Source: a bacterium (GTDB lineage Bacteria; Planctomycetota; Planctomycetia; Kolteriales; Kolteriaceae). Taken from it: a stretch of DNA of 64,000 nt. This document shows positions 1 through 64,000 of the stretch, piece by piece (position 1 is the first letter of the stretch; every line of letters starts with the position of its first letter). The stretch is from NCBI GenBank assembly GCA_019753235.1, contig JAIELF010000032.1, positions 62,001 through 126,000 of the forward strand, read 5' to 3'. The notes under the pieces were generated by a model. The model saw only the letters and a program-made list of their open reading frames with translations, had not been told where the DNA came from and ran no database searches. The translations under genes and the position numbers were made by a program.

Positions 1-1556
1 TCACTGATCTTCGCCCGCTCGCGCGGGTCATTGATGAATCGATCGACGAGCGGGGCAAAGTCCGGGATGATGCGACGCCGGAACTTGCTAGCGTCCGCGC
101 TCAACTGGCCGAGTGGGAAGCGAGAATCCAGAAGGAACTCGGACGCTTGCTCAGGCAGCCAGAAATCCGATCGGCCCTGCGCTATTCTCAAGCCACGATG
201 AGCGGCGATCATCATGTTCTCCCTGTTGCCGTCAATCATCGCCACAAAGTCGCCGGGGTCGTCCATCGCACCTCGGCCAGCGGCGAAACGGTTTACATCG
301 AACCCACCAAAGTCGCCGAGATCAGTGCCGAGATGTCCCTCTTGAAGAGTGCCGAGCAGCGTGAGATTCGCCGAGTGCTAAGGCGTCTCACCGACGCCGT
401 CGCCAGCAAGGGAAGAGAACTCGCCACCAATCTTGACGTGCTGACGCATCTGGATTTCATCACGGCAAAGGCTCGGCTGGCGCGGGACGGGGAAATGACC
501 ATTCCCGAAATCTCTTCGCATGGCAGGCTTCGCCTCGAGCAAGCTAGGCACCCTCTGTTGGAGCGGGTGATTGCCGACTACAACGCCCGGGCAACAACTA
601 GCGAGCAGCGCGACGTGGTGCCGATCACTGTTCATCTAGGAGAGGCGTTCGAGATCCTGATCATTACCGGCCCCAACACGGGGGGGAAAACGGTCGTACT
701 CAAGACCGTGGGCTTGCTGGGGGCGATGGCACTTTCGGGACTGCCGATTCCCGCTCGGGCAGGGAGCATCGTCCCGATGTTCGACGAAATCCTCGTTGAT
801 ATCGGCGACGAGCAATCGATTGAACAATCGTTGAGCACGTTTTCGGCCCACATGACGCGGATCACGCAGATCTTGCGAATCGCGACATCGCATTCACTGG
901 TGCTGCTTGATGAATTGGGGGCGGGCACCGACCCGAGTGAAGGTGCCGCGCTCGGCCAGGCGATTCTCGACGAGCTTCGGGAACGTGGTTGTCGAGCCTT
1001 GGTCACGACGCATTTAGGGGACTTGAAGAGCTACGCCCTGCGGCATGCGCGGGCAGAAAACGGAGCTGTCGAGTTTGATCCGGAAACGCTTCGGCCAACT
1101 TATCGACTCCTCATGGGTCAGTTCGGCGAAAGCTGTGCCTTGAAGGTAGCTCGTCGTCTGCAAGTTCCCCGCGGGCTCTTAGCAAAGGCCTATCGCCATC
1201 TTCGTCGGCGACGAGGAAAGGGAGCCCACGATTTAAGACAACTGCAGGAAATGCGCGAGGCGACCGAGAAGGCTCGCGAAGAGGCTCTCGACGCGCAGCG
1301 GAAAGCCGACCAGGCCCAGGCAGAATTCCGCCGACGCGAGAACCTTTTGCAACAGGAAGCCGACGTTCACAAAGAGATCGAACGCTTTCGAACAACTTTG
1401 CAAGCGGGCGACGCCGTCCGCGTTTTGAAGTTCGATAAGAACGGAACCATCAAGCGAATCGATCGTCGGCGAGAGCTGGCCGCCGTCCTGGTCGGCGCGG
1501 TCGAATGGGAACTTCCCCTTTCCGATCTCTTTCCGCTTCCCCGAAATCCTTCGTGA
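1..1556 (+). CDS. mutS2: Endonuclease MutS2 (5' end outside window), Smr-less
   Basis: The frame is open from the first bases of the window, so the N-terminus lies upstream. MutS2 proteins are MutS-like ATPases that act on branched DNA and on stalled or collided ribosomes. Visible in order: the clamp/lever region with the family segment SGETVYIEP, Walker A TGPNTGGKT, STFSAHM, Walker B/signature LLDELGAGTDPSEGAAL, a charged coiled coil and a KOW-like segment beginning GDAVRVLKFDKNGTI. The protein stops shortly after the PLSDL segment. Typical MutS2 continues there into a C-terminal Smr nuclease domain, which is absent here. The identification is secure. Loss of the nuclease function is inferred from the absence of the domain. 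Confidence 0.93.
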   Translation, partial: TDLRPLARVIDESIDERGKVRDDATPELASVRAQLAEWEARIQKELGRLLRQPEIRSALRYSQATMSGDHHVLPVAVNHRHKVAGVVHRTSASGETVYIEPTKVAEISAEMSLLKSAEQREIRRVLRRLTDAVASKGRELATNLDVLTHLDFITAKARLARDGEMTIPEISSHGRLRLEQARHPLLERVIADYNARATTSEQRDVVPITVHLGEAFEILIITGPNTGGKTVVLKTVGLLGAMALSGLPIPARAGSIVPMFDEILVDIGDEQSIEQSLSTFSAHMTRITQILRIATSHSLVLLDELGAGTDPSEGAALGQAILDELRERGCRALVTTHLGDLKSYALRHARAENGAVEFDPETLRPTYRLLMGQFGESCALKVARRLQVPRGLLAKAYRHLRRRRGKGAHDLRQLQEMREATEKAREEALDAQRKADQAQAEFRRRENLLQQEADVHKEIERFRTTLQAGDAVRVLKFDKNGTIKRIDRRRELAAVLVGAVEWELPLSDLFPLPRNPS

Positions 1557-1713
1557 TCACCAAAAAATAGCCTAGATCATTCGAGTTTTTCTTTTTGAGG
1601 GGCTTTCTGGAACCGATAACGTCTGGCTTGAGTACAATGGCACAGCGGTGCGGGGGGAGGTCGAGAGGACACCGAATGCATCAAGAAAGTCCCGGAGCAG
1701 AAGGGTTTGCTCG

Positions 1714-2073
1714 ATGACCATTTATCATCTTGTTTGGGAATCAGACTGGAATCGGTGCCTCGACGGAGACCTCTACCGAGCGGACAGTCTGTCAACCGAA
1801 GGCTTCATCCACTGCACGCGAGAGCCAGAGAAGCTTTTAGAAGTCGCCAACACGTTCTTTCGAGAACATCGCGTCGAAAAGTTGATTCTTCTTTCGCTTG
1901 ACGAAGATCTGCTTCAATCAGACGTCCGATACGAAGACCCCGGGATCGGGCACCTCTTTCCCCATGTGTACGGCCCGATCGAAGTCGCAGCAATCATCTG
2001 TGCCGAGGATATGGAACATATTGAGGGAGAATGGACCCTCCCCATGACCTACCCCACCGCCATGAGAAGCTGA
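1714..2073 (+). CDS. DUF952 family protein
   Basis: A 119-residue protein starting MTIYHLV that matches the small DUF952 family by pattern: an early aromatic/hydrophobic strand, GFIHCT near residue 28, a central LILLS segment and a closing FPHVYGPI segment. No biochemical role is established for this family that I can name. An in-frame ATG lies 66 bases upstream, but the residues it would add are Arg/Ser-rich and unlike the family, so ATG 1714 is preferred; a GGAG lies about 16 bases before it. An intrinsic terminator follows at 2110-2141, so it is probably transcribed separately from ribE. Confidence 0.8.
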   Translation: MTIYHLVWESDWNRCLDGDLYRADSLSTEGFIHCTREPEKLLEVANTFFREHRVEKLILLSLDEDLLQSDVRYEDPGIGHLFPHVYGPIEVAAIICAEDMEHIEGEWTLPMTYPTAMRS

Positions 2074-2109
2074 AGCGAAGGCGGGAATTTATTCTGCCGA
2101 TCAATGGAT

Positions 2110-2141
2110 CGATTCGCGAGATCGCGGGTCGGTCTTTTTTT
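2110..2141 (+). terminator. Rho-independent terminator after the DUF952 gene
   Basis: Positions 2110-2118 pair with 2123-2131 (nine pairs, two of them G-T) around a four-base AGAT loop. Three bases later there are seven consecutive T (2135-2141). The hairpin sits 37 bases after the DUF952 stop codon and upstream of ribE. It also argues against extending the ribE reading frame upstream through this region. Confidence 0.8.
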
Positions 2142-2303
2142 GCACCCCTGGTTTCTGGGGAGCACGTCCCCCTGACGCCTTTTCGGCTCTTTTCCTTCAT
2201 CTTTCGCCTGAGAGAGGCCCCATTTCGGCAAGCCATCAGCGATGGGCGTCGTTATTCCATAAAATATCGTCATTCCAAAACCACCATTCAGCGGAACCAG
2301 CGA

Positions 2304-2933
2304 TTGTTTACCGGTTTAGTAGAGACGATGGGGGAAGTGACGCATGTCGCGGAAGATCCCGCCGGCCGACGTTTCTCGATTGATCTGTCGGAGATTCGCG
2401 GCGGCCTGTCGATTGGCGACAGCATCGCCATCAATGGTTGTTGCCTGACCGCAATCGCCCTTTCCTCCGCCGGCGCCGAATTCGAAGCAGGTCCAGAAAC
2501 ACTCGTTCGCACCAACTTGGGTGAACTTCGGGTGGGACATCAAGTTAATCTTGAACGAGCCCTGCGCGCCGATTCACGCCTGGGTGGGCACATCGTTCAA
2601 GGCCATATCGACGGTGTCGGCACCGTCCGGTCGCGGCAGCAGAACGGCGAATGGGAAACCATTTGGTTCGAGGTCGGCGAACTAACAAAGAGTTTGGTGC
2701 CGAAAGGATCGATCGCCATCGACGGCGTCAGCCTGACCGTTTGCGACGTCACGAACGATGCCATCAGCGTGATGCTCATTCCTCATACTCTATCGGTCAC
2801 GACCCTCGGACGTCGATCGCTGGGGGACCGGGTGAACATCGAAACGGATATCCTGGGCAAGTACATCGCGAAGATGATGGAAGCCTCTCTGCCAGGTTGG
2901 CTTGAGCGTGGCCGGGAGGCTGCATCGACATGA
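2304..2933 (+). CDS. ribE: Riboflavin synthase, alpha chain
   Basis: Riboflavin synthase dismutates two 6,7-dimethyl-8-ribityllumazine molecules to riboflavin plus the pyrimidine precursor. The 209-residue protein has the expected two tandem lumazine-binding barrels: the first begins FTGLVE and carries GDSIAINGCCLT, and the second carries GHIVQGHIDG and GSIAIDGVSLT. The family starts MFTGLVE, so the TTG at 2304 placed directly before TTT ACC GGT is chosen. The next ATG (2328) would cut off the conserved start. The stop codon overlaps the rsmA start (ATGA), so the two are probably translationally coupled. I found no FMN riboswitch consensus upstream. Confidence 0.92.
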   Translation: MFTGLVETMGEVTHVAEDPAGRRFSIDLSEIRGGLSIGDSIAINGCCLTAIALSSAGAEFEAGPETLVRTNLGELRVGHQVNLERALRADSRLGGHIVQGHIDGVGTVRSRQQNGEWETIWFEVGELTKSLVPKGSIAIDGVSLTVCDVTNDAISVMLIPHTLSVTTLGRRSLGDRVNIETDILGKYIAKMMEASLPGWLERGREAAST

Positions 2934-3877
2934 ATGAATCGACTCAGGGCGATCCCGCGATGAAATCGCCCCAAGTGAATCCACCCCGGCGACAGACTCA
3001 GACGTACTTGATGGAGTTACTCACCTCGCAGGGTCTCCGCGCGAAGAAAGATTTCGGTCAGAATTTTCTCATCGATTTGAATCTGCTCGACCTGCTCGTT
3101 CGAAGTTCGCCGATTACCAAACGGGATGTCGTTCTTGAAGTTGGAGCGGGAACCGGTGGCCTGACCAGTCGGCTTGTCGAGCACGCAGGCCGAGTCGTCT
3201 CCGTCGAGATCGACCATGGTTTTTTCGCTTTAGCGTCAAGCGAAGTAGAGAATGCTCGCAACGTCACCCTGCTTCGTGCAGACGCGTTGGCGGGGAAGAA
3301 TCGGATCGAGCCGGCGGTCATGGAAGCTGTCGCGTCCGCCATGAAAGAGATGGGGGTTGATCACTACCATCTCGTGGCCAATCTCCCTTATGACATTGCT
3401 TCGTCGATCATCGCCAATGCCATCCTGCATGAGCTTTCGATCCGCTCGCTGACCTTCACGGTTCAGCTTGAAGTAGGTCAAAGGATCTTGGCGGAGCCCG
3501 GCTCGCGCGATTATGGACCGCTCAGCATCTTGGCCCAAACGGTCGGCTCGGCCACGCTATTGCGGACACTTTCACCCAAAGCGTTTTGGCCCCGCCCCAA
3601 GGTCGATTCCGCCTTCGTCCGAATCGATGTTGATCCATTGAAGGAACCCGACCGAACCGACTTAGCCCGCTTTCATCGATTCATCCGCGACCTCTTTACG
3701 CATCGTCGAAAAAACATTCGAGGGAGCCTGATGAGTCTCCCCGAGTTCAAGCCCCTCAAAAATGAGATCCCGGTGTGGCTCGAAGAGCTTGGCATCTCAC
3801 GCGATGATCGGGCCGAGGTCATTTCCCCGGCCAAGCTTCGCGAACTCTACCAGCAGTTGACCAAGCGGGACGGCTAA
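2930..3877 (+). CDS. rsmA: 16S rRNA (adenine1518/1519-N6) dimethyltransferase RsmA/KsgA
   Basis: This enzyme dimethylates two adjacent adenines in the 3' terminal hairpin of 16S rRNA during small-subunit assembly. Visible motifs are the KKDFGQNFL entry segment (about residues 39-47), the SAM-binding LEVGAGTGGLT, and the catalytic NLPYDIAS. The C-terminal part carries FWPRPKVDSAF and the small helical domain. At 315 residues it is slightly longer than usual, with about 25 extra polar residues at the N-terminus; ATG 2930 overlapping the ribE stop by four bases supports this start. Identification is secure. Confidence 0.95.
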   Translation: MNESTQGDPAMKSPQVNPPRRQTQTYLMELLTSQGLRAKKDFGQNFLIDLNLLDLLVRSSPITKRDVVLEVGAGTGGLTSRLVEHAGRVVSVEIDHGFFALASSEVENARNVTLLRADALAGKNRIEPAVMEAVASAMKEMGVDHYHLVANLPYDIASSIIANAILHELSIRSLTFTVQLEVGQRILAEPGSRDYGPLSILAQTVGSATLLRTLSPKAFWPRPKVDSAFVRIDVDPLKEPDRTDLARFHRFIRDLFTHRRKNIRGSLMSLPEFKPLKNEIPVWLEELGISRDDRAEVISPAKLRELYQQLTKRDG

Positions 3878-3881
3878 CGCA

Positions 3882-4736
3882 ATGAAGGTGACGATCGAAT
3901 TCCTTCATGAGCTCGACGACCGCTTCGCGGCCGCCACCAAAGCCAATGAGCAGACGACAGGCCGAACCGGGTCTATCGTGCAACTTGGAATCGACGAGGC
4001 GGACGACGTCTGGGTCTTCGGCGACTTGCACGGCAACCGGGCCAACTTCAACAAGATCCTTCGGTTTGTCGCGCTCGATGAACATCCTCGTCGACACCTA
4101 GTCTTACAAGAGGTTATTCACGGCGGCCCGACTTACGATGGGGGTGGCTGCATGAGCCACATGCTCCTCGAAGATGTTGCCAAGCTGAAAGTGAAGTACA
4201 AGGACCGAGTCCATTTCCTGTTGAGTAATCACGAGCTCTCCGAGTGTACGCAGACGTCGCTAGCCAAGGGAGGCATCTCGCAGAATCAGATGTTCGCCTC
4301 GGGCTTGGAAACCGCCTACGGGCCGGCCGCCCCGAGAATTGCTGACCTCTACAAATCGTTCATCCTCTCGCTTCCGCTGGCGGTTCGACTGAAGAACGGG
4401 ATCTTCATCAGCCATACTCTCCCGGACAAACCATCCATGAAGACGTTTGATCCAAAAGTGATCACACGTCGGCTGACTTCCGAGGACATCTTGATCGGAG
4501 GGTCGGCCCACGCGATGGTCTGGGGTCGTGAACACGACAACGAATTTGTCGGTAAGTTCGCCAAACTTTTTAAGAGTACGTTCTTTGTCCATGGCCACGA
4601 ACCAACCCCGGCGGGCTTCCAGTCTCCTAACGATTATCAGATCGTTCTGGATGCGAGCGGCAAAGAATGTTGGGGCGTTCCCCTTTCTCCACGAGGGAAT
4701 CCGTCGATGGCCGATACTCTAAAGCAGATCGTCTAG
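3882..4736 (+). CDS. PPP-like calcineurin-superfamily phosphatase with altered motif II
   Basis: A 284-residue metallophosphoesterase. It keeps GDLHGN (residues 47-52), NHE (116-118), SH (177-178) and the late GHE (238-240), the metal and phosphate ligands of PPP-type Ser/Thr phosphatases. The second motif, normally GDxVDRG, reads GGPTYDGGG (81-89), so the usual aspartate that bridges the metals is missing or shifted. It starts four bases after rsmA and is followed 89 bases later by a protein kinase gene on the same strand, so phosphatase and kinase may act on common targets. Protein phosphatase activity is inferred. Other substrates such as dinucleotides are possible. Confidence 0.75.
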   Translation: MKVTIEFLHELDDRFAAATKANEQTTGRTGSIVQLGIDEADDVWVFGDLHGNRANFNKILRFVALDEHPRRHLVLQEVIHGGPTYDGGGCMSHMLLEDVAKLKVKYKDRVHFLLSNHELSECTQTSLAKGGISQNQMFASGLETAYGPAAPRIADLYKSFILSLPLAVRLKNGIFISHTLPDKPSMKTFDPKVITRRLTSEDILIGGSAHAMVWGREHDNEFVGKFAKLFKSTFFVHGHEPTPAGFQSPNDYQIVLDASGKECWGVPLSPRGNPSMADTLKQIV

Positions 4737-4825
4737 GTAACGTAAACATTCAAGGCCCCCCAATAAGGGAGAGCCTATCAGCGGTCATCGATCGCAAAGC
4801 GATGAAAGGACCTCGCGAGGAACTG

Positions 4826-5662
4826 ATGGAGATCGGCAAATTCACCATTCTGGGAGAGCTCGGCCAAGGGGCGGGGAGTCGAATCTATAAAGTTCGGCGA
4901 GAAGCCGACGGTCAAACATACGCTCTGAAAATCGTCGTCGTCGATTCAAAGGAAGACCGAAAATATGTGGATCAGGTGCAAAACGAGTTTGACGTCACAC
5001 GATCTTTCGATCATCCGCATCTCTTGAAAGTCTATTCACTCGATATCCAGAAGTCGCTTTTCGCGATCAAGGGTGCTCGGCTCCTGATGGAGTACGTGGA
5101 CGGAATGGCGCTGGCCGACTGTCAGGGACTCCCGCTGGTCAAGCTGATTTCGATCTTCTTTAAGGTGGCCGACGGCATGGCCGCGATGCATGCCGACGGG
5201 ATTTATCATGCCGACATCAAGCCCGATAACATTCTCGTCGGCCGGCGTAAGGAAGTGAAAGTGATCGACTTCGGCCTGGCTTGGCGGCGAGGAGAGAAGA
5301 AAGACCGCGTGCAAGGGACGCTCGAGTTTCTCGCCCCCGAGCAAGCACAGTCCAAGATCGTTAATGGCAAGACCGACATCTTTAACTTCGGCGCCACCAT
5401 GTATCGATCCTTCTCGGGACGAGCGGTCCCCGCGGAGCTTCGACAGTACGGCGGCGCGGAATTGGGAGCGTTCGACAACTTCGTTCGGCCACTGACGCGC
5501 GCGGTGGCGGGCTTTCCCGCCGACCTCGATCAACTCGTCCGTGAATGTGTTCGCTGCAATCCTGAACAACGACCCACCACCATGCGCGAAGTCCGAGATC
5601 GCCTCCGCGAGATTGGCCAACGAGAAAAGAAGTCCTCTCATGGAGATGGACCAGACGATTGA
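4826..5662 (+). CDS. Serine/threonine protein kinase (Hanks type, non-RD)
   Basis: A compact kinase domain of about 278 residues with no transmembrane segment. The Gly-rich loop is ELGQGAGS (11-18), the ATP lysine is K35 in YALK, the catalytic loop is HADIKPDN (128-135), DFG is at 148-150 and the APE motif at 170-172. The catalytic loop has Ala where the common type has Arg (HRD), so it is a non-RD kinase and may not need activation-loop phosphorylation. ATG 4826 has GAGG six bases upstream. ATG 4802 is an alternative without a clear ribosome site. The gene directly follows the PPP-like phosphatase gene and is convergent with the thioredoxin gene. Confidence 0.88.
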   Translation: MEIGKFTILGELGQGAGSRIYKVRREADGQTYALKIVVVDSKEDRKYVDQVQNEFDVTRSFDHPHLLKVYSLDIQKSLFAIKGARLLMEYVDGMALADCQGLPLVKLISIFFKVADGMAAMHADGIYHADIKPDNILVGRRKEVKVIDFGLAWRRGEKKDRVQGTLEFLAPEQAQSKIVNGKTDIFNFGATMYRSFSGRAVPAELRQYGGAELGAFDNFVRPLTRAVAGFPADLDQLVRECVRCNPEQRPTTMREVRDRLREIGQREKKSSHGDGPDD

Positions 5663-5702
5663 TCCCATAAACCGGCTCGCTCGGGTGGCGACCGACGGGA
5701 GG

Positions 5703-6794
5703 TTACGACTTGACGCCTAGGAGCTCGCGTACCTTCTCTTCGAGCTTGGGACCTCGCAGCGACGTTGAAACCAATTTGCCATCCTTGCCGATCAGAAAGA
5801 CCGTCGGAATCCCCGAGATCCCGTACTTGCGAGTGAAAGGGTTTTCCCAACCGTTGGGCTGATCCTTCGGAGGAAAGAGTTGCGGCCAAGGGAGTCGCTG
5901 CTCCTCAAGAAAGGCTTCCAGCTCGGCTCGCTCTTCATCGAGAGAAACGCCAATGACTTCGAAACCCTTTTCATGAAGCTCTTCATAGACCCGCTTCAGC
6001 TCAGGCAACTCTTGCAGACAAGGCCCGCACCAAGTCGCCCAGAAATCGATCACAATCACCTTCCCCTTGAGCGAAGCCGCGTCAAGCTTCTCACCCGAAA
6101 GGAGTGTTCCTTCGATGACGAAATCCTTCCCGATCGCCTCCAACCGACGAAGCGTTCCCTCGATCGACTCTGTCATACTCGTGTCGGGAAACTTCTTCAG
6201 AATGAGTTGATAGGTCTGAACGGCGAGCTCTGTCTTATCGAGTTGCATCGCTCGGTCGGCCAACTCCATCAATAATTCAAATCCCATCCTTTTCTGACTC
6301 GAGAACTCTTTCAGAAACTCCTCCGCCTTCACGAGGATTCCCTCTTTGGGCTCTTTTTTCTCATCGTAGTTATCCAGAGCAAAGAGGTAGAAGGAAGCCT
6401 TCGCTCGGAACGGTGTCGGCGGATTGATCGCTCGTTCTGCTTCGCATAGTTCGCGAAGCTTTTTGTCAAAGCCTTCGACACCGACATCATAAGCCTGAAA
6501 GGTCAGATCGAAAGCGGCACTGGTGGCGATGTCACGATCTCGCGGCGAGGCGGCCTTATCATCTCGAACTTCAAGGGAAAGTTTGACCGCTTCTCGGATG
6601 TTATTGAAGAGTTCCTCTTCGCTTGAGGCTTCGCGCTTGAGAACTGCCTCAAGTTCCACCAAGACCGGATGCCGTTCATCCTTGGCGGGTGGTTCTTCTG
6701 TTTTACCAGGCTCTTGGCCCCAAGCAGACCCCCAAGGAGCCATCATCCACGCCGACAGGACAAGTGCCCATCGATTTTGCCCGATCCGCATCAT
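5703..6794 (-). CDS. Secreted TlpA/ResA-type thioredoxin-like protein with helical-repeat N-domain
   Basis: A 363-residue exported protein. The N-terminus (MMRIGQNRWALVLSAW then GSAWGQ) is a signal peptide. Residues about 30-215 are alpha-helical, resembling TPR-like repeats, and the C-terminal 140 residues form a thioredoxin fold with the redox motif WATWCGPC and the cis-proline segment GIPTVFLI. Proteins of this type reduce or check disulfides outside the cytoplasmic membrane, often for cytochrome c maturation. The actual substrate is unknown. Start 6794 (ATGATG) has GGGAA a few bases upstream. A longer frame upstream lacks a signal peptide and looks non-coding. Confidence 0.85.
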   Translation of the reverse strand: MMRIGQNRWALVLSAWMMAPWGSAWGQEPGKTEEPPAKDERHPVLVELEAVLKREASSEEELFNNIREAVKLSLEVRDDKAASPRDRDIATSAAFDLTFQAYDVGVEGFDKKLRELCEAERAINPPTPFRAKASFYLFALDNYDEKKEPKEGILVKAEEFLKEFSSQKRMGFELLMELADRAMQLDKTELAVQTYQLILKKFPDTSMTESIEGTLRRLEAIGKDFVIEGTLLSGEKLDAASLKGKVIVIDFWATWCGPCLQELPELKRVYEELHEKGFEVIGVSLDEERAELEAFLEEQRLPWPQLFPPKDQPNGWENPFTRKYGISGIPTVFLIGKDGKLVSTSLRGPKLEEKVRELLGVKS

Positions 6795-7105
6795 TCGTTC
6801 CCGCCCACTCTTAAAAATTGACTCGCCCTTGTCATGATACGAGGTAGAAGGGAGTTCGTGATAGTCCCGTTGAGTTCGTCCTGTCCCGAACTCCCTAAAA
6901 AGGGAGCAAGTTAGACTCGACCCGCCCCCTTCCGGTTGGGTTAAACTCATGGGGAGTCGACATTCCCAGGGGGGAAATTAGACGGCACACCGAAATGGCC
7001 GACCGCGTGTTGCGGATACAGGGGCCGGAGTTTCGCCGATGAATCGACCTTGTTGATCAGATGGTTGGCGGATTTCTTGGCGCAAATAGGGGAGGGAGAA
7101 GGATC
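6795..7105. other. Divergent intergenic region with inverted repeat
   Basis: About 310 bases between the divergent thioredoxin and SDR genes. It holds no convincing gene. The clearest element is a nine-base inverted repeat, GGGAGTTCG at 6850-6858 and CGAACTCCC at 6887-6895, separated by 28 bases. It could be an operator or a hairpin in the leader of the minus-strand gene. I saw no clear sigma-70 promoter pair. Confidence 0.4.
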
Positions 7106-7906
7106 GTGAGTATTTTTCGGTCGGATCTATTGGCAGGGAAAGTCGCTCTCATCACAGGGGGCGGTACGGGAATCTGCAAGGGGATCGCGCGGGGCTTGGC
7201 ATTGCACGGCTGCCATACCGCGGTTGTAAGTCGAAAGGCCGACCACGTGGGGCCGGCCGCCGAGGAGATTGCTGCCGGGACCGCGACGCAATCGATTCCG
7301 CTCGTTGCCGACGTACGCCAACCCGAGCAGATCGACGCTGCGGTGAAGAAAACGGTTGAGCAACTCGGCCAAATCGATTTTCTCATCAACGGAGCGGCTG
7401 GCAATTTTTTGTGCCCTGCCTCACAACTCTCGGCCAACGGTTTTGGAACCGTCATCGACATCGACACGAAGGGGACTTGGCATACCACGAAAGCGGTCTT
7501 CGATCACTGGATGCGAGATCACGGTGGATCGATCCTGAATATCAGCGCGACGTTGCAGGTGGGAGGGACGCCGATGCAGATCCACGCATCAGCCGCCAAG
7601 GCCGCCATTGATGCGATGACGAAAAACCTCGCCGTCGAATGGGGACCGCTCGGGATTCGAACCAACGCCATCGCACCAGGCGGCATCGGCGACACGGAAG
7701 GAGCAAGACGCCTGATCCCGGAAGGATTCATGGATCGTTTGATTCAGTCGATTCCGATTCGGCGTATCGGCCAGATCGAAGACTGCGTGCAGTTGACCTT
7801 GTTTCTCTTCAGCGAAGCTGCCAAGAACATCAACGGCGCGATCATCGTCACCGACGGCGGTCATTCGTTGGTCGGAGCATACCTTCGCCCTGAAGACATG
7901 ATGTAG
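7106..7906 (+). CDS. SDR family oxidoreductase, 2,4-dienoyl-CoA reductase-like
   Basis: A short-chain dehydrogenase of about 266 residues with the NAD(P) motif TGGGTGICKGIA near the N-terminus, LINGAAGNF and the dimer/cofactor segment EWGPLGIRTNAIAPGGI. At the active site the usual Tyr-x-x-x-Lys is replaced: the segment is IHASAAKAAIDAMTK, keeping Ser and Lys but with His in place of Tyr. This pattern is typical of peroxisomal-type 2,4-dienoyl-CoA reductases, which act in degradation of unsaturated fatty acids. The substrate is inferred. GTG 7106 is chosen because GGAGGGAGAAGG stands just before it; an upstream ATG (7061) lacks a ribosome site. Confidence 0.85.
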   Translation: MSIFRSDLLAGKVALITGGGTGICKGIARGLALHGCHTAVVSRKADHVGPAAEEIAAGTATQSIPLVADVRQPEQIDAAVKKTVEQLGQIDFLINGAAGNFLCPASQLSANGFGTVIDIDTKGTWHTTKAVFDHWMRDHGGSILNISATLQVGGTPMQIHASAAKAAIDAMTKNLAVEWGPLGIRTNAIAPGGIGDTEGARRLIPEGFMDRLIQSIPIRRIGQIEDCVQLTLFLFSEAAKNINGAIIVTDGGHSLVGAYLRPEDMM

Positions 7907-7967
7907 TGTCAGTCCCCGCGCAACGGCCACGCCATCGATCCAGTCCCCACGACGACAGGAGTGAGGA

Positions 7968-8879
7968 ATGCCCGAACTCCCCGAAGTCGAAACGGTGGTT
8001 CGCGGGCTGCGACCCAAGTTGTTGGGGCGAGTGATCCAAGCCTGCGTAACGGTGTCACCGTTAATGGTGGGAAAGGCCGCCTCGGATTTTCGTTTGAAAC
8101 TTGGTGGCCGATCTTTCGAGCAGATCGACAGGCACGGCAAATGGATTTTCGTTCGACTCTCAGGCGACCTCACGTTGGCCATTCATCTCGGCATGACCGG
8201 GAATCTTCGTGTCGAGGATGCCATGCACGGGATCGAGCCTCATACTCACTTGCGATTGTCGCTTGAAAGCGGTCGGCAAGAATGTCGCTTTATCGACCCA
8301 CGTCGTTTTGGTGAACTTGTTTTGGCGACCAGTTCTGACATGCCGACCCGCTTCGGTCCTAAGCAACTTGGAAAGGACGCCCTGCTAATAACTCTGCCCG
8401 AGCTAAAAGAGACGCTCGCTCGAACGAAGCGCCGGGTGAAAAGCGTTCTTCTCGATCAGCGAGCCCTGGCCGGCATCGGCAATATCTACGCCGATGAGAT
8501 CCTCTTTCACGCCGGCATTTACCCCGGCGCGCGGGCCGATCGCCTGGCCGACGAGGTCGTCGAAAAGCTGGCTCGCACGATCACGCGGATCTTGAAAAGA
8601 GCCATCAACGCGGGGGGATCTACGATTCGCGATTATGTTGATTCAGATGGAAAAAGAGGGTCCTATCAGAATCAACACGATGTCTACGGCCGGGCAGACC
8701 AACCCTGTCGCCGATGCGGCCAAGCCGTGGAGCTCGATCAGAAAATCGTGACGGGCCGATCGACGCACTTTTGCTCGGGTTGTCAAACGGCCGGCGGGCC
8801 GAAACGTCGCTTGAATCGTCGATCAAACCATCGACCAAATGGTCAAGCCGCGACCAATCCTCGTCGGAACGATAGATAG
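7968..8879 (+). CDS. mutM: Formamidopyrimidine-DNA glycosylase MutM/Fpg
   Basis: Bifunctional glycosylase/AP lyase that removes 8-oxoguanine and formamidopyrimidines. The protein begins MPELPEVE, where Pro2 is the catalytic nucleophile and Glu3 is required. It has RHGKWIF with the conserved lysine, the LAGIGNIYADEILF helix-two-turn-helix region, and a C-terminal zinc finger (CRRC ... CSGC) preceded by DVYGRADQPC. It is 303 residues; about 30 basic residues follow the zinc finger, longer than most relatives. AGGAGTGAGGA lies immediately upstream of the ATG. Identification is secure. Confidence 0.96.
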   Translation: MPELPEVETVVRGLRPKLLGRVIQACVTVSPLMVGKAASDFRLKLGGRSFEQIDRHGKWIFVRLSGDLTLAIHLGMTGNLRVEDAMHGIEPHTHLRLSLESGRQECRFIDPRRFGELVLATSSDMPTRFGPKQLGKDALLITLPELKETLARTKRRVKSVLLDQRALAGIGNIYADEILFHAGIYPGARADRLADEVVEKLARTITRILKRAINAGGSTIRDYVDSDGKRGSYQNQHDVYGRADQPCRRCGQAVELDQKIVTGRSTHFCSGCQTAGGPKRRLNRRSNHRPNGQAATNPRRNDR

Positions 8880-8941
8880 ACTATCAGAGACGGCCGACGA
8901 CTCGGTGCTTTCGAGCGAGGCCAGGTTCTCTGGGAGAAGGG

Positions 8942-10678
8942 ATGGCCTACCGAAGCGTTCGGCGATTTCTGGGTGAGTCAAGCCTCGAACGAAAGTTCCG
9001 GCTTCTCTTAGGGGGAGGAATCTTTGTCCTCATCCTCGCCAGTTTCGTCCTCTACGGCTACCTGACCGAAGACCTTGTTTGGGACCAAACCGAATCGACG
9101 GCCGAGATGCTGGTCTACCCTGTCCTTCTCAAACGCCACGCGCAGGCAATCTCCGCCGAAAAGGAGAAAGAAGGTGAGACGAGTTCCGCCGACTCCTTCG
9201 CCAAAATGTTTCCACTGGAAGAAGATGTCGGAGAGATCGTCCCGTCCGATGCTCTCGACTATACGTCGCAGTATTTTCGGCCTCGCTCGAAGAGGACCGG
9301 TTATCAACCGACGTTTCCATGGGAACGCGACGCGGTGGCTCGGCTAGAAAAAGGAGAGACCACCAAAGAGAGCCGATTCGATACTCGGCAGGGGAAGTTT
9401 CAGTACTTGGCGGCCGTAACTTTAAAGACATCGTGCATGCGATGTCATCCGACGACGCTCGATAGAGAGCTCGGCTACGGCGAAGCCAAAGTCGGGGATG
9501 TGATCGCTGTCGAGAACGTCGATATTCCTCTCACGCAGACTCGGCTTCGCGTCAATGTCAACCGCGCGGTGCTGTTGTCGTTTGCGATTTTGACGGCTGC
9601 CATCGCCTTCTTTTTCTCCTACGCGATCGTTCGGTTCGTCGTCGTCAAACCGGTTCAACACTTGCGCAGTGTCAGCGAAGAAGTAACCGCGGGCAATCTC
9701 GACGTCCGAAGCAAAATACAGACCGGCGATGAGTTCCAAGAACTGAGCCATGCATTCAATCGAATGCTGCGAAGCCTGGTTTCGATGCAGGATGAGTTGC
9801 GGAAGGTCAACATCGACCTTGATGGAAGACTCGATGAATTGGCCCGAGCGAACATGTCCCTTTTCGAGATGAATCGGCTGAAAAGCGAGTTTCTCGCCAC
9901 GGTCAGCCACGAACTCCGAACGCCTCTCAACAGCATTCTCGGTTTCGGCGAGTTACTGGCAGAGATCGAAGCGCTCGATCCCAAACAGAAACGCTGGGCA
10001 CAGAATATTCTCATCAGTGGCAAAAGCCTGTTGTCGCTTATCAACGATGTCCTCGACCTGGCGAAGCTAGAAGCGGGGAAAATGCAACTTCATGTCGAAG
10101 AGTTCAGTCTGCGCGATGTCATTGAGGGACAGATTCAGATCATCAAACCCCTTGCCGACAAAAAGAACATCACGCTTGAGTCGGACGTGGATTCGTCCAT
10201 CCCGATCCTCAAACAAGATTCGACCAAGCTGCAACAGATTCTCTCGAACCTGCTTTCCAACGCGATCAAGTTCACCCCCGAGGGAGGATTGATTCGCGCG
10301 GTCGCCCGGCAAGATGGCTCCTTTGTTTCGATCGGCATCGTTGATAACGGCGTCGGGATCGCTCCGGAAGATCAGAAACTGATCTTCGAGAAATTCCGGC
10401 AGACTGAAAGCACGCTGACTCGCAAATACGGCGGCACCGGCCTGGGGCTCTCGATCGTGCGAGAACTGGTAAAGTTGCTCGGTGGCGATGAAGTGCAATT
10501 GGTCAGTGAGCTAGGCCGAGGAAGCACTTTTACGATTCGCCTGCCGATCGTGCTCCCCGAGCAAACAGGGAACGATTTGGTTCTCGGTTCGGACGAGCCC
10601 GATCCGGTTCGCATTCGAGATCTAGGCGTTCGCTACTACACGGCTCAATCCCCTCCATTGGGAGCAGACAATCCGTGA
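8942..10678 (+). CDS. Sensor histidine kinase with DUF3365-like heme-type sensor domain
   Basis: A 578-residue membrane kinase. TM1 is about 20-42 and TM2 about 208-232. The loop between them is outside the cytoplasm and carries CMRCH (165-169), the CxxCH heme-attachment motif found in DUF3365/Tll0287-type sensors. A HAMP linker (about 232-284) follows, then HisKA with the phospho-acceptor His323 in SHELRTPLN, and HATPase with N-box NLLSNAIKF and G-boxes DNGVGIAP and GTGLGLSI. It probably senses redox state or a gas through heme and signals to an unlinked response regulator, since none is adjacent. The stop overlaps the next start by four bases. Heme binding is inferred from the motif. Confidence 0.88.
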   Translation: MAYRSVRRFLGESSLERKFRLLLGGGIFVLILASFVLYGYLTEDLVWDQTESTAEMLVYPVLLKRHAQAISAEKEKEGETSSADSFAKMFPLEEDVGEIVPSDALDYTSQYFRPRSKRTGYQPTFPWERDAVARLEKGETTKESRFDTRQGKFQYLAAVTLKTSCMRCHPTTLDRELGYGEAKVGDVIAVENVDIPLTQTRLRVNVNRAVLLSFAILTAAIAFFFSYAIVRFVVVKPVQHLRSVSEEVTAGNLDVRSKIQTGDEFQELSHAFNRMLRSLVSMQDELRKVNIDLDGRLDELARANMSLFEMNRLKSEFLATVSHELRTPLNSILGFGELLAEIEALDPKQKRWAQNILISGKSLLSLINDVLDLAKLEAGKMQLHVEEFSLRDVIEGQIQIIKPLADKKNITLESDVDSSIPILKQDSTKLQQILSNLLSNAIKFTPEGGLIRAVARQDGSFVSIGIVDNGVGIAPEDQKLIFEKFRQTESTLTRKYGGTGLGLSIVRELVKLLGGDEVQLVSELGRGSTFTIRLPIVLPEQTGNDLVLGSDEPDPVRIRDLGVRYYTAQSPPLGADNP

Positions 10679-11274
10679 TAATCTTGAGCTTGGCGTTCAG
10701 TGGGTTGTTGTTGGCAGACATCTGGGCAACGCCACTATCCGAGGAGGAATCGGCAAGCTGGGCAGGACAACTCTTGACCGCGGTTCCTGGGTCATCATCG
10801 AAAGACATCGGCTTTCCGGCTTCGATCGACGCGAACTTGTCGGTATCGCGCGGCGTGGCTCGTATGGAAGGAAAGGCTGCCGTCGTCGTGATCCCGGATC
10901 GAGGAATGGTGGCCGAACCCAACCATCCTGCCTTGGATCAAGAGAAAGGACTTCCCATCGGTTGGATTTTTCTTCGTGGTCTCTGGCTGGTGGGGATCGA
11001 GTCGGCGGGCGTTCCCATCATCACACTCACCGAAGGTTCGCCCGCTGGTCAGTGGTACGTCCTTCAAATGACGGCCCGGCAAATTGCTCCTGGCGAGTAC
11101 CGCATCGAGTTCTGGGCTCGAAAGGATAAACCTCTTTTCGCCGCCGACTTGACAACGACTCGGCGAACGTTGCCCGGCCCTATTGACTTGCATGGAGATA
11201 CCGGAATGCTCTCAATTTATGCGCTCCAAAAATATGCCGCTTTCGTTCCGATCGCGATTCCAGCGGGCGAATAG
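10675..11274 (+). CDS. Hypothetical secreted protein coupled to the sensor kinase
   Basis: A 199-residue protein that I do not recognise. The first 19 residues (MIILSLAFSGLLLADIWAT) look like a signal peptide, and the rest is soluble with predicted beta strands and no cysteine. It begins with GTG inside the stop codon of the preceding histidine kinase (GTGA overlap), so translation is probably coupled. That placement suggests an extracytoplasmic partner of the heme-type kinase, but nothing in the sequence shows a binding site. Its length and GC usage fit its neighbours. Confidence 0.7.
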   Translation: MIILSLAFSGLLLADIWATPLSEEESASWAGQLLTAVPGSSSKDIGFPASIDANLSVSRGVARMEGKAAVVVIPDRGMVAEPNHPALDQEKGLPIGWIFLRGLWLVGIESAGVPIITLTEGSPAGQWYVLQMTARQIAPGEYRIEFWARKDKPLFAADLTTTRRTLPGPIDLHGDTGMLSIYALQKYAAFVPIAIPAGE

Positions 11275-11353
11275 TATTCGTTCGCTAGCCCATTTATCCA
11301 TGGGACCGACTCGACGAGAGCGGACTCAATTCGTGGGTGAACCGGTATAACTC

Positions 11354-11383
11354 TTGTTGAGTGTCACCTTTCCCACGTATCAT
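11354..11383 (+). promoter_or_regulatory. Possible promoter before the rhomboid gene
   Basis: TTGTTG at 11354-11359 and TATCAT at 11378-11383 are separated by 18 bases, a fair sigma-70-like match about 50 bases before the rhomboid start. No other good candidate lies in this 160-base gap. Confidence 0.35.
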
Positions 11384-11435
11384 CACACAGCGGCGTGGGA
11401 CAGAGTCCCCGTCTGAACAGTAGTGAAAGGTATGG

Positions 11436-12569
11436 ATGTCTTCCTCCGAACCCTCGGCAACCAAGAAGTCCTGGCTCGCGTGGATGAAGGCGGAGATCGT
11501 CGATTTTCCTGTCACCTGGACTTTATCTTCGATCTACGTCTCTCTCTTTGCGCTGATGGCGATCATGCAGGGCAACCTTGCCGCGGGGGGAGGCCCGCTT
11601 ACTTTTTTGAGCCTGTCGATCGATACGCTGGTTGATTTCGGAGCGATCGACGGCCAGCGGATTTTCGAGAACCACGAGTGGTGGCGACTTCTCACCGCGA
11701 CTCTTCTGCATGCAAGCTTGATCCACCTGATCCTGAATCTGTCGGCTCTTTATCAGTTGGGACGCATCGTCGAGGATTGGTACGGCGGCTGGGCTCTTCT
11801 GGTCATGCATGTGGCACTCGGGCTGGCCGGGAGTGTTGCTAGTCTGTGGGTCCATCGAATGATGCCGGGCCGACTGATTCAGGTTGGCGGCTCGGGGGCG
11901 ATTTTCGGTTTGGCCGGCTTTCTACTGCTGGCAACATACTTCGAAGACGAAGAGGACAGTCCACGGATTTTTCGATCGCTGGCGATCTCCCTACTGATCG
12001 GTTTTGGCCTGGGGAGTTTTCTCGGCGCGGACGACGCGGCCCACGTTGGCGGAGCGATGGCCGGGGCCGCCTTGGGCACGGTCGATTATGCTTTTCGCCG
12101 AAACTACTGGCCCAAATGGTTCAGTCATCTTTTGGGATGGTTAGCCGCCTGCCTCATTCTCACCGCCTTCAGCGGAGCGGCCATCTCTTTCGGCCAAGCT
12201 TCTGCGAAAAAGCAACAAGAGGCCTTGCTTGCCCAGAAGCGGATGGAGGCCATCAAGCAAACGAGACTTCGCCAGCGAGCCGGGGCTCAGCTCTCGGACA
12301 TCTACCAGTATGCCCTAGGAGCCTCCATCAAAGACAATCCAGAACCCTTCGAACGACGACACGAACGAGCCGAGCTATTGCGACGCATCGCCAAGCAGAT
12401 CGACGACCCCGCGTTGGTGGTTTACTTGGACAAAATGGCGGATCTGATTGGAAAAGAAAAGGACGACGAGTTCTTATCCCCTGACAATCTTCGTGCCATT
12501 CTCGAATGGATTGCCGGCCCATCAACGCCGACGACAAACCCCGAACCTACCGAGCCAGCAAAACCATAA
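11436..12569 (+). CDS. Rhomboid family intramembrane serine protease
   Basis: A 377-residue membrane protein that cleaves transmembrane segments of other proteins. The rhomboid core spans about residues 25-225: the HxxxxHxxxN helix (His92, His97, Asn101), the catalytic GGSG loop with Ser153, and the catalytic His203 in DDAAHVGG. About 150 residues follow, with one further hydrophobic segment (about 228-247), a charged helical stretch and a Pro-rich end, forming a cytosolic tail that most small rhomboids lack. The gene is nine bases from truB, suggesting one transcript. Substrates are unknown. Confidence 0.92.
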   Translation: MSSSEPSATKKSWLAWMKAEIVDFPVTWTLSSIYVSLFALMAIMQGNLAAGGGPLTFLSLSIDTLVDFGAIDGQRIFENHEWWRLLTATLLHASLIHLILNLSALYQLGRIVEDWYGGWALLVMHVALGLAGSVASLWVHRMMPGRLIQVGGSGAIFGLAGFLLLATYFEDEEDSPRIFRSLAISLLIGFGLGSFLGADDAAHVGGAMAGAALGTVDYAFRRNYWPKWFSHLLGWLAACLILTAFSGAAISFGQASAKKQQEALLAQKRMEAIKQTRLRQRAGAQLSDIYQYALGASIKDNPEPFERRHERAELLRRIAKQIDDPALVVYLDKMADLIGKEKDDEFLSPDNLRAILEWIAGPSTPTTNPEPTEPAKP

Positions 12570-12578
12570 AACATCATC

Positions 12579-13502
12579 ATGCCAGAGCTGGGATACTTTC
12601 TGAACATCGACAAGCCTGCTGGGATCACGTCGCGCGACGTCGTGAACCGCGTCGTCAAGTATGTCGGTACCAAACGTGTCGGGCATGCCGGCACGCTTGA
12701 CCCCATGGCCACCGGCGTGTTGATCGTGGCGATCAATCGCGCCACCCGACTGGTCGAGTACGTCCAACAACAGCAGAAGACCTACGACGCGACATTTCTG
12801 CTCGGGCAATCGTCGGACACAGACGACATCGAGGGAAACGTCGCCCATCATTCTACCTTAAGCGAACCAACCCCGGCCGAGGTCCAGCAAGTCCTGAGTT
12901 CGTTTCAGGGCGAGATCGACCAAGTCCCGCCGCAGTTCTCGGCACTCAAAGTGCAAGGGCGGGCTGCCTACAACTTGGCGCGCCAGGGGATCAACGTTGA
13001 TCTCGCTCCGCGTCGAGTGCGGATCGATTCGATCGTTGTCCAATCGTATCAGTATCCCGAACTACGACTGACGATCACTTGTGGAAGCGGCACGTACATC
13101 CGCTCCATCGCGCGAGATCTGGGCCAACTACTTGGAACCGGCGGTTTGATGAGTCAGCTTCGCCGGTCGGCGATCGGAGCCTTTCACGTCGATCAGGCGG
13201 CATCGCTGGACCATCTCGATCAAGCAGTCCGCCATTCGCTTGGCACTGCCGTCGTCGGCTATCGCGGGCATATGGTCGACGATGAGGGAGAGATTCGTTT
13301 CCATCAGGGAAAGATCTTTACTCCTTTGCGAGGCGACAACGATTCTCCTGCCTCGGGATCGGCCATCGACGCCGAAATCGCCGTATTCAATCGCATGGGC
13401 CACTTTCTCGGGATGGCCAAGCTCATCTCCCTGGAGCCTGTCACGTACCAACCGATCAAGGGAGGCTTCACCGAGCCGTCAAGATTTTCTCGCGATGAGT
13501 GA
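12579..13502 (+). CDS. truB: tRNA pseudouridine(55) synthase TruB
   Basis: TruB isomerises U55 of the T-loop of elongator tRNAs. The N-terminus is typical (GYFLNIDKPAGITS). The catalytic aspartate is Asp41 in GHAGTLDPMATGVL, and the KTYDATFLLG and PPQFSALKVQGRAAYNLAR segments are conserved, as is GTYIRSIARDLG. At 307 residues it has the normal length including the C-terminal PUA-like part. It follows the rhomboid gene after nine bases with no clear Shine-Dalgarno of its own, so it may depend on coupling. Confidence 0.96.
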   Translation: MPELGYFLNIDKPAGITSRDVVNRVVKYVGTKRVGHAGTLDPMATGVLIVAINRATRLVEYVQQQQKTYDATFLLGQSSDTDDIEGNVAHHSTLSEPTPAEVQQVLSSFQGEIDQVPPQFSALKVQGRAAYNLARQGINVDLAPRRVRIDSIVVQSYQYPELRLTITCGSGTYIRSIARDLGQLLGTGGLMSQLRRSAIGAFHVDQAASLDHLDQAVRHSLGTAVVGYRGHMVDDEGEIRFHQGKIFTPLRGDNDSPASGSAIDAEIAVFNRMGHFLGMAKLISLEPVTYQPIKGGFTEPSRFSRDE

Positions 13503-13639
13503 CTCCCAGCCCGAGCGTCGTCGCGCGATGGTTCTAGCCATATTCATGAAGGAGAACGATCGAGCCCCCGTGTCGAGCAAAGCTCGGCCTTGCCGGCCGG
13601 CCCAACAAACCTGATAGCGATGGATCAAAGAGGCAAATC

Positions 13640-14797
13640 ATGGCGAAGGCGTCTTCTGGTGCGGACCCTAATGTCCTTCGCATTCGCTGCAACTCGTGCG
13701 GCTCGACGTTGAAGGTTCCCAAGGCCGTCGCGGGCCGATTTATCAATTGCCCCAAGTGTGAAAAGAAGACGCAAGTCCCTTCGGATCAGAAAGCGGCCGA
13801 CGAAGAGGCTCGCGATTACGATGTCAATCGCTTGGCATTCGACACGACCGGTGCATGTCGATCGTGCGGGGCCAAAATGGCTAAGAACGCGATTATCTGT
13901 TTGAAGTGCGGCTTCGACTATCGGACAGGCAAGAACCTCGAAGTCATGGATCGTACCAAGCTTCCCAAGGACTATCCCACCTGGAACAAGATCTTCGCTT
14001 CTTTGGGAGGGGAGGTCGTCACTCAAGGATTGGTAAAGGTTCTAAGCAATACGATCCTAACGTCGGTTGCTGTCGCGTCGCTCGGCTTGGGGACAACATT
14101 CACCATCATTTGGTTTATCTCGGACGGGTTTAAAGCTCCTCCCGCTTGGCCCTGGTACATCGGCTACGGGATTGCCGGCATCGCGATGTTGATCTGGTTC
14201 GGCCTGATGCAAGAGACTTTCATCGAAACATCGTCGAAGGGTTTTTATGATCGACCCATCACCGCTGGCGCATTGCCGGTGGCGTCGCTTTACTTTTTGG
14301 CGACGGCGCTGCCGGCGTTTATTTTGCCGATATTGATCCTTTGTTTTGTCTCATTCAAAGCCACTTTCGAACGCTCCGAAGAATTCGATGCGCTCGAACC
14401 TGGCTGGTTCGATGGCGCGCCGATGCCGACGTTTGTTTGGAACGAATCGACCGGCCCACTCGGCCTAGGGATTGCCGGCCTGTTGACGATAATGGGCTTG
14501 GTCTACTACTTTTTTGCCATCGCCAGTTACATCACCGATCTCTCGGTCAATCCACTCAACATCTTTAAGTGGATTGGAAAATCGATCGCGGACATACCGG
14601 CTTGGCTGGGAATCGTCGTCATGCTTCTTGCACTGTCAGTGGGCTTGACGTGCCTGATTTATTTCGGCGGTCACGCACTGGAGATCTATCCACCTTGGGT
14701 CAACATGTTGACCGGCGCCATCGGCATTCTCACCATGAGTTACGCGCTTTCGGCGGCGGCCCACACGGTCGGCTTGATCGCCAAGCGTCATCTGTAG
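13640..14797 (+). CDS. Multi-pass membrane protein with two N-terminal zinc ribbons
   Basis: A 385-residue protein of unknown function. Residues 15-45 form a first zinc-ribbon-like element (CNSCG ... CPKCEKK). A second follows at about residues 73-94 (CRSCGAKM ... CLKCGFDYRTGKNL). From about residue 130 there are six or seven hydrophobic segments. The second ribbon with GFDYRTG resembles elements that recur in planctomycete membrane proteins. The arrangement suggests a cytosolic metal-binding head on an integral membrane body. The gene stands alone between truB and the MFS carrier. AGAGG precedes the ATG. Confidence 0.7.
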   Translation: MAKASSGADPNVLRIRCNSCGSTLKVPKAVAGRFINCPKCEKKTQVPSDQKAADEEARDYDVNRLAFDTTGACRSCGAKMAKNAIICLKCGFDYRTGKNLEVMDRTKLPKDYPTWNKIFASLGGEVVTQGLVKVLSNTILTSVAVASLGLGTTFTIIWFISDGFKAPPAWPWYIGYGIAGIAMLIWFGLMQETFIETSSKGFYDRPITAGALPVASLYFLATALPAFILPILILCFVSFKATFERSEEFDALEPGWFDGAPMPTFVWNESTGPLGLGIAGLLTIMGLVYYFFAIASYITDLSVNPLNIFKWIGKSIADIPAWLGIVVMLLALSVGLTCLIYFGGHALEIYPPWVNMLTGAIGILTMSYALSAAAHTVGLIAKRHL

Positions 14798-14951
14798 GGA
14801 TCTGTCGACCACCATCACCTTTTCCCTGATCTTCCCAGGGGGCCTTTTCTCCTGGATCTCCTGGAAATCATCTCTTTTAACTCCGTCCTTTCAACGTGCT
14901 TGTCCCCTTGGTACGGTGATGCATGCACATCGGAACCGGGGGGTTACATTT

Positions 14952-16262
14952 ATGATTAAGTCGGCTTGGATCGCGCTCCTGTTGTTACTTGCCATCAACA
15001 CGATGAACTTCTTTGATCGTCAAATTCTAGGAGCGGTTGCCGAGCCGGTCCGAAAAGAGTTCGACCTGAACGATTCGCAGATGGGAATGCTGGGGACAGC
15101 ATTCACGCTTCTCTATGCCGTCGTTGGTGTCCCGCTGGGCCGAATGGCGGATCGCATGAGCCGAATTCGTCTTCTCTCGATGGGCGTATTCGTCTGGAGC
15201 GTCCTGACGGCGGCGAGCGGGCGCGCCCAATCCTTCGGGCAACTTTTTCTGGTGCGACTGGGGGTTGGTATCGGCGAGGCGACTTGTGCCCCGGCGGCTA
15301 CGTCCCTCATCGGTGACTACTACCCTGCCCGTTCACGCGGACTCGCGATGTCCATCTTCATGCTGGGATTGCCGCTGGGAATCGGCCTTTCCTTTCTTGT
15401 GAGTACCACCATCGAGCAGCGATTCGGATGGCGGACCGCGTTCTACATTGCCGGCCTGCCCGGGCTCGTGTGCGCGGTGCTCGTTCTGTTTCTTCGAGAA
15501 CCAACCCGCGGCCAATCGGAAGTCATCAAGCCAACGACCGATAAACCATCGGGCAATCCGTATTGGGAGGTTCTCTCCACGCCCACGGTGTGGTGGTTGA
15601 TCCTTTCGGGGGCGCTCCACAATTTCAACATGTACGCCCTGGGCGGTTTCCTGGCGGCGATGCTGATTCGATATCACGGCATGGAGGGGAAAGACGCGGG
15701 ACTGATCGCGATGTCCGCCTACGGGCTCAGCGGAGTACCGGGTCTTCTTCTCGGGGGACTTGCCGCCGATCGAATGCGCGCCTGGCGACTCGACGGTCGA
15801 CTTCTTGTCGGTGGTACCGCGATCCTGCTGGCAATCCCCTTCACTTACTATGGTCTCGTCCAGCCGGCCGGTCAGACGACCAATCTTGCCATCCTTTTGG
15901 GCGTCGGTTGTGGGCTGATGTATGTCTATTACGCCTCCGTTTATCCGACGCTGCACGATGTCGTCGCGCCGCGGAATCGCGCGACGGGGATGGCTCTTTA
16001 CTTTTTCGCGATGTACGTCCTGGGCGCGTCTCTAGGGCCGTACGTGATGGGATTGGCGAGCGATCACTACGCTTTGTCGGCGGCCAAAGCGGCAGGTTAT
16101 GTTGCCGACAAGGTTACGTCTCTTCCCGCCCACTTCCGGGCCGAGGGGCTTCGGCAAGCGATGCTGATGGTTCCCATCCTCAACATCGCGCTGTCAGGAG
16201 TCTTATTTGCAGGATGTTTGACCGTCGCCCGCGATCATCGTCAGACTCATCCTGCTGGCTGA
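14952..16262 (+). CDS. MFS transporter, spinster-like
   Basis: A 436-residue 12-helix carrier. The N-terminus (LLLAINTMNFFDRQILGAV) and the segment after helix 2 (GRMADRMSRIRLL) fit the spinster-type major facilitator family, whose known members move lipids, sphingolipid-like compounds or organic acids. VGIGEATCAPAATSLIGDY is the typical helix 4-5 signature. No neighbouring enzyme points to the cargo. ATG 14952 has a six-G Shine-Dalgarno-like run about seven bases before it. ATG 14916 is an alternative that would add 12 polar residues. Confidence 0.88.
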   Translation: MIKSAWIALLLLLAINTMNFFDRQILGAVAEPVRKEFDLNDSQMGMLGTAFTLLYAVVGVPLGRMADRMSRIRLLSMGVFVWSVLTAASGRAQSFGQLFLVRLGVGIGEATCAPAATSLIGDYYPARSRGLAMSIFMLGLPLGIGLSFLVSTTIEQRFGWRTAFYIAGLPGLVCAVLVLFLREPTRGQSEVIKPTTDKPSGNPYWEVLSTPTVWWLILSGALHNFNMYALGGFLAAMLIRYHGMEGKDAGLIAMSAYGLSGVPGLLLGGLAADRMRAWRLDGRLLVGGTAILLAIPFTYYGLVQPAGQTTNLAILLGVGCGLMYVYYASVYPTLHDVVAPRNRATGMALYFFAMYVLGASLGPYVMGLASDHYALSAAKAAGYVADKVTSLPAHFRAEGLRQAMLMVPILNIALSGVLFAGCLTVARDHRQTHPAG

Positions 16263-16431
16263 TCGTCGCGGAGACGTCGCTTGTGCCCCGGAGTCTGTTG
16301 CCGTACCGCCAAAAATGAGCGATCGGAATTCCGACGGATGTTCCGGTTGCTCGGTGGAATCGACGTTGCCATCCAGGAGATGTACAACGCATCGTGTCGA
16401 TGTGGGTCAGGTTTTTGATGAGGGGAATGCC

Positions 16432-17943
16432 GTGAAGCGAGTGGTCATCTTTCATCCAGGCGATTATCGATCTCTTCCCAACGAGTGGGCCAAGCCTCAG
16501 GTTGCCGAGACCACCTCGCAGTTGGAGTCGGCTCTGAAGAAGCTTGGTCGAAAGCCACACTTAGTGAAAGGTTTTATTACCAAGCCGCACGAAGCGATCG
16601 ACAAGCTCAGTGGATTCGACGATCCGATGATCGGTGTTTTCTGCCACTGGACCTACGGCCCGCACACGGTGGAAGGTGTCGTCGGCAAAGACAATCCTCT
16701 CCTTCTGGCAAGCAATTTCTCGGGAACCTGGCCTGGCTTGGTGGCGCTGCTCAACACCGGGGCATGTCTCGAAAGTGTCGACCGTAAATTCTCGCGCATT
16801 TGGACCGACGCCAAGGACTGGACCAAAGATAAGACGTTCATGGATCGGCTTGATCAGTGGTGTTCGAGCGGACAGATCCGCTATCGGACCGATGAACTTC
16901 ATTCGTCCGCGCCAGTCCGACCTGAGGCGAACAACATCGCTACCGACGTGGTCGCAGAGATTCGCCGAAAGCGGATTCTTGCCCTGATGCTCGGCGACAC
17001 CAGCATGGGGATGATCAATGGTTACTTCGGTCCCCGGCTGTTGGCGAAGTACGGATTTGCCGAGCACAAGGTCGATCAAGCTTGGATCATCGCGCGGGGT
17101 AAGGAGATCGCGACCAAACGGATCGACGATGCCTTTCGCTTCGTTGTCGATCGCGGCGTGAAGTTTCATTGGAGAGAAAAGGATGCCGAGGATTTCACCG
17201 AGGAAGCGACCAAGGAACAGCTTCGCATGTATTTGGCTGTGCTGGATCTGGTCGATGAGTTTCATGCCGACTGTCTCGGTTGGCAGTATCAACTTGGCTT
17301 GATTCCTTGTTTGCCTCCCAGCGATTTCTGCGAGGGGCTGCTCAATTCCGCCTGTCGGCCGGAAACGACGGGCGATGTCCTCATCACCAGCACCGAAGCG
17401 GACCAGGGGAATCTGGTCCCGATGGAACTCATGAAGCGGATCGCTCAGCGAAAAGGACTCCATCCCGCCGTCATGTTCCACGATGTTCGTTGGGGAGCGA
17501 CCTACAAGAATCGCTTTCTGTGGGTTCTGCTCAATAGCGGAAGCTGCGGCGCGTACGCGTTTCAGCATGACCCCGATTCCTTGAAGGGGGTTCACTCCTA
17601 TCGCCAGCCCGCCGGTTATTTTCCGATCCCCGGTGGGACATTTGCCGGCGAAAGCAAAGCAGGCGCGATGACTTGGTCACGCTGTTACATTTCCGGCGGC
17701 GAGCTTTGCATGGACATTGGCCGGGGCGAGGTTGTTGCGCTGCCGGCTAAGGTTCGCGATGCATGGTGGGAAGGGACGACTCGGCAATGGCCGTTCATGG
17801 CGGCGCATCTGGGCTGTTCCATGGAGACGATCATGGCCCACTACATGAGCAACCACATTGCCGTCCTCTACGGCGACATCTTCGATGAACTGGTCGCGAC
17901 GAGTCTTCAATTGGGAATGAAGGTGCGTATTTTGTCGAGTTGA
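16432..17943 (+). CDS. L-fucose/L-arabinose isomerase-fold family protein
   Basis: A 503-residue cytosolic protein resembling the L-fucose isomerase superfamily. It has an N-terminal Rossmann-like part (VVIFHPGDY), a central stretch LMLGDTSMGMINGYFGPRLLAKYG, and a C-terminal barrel-like part. Fucose-isomerase-type proteins interconvert aldoses and ketoses with a metal ion. The usual substrate-binding residues cannot be verified by eye and no sugar kinase or aldolase is nearby, so the reaction is open. GTG 16432 follows GAGGGG by seven bases and is preferred over an ATG at 16315 that would add a Cys/Ser-rich, family-foreign stretch. Confidence 0.65.
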   Translation: MKRVVIFHPGDYRSLPNEWAKPQVAETTSQLESALKKLGRKPHLVKGFITKPHEAIDKLSGFDDPMIGVFCHWTYGPHTVEGVVGKDNPLLLASNFSGTWPGLVALLNTGACLESVDRKFSRIWTDAKDWTKDKTFMDRLDQWCSSGQIRYRTDELHSSAPVRPEANNIATDVVAEIRRKRILALMLGDTSMGMINGYFGPRLLAKYGFAEHKVDQAWIIARGKEIATKRIDDAFRFVVDRGVKFHWREKDAEDFTEEATKEQLRMYLAVLDLVDEFHADCLGWQYQLGLIPCLPPSDFCEGLLNSACRPETTGDVLITSTEADQGNLVPMELMKRIAQRKGLHPAVMFHDVRWGATYKNRFLWVLLNSGSCGAYAFQHDPDSLKGVHSYRQPAGYFPIPGGTFAGESKAGAMTWSRCYISGGELCMDIGRGEVVALPAKVRDAWWEGTTRQWPFMAAHLGCSMETIMAHYMSNHIAVLYGDIFDELVATSLQLGMKVRILSS

Positions 17944-18088
17944 TTCTGTCGAATGGATGCGCGGCTTTCGTCACTTTTCCCTGGAAACGAACACCCTTGC
18001 CGCGGTAGGATCAGGGCCGGGTCAACGAGCTTTCCTGGCTTGATTGATTCCATCCCACTCTGAGATCCCCGTTGTTTTTCCCCACGAG

Positions 18089-18391
18089 ATGATCGACATG
18101 AACGTTCGTCAGTGGCTGCGCTTTCCGAGTGAGATCGGCACCGTCACGGTTCGGCAAGAAGAGACTCGCCGACTGATGGCCGACGTTCTCGACGAATCCT
18201 TTGCGGGCATGGGACTAGCCATGGCCGAGGCGGGGCATCTCGAAGCGAATGATCGCGTGCGAGTTTCCTACCGCGGATTGCCGATGGATGCGCGGGTTCG
18301 GCACATCTCGCCGATGGCCAACGGCTATTACCGCGTCGGCATGGAGTGGGTCACGCGCCCGCCACGGCTACGACTTTATCGAGAAGAATAA
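18089..18391 (+). CDS. PilZ-like domain protein
   Basis: A roughly 100-residue protein whose pattern fits a PilZ fold: an N-terminal basic stretch, LDESFAGMGLAM (the D-x-S-x-x-G element), then DRVRVSYRGLPMDARVRHI. PilZ domains often bind cyclic di-GMP through an RxxxR plus D/NxSxxG pair. Here the second element is only approximate and the RxxxR is ambiguous (QEETRR), so ligand binding is uncertain. The start is ATG 18089 or 18098; neither has a strong ribosome site. It ends 42 bases from the convergent secretin-like gene. Confidence 0.55.
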   Translation: MIDMNVRQWLRFPSEIGTVTVRQEETRRLMADVLDESFAGMGLAMAEAGHLEANDRVRVSYRGLPMDARVRHISPMANGYYRVGMEWVTRPPRLRLYREE

Positions 18392-18433
18392 CGATCCTGC
18401 GCCAGCCTCCCCCCAGACAAACACTATCTCGCA

Positions 18434-20896
18434 TCACCGGACCGTTGATGATTGCCGCCAAGTGGTGCGAATAGGAGCCTGCTGGATTCGGCTCGTCGAG
18501 TTTTCGGGAGCGACAACCGGTTGCACCGGGGACTCCTCAATCGCGGACGAGGTCCTTCGCAGTTCTTCCGCGATCAGTCCCTCCAAACGCTCGCGCGATT
18601 GCTGTAATAGCTTCGCTTCCAATTCTGATCGCTTAGGGTCGCCGTGGCCGACCCTGTTGGAAGGATGAGACGTGAGCCAAGTTGTTCCCGTGACCGACAA
18701 AATGGAAGGATAGATGACGGCATCGGCCATGATCATCGTCTCGCGAACGTTCTCCGATCGGCTCTCGCGCGTTCGAAAGAGTTTTCCAGCAAGTGGAATG
18801 TCTTGGAGTACCGGTATCCCGCGCGGTGCGCGAGATGCTTGCACGCCGATACGGAATCGACTCACTTCCTGCATCTCGTAGTTGCTGGTTTGCACCTGTG
18901 TATCGATGAAGTGTTTGACGACGCTGGGCGGTTCGCCCGAACCGACGGGGCTCGAAAGCATGGTGCTGTACGGATAATGCAATCGGTACGAAATCGACTG
19001 CCCGTCGGGCTGGATGATAGGCGTGATCTCGACTTCGTTTCCTGACTCGACGCGGTAGTTGTTAGGGGGCGGAGCGAGTTGATCAAGTTGATTGCCGGCC
19101 TGCTGCAATCGAAGCGCATCGGCCAGCAGCGTCCCTCCCGGTCCCGCGGCCCGTGCAGCCGCCCGCGCCGAGAATCGCTCGACTAAACCTTGTGACTCCG
19201 CGACCAAGCCCTCGGCCGTGTCGAGGATTTCCTTCGCCAAGATCGCCCGATTGGGCAGATCCAATTGCACCGTTTGGCCCGGGCTCACACGCGCACTGAC
19301 TCGGTCCCCTGTCACGATCGATGTTGATTCAATCTGCCCCATCCGAACGTCCCAGTGTTCCGACGCCTGGCGAATGTGCCTCATGGCACGCTTGTAGAAC
19401 TGGTTAGCGAAGTCTTGTTCCATGGCGGAGGCAATCTGCCTCAACTCACTATCGACCGTGGCGACGGCCGACCGAAGTTCTGCATCCAGATCGACGATGC
19501 CAGACTCCTGTTCGTCGATCGTTCGGTCCAGAGCAAACTTCTCCAGCGGAAACGAAGGCGTGGCGGACCCACCTTCGGCACGGTGCCAAGCCACCTGTGT
19601 GAGAAGGATCTGATCTGCCTTTATCATTGCCACGCTCGATTGCATTTCGAAGCGATCCTGCGCGACGGCAAGCAGATGGATGGTTGCCGACTGCACCCCA
19701 TTCATGGTGGCGCTACACTCTTGCCCACGCAGCAGTCTCTCTAGATTCACGAATCTGATCTCTTGACGGGAAGACTGTTCGATCAAGGAACGATTAAAAA
19801 CCCCCTTGCATTCTGGACAAGAACCACGGTACATGCCCCGAATCCAGGGATCGTCTTGGGCTGCACGAAAGAGGCCGGCGAGGTATTCACGATCCATCTC
19901 GACAATTTGAGTTTCGACGAGCTTGTCGAATCTCGTCCATACTTCATCGCGAAAGTTGTCATTGGCAAGTGCCGTCAGGTACAGCGTGCCGAGCAAGTCC
20001 AACGACCGCAGGCTCTCGGCCAAAGACTCCGCAGCCTCGTGCCCGGATGATCTTTTGCATCGCCCCATTTCTTCGAGAAAACGCGGGCAGAAGATCTGCA
20101 CGGGGCACTGAGGATGATCGTTGGGCCCCTTTCGCTTTTGAATCGATTCGTTGAAGCTTTGACGAAAGAGCTCCATGCTGCGAATGGTCAGTTGACGAGC
20201 GTGACGAATGTGTTGTTCGAACATATCGTGAACTCGTTCGACATGTTCGCCATCGGGAAGTTCAAACTGGATGGTGTGGATCCCAACTTTGACACGGCCT
20301 ACGGGACGGTCAATCTCATGAACCATCCGGGCCAGTCGATGGACCCCTTTGGGCGGCCCTTGAAGATGAATCATCCCTTTCCCGACAACAGAGATCGTGA
20401 CTTGTGAGGCAGGATCGGGCGATGCTGGATCGCCCGGCGCGAGAATCTGATCCTGATCGGGTTCGTTGACGTCGAATCGTCGCTCTTCGAGAGCGGCTTC
20501 TTTCGCGCGCAGCCCGGCGGCTGCTGCCTCCGCTTGGAGTTGGGCTTGGGTGATGGAATCCGATGGCGACGGAACTGTCGAAGAAAGAGCCGTCGTGAGA
20601 AGCGAACCACCGTCTGGACGCGGCGACGGGTTTTCAAGTTGTCGCTCGGCACGGGCCCGGCTTTCTTTAACCTGTTCGATTGCTTGATCGAGTGCCAGTA
20701 CCGACGCGGGTTCCTTCGCTTCCACCTCGCTAATCGCGTGGCCCCGCAGAACTTCGACCACATGGCGCGCGTCAGGGTAATAGTACAGGTACAAGATTCG
20801 GCTCATGGGCTCGGCTGTCAATGGTGGGTCCGCCGACAGCGGCGGCGCCCACCCGAGAGAACTCACCAACAATACCCAACATCGTCGCCAAGCCAT
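18434..20896 (-). CDS. Orphan secretin-like exported protein
   Basis: An 820-residue protein with a signal peptide (MAWRRCWVLLVSSLGW...LSA). After a short N0-like part and an Ala-rich coiled coil (about 85-160) it has VTISVVGKGMIHLQGPPKGVHRLARM, a secretin N-domain-like element. The C-terminus has EVEITPIIQPDGQSI and, at residues 693-708, GIPVLQDIPLAGKLFR, which is the end motif of type II/III/IV pilus secretins. A CPEC pair lies in the middle. No other secretion genes are near. Secretins form outer-membrane rings, so this may be an orphan porin-like or planctomycete-specific envelope complex. The function is inferred. Confidence 0.6.
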   Translation of the reverse strand: MAWRRCWVLLVSSLGWAPPLSADPPLTAEPMSRILYLYYYPDARHVVEVLRGHAISEVEAKEPASVLALDQAIEQVKESRARAERQLENPSPRPDGGSLLTTALSSTVPSPSDSITQAQLQAEAAAAGLRAKEAALEERRFDVNEPDQDQILAPGDPASPDPASQVTISVVGKGMIHLQGPPKGVHRLARMVHEIDRPVGRVKVGIHTIQFELPDGEHVERVHDMFEQHIRHARQLTIRSMELFRQSFNESIQKRKGPNDHPQCPVQIFCPRFLEEMGRCKRSSGHEAAESLAESLRSLDLLGTLYLTALANDNFRDEVWTRFDKLVETQIVEMDREYLAGLFRAAQDDPWIRGMYRGSCPECKGVFNRSLIEQSSRQEIRFVNLERLLRGQECSATMNGVQSATIHLLAVAQDRFEMQSSVAMIKADQILLTQVAWHRAEGGSATPSFPLEKFALDRTIDEQESGIVDLDAELRSAVATVDSELRQIASAMEQDFANQFYKRAMRHIRQASEHWDVRMGQIESTSIVTGDRVSARVSPGQTVQLDLPNRAILAKEILDTAEGLVAESQGLVERFSARAAARAAGPGGTLLADALRLQQAGNQLDQLAPPPNNYRVESGNEVEITPIIQPDGQSISYRLHYPYSTMLSSPVGSGEPPSVVKHFIDTQVQTSNYEMQEVSRFRIGVQASRAPRGIPVLQDIPLAGKLFRTRESRSENVRETMIMADAVIYPSILSVTGTTWLTSHPSNRVGHGDPKRSELEAKLLQQSRERLEGLIAEELRRTSSAIEESPVQPVVAPENSTSRIQQAPIRTTWRQSSTVR

Positions 20897-21087
20897 GAAG
20901 CACCTTGTTCCGCGAATGAGTCTCTTAAAAACATTTCCCGGTTTATCGGTGGATGCCAGATGCAGAGCCTGGTGCGGAAAACACGATCGATCTGCTTCGC
21001 GAGATACCCGAAAGCGAAAAGCAGGTAAAGCCTTCGCAGGATGGAAAATATGTCAGCATGAACTCGGCAAGAGAGACAAGCGACTCT

Positions 21088-21975
21088 TTAGGGAGTAGGT
21101 TCCTCGTCGCGGGCTAGCCGTTCGTCGATCGGAGCTTTGCCATCCTTCCCGACGACAAAGGGAGAGAGATCGACGCCGCCCCGAGTCTCCTGCTCGACGA
21201 TCCGCAGTTTCTCCTCCAACCTTTGGATCATTCTTGCCATTTTCTCCATCCGGGCGACAAGTGAGTCTTGTTTAGGGGGCCTGGGGACTTCGGGGTACGC
21301 CAGTTGCCTTTGTAGGGCGGCAAAAAAGAAATTGGGATCGCGACCGATGTTCGCCCGCGCGATTCGCCCCTCTTTCTCGCCGAAGAGAATCGCGAACGGA
21401 GGTTCGTAATCGGGTTCCTCTCGCCTCTTCTCGAGCACAAACGAGACACTTCGCACAAAGACCAGTTCAGGCAACTCTCGAACGCCAAGCTGGCTTCGAA
21501 CGACATCAAAGTACGCGACCCAGTCGTCGTCAAACGCGCCGTCGGCGGCCATTCGGCGAAGACCTTCCATGTAGCCCAGTCGATTTCGGCTCAGCGCTTC
21601 GATCTGGAAAACGAACAACCCGGCCGGGGTCGGTTCGGTGGCTCGATACGTCGCTTCTCGCTCGAGAATCAGGGTAGCCTGTTCGAAGGTCAATCGATTG
21701 TTGTCGCTTTCCGACTGCGATAACACGAAGGCTTGAAAGGGAGTGAAATAGTGGGGCAACCGTTCACAGGCAGCACTTAAGAGCCCGCTGTGCTTGAGCT
21801 CGGCAACCATGAATTGGATCGCAAATGGAAGTCGCGTCGTCGACAAGATCTCTTGCTGAATCTGATCGAGCACCTCTTGGATGGGCCGACCTTCACCTTG
21901 GCGGTCTCGGCAGGTTCGAAAAAAGTACGCCTGTTCGACGTATTCCTCTCGCGAGTGGACCGGTGTCTTTGCCAT
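21088..21975 (-). CDS. Conserved hypothetical protein upstream of the secretin-like gene
   Basis: A soluble protein of 295 residues starting MAKTPVHSREEYVEQAYFF. It is mostly alpha-helical with a C-terminal coiled coil (about residues 240-270) and a polar tail. I do not recognise the family, although the opening SREEYVEQAYFF and the segment LPFAIQFMVAELKHSG have the look of a conserved planctomycete protein. It lies 191 bases upstream of the secretin-like gene on the same strand, so co-transcription is possible. An in-frame upstream start would add nine residues; MAKTPV is preferred. Confidence 0.7.
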   Translation of the reverse strand: MAKTPVHSREEYVEQAYFFRTCRDRQGEGRPIQEVLDQIQQEILSTTRLPFAIQFMVAELKHSGLLSAACERLPHYFTPFQAFVLSQSESDNNRLTFEQATLILEREATYRATEPTPAGLFVFQIEALSRNRLGYMEGLRRMAADGAFDDDWVAYFDVVRSQLGVRELPELVFVRSVSFVLEKRREEPDYEPPFAILFGEKEGRIARANIGRDPNFFFAALQRQLAYPEVPRPPKQDSLVARMEKMARMIQRLEEKLRIVEQETRGGVDLSPFVVGKDGKAPIDERLARDEEPTP

Positions 21976-22273
21976 AGGACTCAGTTTACCAAAGAGGACC
22001 AAACTTATCGCCGCTACCTGATTTGGCCAGTCTCCGCAGGATGACCGATGGGCGTTGTTTTCAGCATGATCCGATCAGTCAGAAGATCTCTTCCGATCGG
22101 TCGATCCAGAGAAATCGGCAGAATCCCTCAAATTACCCCCACCTGCCGAGCGATATAGAAGACGGGCTCGCTGAATCGCGCCTGGTTTCTCGGCATGGTC
22201 GAGCAGAACGGCTCGGCACGCCAAGGGAGCGATTCCGACAGGTCCTCGATACGCGAGGCAAGGAGATTCGACC

Positions 22274-22903
22274 ATGCTGACCCGTCAACCAGAGCGTTCG
22301 TTGCTGGCAGAATCAGCAGCCATCGCGCGGCGAGGGGCTCTGGTGCTTTTGGCCTGCGTATCTTTGGGAATACCTGGTTGCTCGGTCGATCCCGTCTACA
22401 CGGGCGACCTTCCCTTCCCCTTTTGGTTGCCTGTCCCGGTGCCTCAGATTATCGGCGACAACATTCAGGAGTGGAAGGAGAAGGATTATCGCGACGTGCC
22501 GATCATGCCTCCTGTGCGAGATTATGCACCCGCGTTTTGCATGGATCCCCCCAGCGAGTACGACATTGTTCGCTCGATGAAGAAGCCAAGCCGGGGCGGC
22601 AAGATCCCGTACCTCTATGAGGTCCACTACAACAACATGGAATTCGTCGTCGAGAAGCTGGTCGATTCGATCGACGATTGCCGATTCTATCCTCTCGTCG
22701 GGCCGGCCCAGCTTCATCACTGTCACTACAAGGTCACGATCTACTACGACCGAATCCGTCGCTCGTACTACCCCTTCTCGTGGGAAGTCTCCGACAAGGA
22801 TGTCGAAGTGGTCTACATCGATAAGGACCATTTCCACATCTGCACGAGCCCCGAACAAGAGGCGATCCCCGAGAGCTATCAAGACATCTACGGAGCCTAT
22901 TAA
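22274..22903 (+). CDS. Hypothetical lipoprotein
   Basis: A 209-residue protein with a hydrophobic N-terminal segment (ALVLLACVSLGIPGC) whose Cys36 sits in an acceptable lipobox, so it is probably a lipid-anchored envelope protein. The mature part is rich in Tyr, Pro, Asp and His (YEVHYNNMEF, LHHCHYKVTIYYDRIRRSYYPFSW) and ends EAIPESYQDIYGAY. The family is not recognised. AAGGAG stands eight bases before the ATG. It is followed by a strong intrinsic terminator, so it is likely a single-gene transcript. Confidence 0.72.
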   Translation: MLTRQPERSLLAESAAIARRGALVLLACVSLGIPGCSVDPVYTGDLPFPFWLPVPVPQIIGDNIQEWKEKDYRDVPIMPPVRDYAPAFCMDPPSEYDIVRSMKKPSRGGKIPYLYEVHYNNMEFVVEKLVDSIDDCRFYPLVGPAQLHHCHYKVTIYYDRIRRSYYPFSWEVSDKDVEVVYIDKDHFHICTSPEQEAIPESYQDIYGAY

Positions 22904-22952
22904 GCAAGCCGATCCTTTCGGCCTGTGGGCTCCTGTTTCCTGCAATGCCTCG

Positions 22953-22984
22953 AACGCCTGCCTAGTCCGCAGGCGTTTTATTTT
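22953..22984 (+). terminator. Rho-independent terminator after the lipoprotein gene
   Basis: AACGCCTGC (22953-22961) and GCAGGCGTT (22969-22977) form a perfect nine-base stem around a seven-base loop. TTATTTT follows directly. It lies 50 bases after the lipoprotein stop codon. Confidence 0.85.
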
Positions 22985-23121
22985 GCATGAACCGTTGTCG
23001 GCGCCGGCTTTCCTTTCGATCTATCGGCATGGCTCCATTGCCGCCTCGACCTTCGCGGACCATTTGTCAACGACGGTTCACCAACCTACGATGACCAAGA
23101 CGCACATCAAGGAGTCGTTTC

Positions 23122-24906
23122 ATGGCTACCGACAATATTCATTCACTTCGGCTTTGGCCAGCGTGGTTGATCGTCCTCATCCAGGCGGGACTGATGATCT
23201 TTACCGTGACGGCGGAGTTTGACAATTTCACCCGCTTCGTTGCGATGATGGCCGGCCCTTTGGTCTGTACGCTTGGGTTCATCGTTTACCTGTTGGGCTT
23301 CAGTCGTCTCGGTTGGCGAGAGAGCCTGGGCTTGTTGGCGGTCTCGATCGTCGCGGTCTTAGTTCTCGTTTTCGCGGGGCATGAATCGGTTCGCTCGGGC
23401 CTCTGGGTTTACGGCGTTCCGCTGATGATGTTGCTGGTGACGCTGGGGCTGACGCTTGTTGCCAAAAGTTCCAATCGATTCGCTACTCCTGCGCTGCTCA
23501 GCCTTTTGGGATGGGCGGCATTCGCTCCTGCTCGGTTGGATGGATTCGATGGAACTTACATCCCCGAGTTCGCGTGGCGTTGGTCCCCCCAGCGAGGCGA
23601 ACAACGTTTGACGAATTCTGTTCGCAGCCCCAAGGATTCAAACGAGATATTTCCCGATCAAATCGTCGAAGGGGATTGGCCCGGCTTTCGGGGCCCGCAG
23701 CGCGATAGCCAGGTCTTGAAGGTTGCGATCAATACCGACTGGGCCAAAAAAGAACCGAAAATCCTTTGGACGATCCCGGTCGGATTGTCGTGGTCGTCGA
23801 TGTCGGTTGTCGGTGATTGGCTATTCACTCAAGAGCAGCTCGGCAACGAAGAAGCGGTTGTCTGCTACAACACGAAGACCGGCCAAGAACGCTGGCGCCA
23901 CGTCGCCCCTGCCCTATTCAAAGAAATTGTCTCCGGGCCCGGGCCGCGCGCGACCCCGACCGTCGATGGACAACGACTCTACACGGTGGGGGGGACAGGT
24001 CTCTTTCACGCCCTTGAAGCCGGCACCGGAAAAGAAATCTGGATGCATGATCTGATCAAAGAGTATGGCGCCCGGCTGCCAGAATGGGGTTTCTCGTGTT
24101 CCCCGCTGGTGATGGCCGAGCAGGTTGTTGTCTACGTCGATGGCAAAGATGGTCGGGGCCTGGTCGCCTTTCAAACTCAGACCGGCAAAGAGACTTGGCA
24201 CATCCCCATCTCGGGAATGAATTACGCATCGGCCCAAAAGGTCGTGATCGGCGGCGTCGACATGATGCTATTCGTCGGCGATCAAGGACTACTGGGAATC
24301 GAACCGGCCACCGGAAAGATACTCTTCGATATCAAGCCGACTGGCTTCAAAATGGCACCCATGGTGCAACCGCAACTAATCGACGGGAACTCCATCATCC
24401 TCGCCGTCGGCGATGGAGCAGGATCCGCCCGCGTCACCGTGACCCCACCCGGAGAATCCATCACGCGAGGAGATCCTCCAGCGGATCGGCCGGTCGCTTT
24501 CGCCAGTGACACCAAGGAGTCACCCGCTTCTGTCTGGTCGGTGAAACAGGATTGGGAAACGAAAAGCTTAAAGCCAGCATTCAACGACTTCGTTCAGCAT
24601 GACGGAGCACTCTTCGGCTTCGATCAAAACATCTTTGCTTGTATCGACGCAAAAACCGGCAGCAAGCTATGGAAGAAAGGCAGGTACGGATTCGGGCAGG
24701 CAATCGCGTTTCCGGAATCGAAGGCGGTTCTTGTGGTTGCCGAGTCGGGCGAGATTATTCTCATCGCGATGGACAAGAAAGAGCACCGCGAACTTGGAAC
24801 ATTCCCGGCGGTCGAGGGAAAAACATGGAATCACCCTGCATTCGCCCATGGCGTTCTTTTCGTCCGTAGCGGCGAGGAAATGGCCGCCATTGATATCTTA
24901 CCTTGA
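23122..24906 (+). CDS. Membrane-anchored PQQ-like beta-propeller protein
   Basis: A 594-residue protein with four or five N-terminal transmembrane helices (residues about 12-140) followed by a beta-propeller of PQQ-binding-like repeats. The repeat hallmark xxTGxExWxx appears as NTKTGQERW, EAGTGKEIW, QTQTGKETW and DAKTGSKLW. The linker WPGFRGPQRDS is characteristic of planctomycete proteins of this kind, in which the propeller probably does not bind PQQ catalytically. The role is unknown, possibly scaffold or oxidoreductase-like. AAGGAG lies eight bases before the ATG. Confidence 0.85.
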   Translation: MATDNIHSLRLWPAWLIVLIQAGLMIFTVTAEFDNFTRFVAMMAGPLVCTLGFIVYLLGFSRLGWRESLGLLAVSIVAVLVLVFAGHESVRSGLWVYGVPLMMLLVTLGLTLVAKSSNRFATPALLSLLGWAAFAPARLDGFDGTYIPEFAWRWSPQRGEQRLTNSVRSPKDSNEIFPDQIVEGDWPGFRGPQRDSQVLKVAINTDWAKKEPKILWTIPVGLSWSSMSVVGDWLFTQEQLGNEEAVVCYNTKTGQERWRHVAPALFKEIVSGPGPRATPTVDGQRLYTVGGTGLFHALEAGTGKEIWMHDLIKEYGARLPEWGFSCSPLVMAEQVVVYVDGKDGRGLVAFQTQTGKETWHIPISGMNYASAQKVVIGGVDMMLFVGDQGLLGIEPATGKILFDIKPTGFKMAPMVQPQLIDGNSIILAVGDGAGSARVTVTPPGESITRGDPPADRPVAFASDTKESPASVWSVKQDWETKSLKPAFNDFVQHDGALFGFDQNIFACIDAKTGSKLWKKGRYGFGQAIAFPESKAVLVVAESGEIILIAMDKKEHRELGTFPAVEGKTWNHPAFAHGVLFVRSGEEMAAIDILP

Positions 24907-25035
24907 TCACAAGAACGACAAGCAGAGTCGACTCGATGCTTGCCCCGAACCCGTCGAGGCTGATAACGTCTTTCATGCAGGACAACGAGCACGTCGCTCG
25001 CTTCCCCCCTGATCGCCGCACCAAGGACGTGGTCG

Positions 25036-25893
25036 ATGGCATCCTCGACAAGTCGGTTTCTGATACTCGGCAACGGTGAAAAGCCCCACGTCCCGGCTCA
25101 AGCAGAACGTCTTCGAAAGGAGATCGAGGCCGCCGGCGCCACGGTCGAGAAGCTCGATCTGACGGGCGAGATATCCGTCGAGGGTCATCACGCGGAGTTA
25201 GCAATCGTCTTAGGTGGCGATGGTGCGATTCTGCGTGCCGCCCATCAAATGGGAAAGTCGCAAGTCCCTGTGCTCGGTATCAATCTTGGCCGACTTGGGT
25301 TCCTAGCCGAGATCGGCTCTGCCGAGATCGATGGCGCTCTTCCGATTCTTTTGGCAGGCAAGTACGACGTCAGCACCCACGTGATGATGGAGTGCACGGT
25401 CCGGTCGGGCCGAACGAGCGAGACGTTTCCTGTGCTCAATGAAGTCGTCATCTCGGCAGGCCCACCCTTCCGCATCACCGGTGTCGAACTCGATATCGAC
25501 GGCGAGAAAGTGGCAACGTTCTTTGGCGATGGATTGATCCTCAGCACACCGATTGGAAGCACCGCCCACAACTTGGCGGCCGGCGGACCGATCCTTCGGC
25601 AAACACTTCCCGCCATCGCGATTACGCCGATTTGTCCTCACTCGCTGACGTTTCGACCTTTGGTGGAATCGGCCGAGCGAACCTTCACCCTTCGCTGCCC
25701 GAATCCATCGCAGGGAGCAACTCTCATCATCGACGGATTCTTGCAGTTCCCCATGTTGCCCATCGACGATGTTCATGTTCGGCGACGAGAGATCGACTTT
25801 AAGCTCGCCCGGATCCCGGGGAAGAGCTACTACCGCACTCTTACCACCAAACTCGCGTGGGGCTCGCCGCATGATGGCTCTGTCGGAAGGTGA
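25036..25893 (+). CDS. nadK: NAD kinase
   Basis: NAD kinase phosphorylates NAD to NADP using ATP or polyphosphate. The 285-residue protein has the GGDG motif (VLGGDGAILRAAH), the GINLGRLGFLAEI segment, the NEVVI motif and the STPIGSTAHNLAAGGPI glycine-rich motif. Length is normal. AAGGA precedes ATG 25036. It is convergent with the TatD gene. Identification is secure; nadE lies 12 kb downstream on the same strand. Confidence 0.94.
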   Translation: MASSTSRFLILGNGEKPHVPAQAERLRKEIEAAGATVEKLDLTGEISVEGHHAELAIVLGGDGAILRAAHQMGKSQVPVLGINLGRLGFLAEIGSAEIDGALPILLAGKYDVSTHVMMECTVRSGRTSETFPVLNEVVISAGPPFRITGVELDIDGEKVATFFGDGLILSTPIGSTAHNLAAGGPILRQTLPAIAITPICPHSLTFRPLVESAERTFTLRCPNPSQGATLIIDGFLQFPMLPIDDVHVRRREIDFKLARIPGKSYYRTLTTKLAWGSPHDGSVGR

Positions 25894-25966
25894 TCATCAC
25901 CGCGGGCCGTCGACGTTGAAGAGACTCGTCAGGCCACTTGATCGAAGCGATAGAGCAACAGATCGT

Positions 25967-26791
25967 TCACGAAGCATCAGTCTCTTGACTCGATAGAGAT
26001 CTTGTTTCGTCGGGAAGATGAAAGAGTCGACGAGCGTTGGCAGACGTTGCTTGCGCGATGGTCTCTTCATCCACATGCCGAGCCTGTGCGATGCATTTCC
26101 CTGTCCAGACAACATAGGCCGGCTCGTTTGACTGACCTCGCTTGGGCTCGGGCGATAGGTACGGACTATCCGTTTCCACCAGGAGCCGATCAAGCGGGAT
26201 CGCCGCCGCCAGCTCGCGAAGCGATTGATTCTTTTTAAAAGTGACCATCCCGGCCAGTGAAATGTAGAGGCCCAACTCGAGGCAGGTCTCGGCCATCTCC
26301 AAGCCACCGACGAAGCTGTGCATCACACCCGAAATCGGTTGCCCTGTCCGATCAGCATGGGCCCGCAACAGGCGTAGTGTCGGCTCCTCGGCATCCCTGC
26401 AATGAATCACGACCGGCTTCCCGAGTTCGCTTGATCGATGGAGATGACGGGCAAAGCTTGCCTCTTGCTGATCAAAGGGGACGGTTTTCCAGTATCGATC
26501 GAGACCGGTCTCGCCGATCCCCACCACCCGCGGGTCGGCCGCCAGCTCCTGAACAGAATCGAGATCCTGTGGGGTCTGTTCGAGAATGTTGTTGGGGTGC
26601 GTGCCTACGGTCGGCGAAAGCATCGGGTACTGACGAGCCAATTCCAGAGCCCGGCGACTATCCGCCAAATTGGTCCCAATGACGACGATGTGGGCGACGC
26701 CGGCCAACCGGGCCCGATCGATCACCTCTGGAACATGGTCGACAAAAGCATCAGAGCTCAGGTGCGCGTGTGTATCAATCCAAATGCTCAT
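25967..26791 (-). CDS. TatD family metal-dependent deoxyribonuclease
   Basis: A 274-residue TIM-barrel amidohydrolase-superfamily protein. Metal ligands are visible as DTHAHLSS near the N-terminus, the glutamate in GIGETGLDRYW, the histidine in VIHCRDAEE, the histidine in GVMHSFVGG and the aspartate in LVETDSPYLSP. TatD proteins are 3'-5' exonucleases linked to repair of oxidative damage. The start MSIWIDTHAHL is the usual family start, with a G-rich run just upstream; the longer frame adds ten family-foreign residues. Confidence 0.92.
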   Translation of the reverse strand: MSIWIDTHAHLSSDAFVDHVPEVIDRARLAGVAHIVVIGTNLADSRRALELARQYPMLSPTVGTHPNNILEQTPQDLDSVQELAADPRVVGIGETGLDRYWKTVPFDQQEASFARHLHRSSELGKPVVIHCRDAEEPTLRLLRAHADRTGQPISGVMHSFVGGLEMAETCLELGLYISLAGMVTFKKNQSLRELAAAIPLDRLLVETDSPYLSPEPKRGQSNEPAYVVWTGKCIAQARHVDEETIAQATSANARRLFHLPDETRSLSSQETDAS

Positions 26792-26885
26792 GGGCCCCCC
26801 GGATCCCGAATTGCTCGCCACTGATTGCGAGAGTCGCCACTATCCCCACCGGCCGGGAACCTTATATTGATCTTTCAGAGAACGT

Positions 26886-27356
26886 GTGGCCGACGAAAAG
26901 AGGGTTTCTCGCGTGGACAATCGGACCTACAAAATCTTGATTGCCGACGATAACGTTCAAAATGTTGAACTGCTAGAAGCGTACCTAGCGGAGCTCGACT
27001 GCACGATTTCCATTGCCGCCGACGGTGAGGAAACCCTTGCCAAGGTCGGGCAAGATAAGCCTGATCTGCTGCTTTTGGACATCATGATGCCGAAAATGAG
27101 CGGGTTCGAGGTTTGCCGAAAGTTGAAGGGTGACCCTGCGACGCGCGATATTCAGATTCTCATGATCACCTCGTTGCACGAGACGGCCGACATCGATCGT
27201 GGCGTCGAAGCGGGAACCGACGATTTTCTGACCAAGCCGGTCCAGAAGCAGATCTTGCTCACGCGGGTCAAAAGCTTACTGAAAGTTCGACATCTTCAAT
27301 CCGAATTGGAGCGAACTCTCTCGTACTTGAAAGAGGTTGAAGGAAGACGCTCCTAG
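26886..27356 (+). CDS. Stand-alone response regulator (receiver domain)
   Basis: A 156-residue CheY-like receiver. The acidic pair is in IADDN, the phospho-acceptor aspartate is in LLLLDIMMPKMSG, the Thr/Ser is in LMITS and the lysine is in FLTKPV. A short coiled coil (VRHLQSELERTLSYLKEVEG) follows, with no output domain. This form passes phosphate to, or binds, another protein. GTG 26886 is taken as start, but GTG 26913 has a better placed AGAGGG and would start VDNRTYKILIADD. It is a possible partner for the unlinked kinase at 8.9 kb, which is speculation. Confidence 0.88.
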   Translation: MADEKRVSRVDNRTYKILIADDNVQNVELLEAYLAELDCTISIAADGEETLAKVGQDKPDLLLLDIMMPKMSGFEVCRKLKGDPATRDIQILMITSLHETADIDRGVEAGTDDFLTKPVQKQILLTRVKSLLKVRHLQSELERTLSYLKEVEGRRS

Positions 27357-27490
27357 CGAGGAACGGCCACTGGGCGCTTGGGTCTGACATCCTCTTGCTC
27401 GCGCAGGCGTTTGCCGATCAAACAACTCCTTCCTTTTCTGTCGATCACCCACCAGGCTTGACAAGCTATTTGAGAAGGGAAAAAGACAAC

Positions 27491-28681
27491 GTGCCTGATG
27501 CAAAGGTCATTTTGAAGCCTCGAATGGCTCGGCCTCTTTACAGTCGCCATCCTTGGTTGTTCGAGAAAGCGATCGATCGCCTCGAAGGCGAACCCGCTCC
27601 TAGCGACGAAGTTCAAGTGCAAACCGATCGGGGGGAGTTCGTCGCATTCGGCTTATTCAACCCTCAGAGCAGGATTCGCGTTCGACTCTACTCGTGGGAT
27701 CACGAGCAGCGAGTTGATGCCGACCTGATCGTCCGTCGAATGAAAGAGGCGATTCAGTTTCGAAAAGAAGCTCTTCGGCTGGATGATCCGCGCGGAGCAT
27801 GTCGACTGATCTACAGCGAAAGCGACGGCCTTTCTGGCTTGATTGTCGATCGATTTGCCGATGCTTGCACGATTCAGATCAACAGCCTTGCCATGGAGCG
27901 GTTTCTTCCATCGATCACTCAAACGTTGATAGAGGAAGTCTCTCCCAACATCATTGTTCGTCGAACCGATGCGACGGTCGCCCACTGGGAATCGATGACG
28001 GCGACGGAGGAAATCCTGCTTGGTAAGGATCGTTCCGAGCCGATCGTGTTCGAAGAATCGGGACTCTTGTTTCTTGTCGATCCTATTCGAGGACAGAAGA
28101 CAGGCGGATACCTGGATCAACGAGACAACCGCCGATCGGCCGCCTTCTACGCCGCTGGCCGGGACGTACTTGATGCGTTCTGCTATGCCGGCGGGTTTGG
28201 TCTGACGGCAAGCAAGCTGGGCCACGCCCGAAGCGTCACATTCCTCGATTCCTCCGCGGAGGCAAAGACCCTGGCCGAGAAGAATGCCCAGGCCAATGAC
28301 ATTCCCGCGACATTTCTTCTGGGGGATGCGGGGAGAATGATGGGCGATCTCGCGCGGGAGGGTCGAAAGTTCGGCATGGTGGTTTGCGATCCACCGAAGT
28401 TCGCCTCGAAAGCCTCCGAGATTGAAGGGGCCCTTCGAGGCTACGAATTCATCAACCGCAGCGCGATTCACCTGTTAGAGCCGGGCGGCATCCTGGTCTC
28501 TTGTTCGTGCAGCGGACTCATCACGCCATCCGATTTCCTGGAAATGTTGGCCGAGTCTGCCATCCGCGCCGGCCGAGAAATCCGCGTTCTCGAAATGCGG
28601 GGGCAGGCTCCGGATCATCCTGTTTCGCTGGCGTGTCCCGAAACGGCTTACCTCAAGTGTGTCATCGCTCGCGTGGTATGA
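27491..28681 (+). CDS. Class I rRNA large-subunit methyltransferase, RlmI type
   Basis: A 396-residue protein with an N-terminal PUA domain (MARPLYSRHPWLFEKAI ... GEFVAFGLFNPQSRIRVRLYS), a middle linker, and a SAM-methyltransferase domain with LDAFCYAGGFGLTASKLG, FLDSSAEAK and VVCDPPKFA. The catalytic-type segment ILVSCSCSGLI follows. RlmI methylates C1962 of 23S rRNA at position 5; other members of the family use other cytosines. GTG 27491 follows GAAGGGAAAAAG. An ATG 96 bases upstream would add a family-foreign stretch. Its stop codon lies inside the hairpin at 28679-28707. Confidence 0.88.
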   Translation: MPDAKVILKPRMARPLYSRHPWLFEKAIDRLEGEPAPSDEVQVQTDRGEFVAFGLFNPQSRIRVRLYSWDHEQRVDADLIVRRMKEAIQFRKEALRLDDPRGACRLIYSESDGLSGLIVDRFADACTIQINSLAMERFLPSITQTLIEEVSPNIIVRRTDATVAHWESMTATEEILLGKDRSEPIVFEESGLLFLVDPIRGQKTGGYLDQRDNRRSAAFYAAGRDVLDAFCYAGGFGLTASKLGHARSVTFLDSSAEAKTLAEKNAQANDIPATFLLGDAGRMMGDLAREGRKFGMVVCDPPKFASKASEIEGALRGYEFINRSAIHLLEPGGILVSCSCSGLITPSDFLEMLAESAIRAGREIRVLEMRGQAPDHPVSLACPETAYLKCVIARVV

Positions 28682-28707
28682 CGCGAATCAGCCGATGATT
28701 CGCGTCA
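28679..28707. terminator. Bidirectional hairpin over two convergent stop codons
   Basis: TGACGCGAATCA (28679-28690) and TGATTCGCGTCA (28696-28707) are perfect inverted repeats of 12 bases around a five-base loop. The left arm contains both the methyltransferase stop (TGA 28679-28681) and the complement of the peptidase stop (28688-28690), and the right arm encodes the peptidase's last residues. No long T-run follows on either strand, so it may terminate with Rho help or protect 3' ends. Confidence 0.6.
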
Positions 28708-29872
28708 CGGCCGATTGCCGAGCGGGGCCGGTCACCATTGGTTCCTTCACCGAAAGAAAAACGTTGATCTCGCTACGAATACCGAACTGGCCAGGCAGGT
28801 AGATCCCCGGTTCGATCGAGAACAGCGTATTCGCGATCAGTCGGCGTTCGTCCTTTGTTTCCAAATTGTCGATATTCGCGCCATTGCCGTGCGTCGACTG
28901 ATGGATCGAGTGCCCGGTTCGGTGAATGAAGTACTTGCCGAACCCTGCTTTTTGAATCACGGCTCGGCATGCATCATCGACCTCGGCACCGGTGACGGGT
29001 CGATTCGATTTCCACTCGCCCGCCACGAAGTCGATGGCCGCATCGCGCGCTTGTTGAACGATGTCAAAAACCTTCTGGTATTCGCTGGGAATCTCCGGAG
29101 CCGTGAAGCCGACTCGCGTGATGTCCGCGTAAATCGAGCCAGGTTCCCGGCGTTTGGCCCACAGATCAATTAAGACACTCTGCCCTCGGCCAATCGGCGA
29201 GCTAGCCGACGCCGTCGGTGAAAAATGGGGATCCGCACTGTGTGCATCGACCGCCACGATCGGCGGATGATCCGTCACGAGTCCCGCCTCATGAAACTTT
29301 TCGATGATGAACTGTTGGATGGCAAACTCGGTCACCGTCTCTTCAGATCTCAATCGTCTGCCAATCTCGTCGAATGCCTCTTGGCAGATCTGCGCAATCA
29401 CGTTGGCAGAGTAGATATGCGATGAAAACTGTACGTCGGAGAGAACAGCTTCGAACTGCTGCACCAAGTCGGCCGAGCTCGCGACGTCGACTCCGAACGA
29501 TCGGACCAAATCGATGGTCCCCGCGTCGACTCGGCTCACATAAGGAATCGCGTTCATGGGCGAGAACTGCATCGCAATTCTTTTCGATCCATGCAACATC
29601 GCCTCGAGCCGTTCGTGCCATTCCTTCCAGGGGAGATAGATCTCTTTCTTGCCGGGCAAGGGATCGAGCGCCCATGATTCGATCGCATGGACCAAGCGAG
29701 TCGGCAATCCGTCGGCGGGGACGTAGTATGCCCAGCGACGACTGAGGAAGACATCCGCCGGCAGTCCCAGAATCGAATACGCGAGGGGATCGCTGCCGCG
29801 AAAATCGATGAACAACCACCCATCCAGTCCCCACGCGTGCAACGCGTCTTGAATGTCGGCCACGCTCAGCAT
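28688..29872 (-). CDS. M24 family metallopeptidase (Xaa-Pro aminopeptidase-like)
   Basis: A 394-residue protein with an N-terminal creatinase-like domain and a C-terminal pita-bread domain. Metal ligands are in VLIDLWAKR, YADITRVGF, RTGHSIH, FSIEPGIYL and RSEINVFL. This family cleaves an N-terminal residue before proline. ATG 29872 follows AAGGAGGGG at good spacing; seven upstream residues in a longer frame are rejected. It is convergent with the RlmI-type gene, with only six bases between the stops. Natural substrates are not identified. Confidence 0.9.
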   Translation of the reverse strand: MLSVADIQDALHAWGLDGWLFIDFRGSDPLAYSILGLPADVFLSRRWAYYVPADGLPTRLVHAIESWALDPLPGKKEIYLPWKEWHERLEAMLHGSKRIAMQFSPMNAIPYVSRVDAGTIDLVRSFGVDVASSADLVQQFEAVLSDVQFSSHIYSANVIAQICQEAFDEIGRRLRSEETVTEFAIQQFIIEKFHEAGLVTDHPPIVAVDAHSADPHFSPTASASSPIGRGQSVLIDLWAKRREPGSIYADITRVGFTAPEIPSEYQKVFDIVQQARDAAIDFVAGEWKSNRPVTGAEVDDACRAVIQKAGFGKYFIHRTGHSIHQSTHGNGANIDNLETKDERRLIANTLFSIEPGIYLPGQFGIRSEINVFLSVKEPMVTGPARQSAVTRIIG

Positions 29873-30039
29873 TCTTCGTCCCCTCCTTGCCAACCGGCGG
29901 CTTGGAAAAATGGTTGGATGGCAGAGGGTATCTTTAGCATTTCAACGGTTCGATGGGATATCGCCCGAGATTTCTGGCAGGCACGTGACGACATCCCTCG
30001 AGCGAGTCGGGGCAAGGATGCTTCAGACGAAATGATCGA

Positions 30040-31245
30040 TCAGGGAGCTGATCGGCGAAGCGTTCGTCCCACTGCCACGGGAAGAGAGCGTCGGCGGGGC
30101 TCCTCGGTCTGGGCAGTCGCGCGGAACGAATCCTGCTGTAATGACGGGGACGAGCTAACCGTTGTTTCCCCTTCGGTCCGACTCGCCCGCGGCAAGGCCA
30201 ACCAGGAATGCTTCGGAGCCGATGCAGGGCTTGCCGCCGCGACCGACGAATCGAAGGGGTTCAGCCGGCCGGCGGAAGAACCTCCCTGGACCGGTCGTGC
30301 AATGGCAATCGGTTCGGAACCGTTCCGTGCTTCGTCGGGCATCTGGCCACGAACGATTCGACCATCACCCCGTCCGTTACCCGCAAAAGAAAGAGCAGCC
30401 GGCGATAGACCCGAAGTCGACGTTGCCTGTCCCGCCCGTGAGCCCGCGGAGTTCGGGCCGCGCCAAGCATAAAGCTGATGATCTGAACCGGTGCCACGTC
30501 CATCGCGAAGCCAAGTGATCCATTGACGTTCGAGATCCTCGGTGGTGTAGATCCCGTAGTACGCTGCCAAGGCAGCGTTCCAACCACTCAGCTGGCCATC
30601 CCAAACGAAGTCTAAGAAGTAAGACTTGCCCCGCAGGCTCACCAGGTAATTGGCGAGCGAAAATCCCTGAGCATAGAGAGCCATCACATCGCTCGGGTAT
30701 TCCGTCAAAAGAAACAGACGAGAAAGGGGGATCGCTCGGCCGGTGTTGATGACCTCACGAACCAAGCGATCATGTCGATCGAGCTCGATGGCATCTTCCG
30801 AGAGGACCGCTCCCCCTTCGTCGGCCCAGCGAGGAAGCGGGCGACCAAATTTGGCGGCAAAGATCGTGTGGGTTACTTCGTGCGGGAGAACGCTGTTGAG
30901 GATTCGCTCGAGCGGGCCTTCCACGGTCATGTCCTGCCCAACGACGCGACCATTGTCGAAGGCGAACGAGGTCGCACCGCCGGCATCCCCTAATTTGAGG
31001 ACGACCTCGACATGACAAGGGTCGGCCCAATCGGGAATCTCTTGCCCAAGCCATTCGCTGGCTTTCGATCGGCGATAGTGCTCGGCATACTCGGCGACTT
31101 GGCGAGCGACATCGGCGCGAACCGCCTTCACGACGAAGTTTCGCGTTCGGTGGGACGCGGCATGGGAAACCTGTGTACCGAAGATGCCGGCCAAGACGCC
31201 GGCCCAAACGATTGCCAAGCTCCAAATGCATCGCGTCTGCATCAT
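30040..31245 (-). CDS. Secreted gluzincin-type metalloprotease-like protein
   Basis: A 401-residue protein with a signal peptide (MMQTRCIWSLAIVWAGVLAG ... SHA). The zinc motif HEVTH is at residues 122-126 and a likely third ligand is Glu143 in WADEGGAVL, the arrangement of peptidase-MA-like gluzincins. The domain ends near residue 265 (QWITWLRDG). The last 130 residues are Ser/Ala/Gly/Arg-rich and look disordered. It lies upstream of, and on the same strand as, the M24 peptidase, 167 bases apart. Activity is inferred from the motif; substrates are unknown. Confidence 0.8.
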   Translation of the reverse strand: MMQTRCIWSLAIVWAGVLAGIFGTQVSHAASHRTRNFVVKAVRADVARQVAEYAEHYRRSKASEWLGQEIPDWADPCHVEVVLKLGDAGGATSFAFDNGRVVGQDMTVEGPLERILNSVLPHEVTHTIFAAKFGRPLPRWADEGGAVLSEDAIELDRHDRLVREVINTGRAIPLSRLFLLTEYPSDVMALYAQGFSLANYLVSLRGKSYFLDFVWDGQLSGWNAALAAYYGIYTTEDLERQWITWLRDGRGTGSDHQLYAWRGPNSAGSRAGQATSTSGLSPAALSFAGNGRGDGRIVRGQMPDEARNGSEPIAIARPVQGGSSAGRLNPFDSSVAAASPASAPKHSWLALPRASRTEGETTVSSSPSLQQDSFRATAQTEEPRRRSLPVAVGRTLRRSAP

Positions 31246-32172
31246 CAGTGCTTGGCCTCGCCTAGGTGCCTACTCGAAGAACAAAGAGGGTGATCAGCCC
31301 ACCCCCACGCAAGGGGCGTGCCGATCGGCCAAGAGGACGGACGGTAGAGCCCCGCTCTCGACCGATTTGCCCCGATTCTCCCTCGATTTTCCTGGGTTGC
31401 ATGCAATGAAGCCCCACGGCGAGCAATGTCGTCTCGCTCGGAGCAAGTTGAAAAAACTTACACGACAAAGTGAAGTTTGTAAGGAAGAGAACTCTCCGAA
31501 AGAGAAAGCTCGGCAGAGTTTCTTGCCGATCCAAACGATCAGGACGGATGCTCCGGCCCGACCCGCTGGTCGGCCGTTGGAGTTGGCCGATGCCGCCGAC
31601 GATTCGGCTTGGTCGGTGGACAATCGGCCAGCAGAGTCGCGAAATCCTTAGCCGATCAGAGGTTCGGCCCGTATTATAAATAGAGACGTAAACGTTCCAT
31701 GAAGATGGTTCGATCTGCCCGCGGTTGGGCAGCGCGAATTAGAAGGAACGGGTAGCGAATGCGGCTAGTCAAAGAGAAGGTCGATCCAACGATTTTCTCT
31801 GTAAGTAGTTGACAGAATAGGGCTTCGGCTTGATAAATGCCATCGTACTGATCGCGGCAGCGTGGGCGGTTTACCTCCGCTCGAGCGTCGCTGCTACAAG
31901 GACGATGTCGGTCGGGGTGAACAGTATTCCTGGACGGTCCGACAACAGTCGAAAGACTCGCGTCAAGATGGTTCTGATTGCTGGATCGGCTCGGCAAAGG
32001 CTGATTTCCCTCTGGACGAGCTGTTTTCCGGGCGACGCTTCCTCCTCAGCTTTGTTTCTCGGCTTGGCCGGGGCACAAGACATACCGCTGTTGATGGGGC
32101 CGACCCGCGAAGACTGACCCGAAACCTGCCTCGACCACCGCGATCGCTAACGTCCCTCGTTGAGGGCACACC
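31246..32172. other. Long region without a convincing gene, upstream of rny
   Basis: About 927 bases. Hairpins with complete pairing occur at 31570-31590, 31595-31608 (CGAT loop), 31651-31668 and 31715-31732. The sequences TCGGCC and GCCGA recur but are common throughout this window. A good sigma-70 promoter is at 31809-31837. A possible small reading frame (31862-32176, GTG start) ends in a four-base overlap with the rny start, but has no ribosome site and an Arg/Pro-rich end that is not protein-like; I do not call it a gene. No tmRNA, SRP RNA or RNase P RNA signature was seen. Confidence 0.5.
31809..31837 (+). promoter_or_regulatory. Sigma-70-like promoter for the rny operon
   Basis: TTGACA (31809-31814) is a perfect -35 hexamer, followed by a 17-base spacer and GATAAA (31832-31837), with TGATAAAT around it. 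It would start a transcript about 330 bases before the RNase Y start codon, giving a long leader. Confidence 0.6.
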
Positions 32173-33723
32173 ATGAATTCTGGGTACTTGATCCTTGCGG
32201 GCGTCGGTGGCGCCGTTGCCATGTTCGCCCTCCTCTTTATTCGCAATAGGCTTCAAATCCTGCAGGTAGAGAAACGCCGGCTCGAGTTGCTCGACCAGGC
32301 TTCCAAAGATAGCGAGAACATCAAAAAGCAAGCATTGCTCGACGCGCGCGAAGAGGCCCTGAAAGAACGGGGCAAGCTAATGCAGGACGTCGATCAATCG
32401 CGCAAGGAGCTCCGTCAAGAGGAGCGAGAAATGGAGAAAGCGCGGGCGGCTGTCGACCAGAAGGAAGGCGATCTCACCAAGCGAGAACGAACGCTCGAGA
32501 CCGCGCAGCGTCGGGCCGCCGAGGCCGTCGAACAAGTCGAACGACGCAAGACTGCCCTCGACAAGATCATTGCCGACCAGAAGCAGTTGCTGGAACGCAT
32601 CACCCATCTGAGCAAGGACGAAGCGAAACAGCTTCTTCTCGATCGTCTGGAGCGAGACCTAGAAGACGAAGTCGGCGGCCGGCTCAAAGCGCACGAGCAA
32701 CGAATGAAGGCCATGACCGAGGAGAAGTCTCGCGACATCATTCTCACCGCCATTCAACGCTACGCTGCCGAGCACACAGCCGCTTCCACCGTTTCGACGG
32801 TGGACATTCCCAGCGACGACATGAAAGGCCGAATCATTGGCCGAGAAGGGCGAAACATTCGCGCATTCGAGAAAGCGACCGGTGTCGATGTCATCGTCGA
32901 CGATACCCCTGGCGTCGTCGTTGTCAGTGCTTTCGACGCCGTTCGTCGCGAAGTGGGACGATTGGCCCTGCAACGGCTCATCTCTGACGGCCGAATTCAT
33001 CCTGCTCGGATCGAAGAGATCGTGGCCGAGACTCAAGACGAGATGCAGAACCACATCATGGAGTTCGGCCGACAGGCGTGCCAGGATGCTGGCGTCCCTA
33101 AGGTGAACGAAAAGTTGGTTGAACTTCTCGGCCGGCTCCGTTTCCGAACAAGCTACAGTCAAAACGTCCTCAATCACTCTGTCGAGGTCGCGCTTTTGTG
33201 TGGCCTTATTGCCGAGGAGATTGGCCTGGATGCGGCTATGGCTCGACGATGCGGTTTACTCCATGACGTCGGCAAATCGCTGGACCACGAAATTCAAGGT
33301 GGGCACCCTCAAATCGGCGCCGACGCCGCGAAACGAGCGGGCGAGAACGACGTTGTTCTGCACGCGATCGCCGGCCATCACGACGACATCACCATCCAGC
33401 GTCCTTATACCGTCCTCGTGGCGACGGCCGACGCCATCAGCGCCTCGCGGCCGGGAGCACGGCGAGAGACTCTCGAAAAATACGTCAAACGGCTTCAGGA
33501 TCTGGAGGCGGTGGCCTGCGAATTTGAAGAAGTCGAGGGAGCCTACGCCATTCAAGCGGGGCGTGAGATTCGAGTTCTGGTCGATGCCAGCAAAACGACG
33601 GACGAATCAGCCGCTCATCTTTGCCGGGAAATTGCCAAAGGGATCCAGGAACGCGTCGATTATCCTGGCGAAGTGAAGGTCACCCTCCTTCGAGAAACAC
33701 GAACAATCGAGTACGCTCGCTAA
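32173..33723 (+). CDS. rny: Ribonuclease Y
   Basis: RNase Y is the membrane-bound endoribonuclease that starts mRNA decay. The 516-residue protein has the expected order: one N-terminal transmembrane helix (residues about 5-23), a long charged coiled coil to about 180, a KH domain with [15 protein letters not shown], and an HD domain with [12 protein letters not shown] and HHDD. The end [14 protein letters not shown] is typical. It leads the operon rny-ymdB-xseA-xseB-DUF3050. rny followed by ymdB is a known arrangement in other phyla. Confidence 0.95.
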
Positions 33724-33853
33724 CATCGTTTCAGGATGGTCCCGACCCTTTTTCGAGTGCGGCAGGCCGCTGGCAAGGTACCGCGGGCCCTGAACAACTT
33801 CAGAGGAAAACGGTGGGCCAAGCGGGCTGGCCTAAGATGGAAGGATCGACCTG

Positions 33854-34675
33854 TTGCGAGTCCTTTTTCTCGGCGACATTGTGGGAGAGGCGGGTCGAAA
33901 GACTGTTCGCCGAGCGGTTCCCGTCTTGCGAGAAGAACGGCAGCTTGATCTCGTGATCGCCAATGCGGAGAACATCGCGGGCGGCTCCGGGATGACACCG
34001 AAGATTTATGCTCAGCTTCGTCGGTCGGGCGTCGATGCCTGCACCATGGGGGATCACATCTACAAGAAGAGAGAGATCATACCTGTTCTGGTCCGCGATG
34101 AACCGATCTGTAAACCTGCCAACTTTCCGCCCGAAGCTCCCGGTCGAGACCACATGATCGTGCAAACCAAAGACGGAACCAGCGTCGCGGTGATTTCGGT
34201 GCTTGGGCGCATCTTCATGAGGCCCGTCGATTGTCCGCTGGCGGCGCTCGACCGTGTGCTCTCAGAACTCGATAAGAGCATCAAGGTGATTCTCGTCGAT
34301 GTTCATGCCGAGGCGACCAGCGAAAAACAGGTGATCTTTCGGTACCTTGTGGGCCGAGTGAGTGCGGTCGTCGGTACTCATACGCACGTCCCGACGGCCG
34401 ACGCCACGGTCGCCTCTCCTGGGACTGCTTTCATCAGCGATCTCGGCATGACTGGCCCGTACGAATCGATCATCGGTAGGCGAATCGACAAAGTCATTAA
34501 GACGACCAAAACGTTTGAGCCGTTCCCCTTTGATGTCGCCACCGGCGATCCTCGACTCAGCGGAGCGATCATCGACATCGATGAAGTGACAGGTCGAGCT
34601 CGCTCGATCGAACCGATTCACCTCGACAAGGCCGCGATCGACATAATGGCCGGCCCGGCCGCGACCGACGCATGA
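33854..34675 (+). CDS. ymdB: YmdB-family metallophosphoesterase
   Basis: A 273-residue dinuclear metal phosphodiesterase. Motifs are LFLGDIVGEAGRK at the N-terminus, NAENIAGGSGMT, GDHIYKKREI, VDVHAEATSEK and GTHTHVPTAD. YmdB of Bacillus hydrolyses 2',3'-cyclic nucleotides and influences RNase-dependent gene expression; linkage here to rny supports an RNA-turnover or signalling role. TTG 33854 is the start, with GGAAGGA eight bases upstream. Its stop overlaps xseA by four bases. Confidence 0.9.
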   Translation: MRVLFLGDIVGEAGRKTVRRAVPVLREERQLDLVIANAENIAGGSGMTPKIYAQLRRSGVDACTMGDHIYKKREIIPVLVRDEPICKPANFPPEAPGRDHMIVQTKDGTSVAVISVLGRIFMRPVDCPLAALDRVLSELDKSIKVILVDVHAEATSEKQVIFRYLVGRVSAVVGTHTHVPTADATVASPGTAFISDLGMTGPYESIIGRRIDKVIKTTKTFEPFPFDVATGDPRLSGAIIDIDEVTGRARSIEPIHLDKAAIDIMAGPAATDA

Positions 34676-35907
34676 ATAGCCCCCTGCCCACGACCGATTC
34701 AGTCCTTTCCGTCACGCAATTGACTCAGCAGTTGTCCGGCGTTTTGCGGGCGAACTTCCCCGAGGTCTGGATCAGTGGCGAAGTCTCGAATTATTCTCGG
34801 TCGAGTTCGGGCCATGCGTATCTGACGCTAAAGGATGAATCGTCGCAGATCCGCGCGGTGATCTGGCGAGGCGTTCACGCCGCCATTCCATTCGAAGTTG
34901 CCGACGGGCTCGACGTCCTGGTACAGGGATCGATCGACGTGTACGCGGCCCGCGGCCAGTATCAGCTCACCGTTCGGCAAATGATTCCCAAAGGAATCGG
35001 GCCGCTCGAATTGGCGTTTCGGCAACTGCGCGAGAAGCTTGATCGAGAAGGTCTATTCGATCCCGCCCGCAAGCGAGCGATCCCCCGCTTTCCTCAACAT
35101 GTCGCGTTGATCACCAGCCCACAAGGAGCCGCTGTTCGCGATTTTCTGGAGGTCGCCGGCCGGCGGTATCGCGGCATCACGACCACTGTTGTCCCTTGTG
35201 CCGTCCAGGGTGAAGGGGCGATCCCTCAGATTGTGCACGCCATCGATTTGGCCAATCGGCTTGCAGGGGTTGACGTCATTGCCCTGGTTCGTGGCGGCGG
35301 AAGCCTCGAAGATCTGGCCGCATTCAACAGTGAACCGGTCGCCCGCGCGATTCACCGTTCGCGCGTGCCGATCGTCAGCGGCGTGGGTCACGAGATCGAT
35401 CTCACCATTGCCGACATGGTGGCCGACGTTCGCGCGCTAACGCCCAGCGAGGCGGCCGAACGGCTCTTCCCCGATGCCGTTAAACTTGGCGAGGAGCTTC
35501 GCCATTCCGCTGATCGTTTGAGTCAGTCGATCAACCAGCTCATTCAGCGCCATCGGAAAACGATCGAGGCATTCGCCGATCGTCAACCATTCTTGTTTCC
35601 ACTCGAGCAGACGGCAGAATACACCCGCCGACTCGACGATGCGGAGCGGCAACTCGTCGCGCATGCCCGGCGTCGGCGCGAGATGGCTCACGAGAGAATC
35701 GCGAGCCTGGCGGCCCCGCTCGATTCCTTGAGTCCTCTTAAGAGTCTCGCGCGGGGGTACTCGTTAGTGACGCCGACTGGCTCGACCAACTTGATTCGTT
35801 TGGCCTCCGAGTTGAGTCCAGGAGATCGCATTGATATTCGCCTGGCCGATGGCCGGGCGACGGCGACTGTAGAGAAGGTGATGAAGGATGACTCCAACCG
35901 AGCCTAG
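34672..35907 (+). CDS. xseA: Exodeoxyribonuclease VII large subunit
   Basis: Catalytic subunit of exonuclease VII, which degrades single-stranded DNA from both ends. The 411-residue protein has the N-terminal OB fold (VWISGEVSNYSRSSSGHAYL), the central nuclease domain (ALITSPQGAAVRDFL, RGGGSLEDLAAFN, GHEIDLTIADMVADVRA) and the C-terminal helical arm ending SLARGYSLV. ATG overlaps the ymdB stop (ATGA) and its end overlaps the small subunit gene by 20 bases. Confidence 0.95.
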   Translation: MNSPLPTTDSVLSVTQLTQQLSGVLRANFPEVWISGEVSNYSRSSSGHAYLTLKDESSQIRAVIWRGVHAAIPFEVADGLDVLVQGSIDVYAARGQYQLTVRQMIPKGIGPLELAFRQLREKLDREGLFDPARKRAIPRFPQHVALITSPQGAAVRDFLEVAGRRYRGITTTVVPCAVQGEGAIPQIVHAIDLANRLAGVDVIALVRGGGSLEDLAAFNSEPVARAIHRSRVPIVSGVGHEIDLTIADMVADVRALTPSEAAERLFPDAVKLGEELRHSADRLSQSINQLIQRHRKTIEAFADRQPFLFPLEQTAEYTRRLDDAERQLVAHARRRREMAHERIASLAAPLDSLSPLKSLARGYSLVTPTGSTNLIRLASELSPGDRIDIRLADGRATATVEKVMKDDSNRA

Positions 35908-36220
35908 CTTTGAAGACTCACTGACGCAGTTGGCCCTGATCATTCAGATCTTGGAGCGAGGCCAGCCGACGCTGGAGGAGAGCCTGACAGAATTCGAGCG
36001 CGGCGTGCAACTGCTGCAACGCTGTCGGTTTCTTTTGGATGCCGCTGATCGACGTATTCACGAATTGGTCGAAATCGACGAACAGGGACGAGCGAGGCTG
36101 AAACCGTTCGTTCATGAAGCGACCGCGACGAAAGAGATGTCTCCGGCCAAACGCCCTAAAAAGTCTGCGAAAACACCCGAGCCGACCTCTGAAAACGAAC
36201 CCGATCTTTTCGGATCATGA
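35888..36220 (+). CDS. xseB: Exodeoxyribonuclease VII small subunit
   Basis: A 110-residue helical subunit that wraps the XseA arms. The conserved core is FEDSLTQLALIIQILERGQPTLEESLTEFERG, spread over residues 5-37. The C-terminal 40 residues are Lys/Pro-rich (KRPKKSAKTPEP), longer than the usual 75-residue family and possibly disordered. The start overlaps xseA by 20 bases, so translation is coupled. Confidence 0.92.
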   Translation: MTPTEPSFEDSLTQLALIIQILERGQPTLEESLTEFERGVQLLQRCRFLLDAADRRIHELVEIDEQGRARLKPFVHEATATKEMSPAKRPKKSAKTPEPTSENEPDLFGS

Positions 36221-36369
36221 CGATCTTCCGGCCAAGAGGAGATTTTCCAGCCTCGTCAGATGTACCAGTCCCACCGTGGAAACTTTGTTCACGTTTGTCG
36301 CACCCCCGTCCGCGCGGCCAAGGACATCGCCTACACTCAAACAGACGGGGTGGAGGGAGAACGATCGAA

Positions 36370-37161
36370 ATGATCCAATCGGTTTCGGCCACAAAAAAGA
36401 GTCCGATCGACACGCTCGAAGCGGCTCTTCAAAAGGATCGCGAGAGCTTGATCCTCCATCCAGTCTATTCCGCGATCCGTTCGATTAATGATCTCCGTTG
36501 GTTCATGGAGAACCACGTCTTTGCCGTTTGGGACTTCATGTCGCTGCTCAAGACGTTGCAAAGCCGACTGACGTGCGTCGGCTCTCCCTGGCGACCGATC
36601 GGCTCACCGAGCTTGCGTCGCTTCATCAATGAAATCGTTCTGGGGGAAGAGTCCGATCTCGACGCGAACGGCCAACCGATCAGTCACTTCGAAATGTACC
36701 TGGCGGCCATGCGTGAAGTCGGAGCGAACACGCAGAGCGTCGAGCGACTGCTCGAACTCATTTCTTCGATGCCCATCGACGAAGCTCTTTCACAGGCGAA
36801 TGCTCCTTTGCCGGCCAGAGTCTTCGTCGAGCAGACGTTTCGTGTCATTGAATCCGGTTCTTTATCCTCCGTCGCCGCCACCTTCACGTTTGGTAGAGAA
36901 GATCTCATCCCCGAAATGTTTCAGTCCGCGCTCGATACCATCGGGTCGGGCTCGCCCGATTTTGGTCCACGATTTCACTACTACCTTCAGCGGCATATTG
37001 ATGTCGATGGCGACTCGCATTCCGGGCTGGCTCGGCAGATGGTGGCCGAGATCTGTCAATCTCCTGCCGATTGGCAGCAAGCCGAGCAGGCTGCTCGGGC
37101 TTCGCTTCGGGCCCGGCAACATCTCTGGGACGGCGTTCTGGATGGCCTCGTTAAGAGCTAG
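36370..37161 (+). CDS. DUF3050 (heme-oxygenase-like fold) protein
   Basis: A 263-residue all-helical protein. The family segments are HPVYSAIRSINDLRWFMENHVFAVWDFMSLLK (residues about 21-52), RRFINEIVLGEESD, and the late FHYYLQRHIDVDGDSHSGLA, with His residues as in heme-oxygenase-like folds. DUF3050 proteins have no proven reaction; some relatives in this fold are di-iron oxygenases. It follows xseB in the same direction. ATG 36370 has GGAGGGAGAA about nine bases before it; a longer frame from 36217 is rejected. Its end overlaps the convergent HD gene by 11 bases. Confidence 0.85.
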   Translation: MIQSVSATKKSPIDTLEAALQKDRESLILHPVYSAIRSINDLRWFMENHVFAVWDFMSLLKTLQSRLTCVGSPWRPIGSPSLRRFINEIVLGEESDLDANGQPISHFEMYLAAMREVGANTQSVERLLELISSMPIDEALSQANAPLPARVFVEQTFRVIESGSLSSVAATFTFGREDLIPEMFQSALDTIGSGSPDFGPRFHYYLQRHIDVDGDSHSGLARQMVAEICQSPADWQQAEQAARASLRARQHLWDGVLDGLVKS

Positions 37162-37729
37162 TCTCGCTCGCCTGCTGGAGTTCTTGAACGATCCGAGCAA
37201 GTTCTCTTTCCCATGGTCCCTCCTGACGAGCGAGCAGGATGGACGAAACCTCCCGGTAGTACCAAAGCGTCCCCTCCTTCTTGCCATTGAATTTCTCGAA
37301 AGCGACTGGCCCCTCTTCCCGAAGTTCCATCAACAGTGCCCGGGCGTTGTGAATCTTGTCGGCTAAAGAAACCTTCGCCACCGAGTCATCCTCGACGCGA
37401 AGCCGAGCAAGGTAGGCCTCTTTGCGACTTCGCCACGGGGGTTTCGGCGTCTCGGTCGTGTCCGAGCAAGCCATCACGATACGGGCTACCTCGGGACCGA
37501 ATTCTACTTCGATCGCACGAAGTGTCGGCAGGCCTCCTTGGTCTTCGACCGCGTCATGCAACAGGGCCGCGATAATCTCGATCTCGCTGCCAGCCATCTC
37601 GGCCACAAGCGACGCGACCCCCCAAAGGTGTGCCACGTAAGGAACGCGGGATGACCGTCGAAATTGACCCCGGTGAAGCGATTCCGCCCGAACCAACGCC
37701 CGGCTAATCGGTGTCATACCATCGTCCAT
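37151..37729 (-). CDS. HD domain hydrolase, MESH1/SpoT-hydrolase-like
   Basis: A 192-residue single-domain HD protein. Ligands are visible in VPYVAHLWGVASLV (His), ALLHDAVED (HD pair) and VSLADKIHNA, the spacing of stand-alone (p)ppGpp or NADPH hydrolases of the SpoT/MESH1 type. The C-terminal WYYREVSSILLAR is also typical. ATG 37729 (MDDGMTPIS) is taken as start. It lies divergently next to nadE, 124 bases apart. Whether the substrate is (p)ppGpp or another nucleotide cannot be told. Confidence 0.78.
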   Translation of the reverse strand: MDDGMTPISRALVRAESLHRGQFRRSSRVPYVAHLWGVASLVAEMAGSEIEIIAALLHDAVEDQGGLPTLRAIEVEFGPEVARIVMACSDTTETPKPPWRSRKEAYLARLRVEDDSVAKVSLADKIHNARALLMELREEGPVAFEKFNGKKEGTLWYYREVSSILLARQEGPWERELARIVQELQQASETSS

Positions 37730-37853
37730 GACGAGTCTCCGGAGGCTGGGAAGTATTACTTTGAGGGTTATACCGACCAAACGAAGAGAATCGTCACCCT
37801 GTCGATGACGGAACGGGGGAGGCCGACCCCATCGGCCGAGATAGGATACCAGT

Positions 37854-39890
37854 ATGGACGAGCACGGCTTTGTTCGAGTTGCCGCCGCTTCGCCCCGCGT
37901 CAGAGTCGCTCACCCCGAAGCGAACGTGCCGGCGATGATTGAATTGCTGCGCCGCGGCGAAAGCGAAGGGGCCGATCTCGTCGTTTTCCCCGAGCTAGCC
38001 CTTACCGGCTACACCTGCGGCGATCTCTTTCTCGATCGGCTTCTTCTTTCCTCGGCACGCCAAGCGCTGATCCAATTGACGGAGGAAGCCCAAGCCGTCT
38101 ACACCGGCCTGTTCGTGGTCGGCCTTCCCCTCTTGCATCAAGATCAACTCTTCAACGTCGCCGCCTTGGTACATCAGGGAAAGATTCTCGGCATCGTCCC
38201 CAAGCGGTATCTTCCCAACGAGAAAGAGTTCTACGAGCAAAGATGGTTCACGCCGTGGCAAGACGATCGACATGATCAGCTTGATGGGATGATGGCAAGT
38301 GGATCAATCCCGCTAGGGCAACGGGTCTGGTCAATCCTCCCCAGTCCAGAAAAGAGTTCGATCGATCGAATCGGACTGGGGATTGAAATCTGCGAGGATC
38401 TCTGGACCCCCGTTCCACGCAGCACCGCACTCGCCTGGGCCGGCGCCAACATCATCTGCAATCCATCGGCCAGCAACGACATCACCACCAAGGGTGACTA
38501 CCGACGCCAACTTGTATCCTCCCAGTCCGCCCGGTTGATCACCGGATACGTCTACGCATCGAGCGGGGTCAGTGAATCGACCACGGATCTCGTCTTCGGC
38601 GGGCATCTGATTATTGCTGAGAACGGAACCATCCTTGCCGAGAGTAAACGATTCGTTCGAGAGTCCCAGTTGATCGTAGCGGATCTGGATATCGAAAGGC
38701 TGACCGCCGACCGGATCCGAACGCGATCATGGAGCGATCAAAAGGGCGAGCGTTTGCTGGGGCCCATCGAACAGACGGCACTCGCTGCCCATAGAAAACC
38801 CAATCGCGACATTCGCCGAGCGGTTCCTGCTCATCCTTTCGTGCCAGACCGTTCGGATCGGCTGGGGGAGCGTTGCGACGAGGTTTATCATCTGCAAGTG
38901 GCGGGATTGGCACAAAGGATCGAGACCGCGCAGCCGACGACGCTGAACATCGGTATTTCTGGGGGATTGGATTCAACGCTGGCTCTGCTGGTGGCAGTCA
39001 AAACTTGCGATCAGCTTGGAATCGCGCGAACAAAAATTCACGGCATCACCATGCCGGGCTTTGGAACAAGCCATCACACGCGAACCAATGCCTGGGCAAT
39101 CATGAGTCATCTGGGCGTGACGGCCGAGATGATTGATATTCGTCCCCTTTGCCTCGACACCTTCCGCGCGATCGGGCATCGCCCCTTCGGCATAAATCCG
39201 ACCGATATTTCACTCGACGAATTCAGCAAGCAACTGCTCGATCTCGATGACGCGAGCCGCCACGACTTGGTTTTCGAAAACGTGCAGGCCCGGCTTCGGA
39301 CGATGCTACTCATGAGCCGAGGCTTCGTCGTTGGCACGGGAGATATGTCGGAGCTCGCGCTCGGTTGGGCGACGTACAACGGCGACCATATGAGCATGTA
39401 CAATCCCAATGTCAGCATTCCGAAAACGCTGGTTCGATTTCTGGTGGAGTGGGCGGCGGACCACGAATTCGAAAGTCCCGCTCGCGAAGTGCTTCATTCG
39501 ATCGCGGGTACGGAAATCTCTCCCGAGCTATTGCCGCCGGGCAAAGATGGCGCGATTCAGCGGACGGAAGATTCGGTAGGCCCTTACGAATTGCACGATT
39601 TCTACCTGTACCATTTTCTTCGTTTTGGATTTCGTCCCGCGAAGATCTTTCGATTGGCCCGAGCAGCTCGCTTCGAACGTCCTTACTCGGCCGAGCAGAT
39701 TCGTGCATCGTTACGAGAGTTCTTCTCGCGCTTTTTCCGCTCACAGTTTAAGAGATCTTGCTTACCCGACGGGCCCAAGGTCGGCTCGGTGAGTCTTTCG
39801 CCTCGAGGCGACTGGCGGATGCCCAGCGATGCGTCGGCAGCCGCCTGGCTCGCCGAGATCGACGCCCTTTCCATGGAAGACCTCTCCTAA
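37854..39890 (+). CDS. nadE: Glutamine-dependent NAD+ synthetase
   Basis: Final step of NAD synthesis: amidation of deamido-NAD with glutamine nitrogen. The 678-residue protein joins an N-terminal nitrilase-type glutaminase (catalytic Glu in VVFPELALTGY, Lys in VPKRYLPN, Cys in GIEICEDLW) to a C-terminal synthetase with the P-loop-like SGGLDSTLALL and GTGDMSELALGWATYNGDHM. Length matches the fused class. The stop codon lies inside a perfect 14-base tandem duplication (39881-39908). Confidence 0.95.
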   Translation: MDEHGFVRVAAASPRVRVAHPEANVPAMIELLRRGESEGADLVVFPELALTGYTCGDLFLDRLLLSSARQALIQLTEEAQAVYTGLFVVGLPLLHQDQLFNVAALVHQGKILGIVPKRYLPNEKEFYEQRWFTPWQDDRHDQLDGMMASGSIPLGQRVWSILPSPEKSSIDRIGLGIEICEDLWTPVPRSTALAWAGANIICNPSASNDITTKGDYRRQLVSSQSARLITGYVYASSGVSESTTDLVFGGHLIIAENGTILAESKRFVRESQLIVADLDIERLTADRIRTRSWSDQKGERLLGPIEQTALAAHRKPNRDIRRAVPAHPFVPDRSDRLGERCDEVYHLQVAGLAQRIETAQPTTLNIGISGGLDSTLALLVAVKTCDQLGIARTKIHGITMPGFGTSHHTRTNAWAIMSHLGVTAEMIDIRPLCLDTFRAIGHRPFGINPTDISLDEFSKQLLDLDDASRHDLVFENVQARLRTMLLMSRGFVVGTGDMSELALGWATYNGDHMSMYNPNVSIPKTLVRFLVEWAADHEFESPAREVLHSIAGTEISPELLPPGKDGAIQRTEDSVGPYELHDFYLYHFLRFGFRPAKIFRLARAARFERPYSAEQIRASLREFFSRFFRSQFKRSCLPDGPKVGSVSLSPRGDWRMPSDASAAAWLAEIDALSMEDLS

Positions 39891-39908
39891 TTCGCCTCTC
39901 CTAATTCG
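39881..39908 (+). repeat. 14-base tandem duplication across the nadE stop
   Basis: CCTCTCCTAATTCG occurs twice with no spacer (39881-39894 and 39895-39908). The first copy contains the last codons and the TAA stop of nadE. It looks like a recent slip or duplication; the second copy restores no reading frame. Confidence 0.8.
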
Positions 39909-39928
39909 CCATAGTGAGCTGCTTCGAA

Positions 39929-39949
39929 GGCTTTCAAGCCAACTTTTTT
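39929..39949 (+). terminator. Weak terminator after nadE
   Basis: GGCT and AGCC (39929-39932, 39937-39940) form a short stem with six T at 39944-39949 after AAC. The stem is short, so this is a weak candidate, but the position after nadE and the T-run fit. Confidence 0.4.
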
Positions 39950-40035
39950 GCCGATCAAGGAAGTTGACTGTCCCGCCATCCCCTTGCGAGCTGCTATAAA
40001 GGTCCATTACCAAGCAAAGGGGGCTAAAGGGGCTG

Positions 40036-41073
40036 ATGAAGACATTATTGACAGAGTTATTGGGCATCGAGCATCCGATCATGCTGGCGGGAATGAACGG
40101 GGTTGCGTGGAGCGACGTCGTTGCCGCCGTCAGCGAAGCGGGGGGTTGTGGGGTGCTCGGAGCCGAGGGTTGGCCGGCCGACCAACTTCGCGATGAATGC
40201 CAAAAGGTCCGTTCGTTGACGAAGAAGCCTTTCGGGGTCGATTTTCTCATTGCCGTCAATGACAACCCGATTGATTCGGTTCAAGTGGCGATCGACGAAG
40301 GGGCCGAGGTTCTGGTCGCCGGCCTAGGCGTTCCACAGCGAATCATTGACATGTGCCACGAGGCGGGCCTGGTCGTGATGTCGATGGCAGGAAAAGTGGA
40401 TCACGCCGTCAAAGCTGCCAAGACCGGCGTCGACGTGGTCATCGCCCAGGGATCCGAAGCAGGAGGCCACACCGGGGCTATCGGGTCGATCGCTCTTTGG
40501 CCACAGGTTGTGGACGCCATCGATGTCCCTGTCTTAGCCGCCGGCGGCATCGTCGATGGCAGGGGAATCGTCTCGGCATTGGCCATGGGGTGTCACGGCG
40601 TTTGGGTCGGCACCCGATTCATTGCCAGCAAAGAGGCTCGCGCTCATCACTACTACAAACAGCGGATTCTCGAATCGACGGCCGCGGACACCGTCATTTC
40701 TAAATGCTGGACCGGCAAAACGCTGCGGGCCTTCCGCAACGACACGACCGATTTCTTCGAGAAAAACCCCGATCAATTGAAGCCTTTCCCACTTCAAGTG
40801 ATGTCGATGATGCAAGAGGGATTGCTCGGGTTCGCCTTGGGGCCGGACTTGCCCGATGATGTTGCACCCAAGTCATGTCTCCCCGCCGGGCAAGGCTGCG
40901 GCGCCATCAAAGAGATCAAGAGCTGCAAAGAAATCATTGATGAGATGATGGCCCAGGCCGAGGCGATTCTCGCTCGCGGTGTCATCCCCACCTTCGGCTC
41001 GCAACAAAGTTTGTTGCAGCGGCGCGGCGCGCTGCCCGGCCTCGAACCCGATACTTTCGTCGGCAAGCAGTGA
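40036..41073 (+). CDS. Nitronate monooxygenase / FabK-like flavoprotein
   Basis: A 345-residue TIM-barrel FMN protein. Typical segments are PIMLAGMNGVAWSDVVAAVSEAGG at the N-terminus, VIAQGSEAGGHTG with the likely active-site His, and VLAAGGIVDGRGIVSAL plus GVWVGTRFIAS for phosphate binding of FMN. Members oxidise nitronates or reduce enoyl-ACP; the sequence does not distinguish these by eye. AAAGGGG precedes the ATG closely. A 7-bp hairpin with a UUCG loop follows its stop. Confidence 0.82.
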   Translation: MKTLLTELLGIEHPIMLAGMNGVAWSDVVAAVSEAGGCGVLGAEGWPADQLRDECQKVRSLTKKPFGVDFLIAVNDNPIDSVQVAIDEGAEVLVAGLGVPQRIIDMCHEAGLVVMSMAGKVDHAVKAAKTGVDVVIAQGSEAGGHTGAIGSIALWPQVVDAIDVPVLAAGGIVDGRGIVSALAMGCHGVWVGTRFIASKEARAHHYYKQRILESTAADTVISKCWTGKTLRAFRNDTTDFFEKNPDQLKPFPLQVMSMMQEGLLGFALGPDLPDDVAPKSCLPAGQGCGAIKEIKSCKEIIDEMMAQAEAILARGVIPTFGSQQSLLQRRGALPGLEPDTFVGKQ

Positions 41074-41668
41074 TCGAAGGCTTTCGAGCCTTCTTGAAGC
41101 AAGGTTGTCATCCAGGACAACAGCGACGTTGGCCTGTCCACTTTGCGCAACACTCAGATTGCGAACTCTTCATTCGGTGATTTCGTTGAAGTAGACAGGT
41201 GCCCGTTGACGTCACGCTAGCAACTTTGGTACGGTCCCAGATGAGGTGTGGCCGACATCGGCCGGCCACGACAAGGTTCGGCAGGGAGGGGTCAGTTGCA
41301 TGACAACGCCGCCGGGCTGTTTTCAACGCCACCGTCGAGCAGGCAAGCTCACTGATTGACCGCGACACAGAAACAACGTCCCTTGAACTCTCGACGAGGC
41401 GTCGCGAGAGTTGGACGACCATTCGGAAGGTGATGTCCGGTTGCGGCGAGTGGACTTGTTCCGCGGTGGCATTTTCCCGCTTCTGCCCCGTCGGCACCAC
41501 GACAACAAAGACTCGGGTGGCCCTAGCAACTTCAAAGCTTGGCCTCCTGGTTCACCCGACCACGATCTCCTTCATGGACGGATTTGGGGAAGGACTCCGA
41601 AGAGTTCTCGGCTCGATGCGGACCGCTGAGATAAGTATCCAGCGAGTTTGTCGATGGGAGACTGACCG
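41074..41668. other. 595-base stretch without a convincing gene
   Basis: Begins with the UUCG hairpin. A second complete hairpin is at 41248-41269 (GTGGCCG pairs with CGGCCAC). No frame gives a recognisable protein. A short plus-strand frame around 41411-41629 has a hydrophilic His/Pro-rich product without a ribosome site. It may hold the leader and promoter of the DUF2203 gene, or an old gene remnant. Confidence 0.35.
41076..41093 (+). terminator. UUCG-loop hairpin after the nitronate monooxygenase gene
   Basis: GAAGGCT (41076-41082), loop TTCG, and AGCCTTC (41087-41093) form a perfect seven-base stem two bases after the stop codon. No T-run follows, so it may be a Rho-type or 3'-end stabilising hairpin. 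Confidence 0.5.
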
Positions 41669-42121
41669 ATGGGTGTCGTTACGCATTCCCGCCTTTTCAC
41701 ACTCGACGAGGCCAATCGCATGTTGCCGTTGGTTTCGGCCATCGTGCAGGATATCTGCCAGGTCCATCGGTCGCTCTGTGATCGAGAGGACAGACTTAAA
41801 CGAAGTGTTGGCAAAAGCTCGGCCACGCCAATGCATCTGGAAGAAGTCGAAGCATTCGAAGAATCCATCAATGAAGACCGGAGCCGACTGGCCGAATACA
41901 TTAACGAGCTGTCGGACCTGGGGGTCGTGCTAAAGGCGATCGACGTCGGCGGCGTCAGTTTTCCCTCGGTCTTTCGAGGCCGACTGGTCTTTTTGAGCTG
42001 GCTCCCCGGTGACCGAGAAATCCGATACTGGCACGAGCTCGACACCGGTTTTGCTGGCCGGGAATCAATCGATTCTTTGCTTCCGGAACTACTCTTCGAA
42101 TCTCTGCGCCACGCCGACTGA
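41669..42121 (+). CDS. DUF2203 family protein
   Basis: A 150-residue cytosolic protein that fits DUF2203 by pattern: LFTLDEANRMLPLVSAIVQDI at the start, a helical hairpin of about 60 residues, and GVVLKAIDVGGVSFPSVFRGRLVFLSW with EIRYWHELDTGFAGR at the end. No function is established. GGGAG lies about eight bases before the ATG. It faces the HAD phosphatase gene convergently, 61 bases apart. Confidence 0.85.
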   Translation: MGVVTHSRLFTLDEANRMLPLVSAIVQDICQVHRSLCDREDRLKRSVGKSSATPMHLEEVEAFEESINEDRSRLAEYINELSDLGVVLKAIDVGGVSFPSVFRGRLVFLSWLPGDREIRYWHELDTGFAGRESIDSLLPELLFESLRHAD

Positions 42122-42182
42122 TACATTCAAGCAGAAGCGTTCCAAGATGGGGGAGCGCGTTCTGGCGTCTTGATTCCTTCGA

Positions 42183-42791
42183 TCACAGACGAATTCCTTC
42201 GCTCGCAAGATCCTCGACGAATTGCTTCGGCGAATGAAACTGGATCGCTTGCAAGCCATGTTTGCGTCCCGCAATCACGTACTCGGCAATGTCATCGGTG
42301 TAGAGGCACTCGTGCGGTTCGCATCGAATGACCTCTTTCGCGGCGTGGTAGATCGCCGGCGCCGGCTTCAGGGCGCCGACTTCGTAACTCAGGATGTGAT
42401 GATCGAACTGATCAAGAAACGACCATTGGCCTGCAACCCGATCGAAGTGGGCCGGGCATGTATTCGAGAGCAAGACCAATCGATAACCCTGTCGCTGGAT
42501 GCTCGAAAGCACATCGTCCATCGGCGAATTGAGCTCAAAGATATCGCTCGCAGCGATGAGAAGCCTTTCGCGATCGATGGATTGGCCGACCCACTCTTCC
42601 ATTGCCCCGTGAAAGCCTGCGTTATCGACCAAGCCGGTTTCGTAGCCGAGCAAAAGCCCGCTGTCGGTGGCGAATCGAATCACTTCTTCGGCCGGGCGTT
42701 GACAGACCGCCGACAGTTGATTGAACATTTTCTCATGAGAGAACCGAACCAGAACGTTCCCCAGATCAAAAAGAAAAGTCCTAATCGGCAC
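42183..42791 (-). CDS. HAD-superfamily phosphatase
   Basis: A 202-residue haloacid dehalogenase-type hydrolase. Motif I is FLFDLGNVLV, where the second Asp of the usual DxDxT is replaced by Gly-Asn, as in epoxide-hydrolase/YihX-like members. Motif II is LLSNT, motif III is the Lys in GALKPAPAIY, and motif IV is YTDDIAEYV. YihX-type enzymes dephosphorylate sugar phosphates such as alpha-glucose-1-phosphate. GTG 42791 has GGAG at good distance. An unexplained terminator lies 150 bases upstream on this strand (42939-42981), so a leader or separate RNA may precede it. Confidence 0.87.
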   Translation of the reverse strand: MPIRTFLFDLGNVLVRFSHEKMFNQLSAVCQRPAEEVIRFATDSGLLLGYETGLVDNAGFHGAMEEWVGQSIDRERLLIAASDIFELNSPMDDVLSSIQRQGYRLVLLSNTCPAHFDRVAGQWSFLDQFDHHILSYEVGALKPAPAIYHAAKEVIRCEPHECLYTDDIAEYVIAGRKHGLQAIQFHSPKQFVEDLASEGIRL

Positions 42792-42938
42792 GGGGCTGAC
42801 TCCATTTTCAAGATTGCAATCAGTCCGGATTGCTACTCGATTTCATGATCGCCGATCGAGACCAACTTTGTCCATCCACAGAATGGCCGAGGAACTGGAA
42901 CAAAGGAAAAGGGGCTCGACTTGTGCGGTCCGGATTCC

Positions 42939-42981
42939 AAAAAAGAGCCCCAGGATGTCACCGCGCGAGCTTGGGGCCTCT
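42939..42981 (-). terminator. Minus-strand intrinsic terminator with no upstream gene
   Basis: Read on the minus strand, AGAGGCCCCA (42981-42972) pairs with TGGGGCTCT (42952-42944) with one bulged base and a 19-base loop, and six T (42944-42939) end the structure. The only gene to the right (43053) is on the plus strand, so the transcript must begin within roughly 70-150 bases upstream. It could end a small RNA or attenuate the HAD phosphatase mRNA. Confidence 0.65.
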
Positions 42982-43052
42982 TGCCTAGTCCGCCGGCATA
43001 GTCCTCGATCGCGGGCGCGACGGGTTCGAACGATATCACAAGGAAGCCCGGA

Positions 43053-44705
43053 ATGAAACTTTTTGTGTCGCGCGATCTCGACGGCTTCTTCGGGCTTTTC
43101 ATCGACAACCTTGTTCAACTCCTGCTCATCCTTGCTCTTTGTAGCTCGATGGCGGGGATGTCAGGCGATTTTGCCTATCTCGTCGACGCTCGGATTCTTC
43201 CCGGGGCGGCCATCTCCATCGTTCTGGGAAATCTCTTCTACTCGCTGCAGGCGTATTCACTGGCTCGCCGAGAGAGGCGAAACGACGTGACCGCCCTTCC
43301 CTACGGCATCAACACGCCTTCTCTTTTGGTCTACGTCTTCTTCGTCTTAGTGCCGCTGCACGACGATCCTGAACGAGCATGGCGAATGGGATTGGTCGCC
43401 TGTTTCGGCAGCGGCGTGATCGAACTGGCGGGCGCTTTTGTTGCCCCGTGGATCCGCAAACACACGCCACGGGCGGCACTCCTTTCGACGCTCTCGGGTA
43501 TTGCGATTGGATTCATCTCGATGAAGTTCTGTTTGGATATCTGGTCTAAGCCGATCGTCGCCATGGCTCCTTTGGCGGTGGTCCTCGTCTCGTATTTCAG
43601 CGGAGTCCGATTTCCTTTTCATTTGCCGGGCGGGATGTTAGCGGTTTTGATCGGAACAGTGGTGGCTTGGACTTTGCCCAGCAGCATGACAGAGGTTTCT
43701 CTTAGTACCCATGCGGTGGTGGATGCTGCCCGAGCAGCCCAACCGCGCTGGCCGGTCTGGTGCGGACAAGAACTCTGGATCGCTCTGCGGGATCCGCAAA
43801 GTTGGCTTGGTTATCTTTCGGTCATCATCCCAATGGGACTATTCAATCTCATCGGCAGCCTGCAAAACATCGAGTCGGCCGAGGCCAGCGGCGATAAATA
43901 CTCCACCACTTGGTCGCTGTCGGCCAACGGTATCGGGACCATCATTGCCGCTCTACTGGGGAGCTGTTTCCCAACAACCATTTACATCGGCCATCCTGGC
44001 TGGAAGCAACTCGGCGCTCGATCAGGCTATTCGCTTCTGAACGGCATCGCGATTGCCGCCCTTTGTCTGTCGGGAACAGTTCCCGTTGTCGCGAGAATCA
44101 TTCCCATCGAGGCAGGAATCGGCATCGTCCTTTGGATCGGCGTTATCATTACCGCCCAAGCGTTCTCAGCCACGCCCGCTCGGCACGCCCCCGCGGTCGC
44201 GCTCGGGCTCTTTCCCGCCATTGCCGCCTGGGGCGCCACCGTCGCGTTGGCGGTCTTTGATCTTCCCGAAGTCCGCAAAGCCGGCATCACGCTTCAACAA
44301 GTCTTGACCTCTACCGATCCCAACAATGTCCAGTTGGCCGGCTACGGTCTGCATGGGCTGATCACCATGGAACGGGGTTACATTTTCGTCTGCATGATGC
44401 TGGCAGCACTGTCCGCCGCCCTCATCGATCGAAAGTTCTTTGTCGCGTCCATCTGGTGCGCGCTCGGAGTCATCGCGACAACGATCGGCCTGACCCACGC
44501 TTATGCACTCTCTGGAAACGTTGTCGATTACCTGATGGTGTGGGAGCAGATTCTCCCGATCGATTCGATGCTCTATCGGGCCTACGACATTGCCGCCGGC
44601 TACCTCGCGATGGCGCTCATTTTTCTCACGCTCGGCTTCTTCTTCGAAACAACTCATCAGAAAACGTCCGCGACATTTCCTCCAAAGGACGATCTCCACT
44701 TCTGA
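43053..44705 (+). CDS. NCS2-type (xanthine/uracil/AzgA-like) permease
   Basis: A 550-residue membrane protein with about 13-14 hydrophobic helices. The NCS2-type segment ALPYGINTPSLLVYVFFVL follows the second helix, and the later QNIESAEASGDKYST corresponds to the conserved Glu-containing helix 8 of AzgA/NCS2 carriers. NCS2 carriers import nucleobases with protons. Substrate cannot be read from the sequence. AGGAAG precedes ATG 43053 by about eight bases. It ends convergent to the NfeD gene. Confidence 0.8.
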   Translation: MKLFVSRDLDGFFGLFIDNLVQLLLILALCSSMAGMSGDFAYLVDARILPGAAISIVLGNLFYSLQAYSLARRERRNDVTALPYGINTPSLLVYVFFVLVPLHDDPERAWRMGLVACFGSGVIELAGAFVAPWIRKHTPRAALLSTLSGIAIGFISMKFCLDIWSKPIVAMAPLAVVLVSYFSGVRFPFHLPGGMLAVLIGTVVAWTLPSSMTEVSLSTHAVVDAARAAQPRWPVWCGQELWIALRDPQSWLGYLSVIIPMGLFNLIGSLQNIESAEASGDKYSTTWSLSANGIGTIIAALLGSCFPTTIYIGHPGWKQLGARSGYSLLNGIAIAALCLSGTVPVVARIIPIEAGIGIVLWIGVIITAQAFSATPARHAPAVALGLFPAIAAWGATVALAVFDLPEVRKAGITLQQVLTSTDPNNVQLAGYGLHGLITMERGYIFVCMMLAALSAALIDRKFFVASIWCALGVIATTIGLTHAYALSGNVVDYLMVWEQILPIDSMLYRAYDIAAGYLAMALIFLTLGFFFETTHQKTSATFPPKDDLHF

Positions 44706-44988
44706 ATCGATCCATGCGCAGCACATTGAAGGATCAAGCGGTGATCCTGCACATCCTGAAGCGTGAATGATTTTTCCTCGTATCGCTTATGGGTGACATG
44801 GTTGTCGTGGCGCCACCGATCAGACAACGGCCGAGATTTTGAGCAGGTGAGAAAGTCGGAACTCCGCCATCGGGCACTTGTCAACCGCAGAGTTCAGGCT
44901 CGTCGAATGTCGCTTAAATCCGCATCCTACAAACGGGGTTGGTCCCATTTATGTGGAGGAGATCGAATTACTTTCGACGCCAACGAAA

Positions 44989-47094
44989 TCAGCGGGTCGA
45001 TGGAACGGCGCGGACCACAATCCGATTCGAGAAGACTTCAACGATTTCGACAGACCTGCCTGGCTCGATGAATTCGCCGGCCGTGATGACGTCTAGAAAT
45101 CGTCCATCCAAGCGGATTCGGCCTGCGGGCCGAAGCGGGCTGCTGGCGATGCCGACCTGCCCGATCCACTCTTGTCCGGGGGATGCGTTCCCCGCGATGA
45201 TATCCTCGGCCCATTCTTCCGAAGTGGTTCCGGGGGGTTGCAGCATCATTCGTTGCATGAAAGGAAGCGATGGGAAAAACCGCGCCATCGTGATCGCTAT
45301 TCCGATGAATGCCGCGATCGATCCTGTCACCTGCAGGATGTTCCCGAGCAAGATTCGCCGTTCGCCTTCGCTGGTGGGCCAGGGAAAACTTTGGCTCGCG
45401 AGAATCAGCGAGACCAAGAGCAAGATCATCCCGGTAATCCCCATGATGCCGAACCCTGGAAAGACGAAGAGTTCCATCGCGATGAGAATGAGTCCGAGGA
45501 TGAACATCACGATCTCCAGCGAGTTGGCGGTCTCACTGAGAAATCGGGACCAAAAGAAGAGGACAAAGCAAAGGGCGGACATCAGCCCAGCGACGCCGAT
45601 GCCTGGCATTTGCAGCTCGATGTAAAGACAGGTTAGCCCCAAGACGATCATGAAGACCGTCGCCCCCGGGCTCGTCAATCCATCGACCAAACCATCGACC
45701 CAGGTTGCCTCTAATGAGGGGACCGAGCCCGGCACGTTATAGATCGTGCCCAGACTCTGCAAGCTGTCGGCAACGGCCACCGCAAGATCGATCTCTCGCG
45801 CCGCCGCCCCTCCTTGCAGATGCCATTCTTTGTCCGCCTCCTTGGCGACGCTGACCACTTGCCAAGCCTTCGCCACCTCGGGATCGCGAAGTTCTTCTTC
45901 GGTCTTATAGCCTCGGAGAGCGGGATTGACCATTCCCTTGACAATGAGGATTTTCTCCCGAGCATCGATCAGTCCGCGAACAACCGCTTCGGGAAACTTG
46001 CTCTCGCGAGCCGCCTGTACTGCCGCCTCGGCCAAGGGACTCGCTTGGTCGTCCGCAGGAAAATCCCCGATGACCACGTCGGGACCGACCACGAGTTCAT
46101 CACAACCGAAGATCAAGAGTGTTGCCGGCCCGGTAGCAACTTTCGGGACGTAGGCGACTTTGTAACCGGGAAAACGATCGATCGCATCCATCAAGCTGGC
46201 CGAGGCGGCAACATCGCCGCTGGTCGATTCGATCTCGACAAACAACAGCGTGCAGCCTCGATTTTGTGCTTCGAGCAATCGCCGACGCAGCGCCACATAC
46301 ATCCGCTGATTAATGATCCCTTCGACTTTGAGCCGAGCCGGCTTGGTTGCCTCCTTAAAACTGGCATCGTCCGCGGCGGTCTGTTCCGAAAGATCGTACG
46401 CCAAAGCGACTTCTTTCCGCGATTCGCACAACAGTCGCGAAAGACCCATCCGCTGCGCGAGGTCTGCCGAGACGACCCAGGCCGAGCCCCCCTCTTTGAG
46501 AGTCTCTTGCCGGAGAACCTGAGCATTCTTTTCGAACTCGACAAACTCCTCGGCCGTCTTGACCGCCTTGCCCGCCGGCGTCTCGACTTCGATGAGCCGA
46601 ACCGATCGATCAGCCAAGCCGGTCGCGATCCATTTTCCATGACCTTTTTCGATCGCAATGCTTTCGAAGACCGACCGCTCTCTCGGCTTCAAGTCGGCAT
46701 CCGATAAGACCGGTCCAATCGATGCATCACGGGCGAGCACGATCTCGTCGCAAGCCAGCGCGATTAAGACGCCGTTACCGGTCAACGGTTTGCTGATGTA
46801 AGCGACGGTTCGTTCCACCGAGCCACCCATTTGGGCAACGGCGTTGGCAAGGTCGTAGCAACTCCCGAACTCACTCTGAGCCAGTTGTAGATCCAGAATG
46901 ACGACCTTGGCGCTGACCTGGTGAGCCTCTCGGACGGCGGACAGAGTCTTTTGCACCATGGCCGAATCAACCGCACCGCGCAGCGTAATGAATCGGCCCA
47001 CTTTCTGTTCCTGGGCGCTAACGACGGGGATCGACAGGCACGTACCCGACCAAGCCAATAGGGCGTAGGTCAGGAAACTCGCTGGGCGTCGAAT
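44989..47094 (-). CDS. Long NfeD protein (ClpP-class protease plus NfeD domain), probable ATT start
   Basis: About 701 residues. Two ClpP/crotonase-like protease-type repeats occupy about residues 35-475, followed by four or five transmembrane helices (about 493-605) and a C-terminal OB-fold NfeD domain (GQVGIASSPLRPAGRIRLDG). NfeD proteins partner with SPFH proteins in membrane microdomains; none is adjacent here. The reading frame opens after a TGA at 47098-47100. ATT 47094 stands seven bases after AGGAGG and gives the signal peptide (M)IRRPASFLTYALLAW ... SAQ. TTG 47058 is the alternative but would cut the signal peptide short. Confidence 0.82.
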   Translation of the reverse strand: MRRPASFLTYALLAWSGTCLSIPVVSAQEQKVGRFITLRGAVDSAMVQKTLSAVREAHQVSAKVVILDLQLAQSEFGSCYDLANAVAQMGGSVERTVAYISKPLTGNGVLIALACDEIVLARDASIGPVLSDADLKPRERSVFESIAIEKGHGKWIATGLADRSVRLIEVETPAGKAVKTAEEFVEFEKNAQVLRQETLKEGGSAWVVSADLAQRMGLSRLLCESRKEVALAYDLSEQTAADDASFKEATKPARLKVEGIINQRMYVALRRRLLEAQNRGCTLLFVEIESTSGDVAASASLMDAIDRFPGYKVAYVPKVATGPATLLIFGCDELVVGPDVVIGDFPADDQASPLAEAAVQAARESKFPEAVVRGLIDAREKILIVKGMVNPALRGYKTEEELRDPEVAKAWQVVSVAKEADKEWHLQGGAAAREIDLAVAVADSLQSLGTIYNVPGSVPSLEATWVDGLVDGLTSPGATVFMIVLGLTCLYIELQMPGIGVAGLMSALCFVLFFWSRFLSETANSLEIVMFILGLILIAMELFVFPGFGIMGITGMILLLVSLILASQSFPWPTSEGERRILLGNILQVTGSIAAFIGIAITMARFFPSLPFMQRMMLQPPGTTSEEWAEDIIAGNASPGQEWIGQVGIASSPLRPAGRIRLDGRFLDVITAGEFIEPGRSVEIVEVFSNRIVVRAVPSTR

Positions 47095-47230
47095 GGATCA
47101 TCCTCCTCTGGCGGGGTGGCATTCCCCTTCTCTGCTCGATGGTATTCCCTCTGAGGAAGTATAGATTGGTGAAAAAGGTGATCAAAAGTACCGAGAATGC
47201 CAAACCGATCTCGATCTCGACCGAAATCAT
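47018..47230 (-). CDS. Possible small membrane protein overlapping the NfeD start
   Basis: A candidate 70-residue product beginning MISVEIEIGLAFSVLLITFF, with one hydrophobic helix followed by a basic stretch. It overlaps the beginning of the NfeD gene in another frame by about 77 bases. There is no clear ribosome site, and the last third has no protein-like pattern that I can confirm. If real, its translation could help initiate at the unusual NfeD start. Low confidence. Confidence 0.2.
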   Translation of the reverse strand: MISVEIEIGLAFSVLLITFFTNLYFLRGNTIEQRRGMPPRQRRMIHSTPSEFPDLRPIGLVGYVPVDPRR

Positions 47231-47342
47231 CCATGGTCCACGCGATGGAGAAGATCGGCCGGCGGTCGATTTCATCACTCTGGTGGAGTTGGACACATCC
47301 TCGATTCCCGTCCGGCCGGTCGATGAGAGTCCCTGTTCAGGG

Positions 47343-47774
47343 TCAGTCGCGAATCGTTCGAAGCCGATACACCACAAACAACCCGACACCAGCCAGCAGT
47401 ACCAGGAGCAGTTTTCCCACCCCAGGAAGTCGGTCGGAAAAGAGGCTAATAGTCACCACCACGCCGATCATCGAGAAGGCGAGGAGCTTCACTTTGGGCC
47501 TCACACCACCATGAACTTGCCAATCGAGAAGGAATGGGCCAAAAAGTTTCGAACGAACCAGCCGATTTTGTAATCGCGGCGACGAGCGAAGAAAAAAGTA
47601 ACTGGCCAACAGGAGGAACGGCGTGGTCGGTAGTAAGGGCAGGAACGCCCCCAGCCAACCCAAGCCGACAAAAAAGCACCCGAGCCCTTGATAGAGCCAG
47701 CGTCGAGCCCCGGTCACCTGCGGAATGGTGGCTCCGATGGAAGAATCGTCGGTTTCGTCGGCAGCAGGATCCAT
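47343..47774 (-). CDS. DUF454 (YbaN-like) inner membrane protein
   Basis: A 143-residue protein with three or four helices. The family core is LYQGLGCFFVGLGWLGAFLPLLPTTPFLLLASYFFLRSSPRL, which starts near residue 27, with the PLLPTTPF loop diagnostic of DUF454. The function of the family is unknown. It lies upstream of the NfeD gene on the same strand, 248 bases apart, and follows the regulator gene upstream of it. Confidence 0.88.
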   Translation of the reverse strand: MDPAADETDDSSIGATIPQVTGARRWLYQGLGCFFVGLGWLGAFLPLLPTTPFLLLASYFFLRSSPRLQNRLVRSKLFGPFLLDWQVHGGVRPKVKLLAFSMIGVVVTISLFSDRLPGVGKLLLVLLAGVGLFVVYRLRTIRD

Positions 47775-47884
47775 TTGTTAAAGACTCGTCCGGATGGTTG
47801 GCTCGCTTCTTGCAAGCCGGTCAATGCCTCTCTCCGCGTTGGAACATCTGTAGAAGAAGATAACACGTCGCTCGCCGACTGAAT

Positions 47885-49615
47885 CTAAAGGAGCTTCTGC
47901 TTGGCACCGGTTTCTAAGCCGGAAGGCCGACGCCAATCCGCCCCGCCCGAACCACTGGCGGCAAACTTCAAGGCATCGGCCACTGACTCGCGAATTCGGT
48001 CCAGTCGAAATGGCTTGTACAAAACCGACGCGAGTCCCTCTTGTTTCGCACGCACAATGGAATGCGTCGCGTCATAACCGAAACCCGTCATCAGCACGAT
48101 CGGCGTCTTCGGGGCAATTTTCTTCATCGCGGAGAAAAACTCGTAGCCGTTCATGTCCGGCAACCGGATATCCCCCAGAATCACGTCCGCCTCGATCGTG
48201 CGAACCCACTGCTGTGCTTCCAAACCATCTTTCGCCGTATCGACCTCGCATCCGAGTTGCGAAAGGAGAACGTGGGCCGATCGCCGAATGTTGGGGTCGG
48301 CATCGACGACGAGAACTCGCTTCCCGGTGAGCCTGGTCGGTTGATCGGTCGGCCCACGAGAGGTCTCTTGCTCGACCTCTCGTCCAACTTTCTGGATAGC
48401 GCTCTTGATTGATCGGGCGCTCATCAAGATTCGCCTGACCGCTTCGTGCGCGAGGTCTTTGTTGCCGGCCGGCTGCAAAAGGAAATCGAGCACGCGAATC
48501 GTATCGGAGACGATCTCGTCGACCGGCAAACTGACTTCGTGGACGATCGCTTCGACCGTGGCCGTCCCACCGATTTGTTTTTCCGCCTCCAACAATTCAA
48601 GCGTGTGGAGCGCGACGGCGATTTCGCGGGCGAAGATCTCTAAAAACTCGCGATCGCTTTCGGTGAACTTGCCGGGATCGGTACTCTCGACATTGAAGGT
48701 ACCGATGACCCGGTCGCGGTAGAGAATCGGAACCGTAATCGAGCTTCGCGCGCCATCGGCGCCGGGAAGATAAAGAGGGTCGTGCACGACATCGACACAG
48801 ATGTAACTGGTGCCGGTGGCAGCAACAAACCCGGTCACGCCGTTCCCGTCGGTCGACGCCAGCAGTTCCCTTTTGCCGGCCGAATCACTCATCCCTTCCG
48901 AGAGGAGAATCTTGAGGTTCTTCGTCTCCGGTTCGAGAAGTCGAATTTCTAGAGAGCGGAAGTTCAATATGTTCTGCGAATGCTGCAGGATGTTCGCCTT
49001 GAGGAGATCGACCCGCTCTTCGGTCGACATCAAGGCGAGTTCGGCCGGCGTTAAGTGACCCAGTTCGAGACCCGCACGGTGAATCGAGGTCATCTTCTCG
49101 CGTTCTTGAATCTCGGAAGTGATGTCGCGACAAATGCTCAGCAGAACCTGTGGCAAAAGACGCTGCACGCGGATTTCGACATGTCGACCGTTCTTCAGTC
49201 GAATACGAGTCTTTGTCGAGACGTTTCCCGCGAGCGCCTCGGAGAAGGGACAGAAATCGGGACCGGTGATCTCTTCGCACGCGACGGCTTCATAGATTCC
49301 TTTGCCGACAAAGCCGTTCCCGCCACAAAGATCTCCAAACGCGACGTTGTGCCACATTACTTTCAAGGATCCATTGACGATCGCAATCCCGGTCGCAATC
49401 TGTTGCAAAATATCCGATGCTGACAGGGCGACGCCGGGGGCAACCAGGGTGGTGGTGGCCAATCCGTCTGCTTGTTGCAATTGAAGATGTTCGATGGCTG
49501 ATTCGACCGAATCGGTTCGAACGACGTCGGCATGGGGCGCCAGCATCTCCGCGAGAGCGGAAATCGATGGGTCTCCCTCAATGACCACGATCCGCGGACG
49601 TTCGTTCAACCCCAA
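47885..49615 (-). CDS. Receiver/PAS/GAF signalling protein with a DHp-like helix pair but no ATPase
   Basis: A 576-residue soluble protein. A degenerate receiver-like N-terminus (about 1-60) lacks the aspartate set. A PAS domain (about 66-170) and a GAF domain (about 200-345) follow, then a helical pair with AIVHEVSLPVDEIV that looks like a HisKA dimerisation/phospho-acceptor helix, and a C-terminal receiver (about 434-552) with DADPNIRRS, the Asp in ILGDIRLPDMNGY and VLYKPF. There is no HATPase domain, so it probably takes phosphate from another kinase. The start is TTG 49615 or 49609. TATAAT lies upstream at 49666-49671. Confidence 0.78.
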   Translation of the reverse strand: MGLNERPRIVVIEGDPSISALAEMLAPHADVVRTDSVESAIEHLQLQQADGLATTTLVAPGVALSASDILQQIATGIAIVNGSLKVMWHNVAFGDLCGGNGFVGKGIYEAVACEEITGPDFCPFSEALAGNVSTKTRIRLKNGRHVEIRVQRLLPQVLLSICRDITSEIQEREKMTSIHRAGLELGHLTPAELALMSTEERVDLLKANILQHSQNILNFRSLEIRLLEPETKNLKILLSEGMSDSAGKRELLASTDGNGVTGFVAATGTSYICVDVVHDPLYLPGADGARSSITVPILYRDRVIGTFNVESTDPGKFTESDREFLEIFAREIAVALHTLELLEAEKQIGGTATVEAIVHEVSLPVDEIVSDTIRVLDFLLQPAGNKDLAHEAVRRILMSARSIKSAIQKVGREVEQETSRGPTDQPTRLTGKRVLVVDADPNIRRSAHVLLSQLGCEVDTAKDGLEAQQWVRTIEADVILGDIRLPDMNGYEFFSAMKKIAPKTPIVLMTGFGYDATHSIVRAKQEGLASVLYKPFRLDRIRESVADALKFAASGSGGADWRRPSGLETGAKQKLL

Positions 49616-49665
49616 GGCCCCCGGGCAAGCGACATGGTGCCCAATGTAGTAGAGACAGTCAGTGA

Positions 49666-49671
49666 ATTATA
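49666..49671 (-). promoter_or_regulatory. Perfect -10 element before the GAF/receiver gene
   Basis: On the minus strand, TATAAT lies about 50 bases before the start codon. The -35 region is poor (TTATGA with 18-base spacing), so activation may be needed. Confidence 0.45.
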
Positions 49672-49754
49672 GGATGGGGTGGGTGGGGATCATAACGGAG
49701 CCCCTCCCTCTTTGACGGGAAGAGATTGACGACCTACCAGGAGACAGCGTCGGG

Positions 49755-50729
49755 GTGAATAAGGTTTCAGAGGCAATTCTGAGGGGAGCGGTCAGCCTGG
49801 CTCGGCAAGTCACGGCCAAGTTCATTGTTTTTGATGCCGACGTTTTCGAAACGAGGAGCGAGTTGGACGAGGCTCTCGGGCTGACCGAGCACCCCGCGGT
49901 GGTCGCGGTCCGGGCCAAGTTCGCCACCGAGGGGATGAAATCTGACGCGGGGGGCGAAAGCCTTGAATCGGGAAAGATGATGGTCCGGTCCCCCGTCATC
50001 CGACTTTCCGTCCCCAACGTTCCCATGTCCCGCACGGGGCAGATCAAGGTGGTCGTACTGGTTGGCGTGGCAGAGCAGGTTTTCGGACGCGGCGATTTGA
50101 TCGTCTGCCTTTCGGGCGTACAGTCCTCGAATCGACTCGACATGATCACCCTCCTGAAGGTTGGCGACGATTCAGAATTCTTCCTTACGGATGAGCAGCA
50201 TCCGCTTCCCCCCGATGTCGACCCCAGCGTTTTCGAGAGAGTTCTCAGCATTGCGTCGGAGCTTGCCGTCGAAGGGCGAGAAAGCCGATCGGTGGGGGCT
50301 CTCTTTGTTCTGGGGGATTCCGATGCCGTCCTCGACAAATCTCGACAACTGATCATCAACCCGTTTCATGGATACCCCGAAGCCGACCGAAACATCCTCA
50401 CCGGGAGTTTGGACGAGACAATCAAAGAGTTCGCCAACATCGACGGCGCGTTCATCGTGCGTGGTGATGGCGTCGTGTTGGCCGCCGGTCGATATCTGAT
50501 GCCCCAAGGGAAGAGTTCAGAGTCGGTCCGAAGCGGGCTAGGGACTCGTCACGAGTCGGCCGCCGCCATCACGCGGGCCACCGACGCCGTCGCCGTCGTC
50601 CTGAGCCAAAGTACCTCGACGATCACCGTCTTTAACTCTGGACGAATCATGACGGAACTCGAAAGAATCAAGGGAAGCGCGGCTAGCCAGGGGCTTCGCT
50701 TCAAGCGCCTAGCGGACGGATCCGATTAA
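49755..50729 (+). CDS. Diadenylate cyclase (DAC/DisA_N domain), DNA-binding domain absent
   Basis: A 324-residue protein that should make cyclic di-AMP from two ATP. The N-terminal half (about 5-145) looks like a pyruvate-kinase C-terminal-like domain, as in archaeal cyclases. The C-terminal DAC domain has IDGAFIVRGDGV with the DGA motif (230-232) and GTRHESAAAITRATDAVAVV (263-282), where the usual RHR is RHE, as in archaeal-type enzymes. The helix-hairpin-helix domain of DisA is missing. The gene ends one base before ruvB, so the two are in one transcript. GTG 49755 is the start; AGGAG lies about 11 bases upstream. Confidence 0.86.
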   Translation: MNKVSEAILRGAVSLARQVTAKFIVFDADVFETRSELDEALGLTEHPAVVAVRAKFATEGMKSDAGGESLESGKMMVRSPVIRLSVPNVPMSRTGQIKVVVLVGVAEQVFGRGDLIVCLSGVQSSNRLDMITLLKVGDDSEFFLTDEQHPLPPDVDPSVFERVLSIASELAVEGRESRSVGALFVLGDSDAVLDKSRQLIINPFHGYPEADRNILTGSLDETIKEFANIDGAFIVRGDGVVLAAGRYLMPQGKSSESVRSGLGTRHESAAAITRATDAVAVVLSQSTSTITVFNSGRIMTELERIKGSAASQGLRFKRLADGSD

Positions 50730-50730
50730 A

Positions 50731-51804
50731 ATGGCTCGCGAGCGATTCCTCGGACCGCAGGACAGCGACGAACCTTCGGGGGAACCGACCGATATCGACC
50801 CAATCATGCCAGAGCCAAGGCAGGTCGATGAATCCCTTCGTCCCTCCCGTTTCGAGGAAGTGATCGGCCAGCGGGCGGTGGTCGAAAGGCTGCAAATCTC
50901 CGTCGATGCGGCCCGCAAAAGAAATGAACCCCTCCAGCATTTGCTTCTCGACGGCCCTCCTGGTCTGGGGAAGACAACGTTGGCGACGGTGCTGCCCAAA
51001 GAAATGGGGGTCGAGATCGTCATCGCCAGTGGCCCCACGCTCAAAGCCCCCAAGGACGTTCTTCCCTACCTGACCAACCTTGCCGAGCGATCGATTCTCT
51101 TCATTGATGAGATTCATCGGTTAGCGCCCCCCGTCGAAGAGTTCATCTACCCGGCCATGGAAGATTTCCGGATCGATATTGTCTTGGGGCAGGGGCTCGG
51201 CGCTCGCACTGTGAGCATGCGATTGAAACCCTTCACGCTGATCGGCGCAACGACCCGCTCGGGAAGCCTGACGGCGCCGCTCCGGGATCGATTTGTCATC
51301 CGCGAGCATCTCGACTTTTACACCGAAGAGGATCTGATCCGAATCCTCAGTATCAACGCCCGGAAGCTGAATCTCCCCATCGACGAGAACGCGAAAGAGG
51401 AACTCGCCAAGCGGAGTCGCGGGACACCGCGGATCGCCAATTCGCACCTCTACTGGATTCGAAACTTTGCGATTAGCCGAGGCGATGGACGAGCGACGAA
51501 AGCGATCGTCGATGAAGCCCTGGCGATGCTCGAGATCGATCCGATCGGGCTCGACCGACAAGATCGAAGATACTTAGAGACTCTCTTCCGCGTCTTCGGC
51601 GGGGGCCCGGCAGGGATTGAAGCCCTCGCCGCCACCATGAATCTCGCGTCGGAAACACTGGCCGACGAGGTCGAACCCTATCTTCTTCGCCGGGAATTGA
51701 TCATTCGAACCCCGCGAGGTCGTCAATTGACACCAGCCGGCCTGGACCATCTCGGTTTTAGTCCAGGCTCGTCCCCTCCCATGGGAAAACTCTTCGATAC
51801 GTAG
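50731..51804 (+). CDS. ruvB: Holliday junction branch migration ATPase RuvB
   Basis: RuvB hexamers drive RuvA-bound Holliday junctions in recombination repair. The 357-residue protein has RPSRFEEVIGQ, Walker A GPPGLGKT, Walker B ILFIDEIHRL, sensor I GATTRSG and the GGGPAGIEALAATMN segment. At the equivalent of the usual NRLLRRVRD it reads NSHLYWIRNFA, somewhat different from standard members. No ruvA or ruvC is visible here. The start is one base after the cyclase stop. Confidence 0.95.
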   Translation: MARERFLGPQDSDEPSGEPTDIDPIMPEPRQVDESLRPSRFEEVIGQRAVVERLQISVDAARKRNEPLQHLLLDGPPGLGKTTLATVLPKEMGVEIVIASGPTLKAPKDVLPYLTNLAERSILFIDEIHRLAPPVEEFIYPAMEDFRIDIVLGQGLGARTVSMRLKPFTLIGATTRSGSLTAPLRDRFVIREHLDFYTEEDLIRILSINARKLNLPIDENAKEELAKRSRGTPRIANSHLYWIRNFAISRGDGRATKAIVDEALAMLEIDPIGLDRQDRRYLETLFRVFGGGPAGIEALAATMNLASETLADEVEPYLLRRELIIRTPRGRQLTPAGLDHLGFSPGSSPPMGKLFDT

Positions 51805-51847
51805 AAAAGCCGACTCACCCTTGCGACAATTCTGACGAATTCCCTTA

Positions 51848-51876
51848 TTGACGACGGATTCATACCCAGCGATAAT
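51848..51876 (+). promoter_or_regulatory. Sigma-70-like promoter for the small BON-like gene
   Basis: TTGACG (51848-51853), a 17-base spacer and GATAAT (51871-51876) give a strong promoter match downstream of ruvB. It would give a leader of about 180 bases before the GTG at 52065. Confidence 0.6.
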
Positions 51877-52064
51877 TGTCATGTTGAGAGGGGAACTAAT
51901 CTCTGAGCCGAGTCTCATCGCGAGCCTGTTTTCAGCGGTTTCGCTCATAGATCGGCCGGGGCACCATGGGGCGGGTCGGCCCTGTTTTTGATTGGTGTTT
52001 CGTTAGAGAATAGGAATCAAGTCGATTCGATCGTCCCCTCTTTTCATAGCAGCAGGAGGTTGCT

Positions 52065-52328
52065 GTGACTTGGCGGGAATATCAGACAAGAAGTAGCCTT
52101 CTCGACGCATCGCTCGAGGAGACGGTCCTCGGTCAGTTGCAAGGCCGACTGCTCGATTTTTCCGTCGAGCAGGAGGATGGGGAACTGGTCCTGAGAGGTC
52201 TGACTCACAGCTATCATGTCAAACAGCTTGCTCAGTGCGCGGTGATGAATCTGACCGATCAACCGATCCGCGAAAACTGCATTTCCGTCGAACCGAGCCG
52301 ACACCGGGGCTATGTCTCTCCCCGGTGA
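52065..52328 (+). CDS. Small BON-like hypothetical protein
   Basis: An 87-residue protein. The segment VEQEDGELVLRGLTHSYHVKQLAQCAVMN resembles a BON domain strand-helix-strand, a fold seen in phospholipid- or surface-binding proteins. There is no signal peptide. GTG 52065 has AGGAGG six bases before it. The end overlaps the convergent PEP-CTERM gene by 19 bases. Function is unknown. Confidence 0.6.
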   Translation: MTWREYQTRSSLLDASLEETVLGQLQGRLLDFSVEQEDGELVLRGLTHSYHVKQLAQCAVMNLTDQPIRENCISVEPSRHRGYVSPR

Positions 52329-53086
52329 CGTCGGTACCAAAGTCCGGTTCCCAGAAACAAACTGGCTGCGACAGCGCTCAACAGGAAAGTTGATGCTTCG
52401 GGAATGGCGGCCAAATGAATCTCCGGGATGATGCGGAGCAAGAACGGCGACAGAATAAACGTCCTTACCATAAAGTCCGGATTGCCGATGTTGAGCTCGG
52501 CTCTGGGAGAGAAAAGACCTGTCCCAGCATCGACCGATCCATCGACCCGGTCCAAAAGCGCACTGAGATTTACCGCCGACAGGTTTCCGGTGAAGTCGTA
52601 GAAGAAGCCTTGGGGATAGAGCGTCCCGATCGCACCTGCGGTATTGGTAATGTTGACCGAGCCTGCATTAATCCCGATACTCCCTGCCACACGGGCAGTT
52701 CCCGGCCCCAACGCGTAGGCGCTGTTGGTGGCAAGAATGTCGCCGGTTTGAAGCCCCAGCGTCAGCCCAAGGGACGTCAGCGTGAAGCTCCCCAATGGGC
52801 CCAAATCGACGGGAAAGTCGACCAGATCTTCGACTCGAAGATTCAGCGATGTTTGAAACGGACCGGTCTGTGTGGCATCGAAATTTGTTGTGAGCGTTCC
52901 ACCCCCATCGAAGGCGAGCCTTGGCGAGCGAAAGACGAGCAATCCGGAAGGGGGGAGGTCGCCCGCGTAGACCTCGATGATGCCGAAACTCGGGAGCGGA
53001 TGAGCCGATGTCGTCACGGTAAACGTGCTGCCGTGAATGTCGGCAACAAGAGCAAAGAGGAGCAAAAGAATTCCGATGGTTCTCAC
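52310..53086 (-). CDS. PEP-CTERM sorted exported protein
   Basis: A 258-residue protein with an N-terminal signal peptide (MRTIGILLLLFALVADIHGS) and a C-terminal sorting tail: IPEASTFLLSAVAASLFLG then YRRHR, the PEP-type motif, hydrophobic helix and basic end recognised by the exosortase EpsH/XrtA system. The middle has beta-rich segments with many Thr/Gly/Asn. The target is the envelope or extracellular matrix. GTG 53086 has AAGGA at good distance. No exosortase gene is in this window. Confidence 0.85.
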   Translation of the reverse strand: MRTIGILLLLFALVADIHGSTFTVTTSAHPLPSFGIIEVYAGDLPPSGLLVFRSPRLAFDGGGTLTTNFDATQTGPFQTSLNLRVEDLVDFPVDLGPLGSFTLTSLGLTLGLQTGDILATNSAYALGPGTARVAGSIGINAGSVNITNTAGAIGTLYPQGFFYDFTGNLSAVNLSALLDRVDGSVDAGTGLFSPRAELNIGNPDFMVRTFILSPFLLRIIPEIHLAAIPEASTFLLSAVAASLFLGTGLWYRRHRGET

Positions 53087-53239
53087 AGGGGCAAGTCCTT
53101 AGGCAGGTTGTGTGAGGCATGGTGCAGAGGATCAACAGCAGAATTTGAAATGTATTCGATTTTCATCGGAAACGCAAGGCAAAAAGGATCGCGAAGGTCA
53201 GTCAAGGGCTCTGAATCGTAGTCATGCCTATGGCGCAAA

Positions 53240-53276
53240 ATGTATGGCGAAGCCTTCAAACGACTTCGCCATACAT
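53240..53276 (-). terminator. 13-bp inverted repeat after the carboxylesterase
   Basis: ATGTATGGCGAAG (53240-53252) and CTTCGCCATACAT (53264-53276) pair perfectly around 11 bases, 28 bases beyond the carboxylesterase stop. On the minus strand a short T-run follows. It is a good terminator for the minus-strand gene and may work in both directions. Confidence 0.6.
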
Positions 53277-53304
53277 AGTTTTGATTCAGATGATCGAAGA
53301 ACGA

Positions 53305-54957
53305 TCAGTTCCCCTGAGATGTGGCGGCGGGAGACTTGGCACGCAGGTGCTTATCAATCACATCGAGCTGATTGTTTCGATGCCTGGAGATGATTGAAAT
53401 CTCTTGTCCGAACTGGGCGAGTTCCTCGCGATCGCGCGTGTATTTCGGCCAAGTGGGCAATCCGTCGCCGTTGGGATCCCCGGTGGAAGCAAAATTCACC
53501 CAATACTGACCGATCGTCTTGCTGATCTTCGTGTCAGATTCATCAGGTTCGGCAGGTCTCTGAAAAATGTAGGCAAGCTCCGCCCCGTGATGAGCCCCCA
53601 TCGCCTTCAGAATTCCCTGCTTGCTCCCCCGAGCGAACTCATAGCGATAGGTCGGCAACTTCGCGTCCGACTGCGCCCGTGCTGTGAATCGCGCCTGAGA
53701 AACAAAGGTCATATCCCCTAAGAGGACGGTCACGGCAGCGCGAATCTCCTTAGCATCCTTGCCTGGATAACTCTCTTGAATGGCCTGTGCGAGATGGCCG
53801 AAATCGTCGGCGAGCTCTTTCGCATAACTTTCGACGTTTGGCGGCGTTCTCGTCTGCATGAGAAAGCCGGTCATCTCGTCCTTGGTGTTGCCAACAATGA
53901 GAGGTACTTTGTTCTGCTTACTGGATGCGAGAACGATGTTGGGGTCATTGGTGATGACAACACCGTCGACGATCGGCGCCATCGGCAGCGGGATGCTGGC
54001 AAACGTCAATTCTTTTGCCCGGTCGACTTCCAAGGTCGGAAAGATCTTGACCAGGACATCCACCGGCAAGTTTCGCATCTGGCTGGCGTCGGCACTTTCG
54101 GTGAGACCACACTGCGCGATCAGCTTTCTCCCTTGAATCTCGGCAGAATCTCTTCCGCGGTGTTCTTCACGCAGTCGTGCCAGGCTCATCTCGGGAGCAC
54201 TCTGGCTGATGGCGCCCGAAAAGAGGCCCGCCGCTTGCGGCGAAACCAACAGCGAAAGGACGCTTCCGCCGCCCGCGGACTCGCCGAAAATCGTGACTCG
54301 TTTCGGATCGCCGCCGAACGATGCGATGTTACGCTTCACCCACTCCAGGCCAAAAATCTGATCGAGAATACCGTAGTTCCCCGAGATGTTCTGCTTGTTT
54401 TCCTTACTCAGGGCAGGATGCGCCATGAAGCCGAACGGGCCGAGTCGATAGTTGACCGACACCACCACGCAGCCAAGCCTGCTGAGTTCTTCACCGTCGT
54501 AGACCGGCTGCGAGGCCGCCCCCATGGAATAGCCGCCGCCATGAATCCAATACAGGACAGGCAACGGCTTCTTCGATGCGACCTTTGGCGTCCAGACATT
54601 CAAATACAAACAGTCTTCGCTCAAAGGAGCATTGATCGCCATTTGAGGGATCGCTTTCATCAACGCGGGGGTTCTCTGTGGGCAAGCGTTCCCGAAGGCG
54701 ACGCAATCGCGAACTCCTTCCCATTTGCCGACAGGTTGTGGCGCCTTCCAACGAAGCTCGCCGATCGGCGGAGCTGCAAAGGGGATACCCTTGAAGGCAT
54801 GCACGTCTTGGGCCGATCCCAACACCTCGCCACGAACCTGACCCGATTCGATCGTGACAGCGTCGGTCATCACCTTGGCGGGCTTTTCCTGGGGCGCACT
54901 GGGAGCTTGTTGAGCCAGGCACAGCGTCATCAGTGCTGTGCAGAATGTTGCGAACAT
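53305..54957 (-). CDS. Secreted type B carboxylesterase
   Basis: A 550-residue alpha/beta hydrolase. A signal-like N-terminus (MFATFCTALMTLCLAQQA) is followed by the oxyanion loop HGGG (139-142), the nucleophile elbow GESAG with Ser227, and the catalytic His in GAHHGAEL near residue 463. The family hydrolyses carboxylic esters. The start ATG 54957 has AGGAGA about eight bases before it; a longer frame from 55089 adds basic residues before the signal peptide and is rejected. It is followed by a 13-bp hairpin. Confidence 0.9.
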   Translation of the reverse strand: MFATFCTALMTLCLAQQAPSAPQEKPAKVMTDAVTIESGQVRGEVLGSAQDVHAFKGIPFAAPPIGELRWKAPQPVGKWEGVRDCVAFGNACPQRTPALMKAIPQMAINAPLSEDCLYLNVWTPKVASKKPLPVLYWIHGGGYSMGAASQPVYDGEELSRLGCVVVSVNYRLGPFGFMAHPALSKENKQNISGNYGILDQIFGLEWVKRNIASFGGDPKRVTIFGESAGGGSVLSLLVSPQAAGLFSGAISQSAPEMSLARLREEHRGRDSAEIQGRKLIAQCGLTESADASQMRNLPVDVLVKIFPTLEVDRAKELTFASIPLPMAPIVDGVVITNDPNIVLASSKQNKVPLIVGNTKDEMTGFLMQTRTPPNVESYAKELADDFGHLAQAIQESYPGKDAKEIRAAVTVLLGDMTFVSQARFTARAQSDAKLPTYRYEFARGSKQGILKAMGAHHGAELAYIFQRPAEPDESDTKISKTIGQYWVNFASTGDPNGDGLPTWPKYTRDREELAQFGQEISIISRHRNNQLDVIDKHLRAKSPAATSQGN

Positions 54958-55161
54958 GAGTTGATTCTCCTGTCGTGGATTCCTTCGGTCGCAAGCGGAC
55001 CATCGAAGGCAAACCCCTGCCCACAAACGCGATGGCCGAGCCATATATCCTCTCCGCCGATCAAACCTGATGACGGAAACAGGCGACATGATGATCTCGC
55101 AAGCGGTACCGCAGATGCCGCTACGAGCTGTTGATTTTACCGGCTCGCTTGGACGTTAACA

Positions 55162-56469
55162 CTAATTTTCAGCATCAACGTTTGGCTTGGCCGAGGCCGA
55201 GCTAGAAAATTCGCTCGCCAATCGATCGATGAGTATCTCCGCCACCCAGGCAGACCCGGCGTCGTGAAAATGGCAATCGTCGTAAAAAAGCGTGCGATCC
55301 GTCGGCATTCGCCGAGCGAGGTCGACGATCGGACAATGGTTTTGTTCTGCCGTATCGCGCAGGACTTGGTTGTATCGGTCCATCATCGCCGCCAGGGTGC
55401 CGGCCGAGTAAGCAGCATCGTCGGTCTGCTCGATCAGCATGGCCTCTAGGGCCGGGTCGAGCCCCTCCTTCCAAAGGGTCGGCTGCGTCAGGAGAAGTAT
55501 TTTGCAACCCTTTCTACGAGCCGTCTGAATCAATTCATGAAGCCTTTGGCGATAGAGTTCTAGATCCGCCTCCAATTCAAATGGTGGTTCGAGCCGGGGA
55601 TTTTCACGTAACTTTCGGGCTCGTTCTTTTCGGCGCTCGACGATCCAATTGCCTCGCGGATCTTGAAGGATCTGACCGGCAGCGATCGGCGTCCCGACAT
55701 CGAGCGCCATTTCCATCCATCGCCAAAGCGCGAGCCTTCGATAGGAGGCCTCGTTCGGCCGATCGCGATGAAAGAGTGTTTCGCTTGCCACACGAGCCTC
55801 GCGCTGCGGTCGATTTTGATGGAGCAGCGCGCCCAGATCATTCACCCCAGCCAAGACAATGATCCATTCGAACGACTCAATCAGAGAATAGTGCTCGATG
55901 AGATAGGTGTGGTGCTTGACGAGATGCCCGCTCCGCCCGGCATTACCGACGAAGATGGATCTCTTTTCACGTTGCGAGAGAAGCTCACCCAGCCGCCAGG
56001 GCCAACTTTTTTCATCGGTGACGTAAAGAGACTCCGTCGTGCTGCCGCCAACACAAAGAATCGAGCCGGGTCGATGAATCGATTCGACCTCGCGTCCACG
56101 AAGCCCGAAGCGATTGACGGTGAACAGGCTTGGCCCTTCGATCCCAACCAGGGCGGGTGAGATCTCTTGAACTCGGCGCATCGGCGGCCAAGGAAAAGCG
56201 TCGACGGCGGGCCGAACCACGACCCTGGTCGCGACTCCTTGAGCTACCACCAAAGACGCCAGCGTGACCAGCATCACGGCAAGCCAACCCATCGCGGTGC
56301 GTCGATGCCGAACAAACGTCGGCATCATGACCAAGTAAAGAATGGCCAGCAGAAGAACGATCAGGTCCAGCTTGCCGAAGATCAGATAGCCTTCGCGAAC
56401 GACATCGATCGAGAAAATGACGAGGAAGACCAGGGATGGCAATGCCAGTAGAAACCACCAAAAAACCAT
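55162..56469 (-). CDS. SGNH/GDSL hydrolase with membrane N-terminus
   Basis: A 435-residue protein. Three N-terminal helices (about 3-22, 32-50, 57-78) precede an SGNH hydrolase domain: block I in ILCVGGSTTES, the Gly/Asn in VLAGVNDLGA, and the late catalytic pair in FYDDCHFHDAGSAW. It resembles surface deacetylases or esterases acting on polysaccharides. It ends 69 bases from the methyltransferase-side gap and starts upstream of the carboxylesterase on the same strand, but no operon is certain. Confidence 0.8.
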   Translation of the reverse strand: MVFWWFLLALPSLVFLVIFSIDVVREGYLIFGKLDLIVLLLAILYLVMMPTFVRHRRTAMGWLAVMLVTLASLVVAQGVATRVVVRPAVDAFPWPPMRRVQEISPALVGIEGPSLFTVNRFGLRGREVESIHRPGSILCVGGSTTESLYVTDEKSWPWRLGELLSQREKRSIFVGNAGRSGHLVKHHTYLIEHYSLIESFEWIIVLAGVNDLGALLHQNRPQREARVASETLFHRDRPNEASYRRLALWRWMEMALDVGTPIAAGQILQDPRGNWIVERRKERARKLRENPRLEPPFELEADLELYRQRLHELIQTARRKGCKILLLTQPTLWKEGLDPALEAMLIEQTDDAAYSAGTLAAMMDRYNQVLRDTAEQNHCPIVDLARRMPTDRTLFYDDCHFHDAGSAWVAEILIDRLASEFSSSASAKPNVDAEN

Positions 56470-56495
56470 CGCCCGACTCTCGCCACTGATGATGC

Positions 56496-57263
56496 TTACG
56501 CAGACATTTTCTGCACCGCCGCGGGCCGCGCGCGGACGACAAATGCCTGGTCGGCATAGCTGACGCGATGATCGATCGAGCCAAAGCCAGCCGCCTGCAG
56601 TTTGGCCGATAGCTGATCGATCGGCAAGTAATGGAATCGGCCTCTCTTCGCTTCATGACGGAGCCAATGCCCGTAGCGCATCATGCGAAGTGCCGTCACC
56701 AGTTGTCGACCGGGCCGAGAAATTCGCAGCCCCGAGCCGAGCGACTTCCAAAGAACCCGCCAAAACTGCGGATTGGGGACGTTGATCGAAAAGACAAATC
56801 GCCCATCGGGCCGAAGCAATCGACGCACGTCGGCCAGGAGCTGACAAAACGCGCGGTCGGTGTACTTGCCGGTGGCCGGATCGAAATGCTCGGCATAAGA
56901 GATCGATAGACCTGACACGACACCGTCAAAAGAACCCGCGGGAAACGTACGCAGACCGTCGGAGAAATTTGCTTCCATGAACCGGATCGCCCCGTTGGAT
57001 TGGTGCTTATCATCCAGCCGAGCGATCGGCTCGGCATTGACACTAGCGCAGTCAAGGCAGACCAATTCCTGTAAGGGGCCACCCCGTTGCCAAAGTCCGC
57101 TGGCCAGTTGACCGCTACCGCAACCCAGGTCAAGCCATCGTTCGCCCGGCGCGGGATCGGCCCAGCCGATCGTCTCGTCGACGAGCTGCTTGTAGGGACG
57201 ACCCTCCTTTTGATCCCAGAAGGCCTTCGCGCACGCTTCGGTCAACCAATGATTCTCTTCCAC
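56496..57263 (-). CDS. SAM-dependent methyltransferase, class I
   Basis: A 255-residue methyltransferase. The SAM motif is WLDLGCGSGQLASGLW and is followed by LVCLDCAS, FMEANFSDG and FDGVVSGLSISYAEHFD. The later half has RLLRPDGRFVFSINVPNP. The substrate is unknown. GTG 57263 follows AAGGAG by eight bases and is preferred to TTG 57269. It lies 26 bases upstream of the SGNH hydrolase gene on the same strand, so the two are likely co-transcribed. Confidence 0.85.
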   Translation of the reverse strand: MEENHWLTEACAKAFWDQKEGRPYKQLVDETIGWADPAPGERWLDLGCGSGQLASGLWQRGGPLQELVCLDCASVNAEPIARLDDKHQSNGAIRFMEANFSDGLRTFPAGSFDGVVSGLSISYAEHFDPATGKYTDRAFCQLLADVRRLLRPDGRFVFSINVPNPQFWRVLWKSLGSGLRISRPGRQLVTALRMMRYGHWLRHEAKRGRFHYLPIDQLSAKLQAAGFGSIDHRVSYADQAFVVRARPAAVQKMSA

Positions 57264-57333
57264 GATCAATACTCCTTCACATCAGCCCCGAACTCAGGGC
57301 GCCCTCTTCGGGCCGAGCATGGTCTTGTTTGCG

Positions 57334-58110
57334 TTATGCGGCCTGTTGGGTGTTGTCCCCGCGCAGGGACGAAAGCTCGTCCACGATTTCGTGGAGAAGA
57401 ATCTCTTCAAGACTCTTCTGAGCCCGGGCGATGACCGATCCATCCGTCACGCGATGATCATAGGTGAACCTCACCGCCACCGAACCATCCTGTGCAATCA
57501 CGCCGTAATTGATCAACGTCGTCACCGGCGCCAGGGGATGCAGCGACTCTGATCCCAGTGCCGAGTAAACACTCACGCCGAACGTCCCAGAGCGTTCCAC
57601 CCGCAACGGCCCCGTACAATTCAGGCGACGACGAAGAATGAATCGCCGAAGAAAGCCCGGCAAACAACCCAGCTTGATCGTTCGATCGAATGGGCCGATC
57701 TTGTGCAGTGGGTCATTTTTGAAGTGCGCGATCTCGCCATCGATCTTAATGAGCGATTGAGTCTCGGGAGACTTGATCCGCGCAATGAAAACGACCGGCT
57801 CATCGCGATAGAGTCGTTCGATGGCGATCATCGCGACACTTGCGTCGCTTTGCCAAAGGTGAGGCGATCGGCCTGGAACATAGACTCGGCGAAGTTCCGG
57901 ATGTCTGATCGATGTGAGCGCGAACGCACGAATGAAGATACTTGCCCAGCTTGGACGCTGGACGAGAGATTTTCGGGCGGCCACCACGGGGCCAAGGTTC
58001 ATCATCCGCTGAACCGGGATCGTTGGAATATCGCGAGTCAGCGCGAGCATGTCGATCGTGACACGCCGAGGGGGCGAAATGACGATTCGCTTGCCTGAGA
58101 TCCGTCCCAA
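57334..58110 (-). CDS. Free-standing E2-type (2-oxoacid dehydrogenase) acyltransferase domain
   Basis: A 258-residue chloramphenicol-acetyltransferase-fold protein. The active-site motif is YDHRVTDGSV near residue 228, the HxxxDG of E2 acyltransferases and CATs. There is no lipoyl domain and no E1-binding domain, so it cannot be a complete dehydrogenase E2. Several planctomycete-type proteins show this lone domain; the acyl donor and acceptor are unknown. TTG 58110 follows GGAGGAAGGG. It lies between glgX and the methyltransferase gene. Confidence 0.78.
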   Translation of the reverse strand: MGRISGKRIVISPPRRVTIDMLALTRDIPTIPVQRMMNLGPVVAARKSLVQRPSWASIFIRAFALTSIRHPELRRVYVPGRSPHLWQSDASVAMIAIERLYRDEPVVFIARIKSPETQSLIKIDGEIAHFKNDPLHKIGPFDRTIKLGCLPGFLRRFILRRRLNCTGPLRVERSGTFGVSVYSALGSESLHPLAPVTTLINYGVIAQDGSVAVRFTYDHRVTDGSVIARAQKSLEEILLHEIVDELSSLRGDNTQQAA

Positions 58111-58224
58111 GAGACCCTTCCTCCGCGCGCAGCATCATCGCCGCTGGAGGGAAGTTGTAATCTGGGGCCGATTTTCGAGCAAGCCGGGTCCGTACGCAGG
58201 ATACCGATTGCCTGAGAAGTCCCT

Positions 58225-60366
58225 TTACTTCGTGTGCGGCCGATGAAACACCGCCATCGATCGGGAAACAAGGGGGTAGGTCTCGCCGCCACGGACTTTG
58301 GGGCCATTGCCTCGAGGGAAAACATCCATCGGCGACCGGAAACTGGTGTCTAAGAAAAGCTGCCAAGGTCGATCGACCCCCTGTTGCCCAGGAAGCCGAA
58401 AGTGAACGTCGGCCCCGTGCGGCCTGGCGTTGAACAAGAGCAACATGTCGTCGTCGGGGGCACCTGTCAGCGCGCGGTGAGCGTCGCCGTCAAGGACACA
58501 GGCGAGCGTTTGGTCATCGTGGGCCCAATCCTTCGTGTCGGCATTAGAGGTAAACCAGGCCACATCGAGTCGCCCCTGTTCGTTGGGTCGACCGGCAAAG
58601 AATTCGGTTCGGCGAAAGATGGGATGCTCCCGACGAAACCAGATGACACTCCGCGCAAAGCGGAAGAGTTCGTAGTTCTGCTCGATCAAACTCCAATCGA
58701 TCCAACTCGCTTCATTGTCTTGGCAGTAGGCGTTGTTGTTGCCTAGCTGCGACCGGCGGAACTCGTCGCCGGCCAGGATCATCGGCACCCCTTGTGACAG
58801 GAGCAGCGTCGTCAGCATGTTTTTCATTTGCCGCATGCGGACCCGCTCGATCTCGGGAATCTCTGTCGGGCCCTCCCATCCATAGTTGTAGCTATTGTTG
58901 TTGTTCTCGCCGTCGCGGTTATCTTCGCCGTTGGCGGTGTTGTGTTTGTGGTCGTAAGAGACCAGATCCGCCAGTGTAAAACCGTCGTGGCACGTGACGA
59001 AGTTGACGCTGTGATAAGGTCGACGACCACTCCGCTGATAGAGATCGCTGGACCCGGTCAATCGTGTCGCCAGCAGCCCCGTTCTTCCGGGGTCGCCGCG
59101 CCAGAATTGTCGAACGTCGTCGCGAAACTTGCCGTTCCACTCGGCCCAACGGCCAGGAAAGTGTCCGACTTGATACGCGCCGGCGGCGTCCCATGGCTCG
59201 GCAATGATTTTCGAATCTCGCAGCACGGGATCTTCGGCAATGCTTTCGATCAATGCTGCTCGTGGTTGGAGATGGCCGTCGGTGTCGCGGGCCAAAACAC
59301 TCGCCAAGTCGAAGCGGAATCCATCCACGTGCATTTCGACAACCCAATAGCGCAGGCTTGCCAGGATGAAGTCTCTGACCACGGGATGATTGCAGTTCAG
59401 CGAGTTGCCGCACCCCGAATAGTCCTTGTAGTATCGACCATCGTCCGTGATGTGGTAGTAGATGAGGTTGTCGATCCCGCGGAAGCTAATCGTGGGCCCT
59501 TCGTGGTTCCCTTCGCCTGTATGGTTGTAGACGACGTCAAGAACGACCTCGATCCCGGCGCGGTGCATTTCGCGCACCATCGTCTTGAACTCGGCGACCG
59601 CTCCGCCGGGCTGCGTGCTGGAAGCGTAACGCCCGTTAGGAGCGAAGAACCCCAGCGAGCTGTACCCCCAATAATTGACCAGGGGACGCCCATCGACGGG
59701 GCTCCGGCGAGGAAACTCCAAATGGTCGAACTCATGAACAGGAAGCAACTCGACCGTGGTGATGCCGAGATCCTTCATGTAGGGGATCTTGTCGATCAGC
59801 CCGCGATAGCTACCAGGATACCGCGATCCTGAACTGGCGTGCATGGTCAAGCCACGAACATGGGCTTCGTAGACGATGGCATCAGCCAAGGGAATTCGAA
59901 GAGGCTGGTCTCCCTGCCAATCAAAGTTGTCATCGACGACCACCGACTTCGGTCGGTCTGCCGAATGAGAGTGGAAGGGGCTCTTCGATTTTCTTGTTGT
60001 CGGTCGATTGGTGGTTGTTGCTTTTGCCCAGGGATCGAGCAAGATCACGGATTTGTCGAAACGATGACCATGCTCGGTAGGACCATCGACGCGATAGGCG
60101 TAAATTTGCCCCGCTCCGATGGTCGGCACCAGAACGCTCCAGAGATCTCCTCGCCGATGCTTCTCGGGATCGAGATGAATCTCTCGCGAGGGTTCGCGCC
60201 TGGGATCATCGTAGAGAAGCACCGTCACGGCCGAGGCATGTCGACTGAAAAGAACGAACTGCGTTCCTTCCGACAAGACCCTGGCTCCTTGGCAACCGAT
60301 GGGGATCGGTCCAGGGTCCAAGTCGGTCAATGAGGCGGCCGACGAGGTGCTCTTTTTCATAATCAC
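58225..60366 (-). CDS. glgX: Glycogen debranching enzyme GlgX
   Basis: Isoamylase-type glycoside hydrolase family 13 enzyme that removes alpha-1,6 branches from glycogen. The 713-residue protein has an N-terminal CBM48-like domain (GARVLSEGTQFVLFS), then the barrel with VVYNHTGEGN, the nucleophile in VDGFRFDLAS, the acid in IIAEPWDA and FVTCHDGFTL, and a C-terminal beta domain. The first 15 residues are polar (KKSTSSAAS). The start is GTG 60366 or ATG 60360. No other glycogen gene is in this window. Confidence 0.93.
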   Translation of the reverse strand: MIMKKSTSSAASLTDLDPGPIPIGCQGARVLSEGTQFVLFSRHASAVTVLLYDDPRREPSREIHLDPEKHRRGDLWSVLVPTIGAGQIYAYRVDGPTEHGHRFDKSVILLDPWAKATTTNRPTTRKSKSPFHSHSADRPKSVVVDDNFDWQGDQPLRIPLADAIVYEAHVRGLTMHASSGSRYPGSYRGLIDKIPYMKDLGITTVELLPVHEFDHLEFPRRSPVDGRPLVNYWGYSSLGFFAPNGRYASSTQPGGAVAEFKTMVREMHRAGIEVVLDVVYNHTGEGNHEGPTISFRGIDNLIYYHITDDGRYYKDYSGCGNSLNCNHPVVRDFILASLRYWVVEMHVDGFRFDLASVLARDTDGHLQPRAALIESIAEDPVLRDSKIIAEPWDAAGAYQVGHFPGRWAEWNGKFRDDVRQFWRGDPGRTGLLATRLTGSSDLYQRSGRRPYHSVNFVTCHDGFTLADLVSYDHKHNTANGEDNRDGENNNNSYNYGWEGPTEIPEIERVRMRQMKNMLTTLLLSQGVPMILAGDEFRRSQLGNNNAYCQDNEASWIDWSLIEQNYELFRFARSVIWFRREHPIFRRTEFFAGRPNEQGRLDVAWFTSNADTKDWAHDDQTLACVLDGDAHRALTGAPDDDMLLLFNARPHGADVHFRLPGQQGVDRPWQLFLDTSFRSPMDVFPRGNGPKVRGGETYPLVSRSMAVFHRPHTK

Positions 60367-60764
60367 AACTGTCGTTCCCGCAAGATGGAAGAAGGTACCC
60401 GGGTTCGGCCACGCGATGGAATGCCGCCGGGTTCCCTTTTCATCGGCCCGCGCCGAGAGGACATAGACATCATCCCCGCTGAATCGCCCATGCGGATATC
60501 CCTATCCGCGGCGCCTTCGGTACAGATCGAACAAGCCGATTTCTTCTCTTGCAGAGGAGCATCCTCTGTGCCAGGACTCACAAAGAAGCCGACCTTGTCC
60601 GATGTCTCTCGGCCGCAATGGTTTGTCATAAAGACGCTTGCGTAAGGGAAAGATTCATCCATGGCAGGCGGGGATCGGCCCCGACAATGCACCGATTCGA
60701 AGCAGAGCGATCTCTCTGGAGTGATGGAACAGCGTCTCGTTACCGAGGATCTTGACTTCGTCCT
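60367..60764. other. 398-base gap with three complete hairpins
   Basis: Between the lipoprotein gene and glgX (both minus strand). Complete stems are at 60492-60509 (seven bases, TCCC loop), 60552-60568 (seven bases, GCA loop) and 60669-60683 (five bases). No gene with a recognisable product was found; a short plus-strand frame from 60385 is unsupported. It may be the leader of glgX or a structured RNA. Confidence 0.4.
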
Positions 60765-61229
60765 TTAAGGAATGAGGGCAACCTTGCGAACACGCATTGA
60801 TCGGCCTGTGTCGCTCTCTTGAACGAGATCTCCTTCGACCATCACCTTATCGCCTGGCCGAATCATCCGGAGTGCAGGGTGACGTTCGAGAGGAATCTCC
60901 CGTTTTTGACCATCGGCAGCCTCGAAGAGAACCGCAAGCCGATCCTCGCTCCGAGCACTTGGCGCGACCCGCCCCATCACCCAAGAGAAATCATCGGCAT
61001 GCGTGGCCAGTTCAGGACGAGGGGATCCTCCCCTCGGAGAATTGACCGCCGATGAACCGGGAATCGCGCCTGCCCCAAGGCGATCATCGAAGGACAAATC
61101 TCGGCTGCGGGAAAGATGGCTCATCACGAACGGGTCTCGTTCGAAATCCGAACGGGGGTTGATCCAAGCGCAACCGCCGGCGAGCGCCCCCCATAAAATC
61201 GGCATTATCATCAAAACTTGCCGAGGCAT
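60765..61229 (-). CDS. Hypothetical lipoprotein
   Basis: A 154-residue protein beginning MPRQVLMIMPILWGALAGGC, a lipoprotein signal with the lipobox LAGGC, so Cys20 is the lipidation site. The mature part has a Ser/Arg/Pro-rich linker and a C-terminal beta-rich segment (RLAVLFEAADGQKREIPLERH, then IRPGDKVMVEGDLV), like a small OB-type domain. The family is not recognised. GGGGAAAG lies about five bases before the ATG; an upstream start would add 17 residues before the lipobox. Confidence 0.75.
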   Translation of the reverse strand: MPRQVLMIMPILWGALAGGCAWINPRSDFERDPFVMSHLSRSRDLSFDDRLGAGAIPGSSAVNSPRGGSPRPELATHADDFSWVMGRVAPSARSEDRLAVLFEAADGQKREIPLERHPALRMIRPGDKVMVEGDLVQESDTGRSMRVRKVALIP

Positions 61230-61636
61230 ATGCACTTTCCCCGCTCGAGTCTCTGCTGAAGAAACCCTCTCCTCGTGCATCGGCGATTGATGAGTTTATG
61301 TTTCACCTGAATAAGCAACATGTCACGATCTCACCCCATCCGTAGTGTCAGCCGATCTGACAAATTGACGAGATTCGAATCAAACCGAGAGAGATTTCTG
61401 TACTGGTAAAGCTCCAAGGACAGCCTGGAACGATCCTGCCGGCTCTTCGCATTACGAAAGAGAGGTAAGCCACGTAAGAAAAACGCTTGCTCCCGATTCT
61501 CATGCTAGGGTCCACCTAGCACGTTCCAAAGTGAGAACGTTTTCTCTCTTTGTGGAACGTTTTGGTCTCCAGATCGATTCGCGCCGGCCATCTCCCCCAC
61601 GGATGATTGGCTTGGCACGCTCGGGAGCGAGCTTAC
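61230..61636. other. Divergent leader region with two tandem hairpins
   Basis: Between the minus-strand lipoprotein and the plus-strand DUF11 gene. GCTAGG (61504-61509) pairs with CCTAGC (61515-61520). ACGTTCC at 61521-61527 pairs with GGAACGT at 61554-61560, extended by an AAAG/CTTT pairing past a small bulge. GAACGTTTT occurs twice (61535-61543 and 61555-61563). The elements end about 75 bases before the ATG and may act as an operator or attenuator. Confidence 0.5.
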
Positions 61637-64000
61637 ATGATGCGCGTCTCTACCGCGCCCGCTTTGTCGGTGCGCCAAGACCCGGTTCATCCGCGTCGGC
61701 ATCCTTGGTGGGCAGGCGTGATTTTCCTGCTATTGGCGATGGTGGGTTGCGGCGTCAGCCAAAATCCGTCGCGGGTCGGCAACTTGCCCAACGGCAACAT
61801 CATCCGGACGCACGGCAAGCCTCCGCTGTGGGGTTATTGGCGAGACTTCGACCCGAACGCGAAGTCCCTCACCGTCACTCCTAAAACCGCCATCAACCAA
61901 GTTGGCACACAACACGTCATCGTCGCGAGCGTTTGTGATGCGGACGGGAACGGCCGACGAAGCAGACGCGTTGAATGGCATGTCGAAGGGGCAGGCTACA
62001 TCGTCGAAGTCGACGAAAGCGGTCTCTTTCCCGGTCGAGGTTATCTCGTCGACGACAAATACGCCGTTAGCTACACGAACTACCAGAAGCAGACCATCAC
62101 GCGCGGGAACAAGGACAAGCGCGACGATATCGAACTGCGCCCTGGGCAAACCTACTGCGTGATCTTCTCCCCCGTGGAAGGGGAGACTCATGTCACTTGC
62201 TACGCGCCGGGTATCCACGATTGGCAGAAGCACAAAGTCACCGTGACGAAATACTGGGTCGACGCGCAGCCGATCTTCCCTCCGCCGGCAATCAATCGGG
62301 CCGGCGAGCCTCATACTTTTGGCACCCGAGTCGTCCGGAGTTCTGATCAAACCGGCGCCAGTGGCTATCGCGTTCGCTATCGTGTGCTCGATGGTCCCCC
62401 GGCCGTCTTTGCCGGGGGCAACTCGCCCGCGGTGGAAGTCATCACCGATAGCGTCGGTAACGGCGGGGCCGTCCTGCAACAACTTCAGCCAACCCCGGGG
62501 GTCAACCGAATCCAGATCGACGTGGTTCGCCCTGCTGATTCACCGACGGGGCGAGAGATCCTTCTCTCCAGCCACATCACCACCAAGACCTGGGTCGCGC
62601 CGCAGATCTCCATTCAGAAGATCGCGCCGCCCGCGGTCGCGCTGGGGAGCCAAATTCCGTATCGAATCATTGTCACCAATACCGGATCGGTCGCGACCAG
62701 CGGATTGACGATTCGCGATACGATCCCCCCTTCCCTCAATCTGATTGGCAGCAATCCCCCCGCTAGCTTGCAGGGGAACACATTGATCTGGACCTTTGGC
62801 CCGCTTCCCCCGGCCCAAGCGGTCGCGGTCGAGTTCGCGTGCCAAGCGACGCAAGGGGGCGTCGTGGCCAACAACTGTGCCGAGGCGGGAACGCCCGACG
62901 GTCTGCGCGCCGAGGCGTGCGCTTCCACCCAGGTCATTGCCGGCTCTTTGGTCGTCGATAAACGAGGGCCCGAGGTCAGCATTGTCGGCGCGCCTGTGAA
63001 CTTTGAGATCGCTGTCTCTAATCCGGGGACGGCACCGGTTCTCAATGTTCGACTCATCGACGAATTCGATCCTGGCTTGTCGCATACCAGCGGGCAAAAC
63101 GCGCTTCAATTGCCGGTCGGCAATGTCGGCCCCGGCGAGACGAAAATCGTCCCTCTGACATTGACCGCGACCGTCGCCGGCCGACTCTGCAATCGCGTCC
63201 GAGCCGAGGGCGAAGGAGGAATCGTCGCACAGGACGAACATTGCATCGAAGTCAGCCAGCCACAGCTTTCGATCCGCAAGACGGGGCCCCGCGGCGCGCT
63301 CATCGGGAAGGAAGTCCCCTTCGAGATCACTGTTCGCAATACCGGCAACGCCCCCGCGCAGAACGTCCTGGTTCGCGATCAGTTGCCCGTCAATCTTCAG
63401 CCACTCTCGGTCGCCGGCCAGGGTGCCGTGCAAGGGCAAAGTGCTCTCTGGAATCTCGGTATCTTGGGGCCAGGTGAAGAGCGAAAGCTTGGTCTGATTG
63501 CCCGCGCGATCGCGGCAGGAGACAATATCTGCAACACCGCCGAGCTATCAGCCACCGGCGTCGGGAATCTTGCTTCGGACCCGGTCTGCTTAAACATTCG
63601 GGGTGTGGCCGGCATGCTGACGGAGTTGATCGACCGGGCCGACCCTGTGCCCATTGGAGGCGAGACAACCTACACCATCCGCGTCACGAACCAAGGATCG
63701 ACGCCCCTCAACAACGTGACGGTCGGCTGCGTCATTCCGCCCGAAATGGAGTATGTCGATTCGGAAGGGCACCCGGCCACCGTCCCGGCCCAGTACGATC
63801 CGCGAAGCCGAGTCCTCCGATTCAAACCTTTTAATGGTGAAGACGGGAAGACCGGCATGGCCCCCAGTGGCGGCTGGTTGGTCTTTCAGGTGCAAGTCAA
63901 AGCCGTCCGCAAGGGAGACGCGCGATTCGAACTGAACGTCATCGCTGACCAGATCAAGACCCCCGTCGTCGATCAAGAAAGCACGCAATGCTTCGATCCC
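61637..64000 (+). CDS. Large DUF11-repeat lipoprotein (C-terminus outside window)
   Basis: An open frame of 788 codons to the window edge. The N-terminus is a lipoprotein-type signal (WWAGVIFLLLAMVGC), so it should be anchored at the envelope surface. An N-terminal beta-rich region (to about residue 320) is followed by repeats of the DUF11 conserved-repeat domain: PYRIIVTNTGSVATSGLTIRDT, NFEIAVSNPGTAPVLNVRL, FEITVRNTGNAPAQNVLVRD and TYTIRVTNQGSTPLNNV, each about 100-120 residues apart. These Ig-like repeats occur in very large planctomycete surface proteins. The start codon is ATGATG at 61637, with GGAG 12 bases upstream. Confidence 0.85.
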   Translation, partial: MMRVSTAPALSVRQDPVHPRRHPWWAGVIFLLLAMVGCGVSQNPSRVGNLPNGNIIRTHGKPPLWGYWRDFDPNAKSLTVTPKTAINQVGTQHVIVASVCDADGNGRRSRRVEWHVEGAGYIVEVDESGLFPGRGYLVDDKYAVSYTNYQKQTITRGNKDKRDDIELRPGQTYCVIFSPVEGETHVTCYAPGIHDWQKHKVTVTKYWVDAQPIFPPPAINRAGEPHTFGTRVVRSSDQTGASGYRVRYRVLDGPPAVFAGGNSPAVEVITDSVGNGGAVLQQLQPTPGVNRIQIDVVRPADSPTGREILLSSHITTKTWVAPQISIQKIAPPAVALGSQIPYRIIVTNTGSVATSGLTIRDTIPPSLNLIGSNPPASLQGNTLIWTFGPLPPAQAVAVEFACQATQGGVVANNCAEAGTPDGLRAEACASTQVIAGSLVVDKRGPEVSIVGAPVNFEIAVSNPGTAPVLNVRLIDEFDPGLSHTSGQNALQLPVGNVGPGETKIVPLTLTATVAGRLCNRVRAEGEGGIVAQDEHCIEVSQPQLSIRKTGPRGALIGKEVPFEITVRNTGNAPAQNVLVRDQLPVNLQPLSVAGQGAVQGQSALWNLGILGPGEERKLGLIARAIAAGDNICNTAELSATGVGNLASDPVCLNIRGVAGMLTELIDRADPVPIGGETTYTIRVTNQGSTPLNNVTVGCVIPPEMEYVDSEGHPATVPAQYDPRSRVLRFKPFNGEDGKTGMAPSGGWLVFQVQVKAVRKGDARFELNVIADQIKTPVVDQESTQCFDP

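Follow-up and report, generated by a model that had tools for sequence, protein, structure and literature searches.

Genomic context of a DacZ-type diadenylate cyclase gene located upstream of ruvB in Kolteriaceae

Described diadenylate cyclases and the cyclase of this locus

Diadenylate cyclases of the DacZ (or DacY-CdaZ) type, such as DacZ of Haloferax volcanii and CdaZ of M. jannaschii, have a DacZ_P-type domain at the N-terminus and, behind it, a DAC domain carrying the DGA motif; they have neither a DNA-binding nor a transmembrane domain. A pyruvate-kinase-C-like fold of the N-terminal domain has been reported for the DacZ family, planctomycete homologues appear in the family tree, DacZ of Haloferax volcanii is essential and linked to the osmotic response, and mscS2 is the neighbor of dacZ in halobacteria (PMC6741144). 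In Bacillus subtilis, the cyclase DisA binds RuvB in a two-hybrid assay even without its DNA-binding domain, and RuvAB together with junction DNA inhibits synthesis by DisA (PMC8583203). DR0007 of Deinococcus radiodurans (a DAC protein without a DNA-binding domain) is needed for full radiation resistance, and the DAC mutant repaired double-strand breaks and reassembled its genome at wild-type speed (PMC4401554).

The cyclase gene considered here is located at positions 49755..50729 (+ strand) of the window, i.e., the whole stretch of 64,000 nucleotides that was analyzed, which comes from a genome of the family Kolteriaceae in the class Planctomycetia. It was identified as a dacZ-type gene using Pfam, NCBIfam, motifs, and an AlphaFold model, starts with GTG (with GGAGA ten bases upstream), ends with TAA at 50727-50729, and encodes 324 amino acids. 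Pfam places DacZ_P ("Probable sensor domain", PF21755) at residues 6-143 (E 2.6e-10; 40.5 bits versus a cut-off of 27.4) and the DAC domain at residues 171-297 (E 2.4e-22), and finds neither a helix-hairpin-helix DNA-binding domain nor any other additional domain above cut-off. Both the DGA (residues 230-232) and GTRHESAAA (residues 263-271) motifs are present, and D230, G231, R265, and H266 are invariant across 44 aligned sequences. The AlphaFold model (mean pLDDT 82), built from 44 sequences, aligns with solved diadenylate cyclases across the DAC domain, and its match with DisA structures is limited to about 156 columns, which correspond to that domain. A preliminary description of this DNA had noted the DAC domain with these two motifs, the missing helix-hairpin-helix, a PK-like N-terminal domain, and a kinship with the archaeal DacZ class; all of these points hold, except that the N-terminal domain, which does exist, is DacZ_P according to Pfam.

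The haloarchaeal DacZ model (NF041371) is by far the top NCBIfam model for this protein. In contrast to haloarchaeal DacZ, the cyclase scores 122.7 bits, far under the equivalog cut-off of 430 bits, and has ruvB rather than mscS2 as its neighbor. Like Haloferax DacZ, it is the only DAC protein of its genome (no other exceeds the family cut-off), and it shares with the family the lack of DNA-binding and transmembrane domains. Judged by its domains and best-scoring model, it is a putative new member of the DacZ family. DisA of B. subtilis and mycobacteria has the DAC domain in common with it but differs in its helix-hairpin-helix domain and its N-terminal domain, and in the present cyclase the DAC domain is C-terminal. 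A DNA-repair gene as neighbor does not turn this cyclase into DisA.

The RHE in the second motif had been thought to recall archaeal-type cyclases. A tally of non-archaeal sequences covered loci of the class and their relatives from a wider survey. Of 81 DacZ-type loci in the class, 60 had W as the third residue, 15 had E, 3 had Q, 2 had L, and 1 had A; the wider survey gave E, I, A, M, L, N, and others at this position, with R in bacterial-type cyclases. RHE was rejected as an archaeal-type marker because the position varies freely both in the class and beyond it; it is a subgroup trait, found in Isosphaeraceae and Kolteriaceae, and unusable as an archaeal signature. Within the class Planctomycetia, cyclases of the DacZ type are near-universal. 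Isosphaeraceae-type genomes such as G410, G460, and G454 encode two or more of them, with RHE in one and RHW in another, and Kolteriaceae keep the RHE type only.

The adjoining ruvB gene and the distribution of the pairing

The downstream gene (50731..51804, + strand, ATG start) encodes a canonical RuvB of 357 amino acids with AAA+, lid, and C-terminal winged-helix domains, as identified by Pfam and NCBIfam. It scores 388 bits against TIGR00635 (cut-off 299), and its P-loop, lid, and winged-helix domains all exceed the curated cut-offs. A single A separates the stop codon of the cyclase from the start of ruvB, which confirms the one-base spacing noted earlier, and from this spacing we infer a cyclase-ruvB operon. 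RuvB is also the sole member of its family over the cut-off in the genome; a second ruvB or DAC gene that might account for the arrangement was considered and rejected, none being above the cut-off. Neither a ydaO-type c-di-AMP riboswitch nor any other Rfam RNA was found at the locus, even at E values up to 1, and a promoter and terminator scan of the locus gave hits no more numerous than in shuffled sequences.

The family was sampled by three genomes, each representing a separate genus: the window genome, G397, and G393, which is Kolteria novifilia Pan216 (CP036279). This strain, earlier known as "Planctomycetes bacterium Pan216", has been described under its present name (PMC12288469). In all three, ruvB lies behind the cyclase gene and has the same orientation, with gaps of 1 bp (window genome), 142 bp (G397), and 133 bp (Pan216). 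Elsewhere in the class, ruvB was beside none of 79 DacZ-type loci from 71 genomes, which were mostly examined with 5 kb flanks on each side (about ten were shortened by contig ends). A survey of 84,980 species of bacteria and archaea yielded the 80 DAC loci nearest to this one; ruvB adjoins the gene in two of them, which belong to the two other Kolteriaceae, and is absent from the other 78. Another 60 DAC loci, examined with 1.5 kb flanks and including bacterial-type cyclases from the phylum, have no ruvB beside them either. The adjacency, whose restriction to close relatives the preliminary description had listed among the points against its own proposal, is therefore kept only within Kolteriaceae, and a pairing confined to such a small family has the look of a local arrangement of genes and not of a new DNA-damage signaling system.

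The location of ruvA points to how this arrangement may have arisen. In 8 of 20 other genomes of the class, in which RuvA and RuvC were recognized by eye from clustered sequences, ruvB lies directly or closely behind ruvA, in some cases preceded by ruvC. In contrast to such ruvA-ruvB (ruvCAB) clusters, with which the locus shares a canonical RuvB, ruvB stands behind the cyclase gene in all three Kolteriaceae genomes, and ruvA is present but sits on a different contig or at a distant chromosomal site. Since ruvA-ruvB linkage is common in the class, ruvB seems to have left ruvA and settled behind the cyclase.

The explanation that we prefer, with a probability of roughly 70%, is that the cyclase is an ordinary housekeeping c-di-AMP synthase of the DacZ family and that ruvB joined it downstream once, in the ancestor of Kolteriaceae. 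As the predicted only diadenylate cyclase of the cell, the soluble protein would dimerize via its DAC domains and condense two ATP into c-di-AMP, with the DacZ_P domain probably setting the activity in response to some metabolite or ion, and the product would serve potassium, ion, and osmotic control. Proteins with TrkA_C (RCK_C) domains, a usual class of c-di-AMP receptor, are encoded in the genome and are candidate receptors by domain only. A 356-aa frame of the genome encodes a DHHA1 protein (also recognized by domain only), which presumably could degrade c-di-AMP. Once parted from ruvA, ruvB would have become the downstream neighbor of the cyclase in a single event; in the window genome the two genes are probably co-transcribed and the translation of ruvB is probably coupled to that of the cyclase, so that ruvB may gain from the transcription unit or just share it. 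RuvB itself would remain an ordinary branch-migration motor working with RuvA encoded elsewhere, presumably without direct contact with the cyclase.

Neighbors of related cyclases in other lineages

In the protein tree of DAC sequences, Kolteriaceae adjoin the Isosphaeraceae-type cyclases (94/89 support), whose loci have a different gene directly upstream of DAC. This gene encodes an exported protein of about 600-700 amino acids with no Pfam match, overlaps the DAC gene by four bases in several genomes, and was found as one cluster in 22 of the 80 nearest DAC loci (e.g., L153:7383-9164 and L135:5849-7738), Pan216 among them. Elsewhere in the window genome only a marginal partial match was detected (E 3e-5), and the gene appears to have been lost in the window genome and G397, both of which are incomplete assemblies. 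The exported protein is likely the older operon partner of the cyclase in Isosphaeraceae and Kolteria.

In Thermodesulfobacteriota and neighboring groups, the same type of DAC gene lies between a divergent rpoH and clpB, often followed by htpX. Among the 80 nearest DAC loci, clpB is beside DAC in 25 and rpoH in 24, and the gap between DAC and clpB is often about 10 bp (L246:5016-9487 and about 25 related loci, examples being L249, L250, L252, L256, L259, L265-L268, L273-L276, L279-L281, L283, L284, and L290). The position of DAC in a heat-shock gene cluster is conserved far more widely than its pairing with ruvB, and a full-text literature search found no paper describing DAC in an rpoH/clpB cluster. 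In Fibrobacterota, the DAC frame is longer (465-492 amino acids) and has a gene for a PlsB-like acyltransferase immediately upstream (L240, L241, L242, L244, and L262). These differing neighbors imply that the partners of DAC are lineage-specific, and a useful outcome is that those of DacZ-type cyclases vary by lineage among ruvB, the exported protein with a GAF-REC regulator (see below), clpB, and the acyltransferase.

Linkage within Kolteriaceae and possible roles of the pairing

A divergently oriented gene for a GAF-REC hybrid regulator (47885..49615, - strand) adjoins the DAC block in all three Kolteriaceae genomes, and in Pan216 the exported-protein gene sits between the two. Synteny beyond the locus was examined by one DNA search, which compared a 20-kb part of the window with Pan216; matches were scattered over the chromosome, and the only multi-gene block comprised GAF-REC, DAC, and ruvB; this block was also checked at the protein level. 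In G397, a closer relative of the window genome than Pan216, additional neighbors are retained too. That the block was kept in Pan216 while its surroundings were scattered argues against pure inertia, and its retention across the three genera hints at some selection for linkage, an argument based on a single pair of genomes and a single event in the ancestor.

The linkage might be a matter of expression only: the cyclase, ruvB, and the divergent GAF-REC gene would be co-expressed, and a single stress signal would increase c-di-AMP together with recombination capacity, with no contact between the cyclase and RuvB. The conserved block and the one-base gap in the window genome are consistent with this idea, as is the finding that a cyclase without a DNA-binding domain can affect radiation survival (DR0007, PMC4401554). 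However, the gaps of 133-142 bp in the other two Kolteriaceae genomes leave room for a separate promoter, ruvA is outside the block, promoter and terminator signals at the locus are not above chance, and the Deinococcus DAC mutant mends double-strand breaks as fast as the wild type (PMC4401554), and we regard this explanation as unlikely.

The preliminary description proposed a split DisA-like system in which RuvB may sense junctions. Junction-bound RuvB would alter c-di-AMP synthesis, or the cyclase would restrain branch migration, with c-di-AMP reporting recombination status. Adjacency in three genera and the block retained in Pan216 despite scattered flanks would fit such a system, and so would the behavior of B. 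subtilis DisA, whose binding of RuvB does not require its DNA-binding domain and whose synthesis is inhibited by RuvAB plus junction DNA (PMC8583203); by this analogy, contact of a DAC protein with RuvB is possible in principle, although nothing in the present analysis points to contact between the present pair. The adjacency was not found beyond Kolteriaceae in the loci surveyed, DAC genes of this type are close to other genes in other lineages, and the DacZ_P domain points to small-molecule sensing. In addition, comparison of RuvB from Kolteriaceae with 18 other RuvB sequences revealed a single family-private residue, which gives no sign of a remodeled surface, and family-specific residues were accordingly rejected as the mark of a new interface. 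Taken together, these findings speak against a split DisA-like system, which we consider very improbable. It is equally doubtful, at a probability just below one in ten, that in Kolteriaceae-type planctomycetes the DacZ-type cyclase and RuvB work together as a pair, with c-di-AMP synthesis being modulated by RuvB or by junctions bound to it; if true, c-di-AMP and recombination would be linked a second time, by an independent evolutionary route that dispenses with the DNA-binding domain of DisA. The cultivated Kolteria novifilia Pan216 carries the same pairing, and DAC-RuvB contact is directly testable there.

The GAF-REC gene is linked to DAC as firmly as ruvB is, and the regulator is possibly a functional partner of the cyclase. 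At least seven Isosphaeraceae-type loci have an orthologue of it (41-46% identity) no more than about 6 kb away from DAC, and on this comparison of loci the linkage of DAC with GAF-REC is older than that with ruvB. Downstream of ruvB, at 52310-53086 (- strand) of the window, a small exported protein has a PEP-CTERM-like tail (PEASTFLLSAVAASLFLGTGLWYRRHR, judged by eye).
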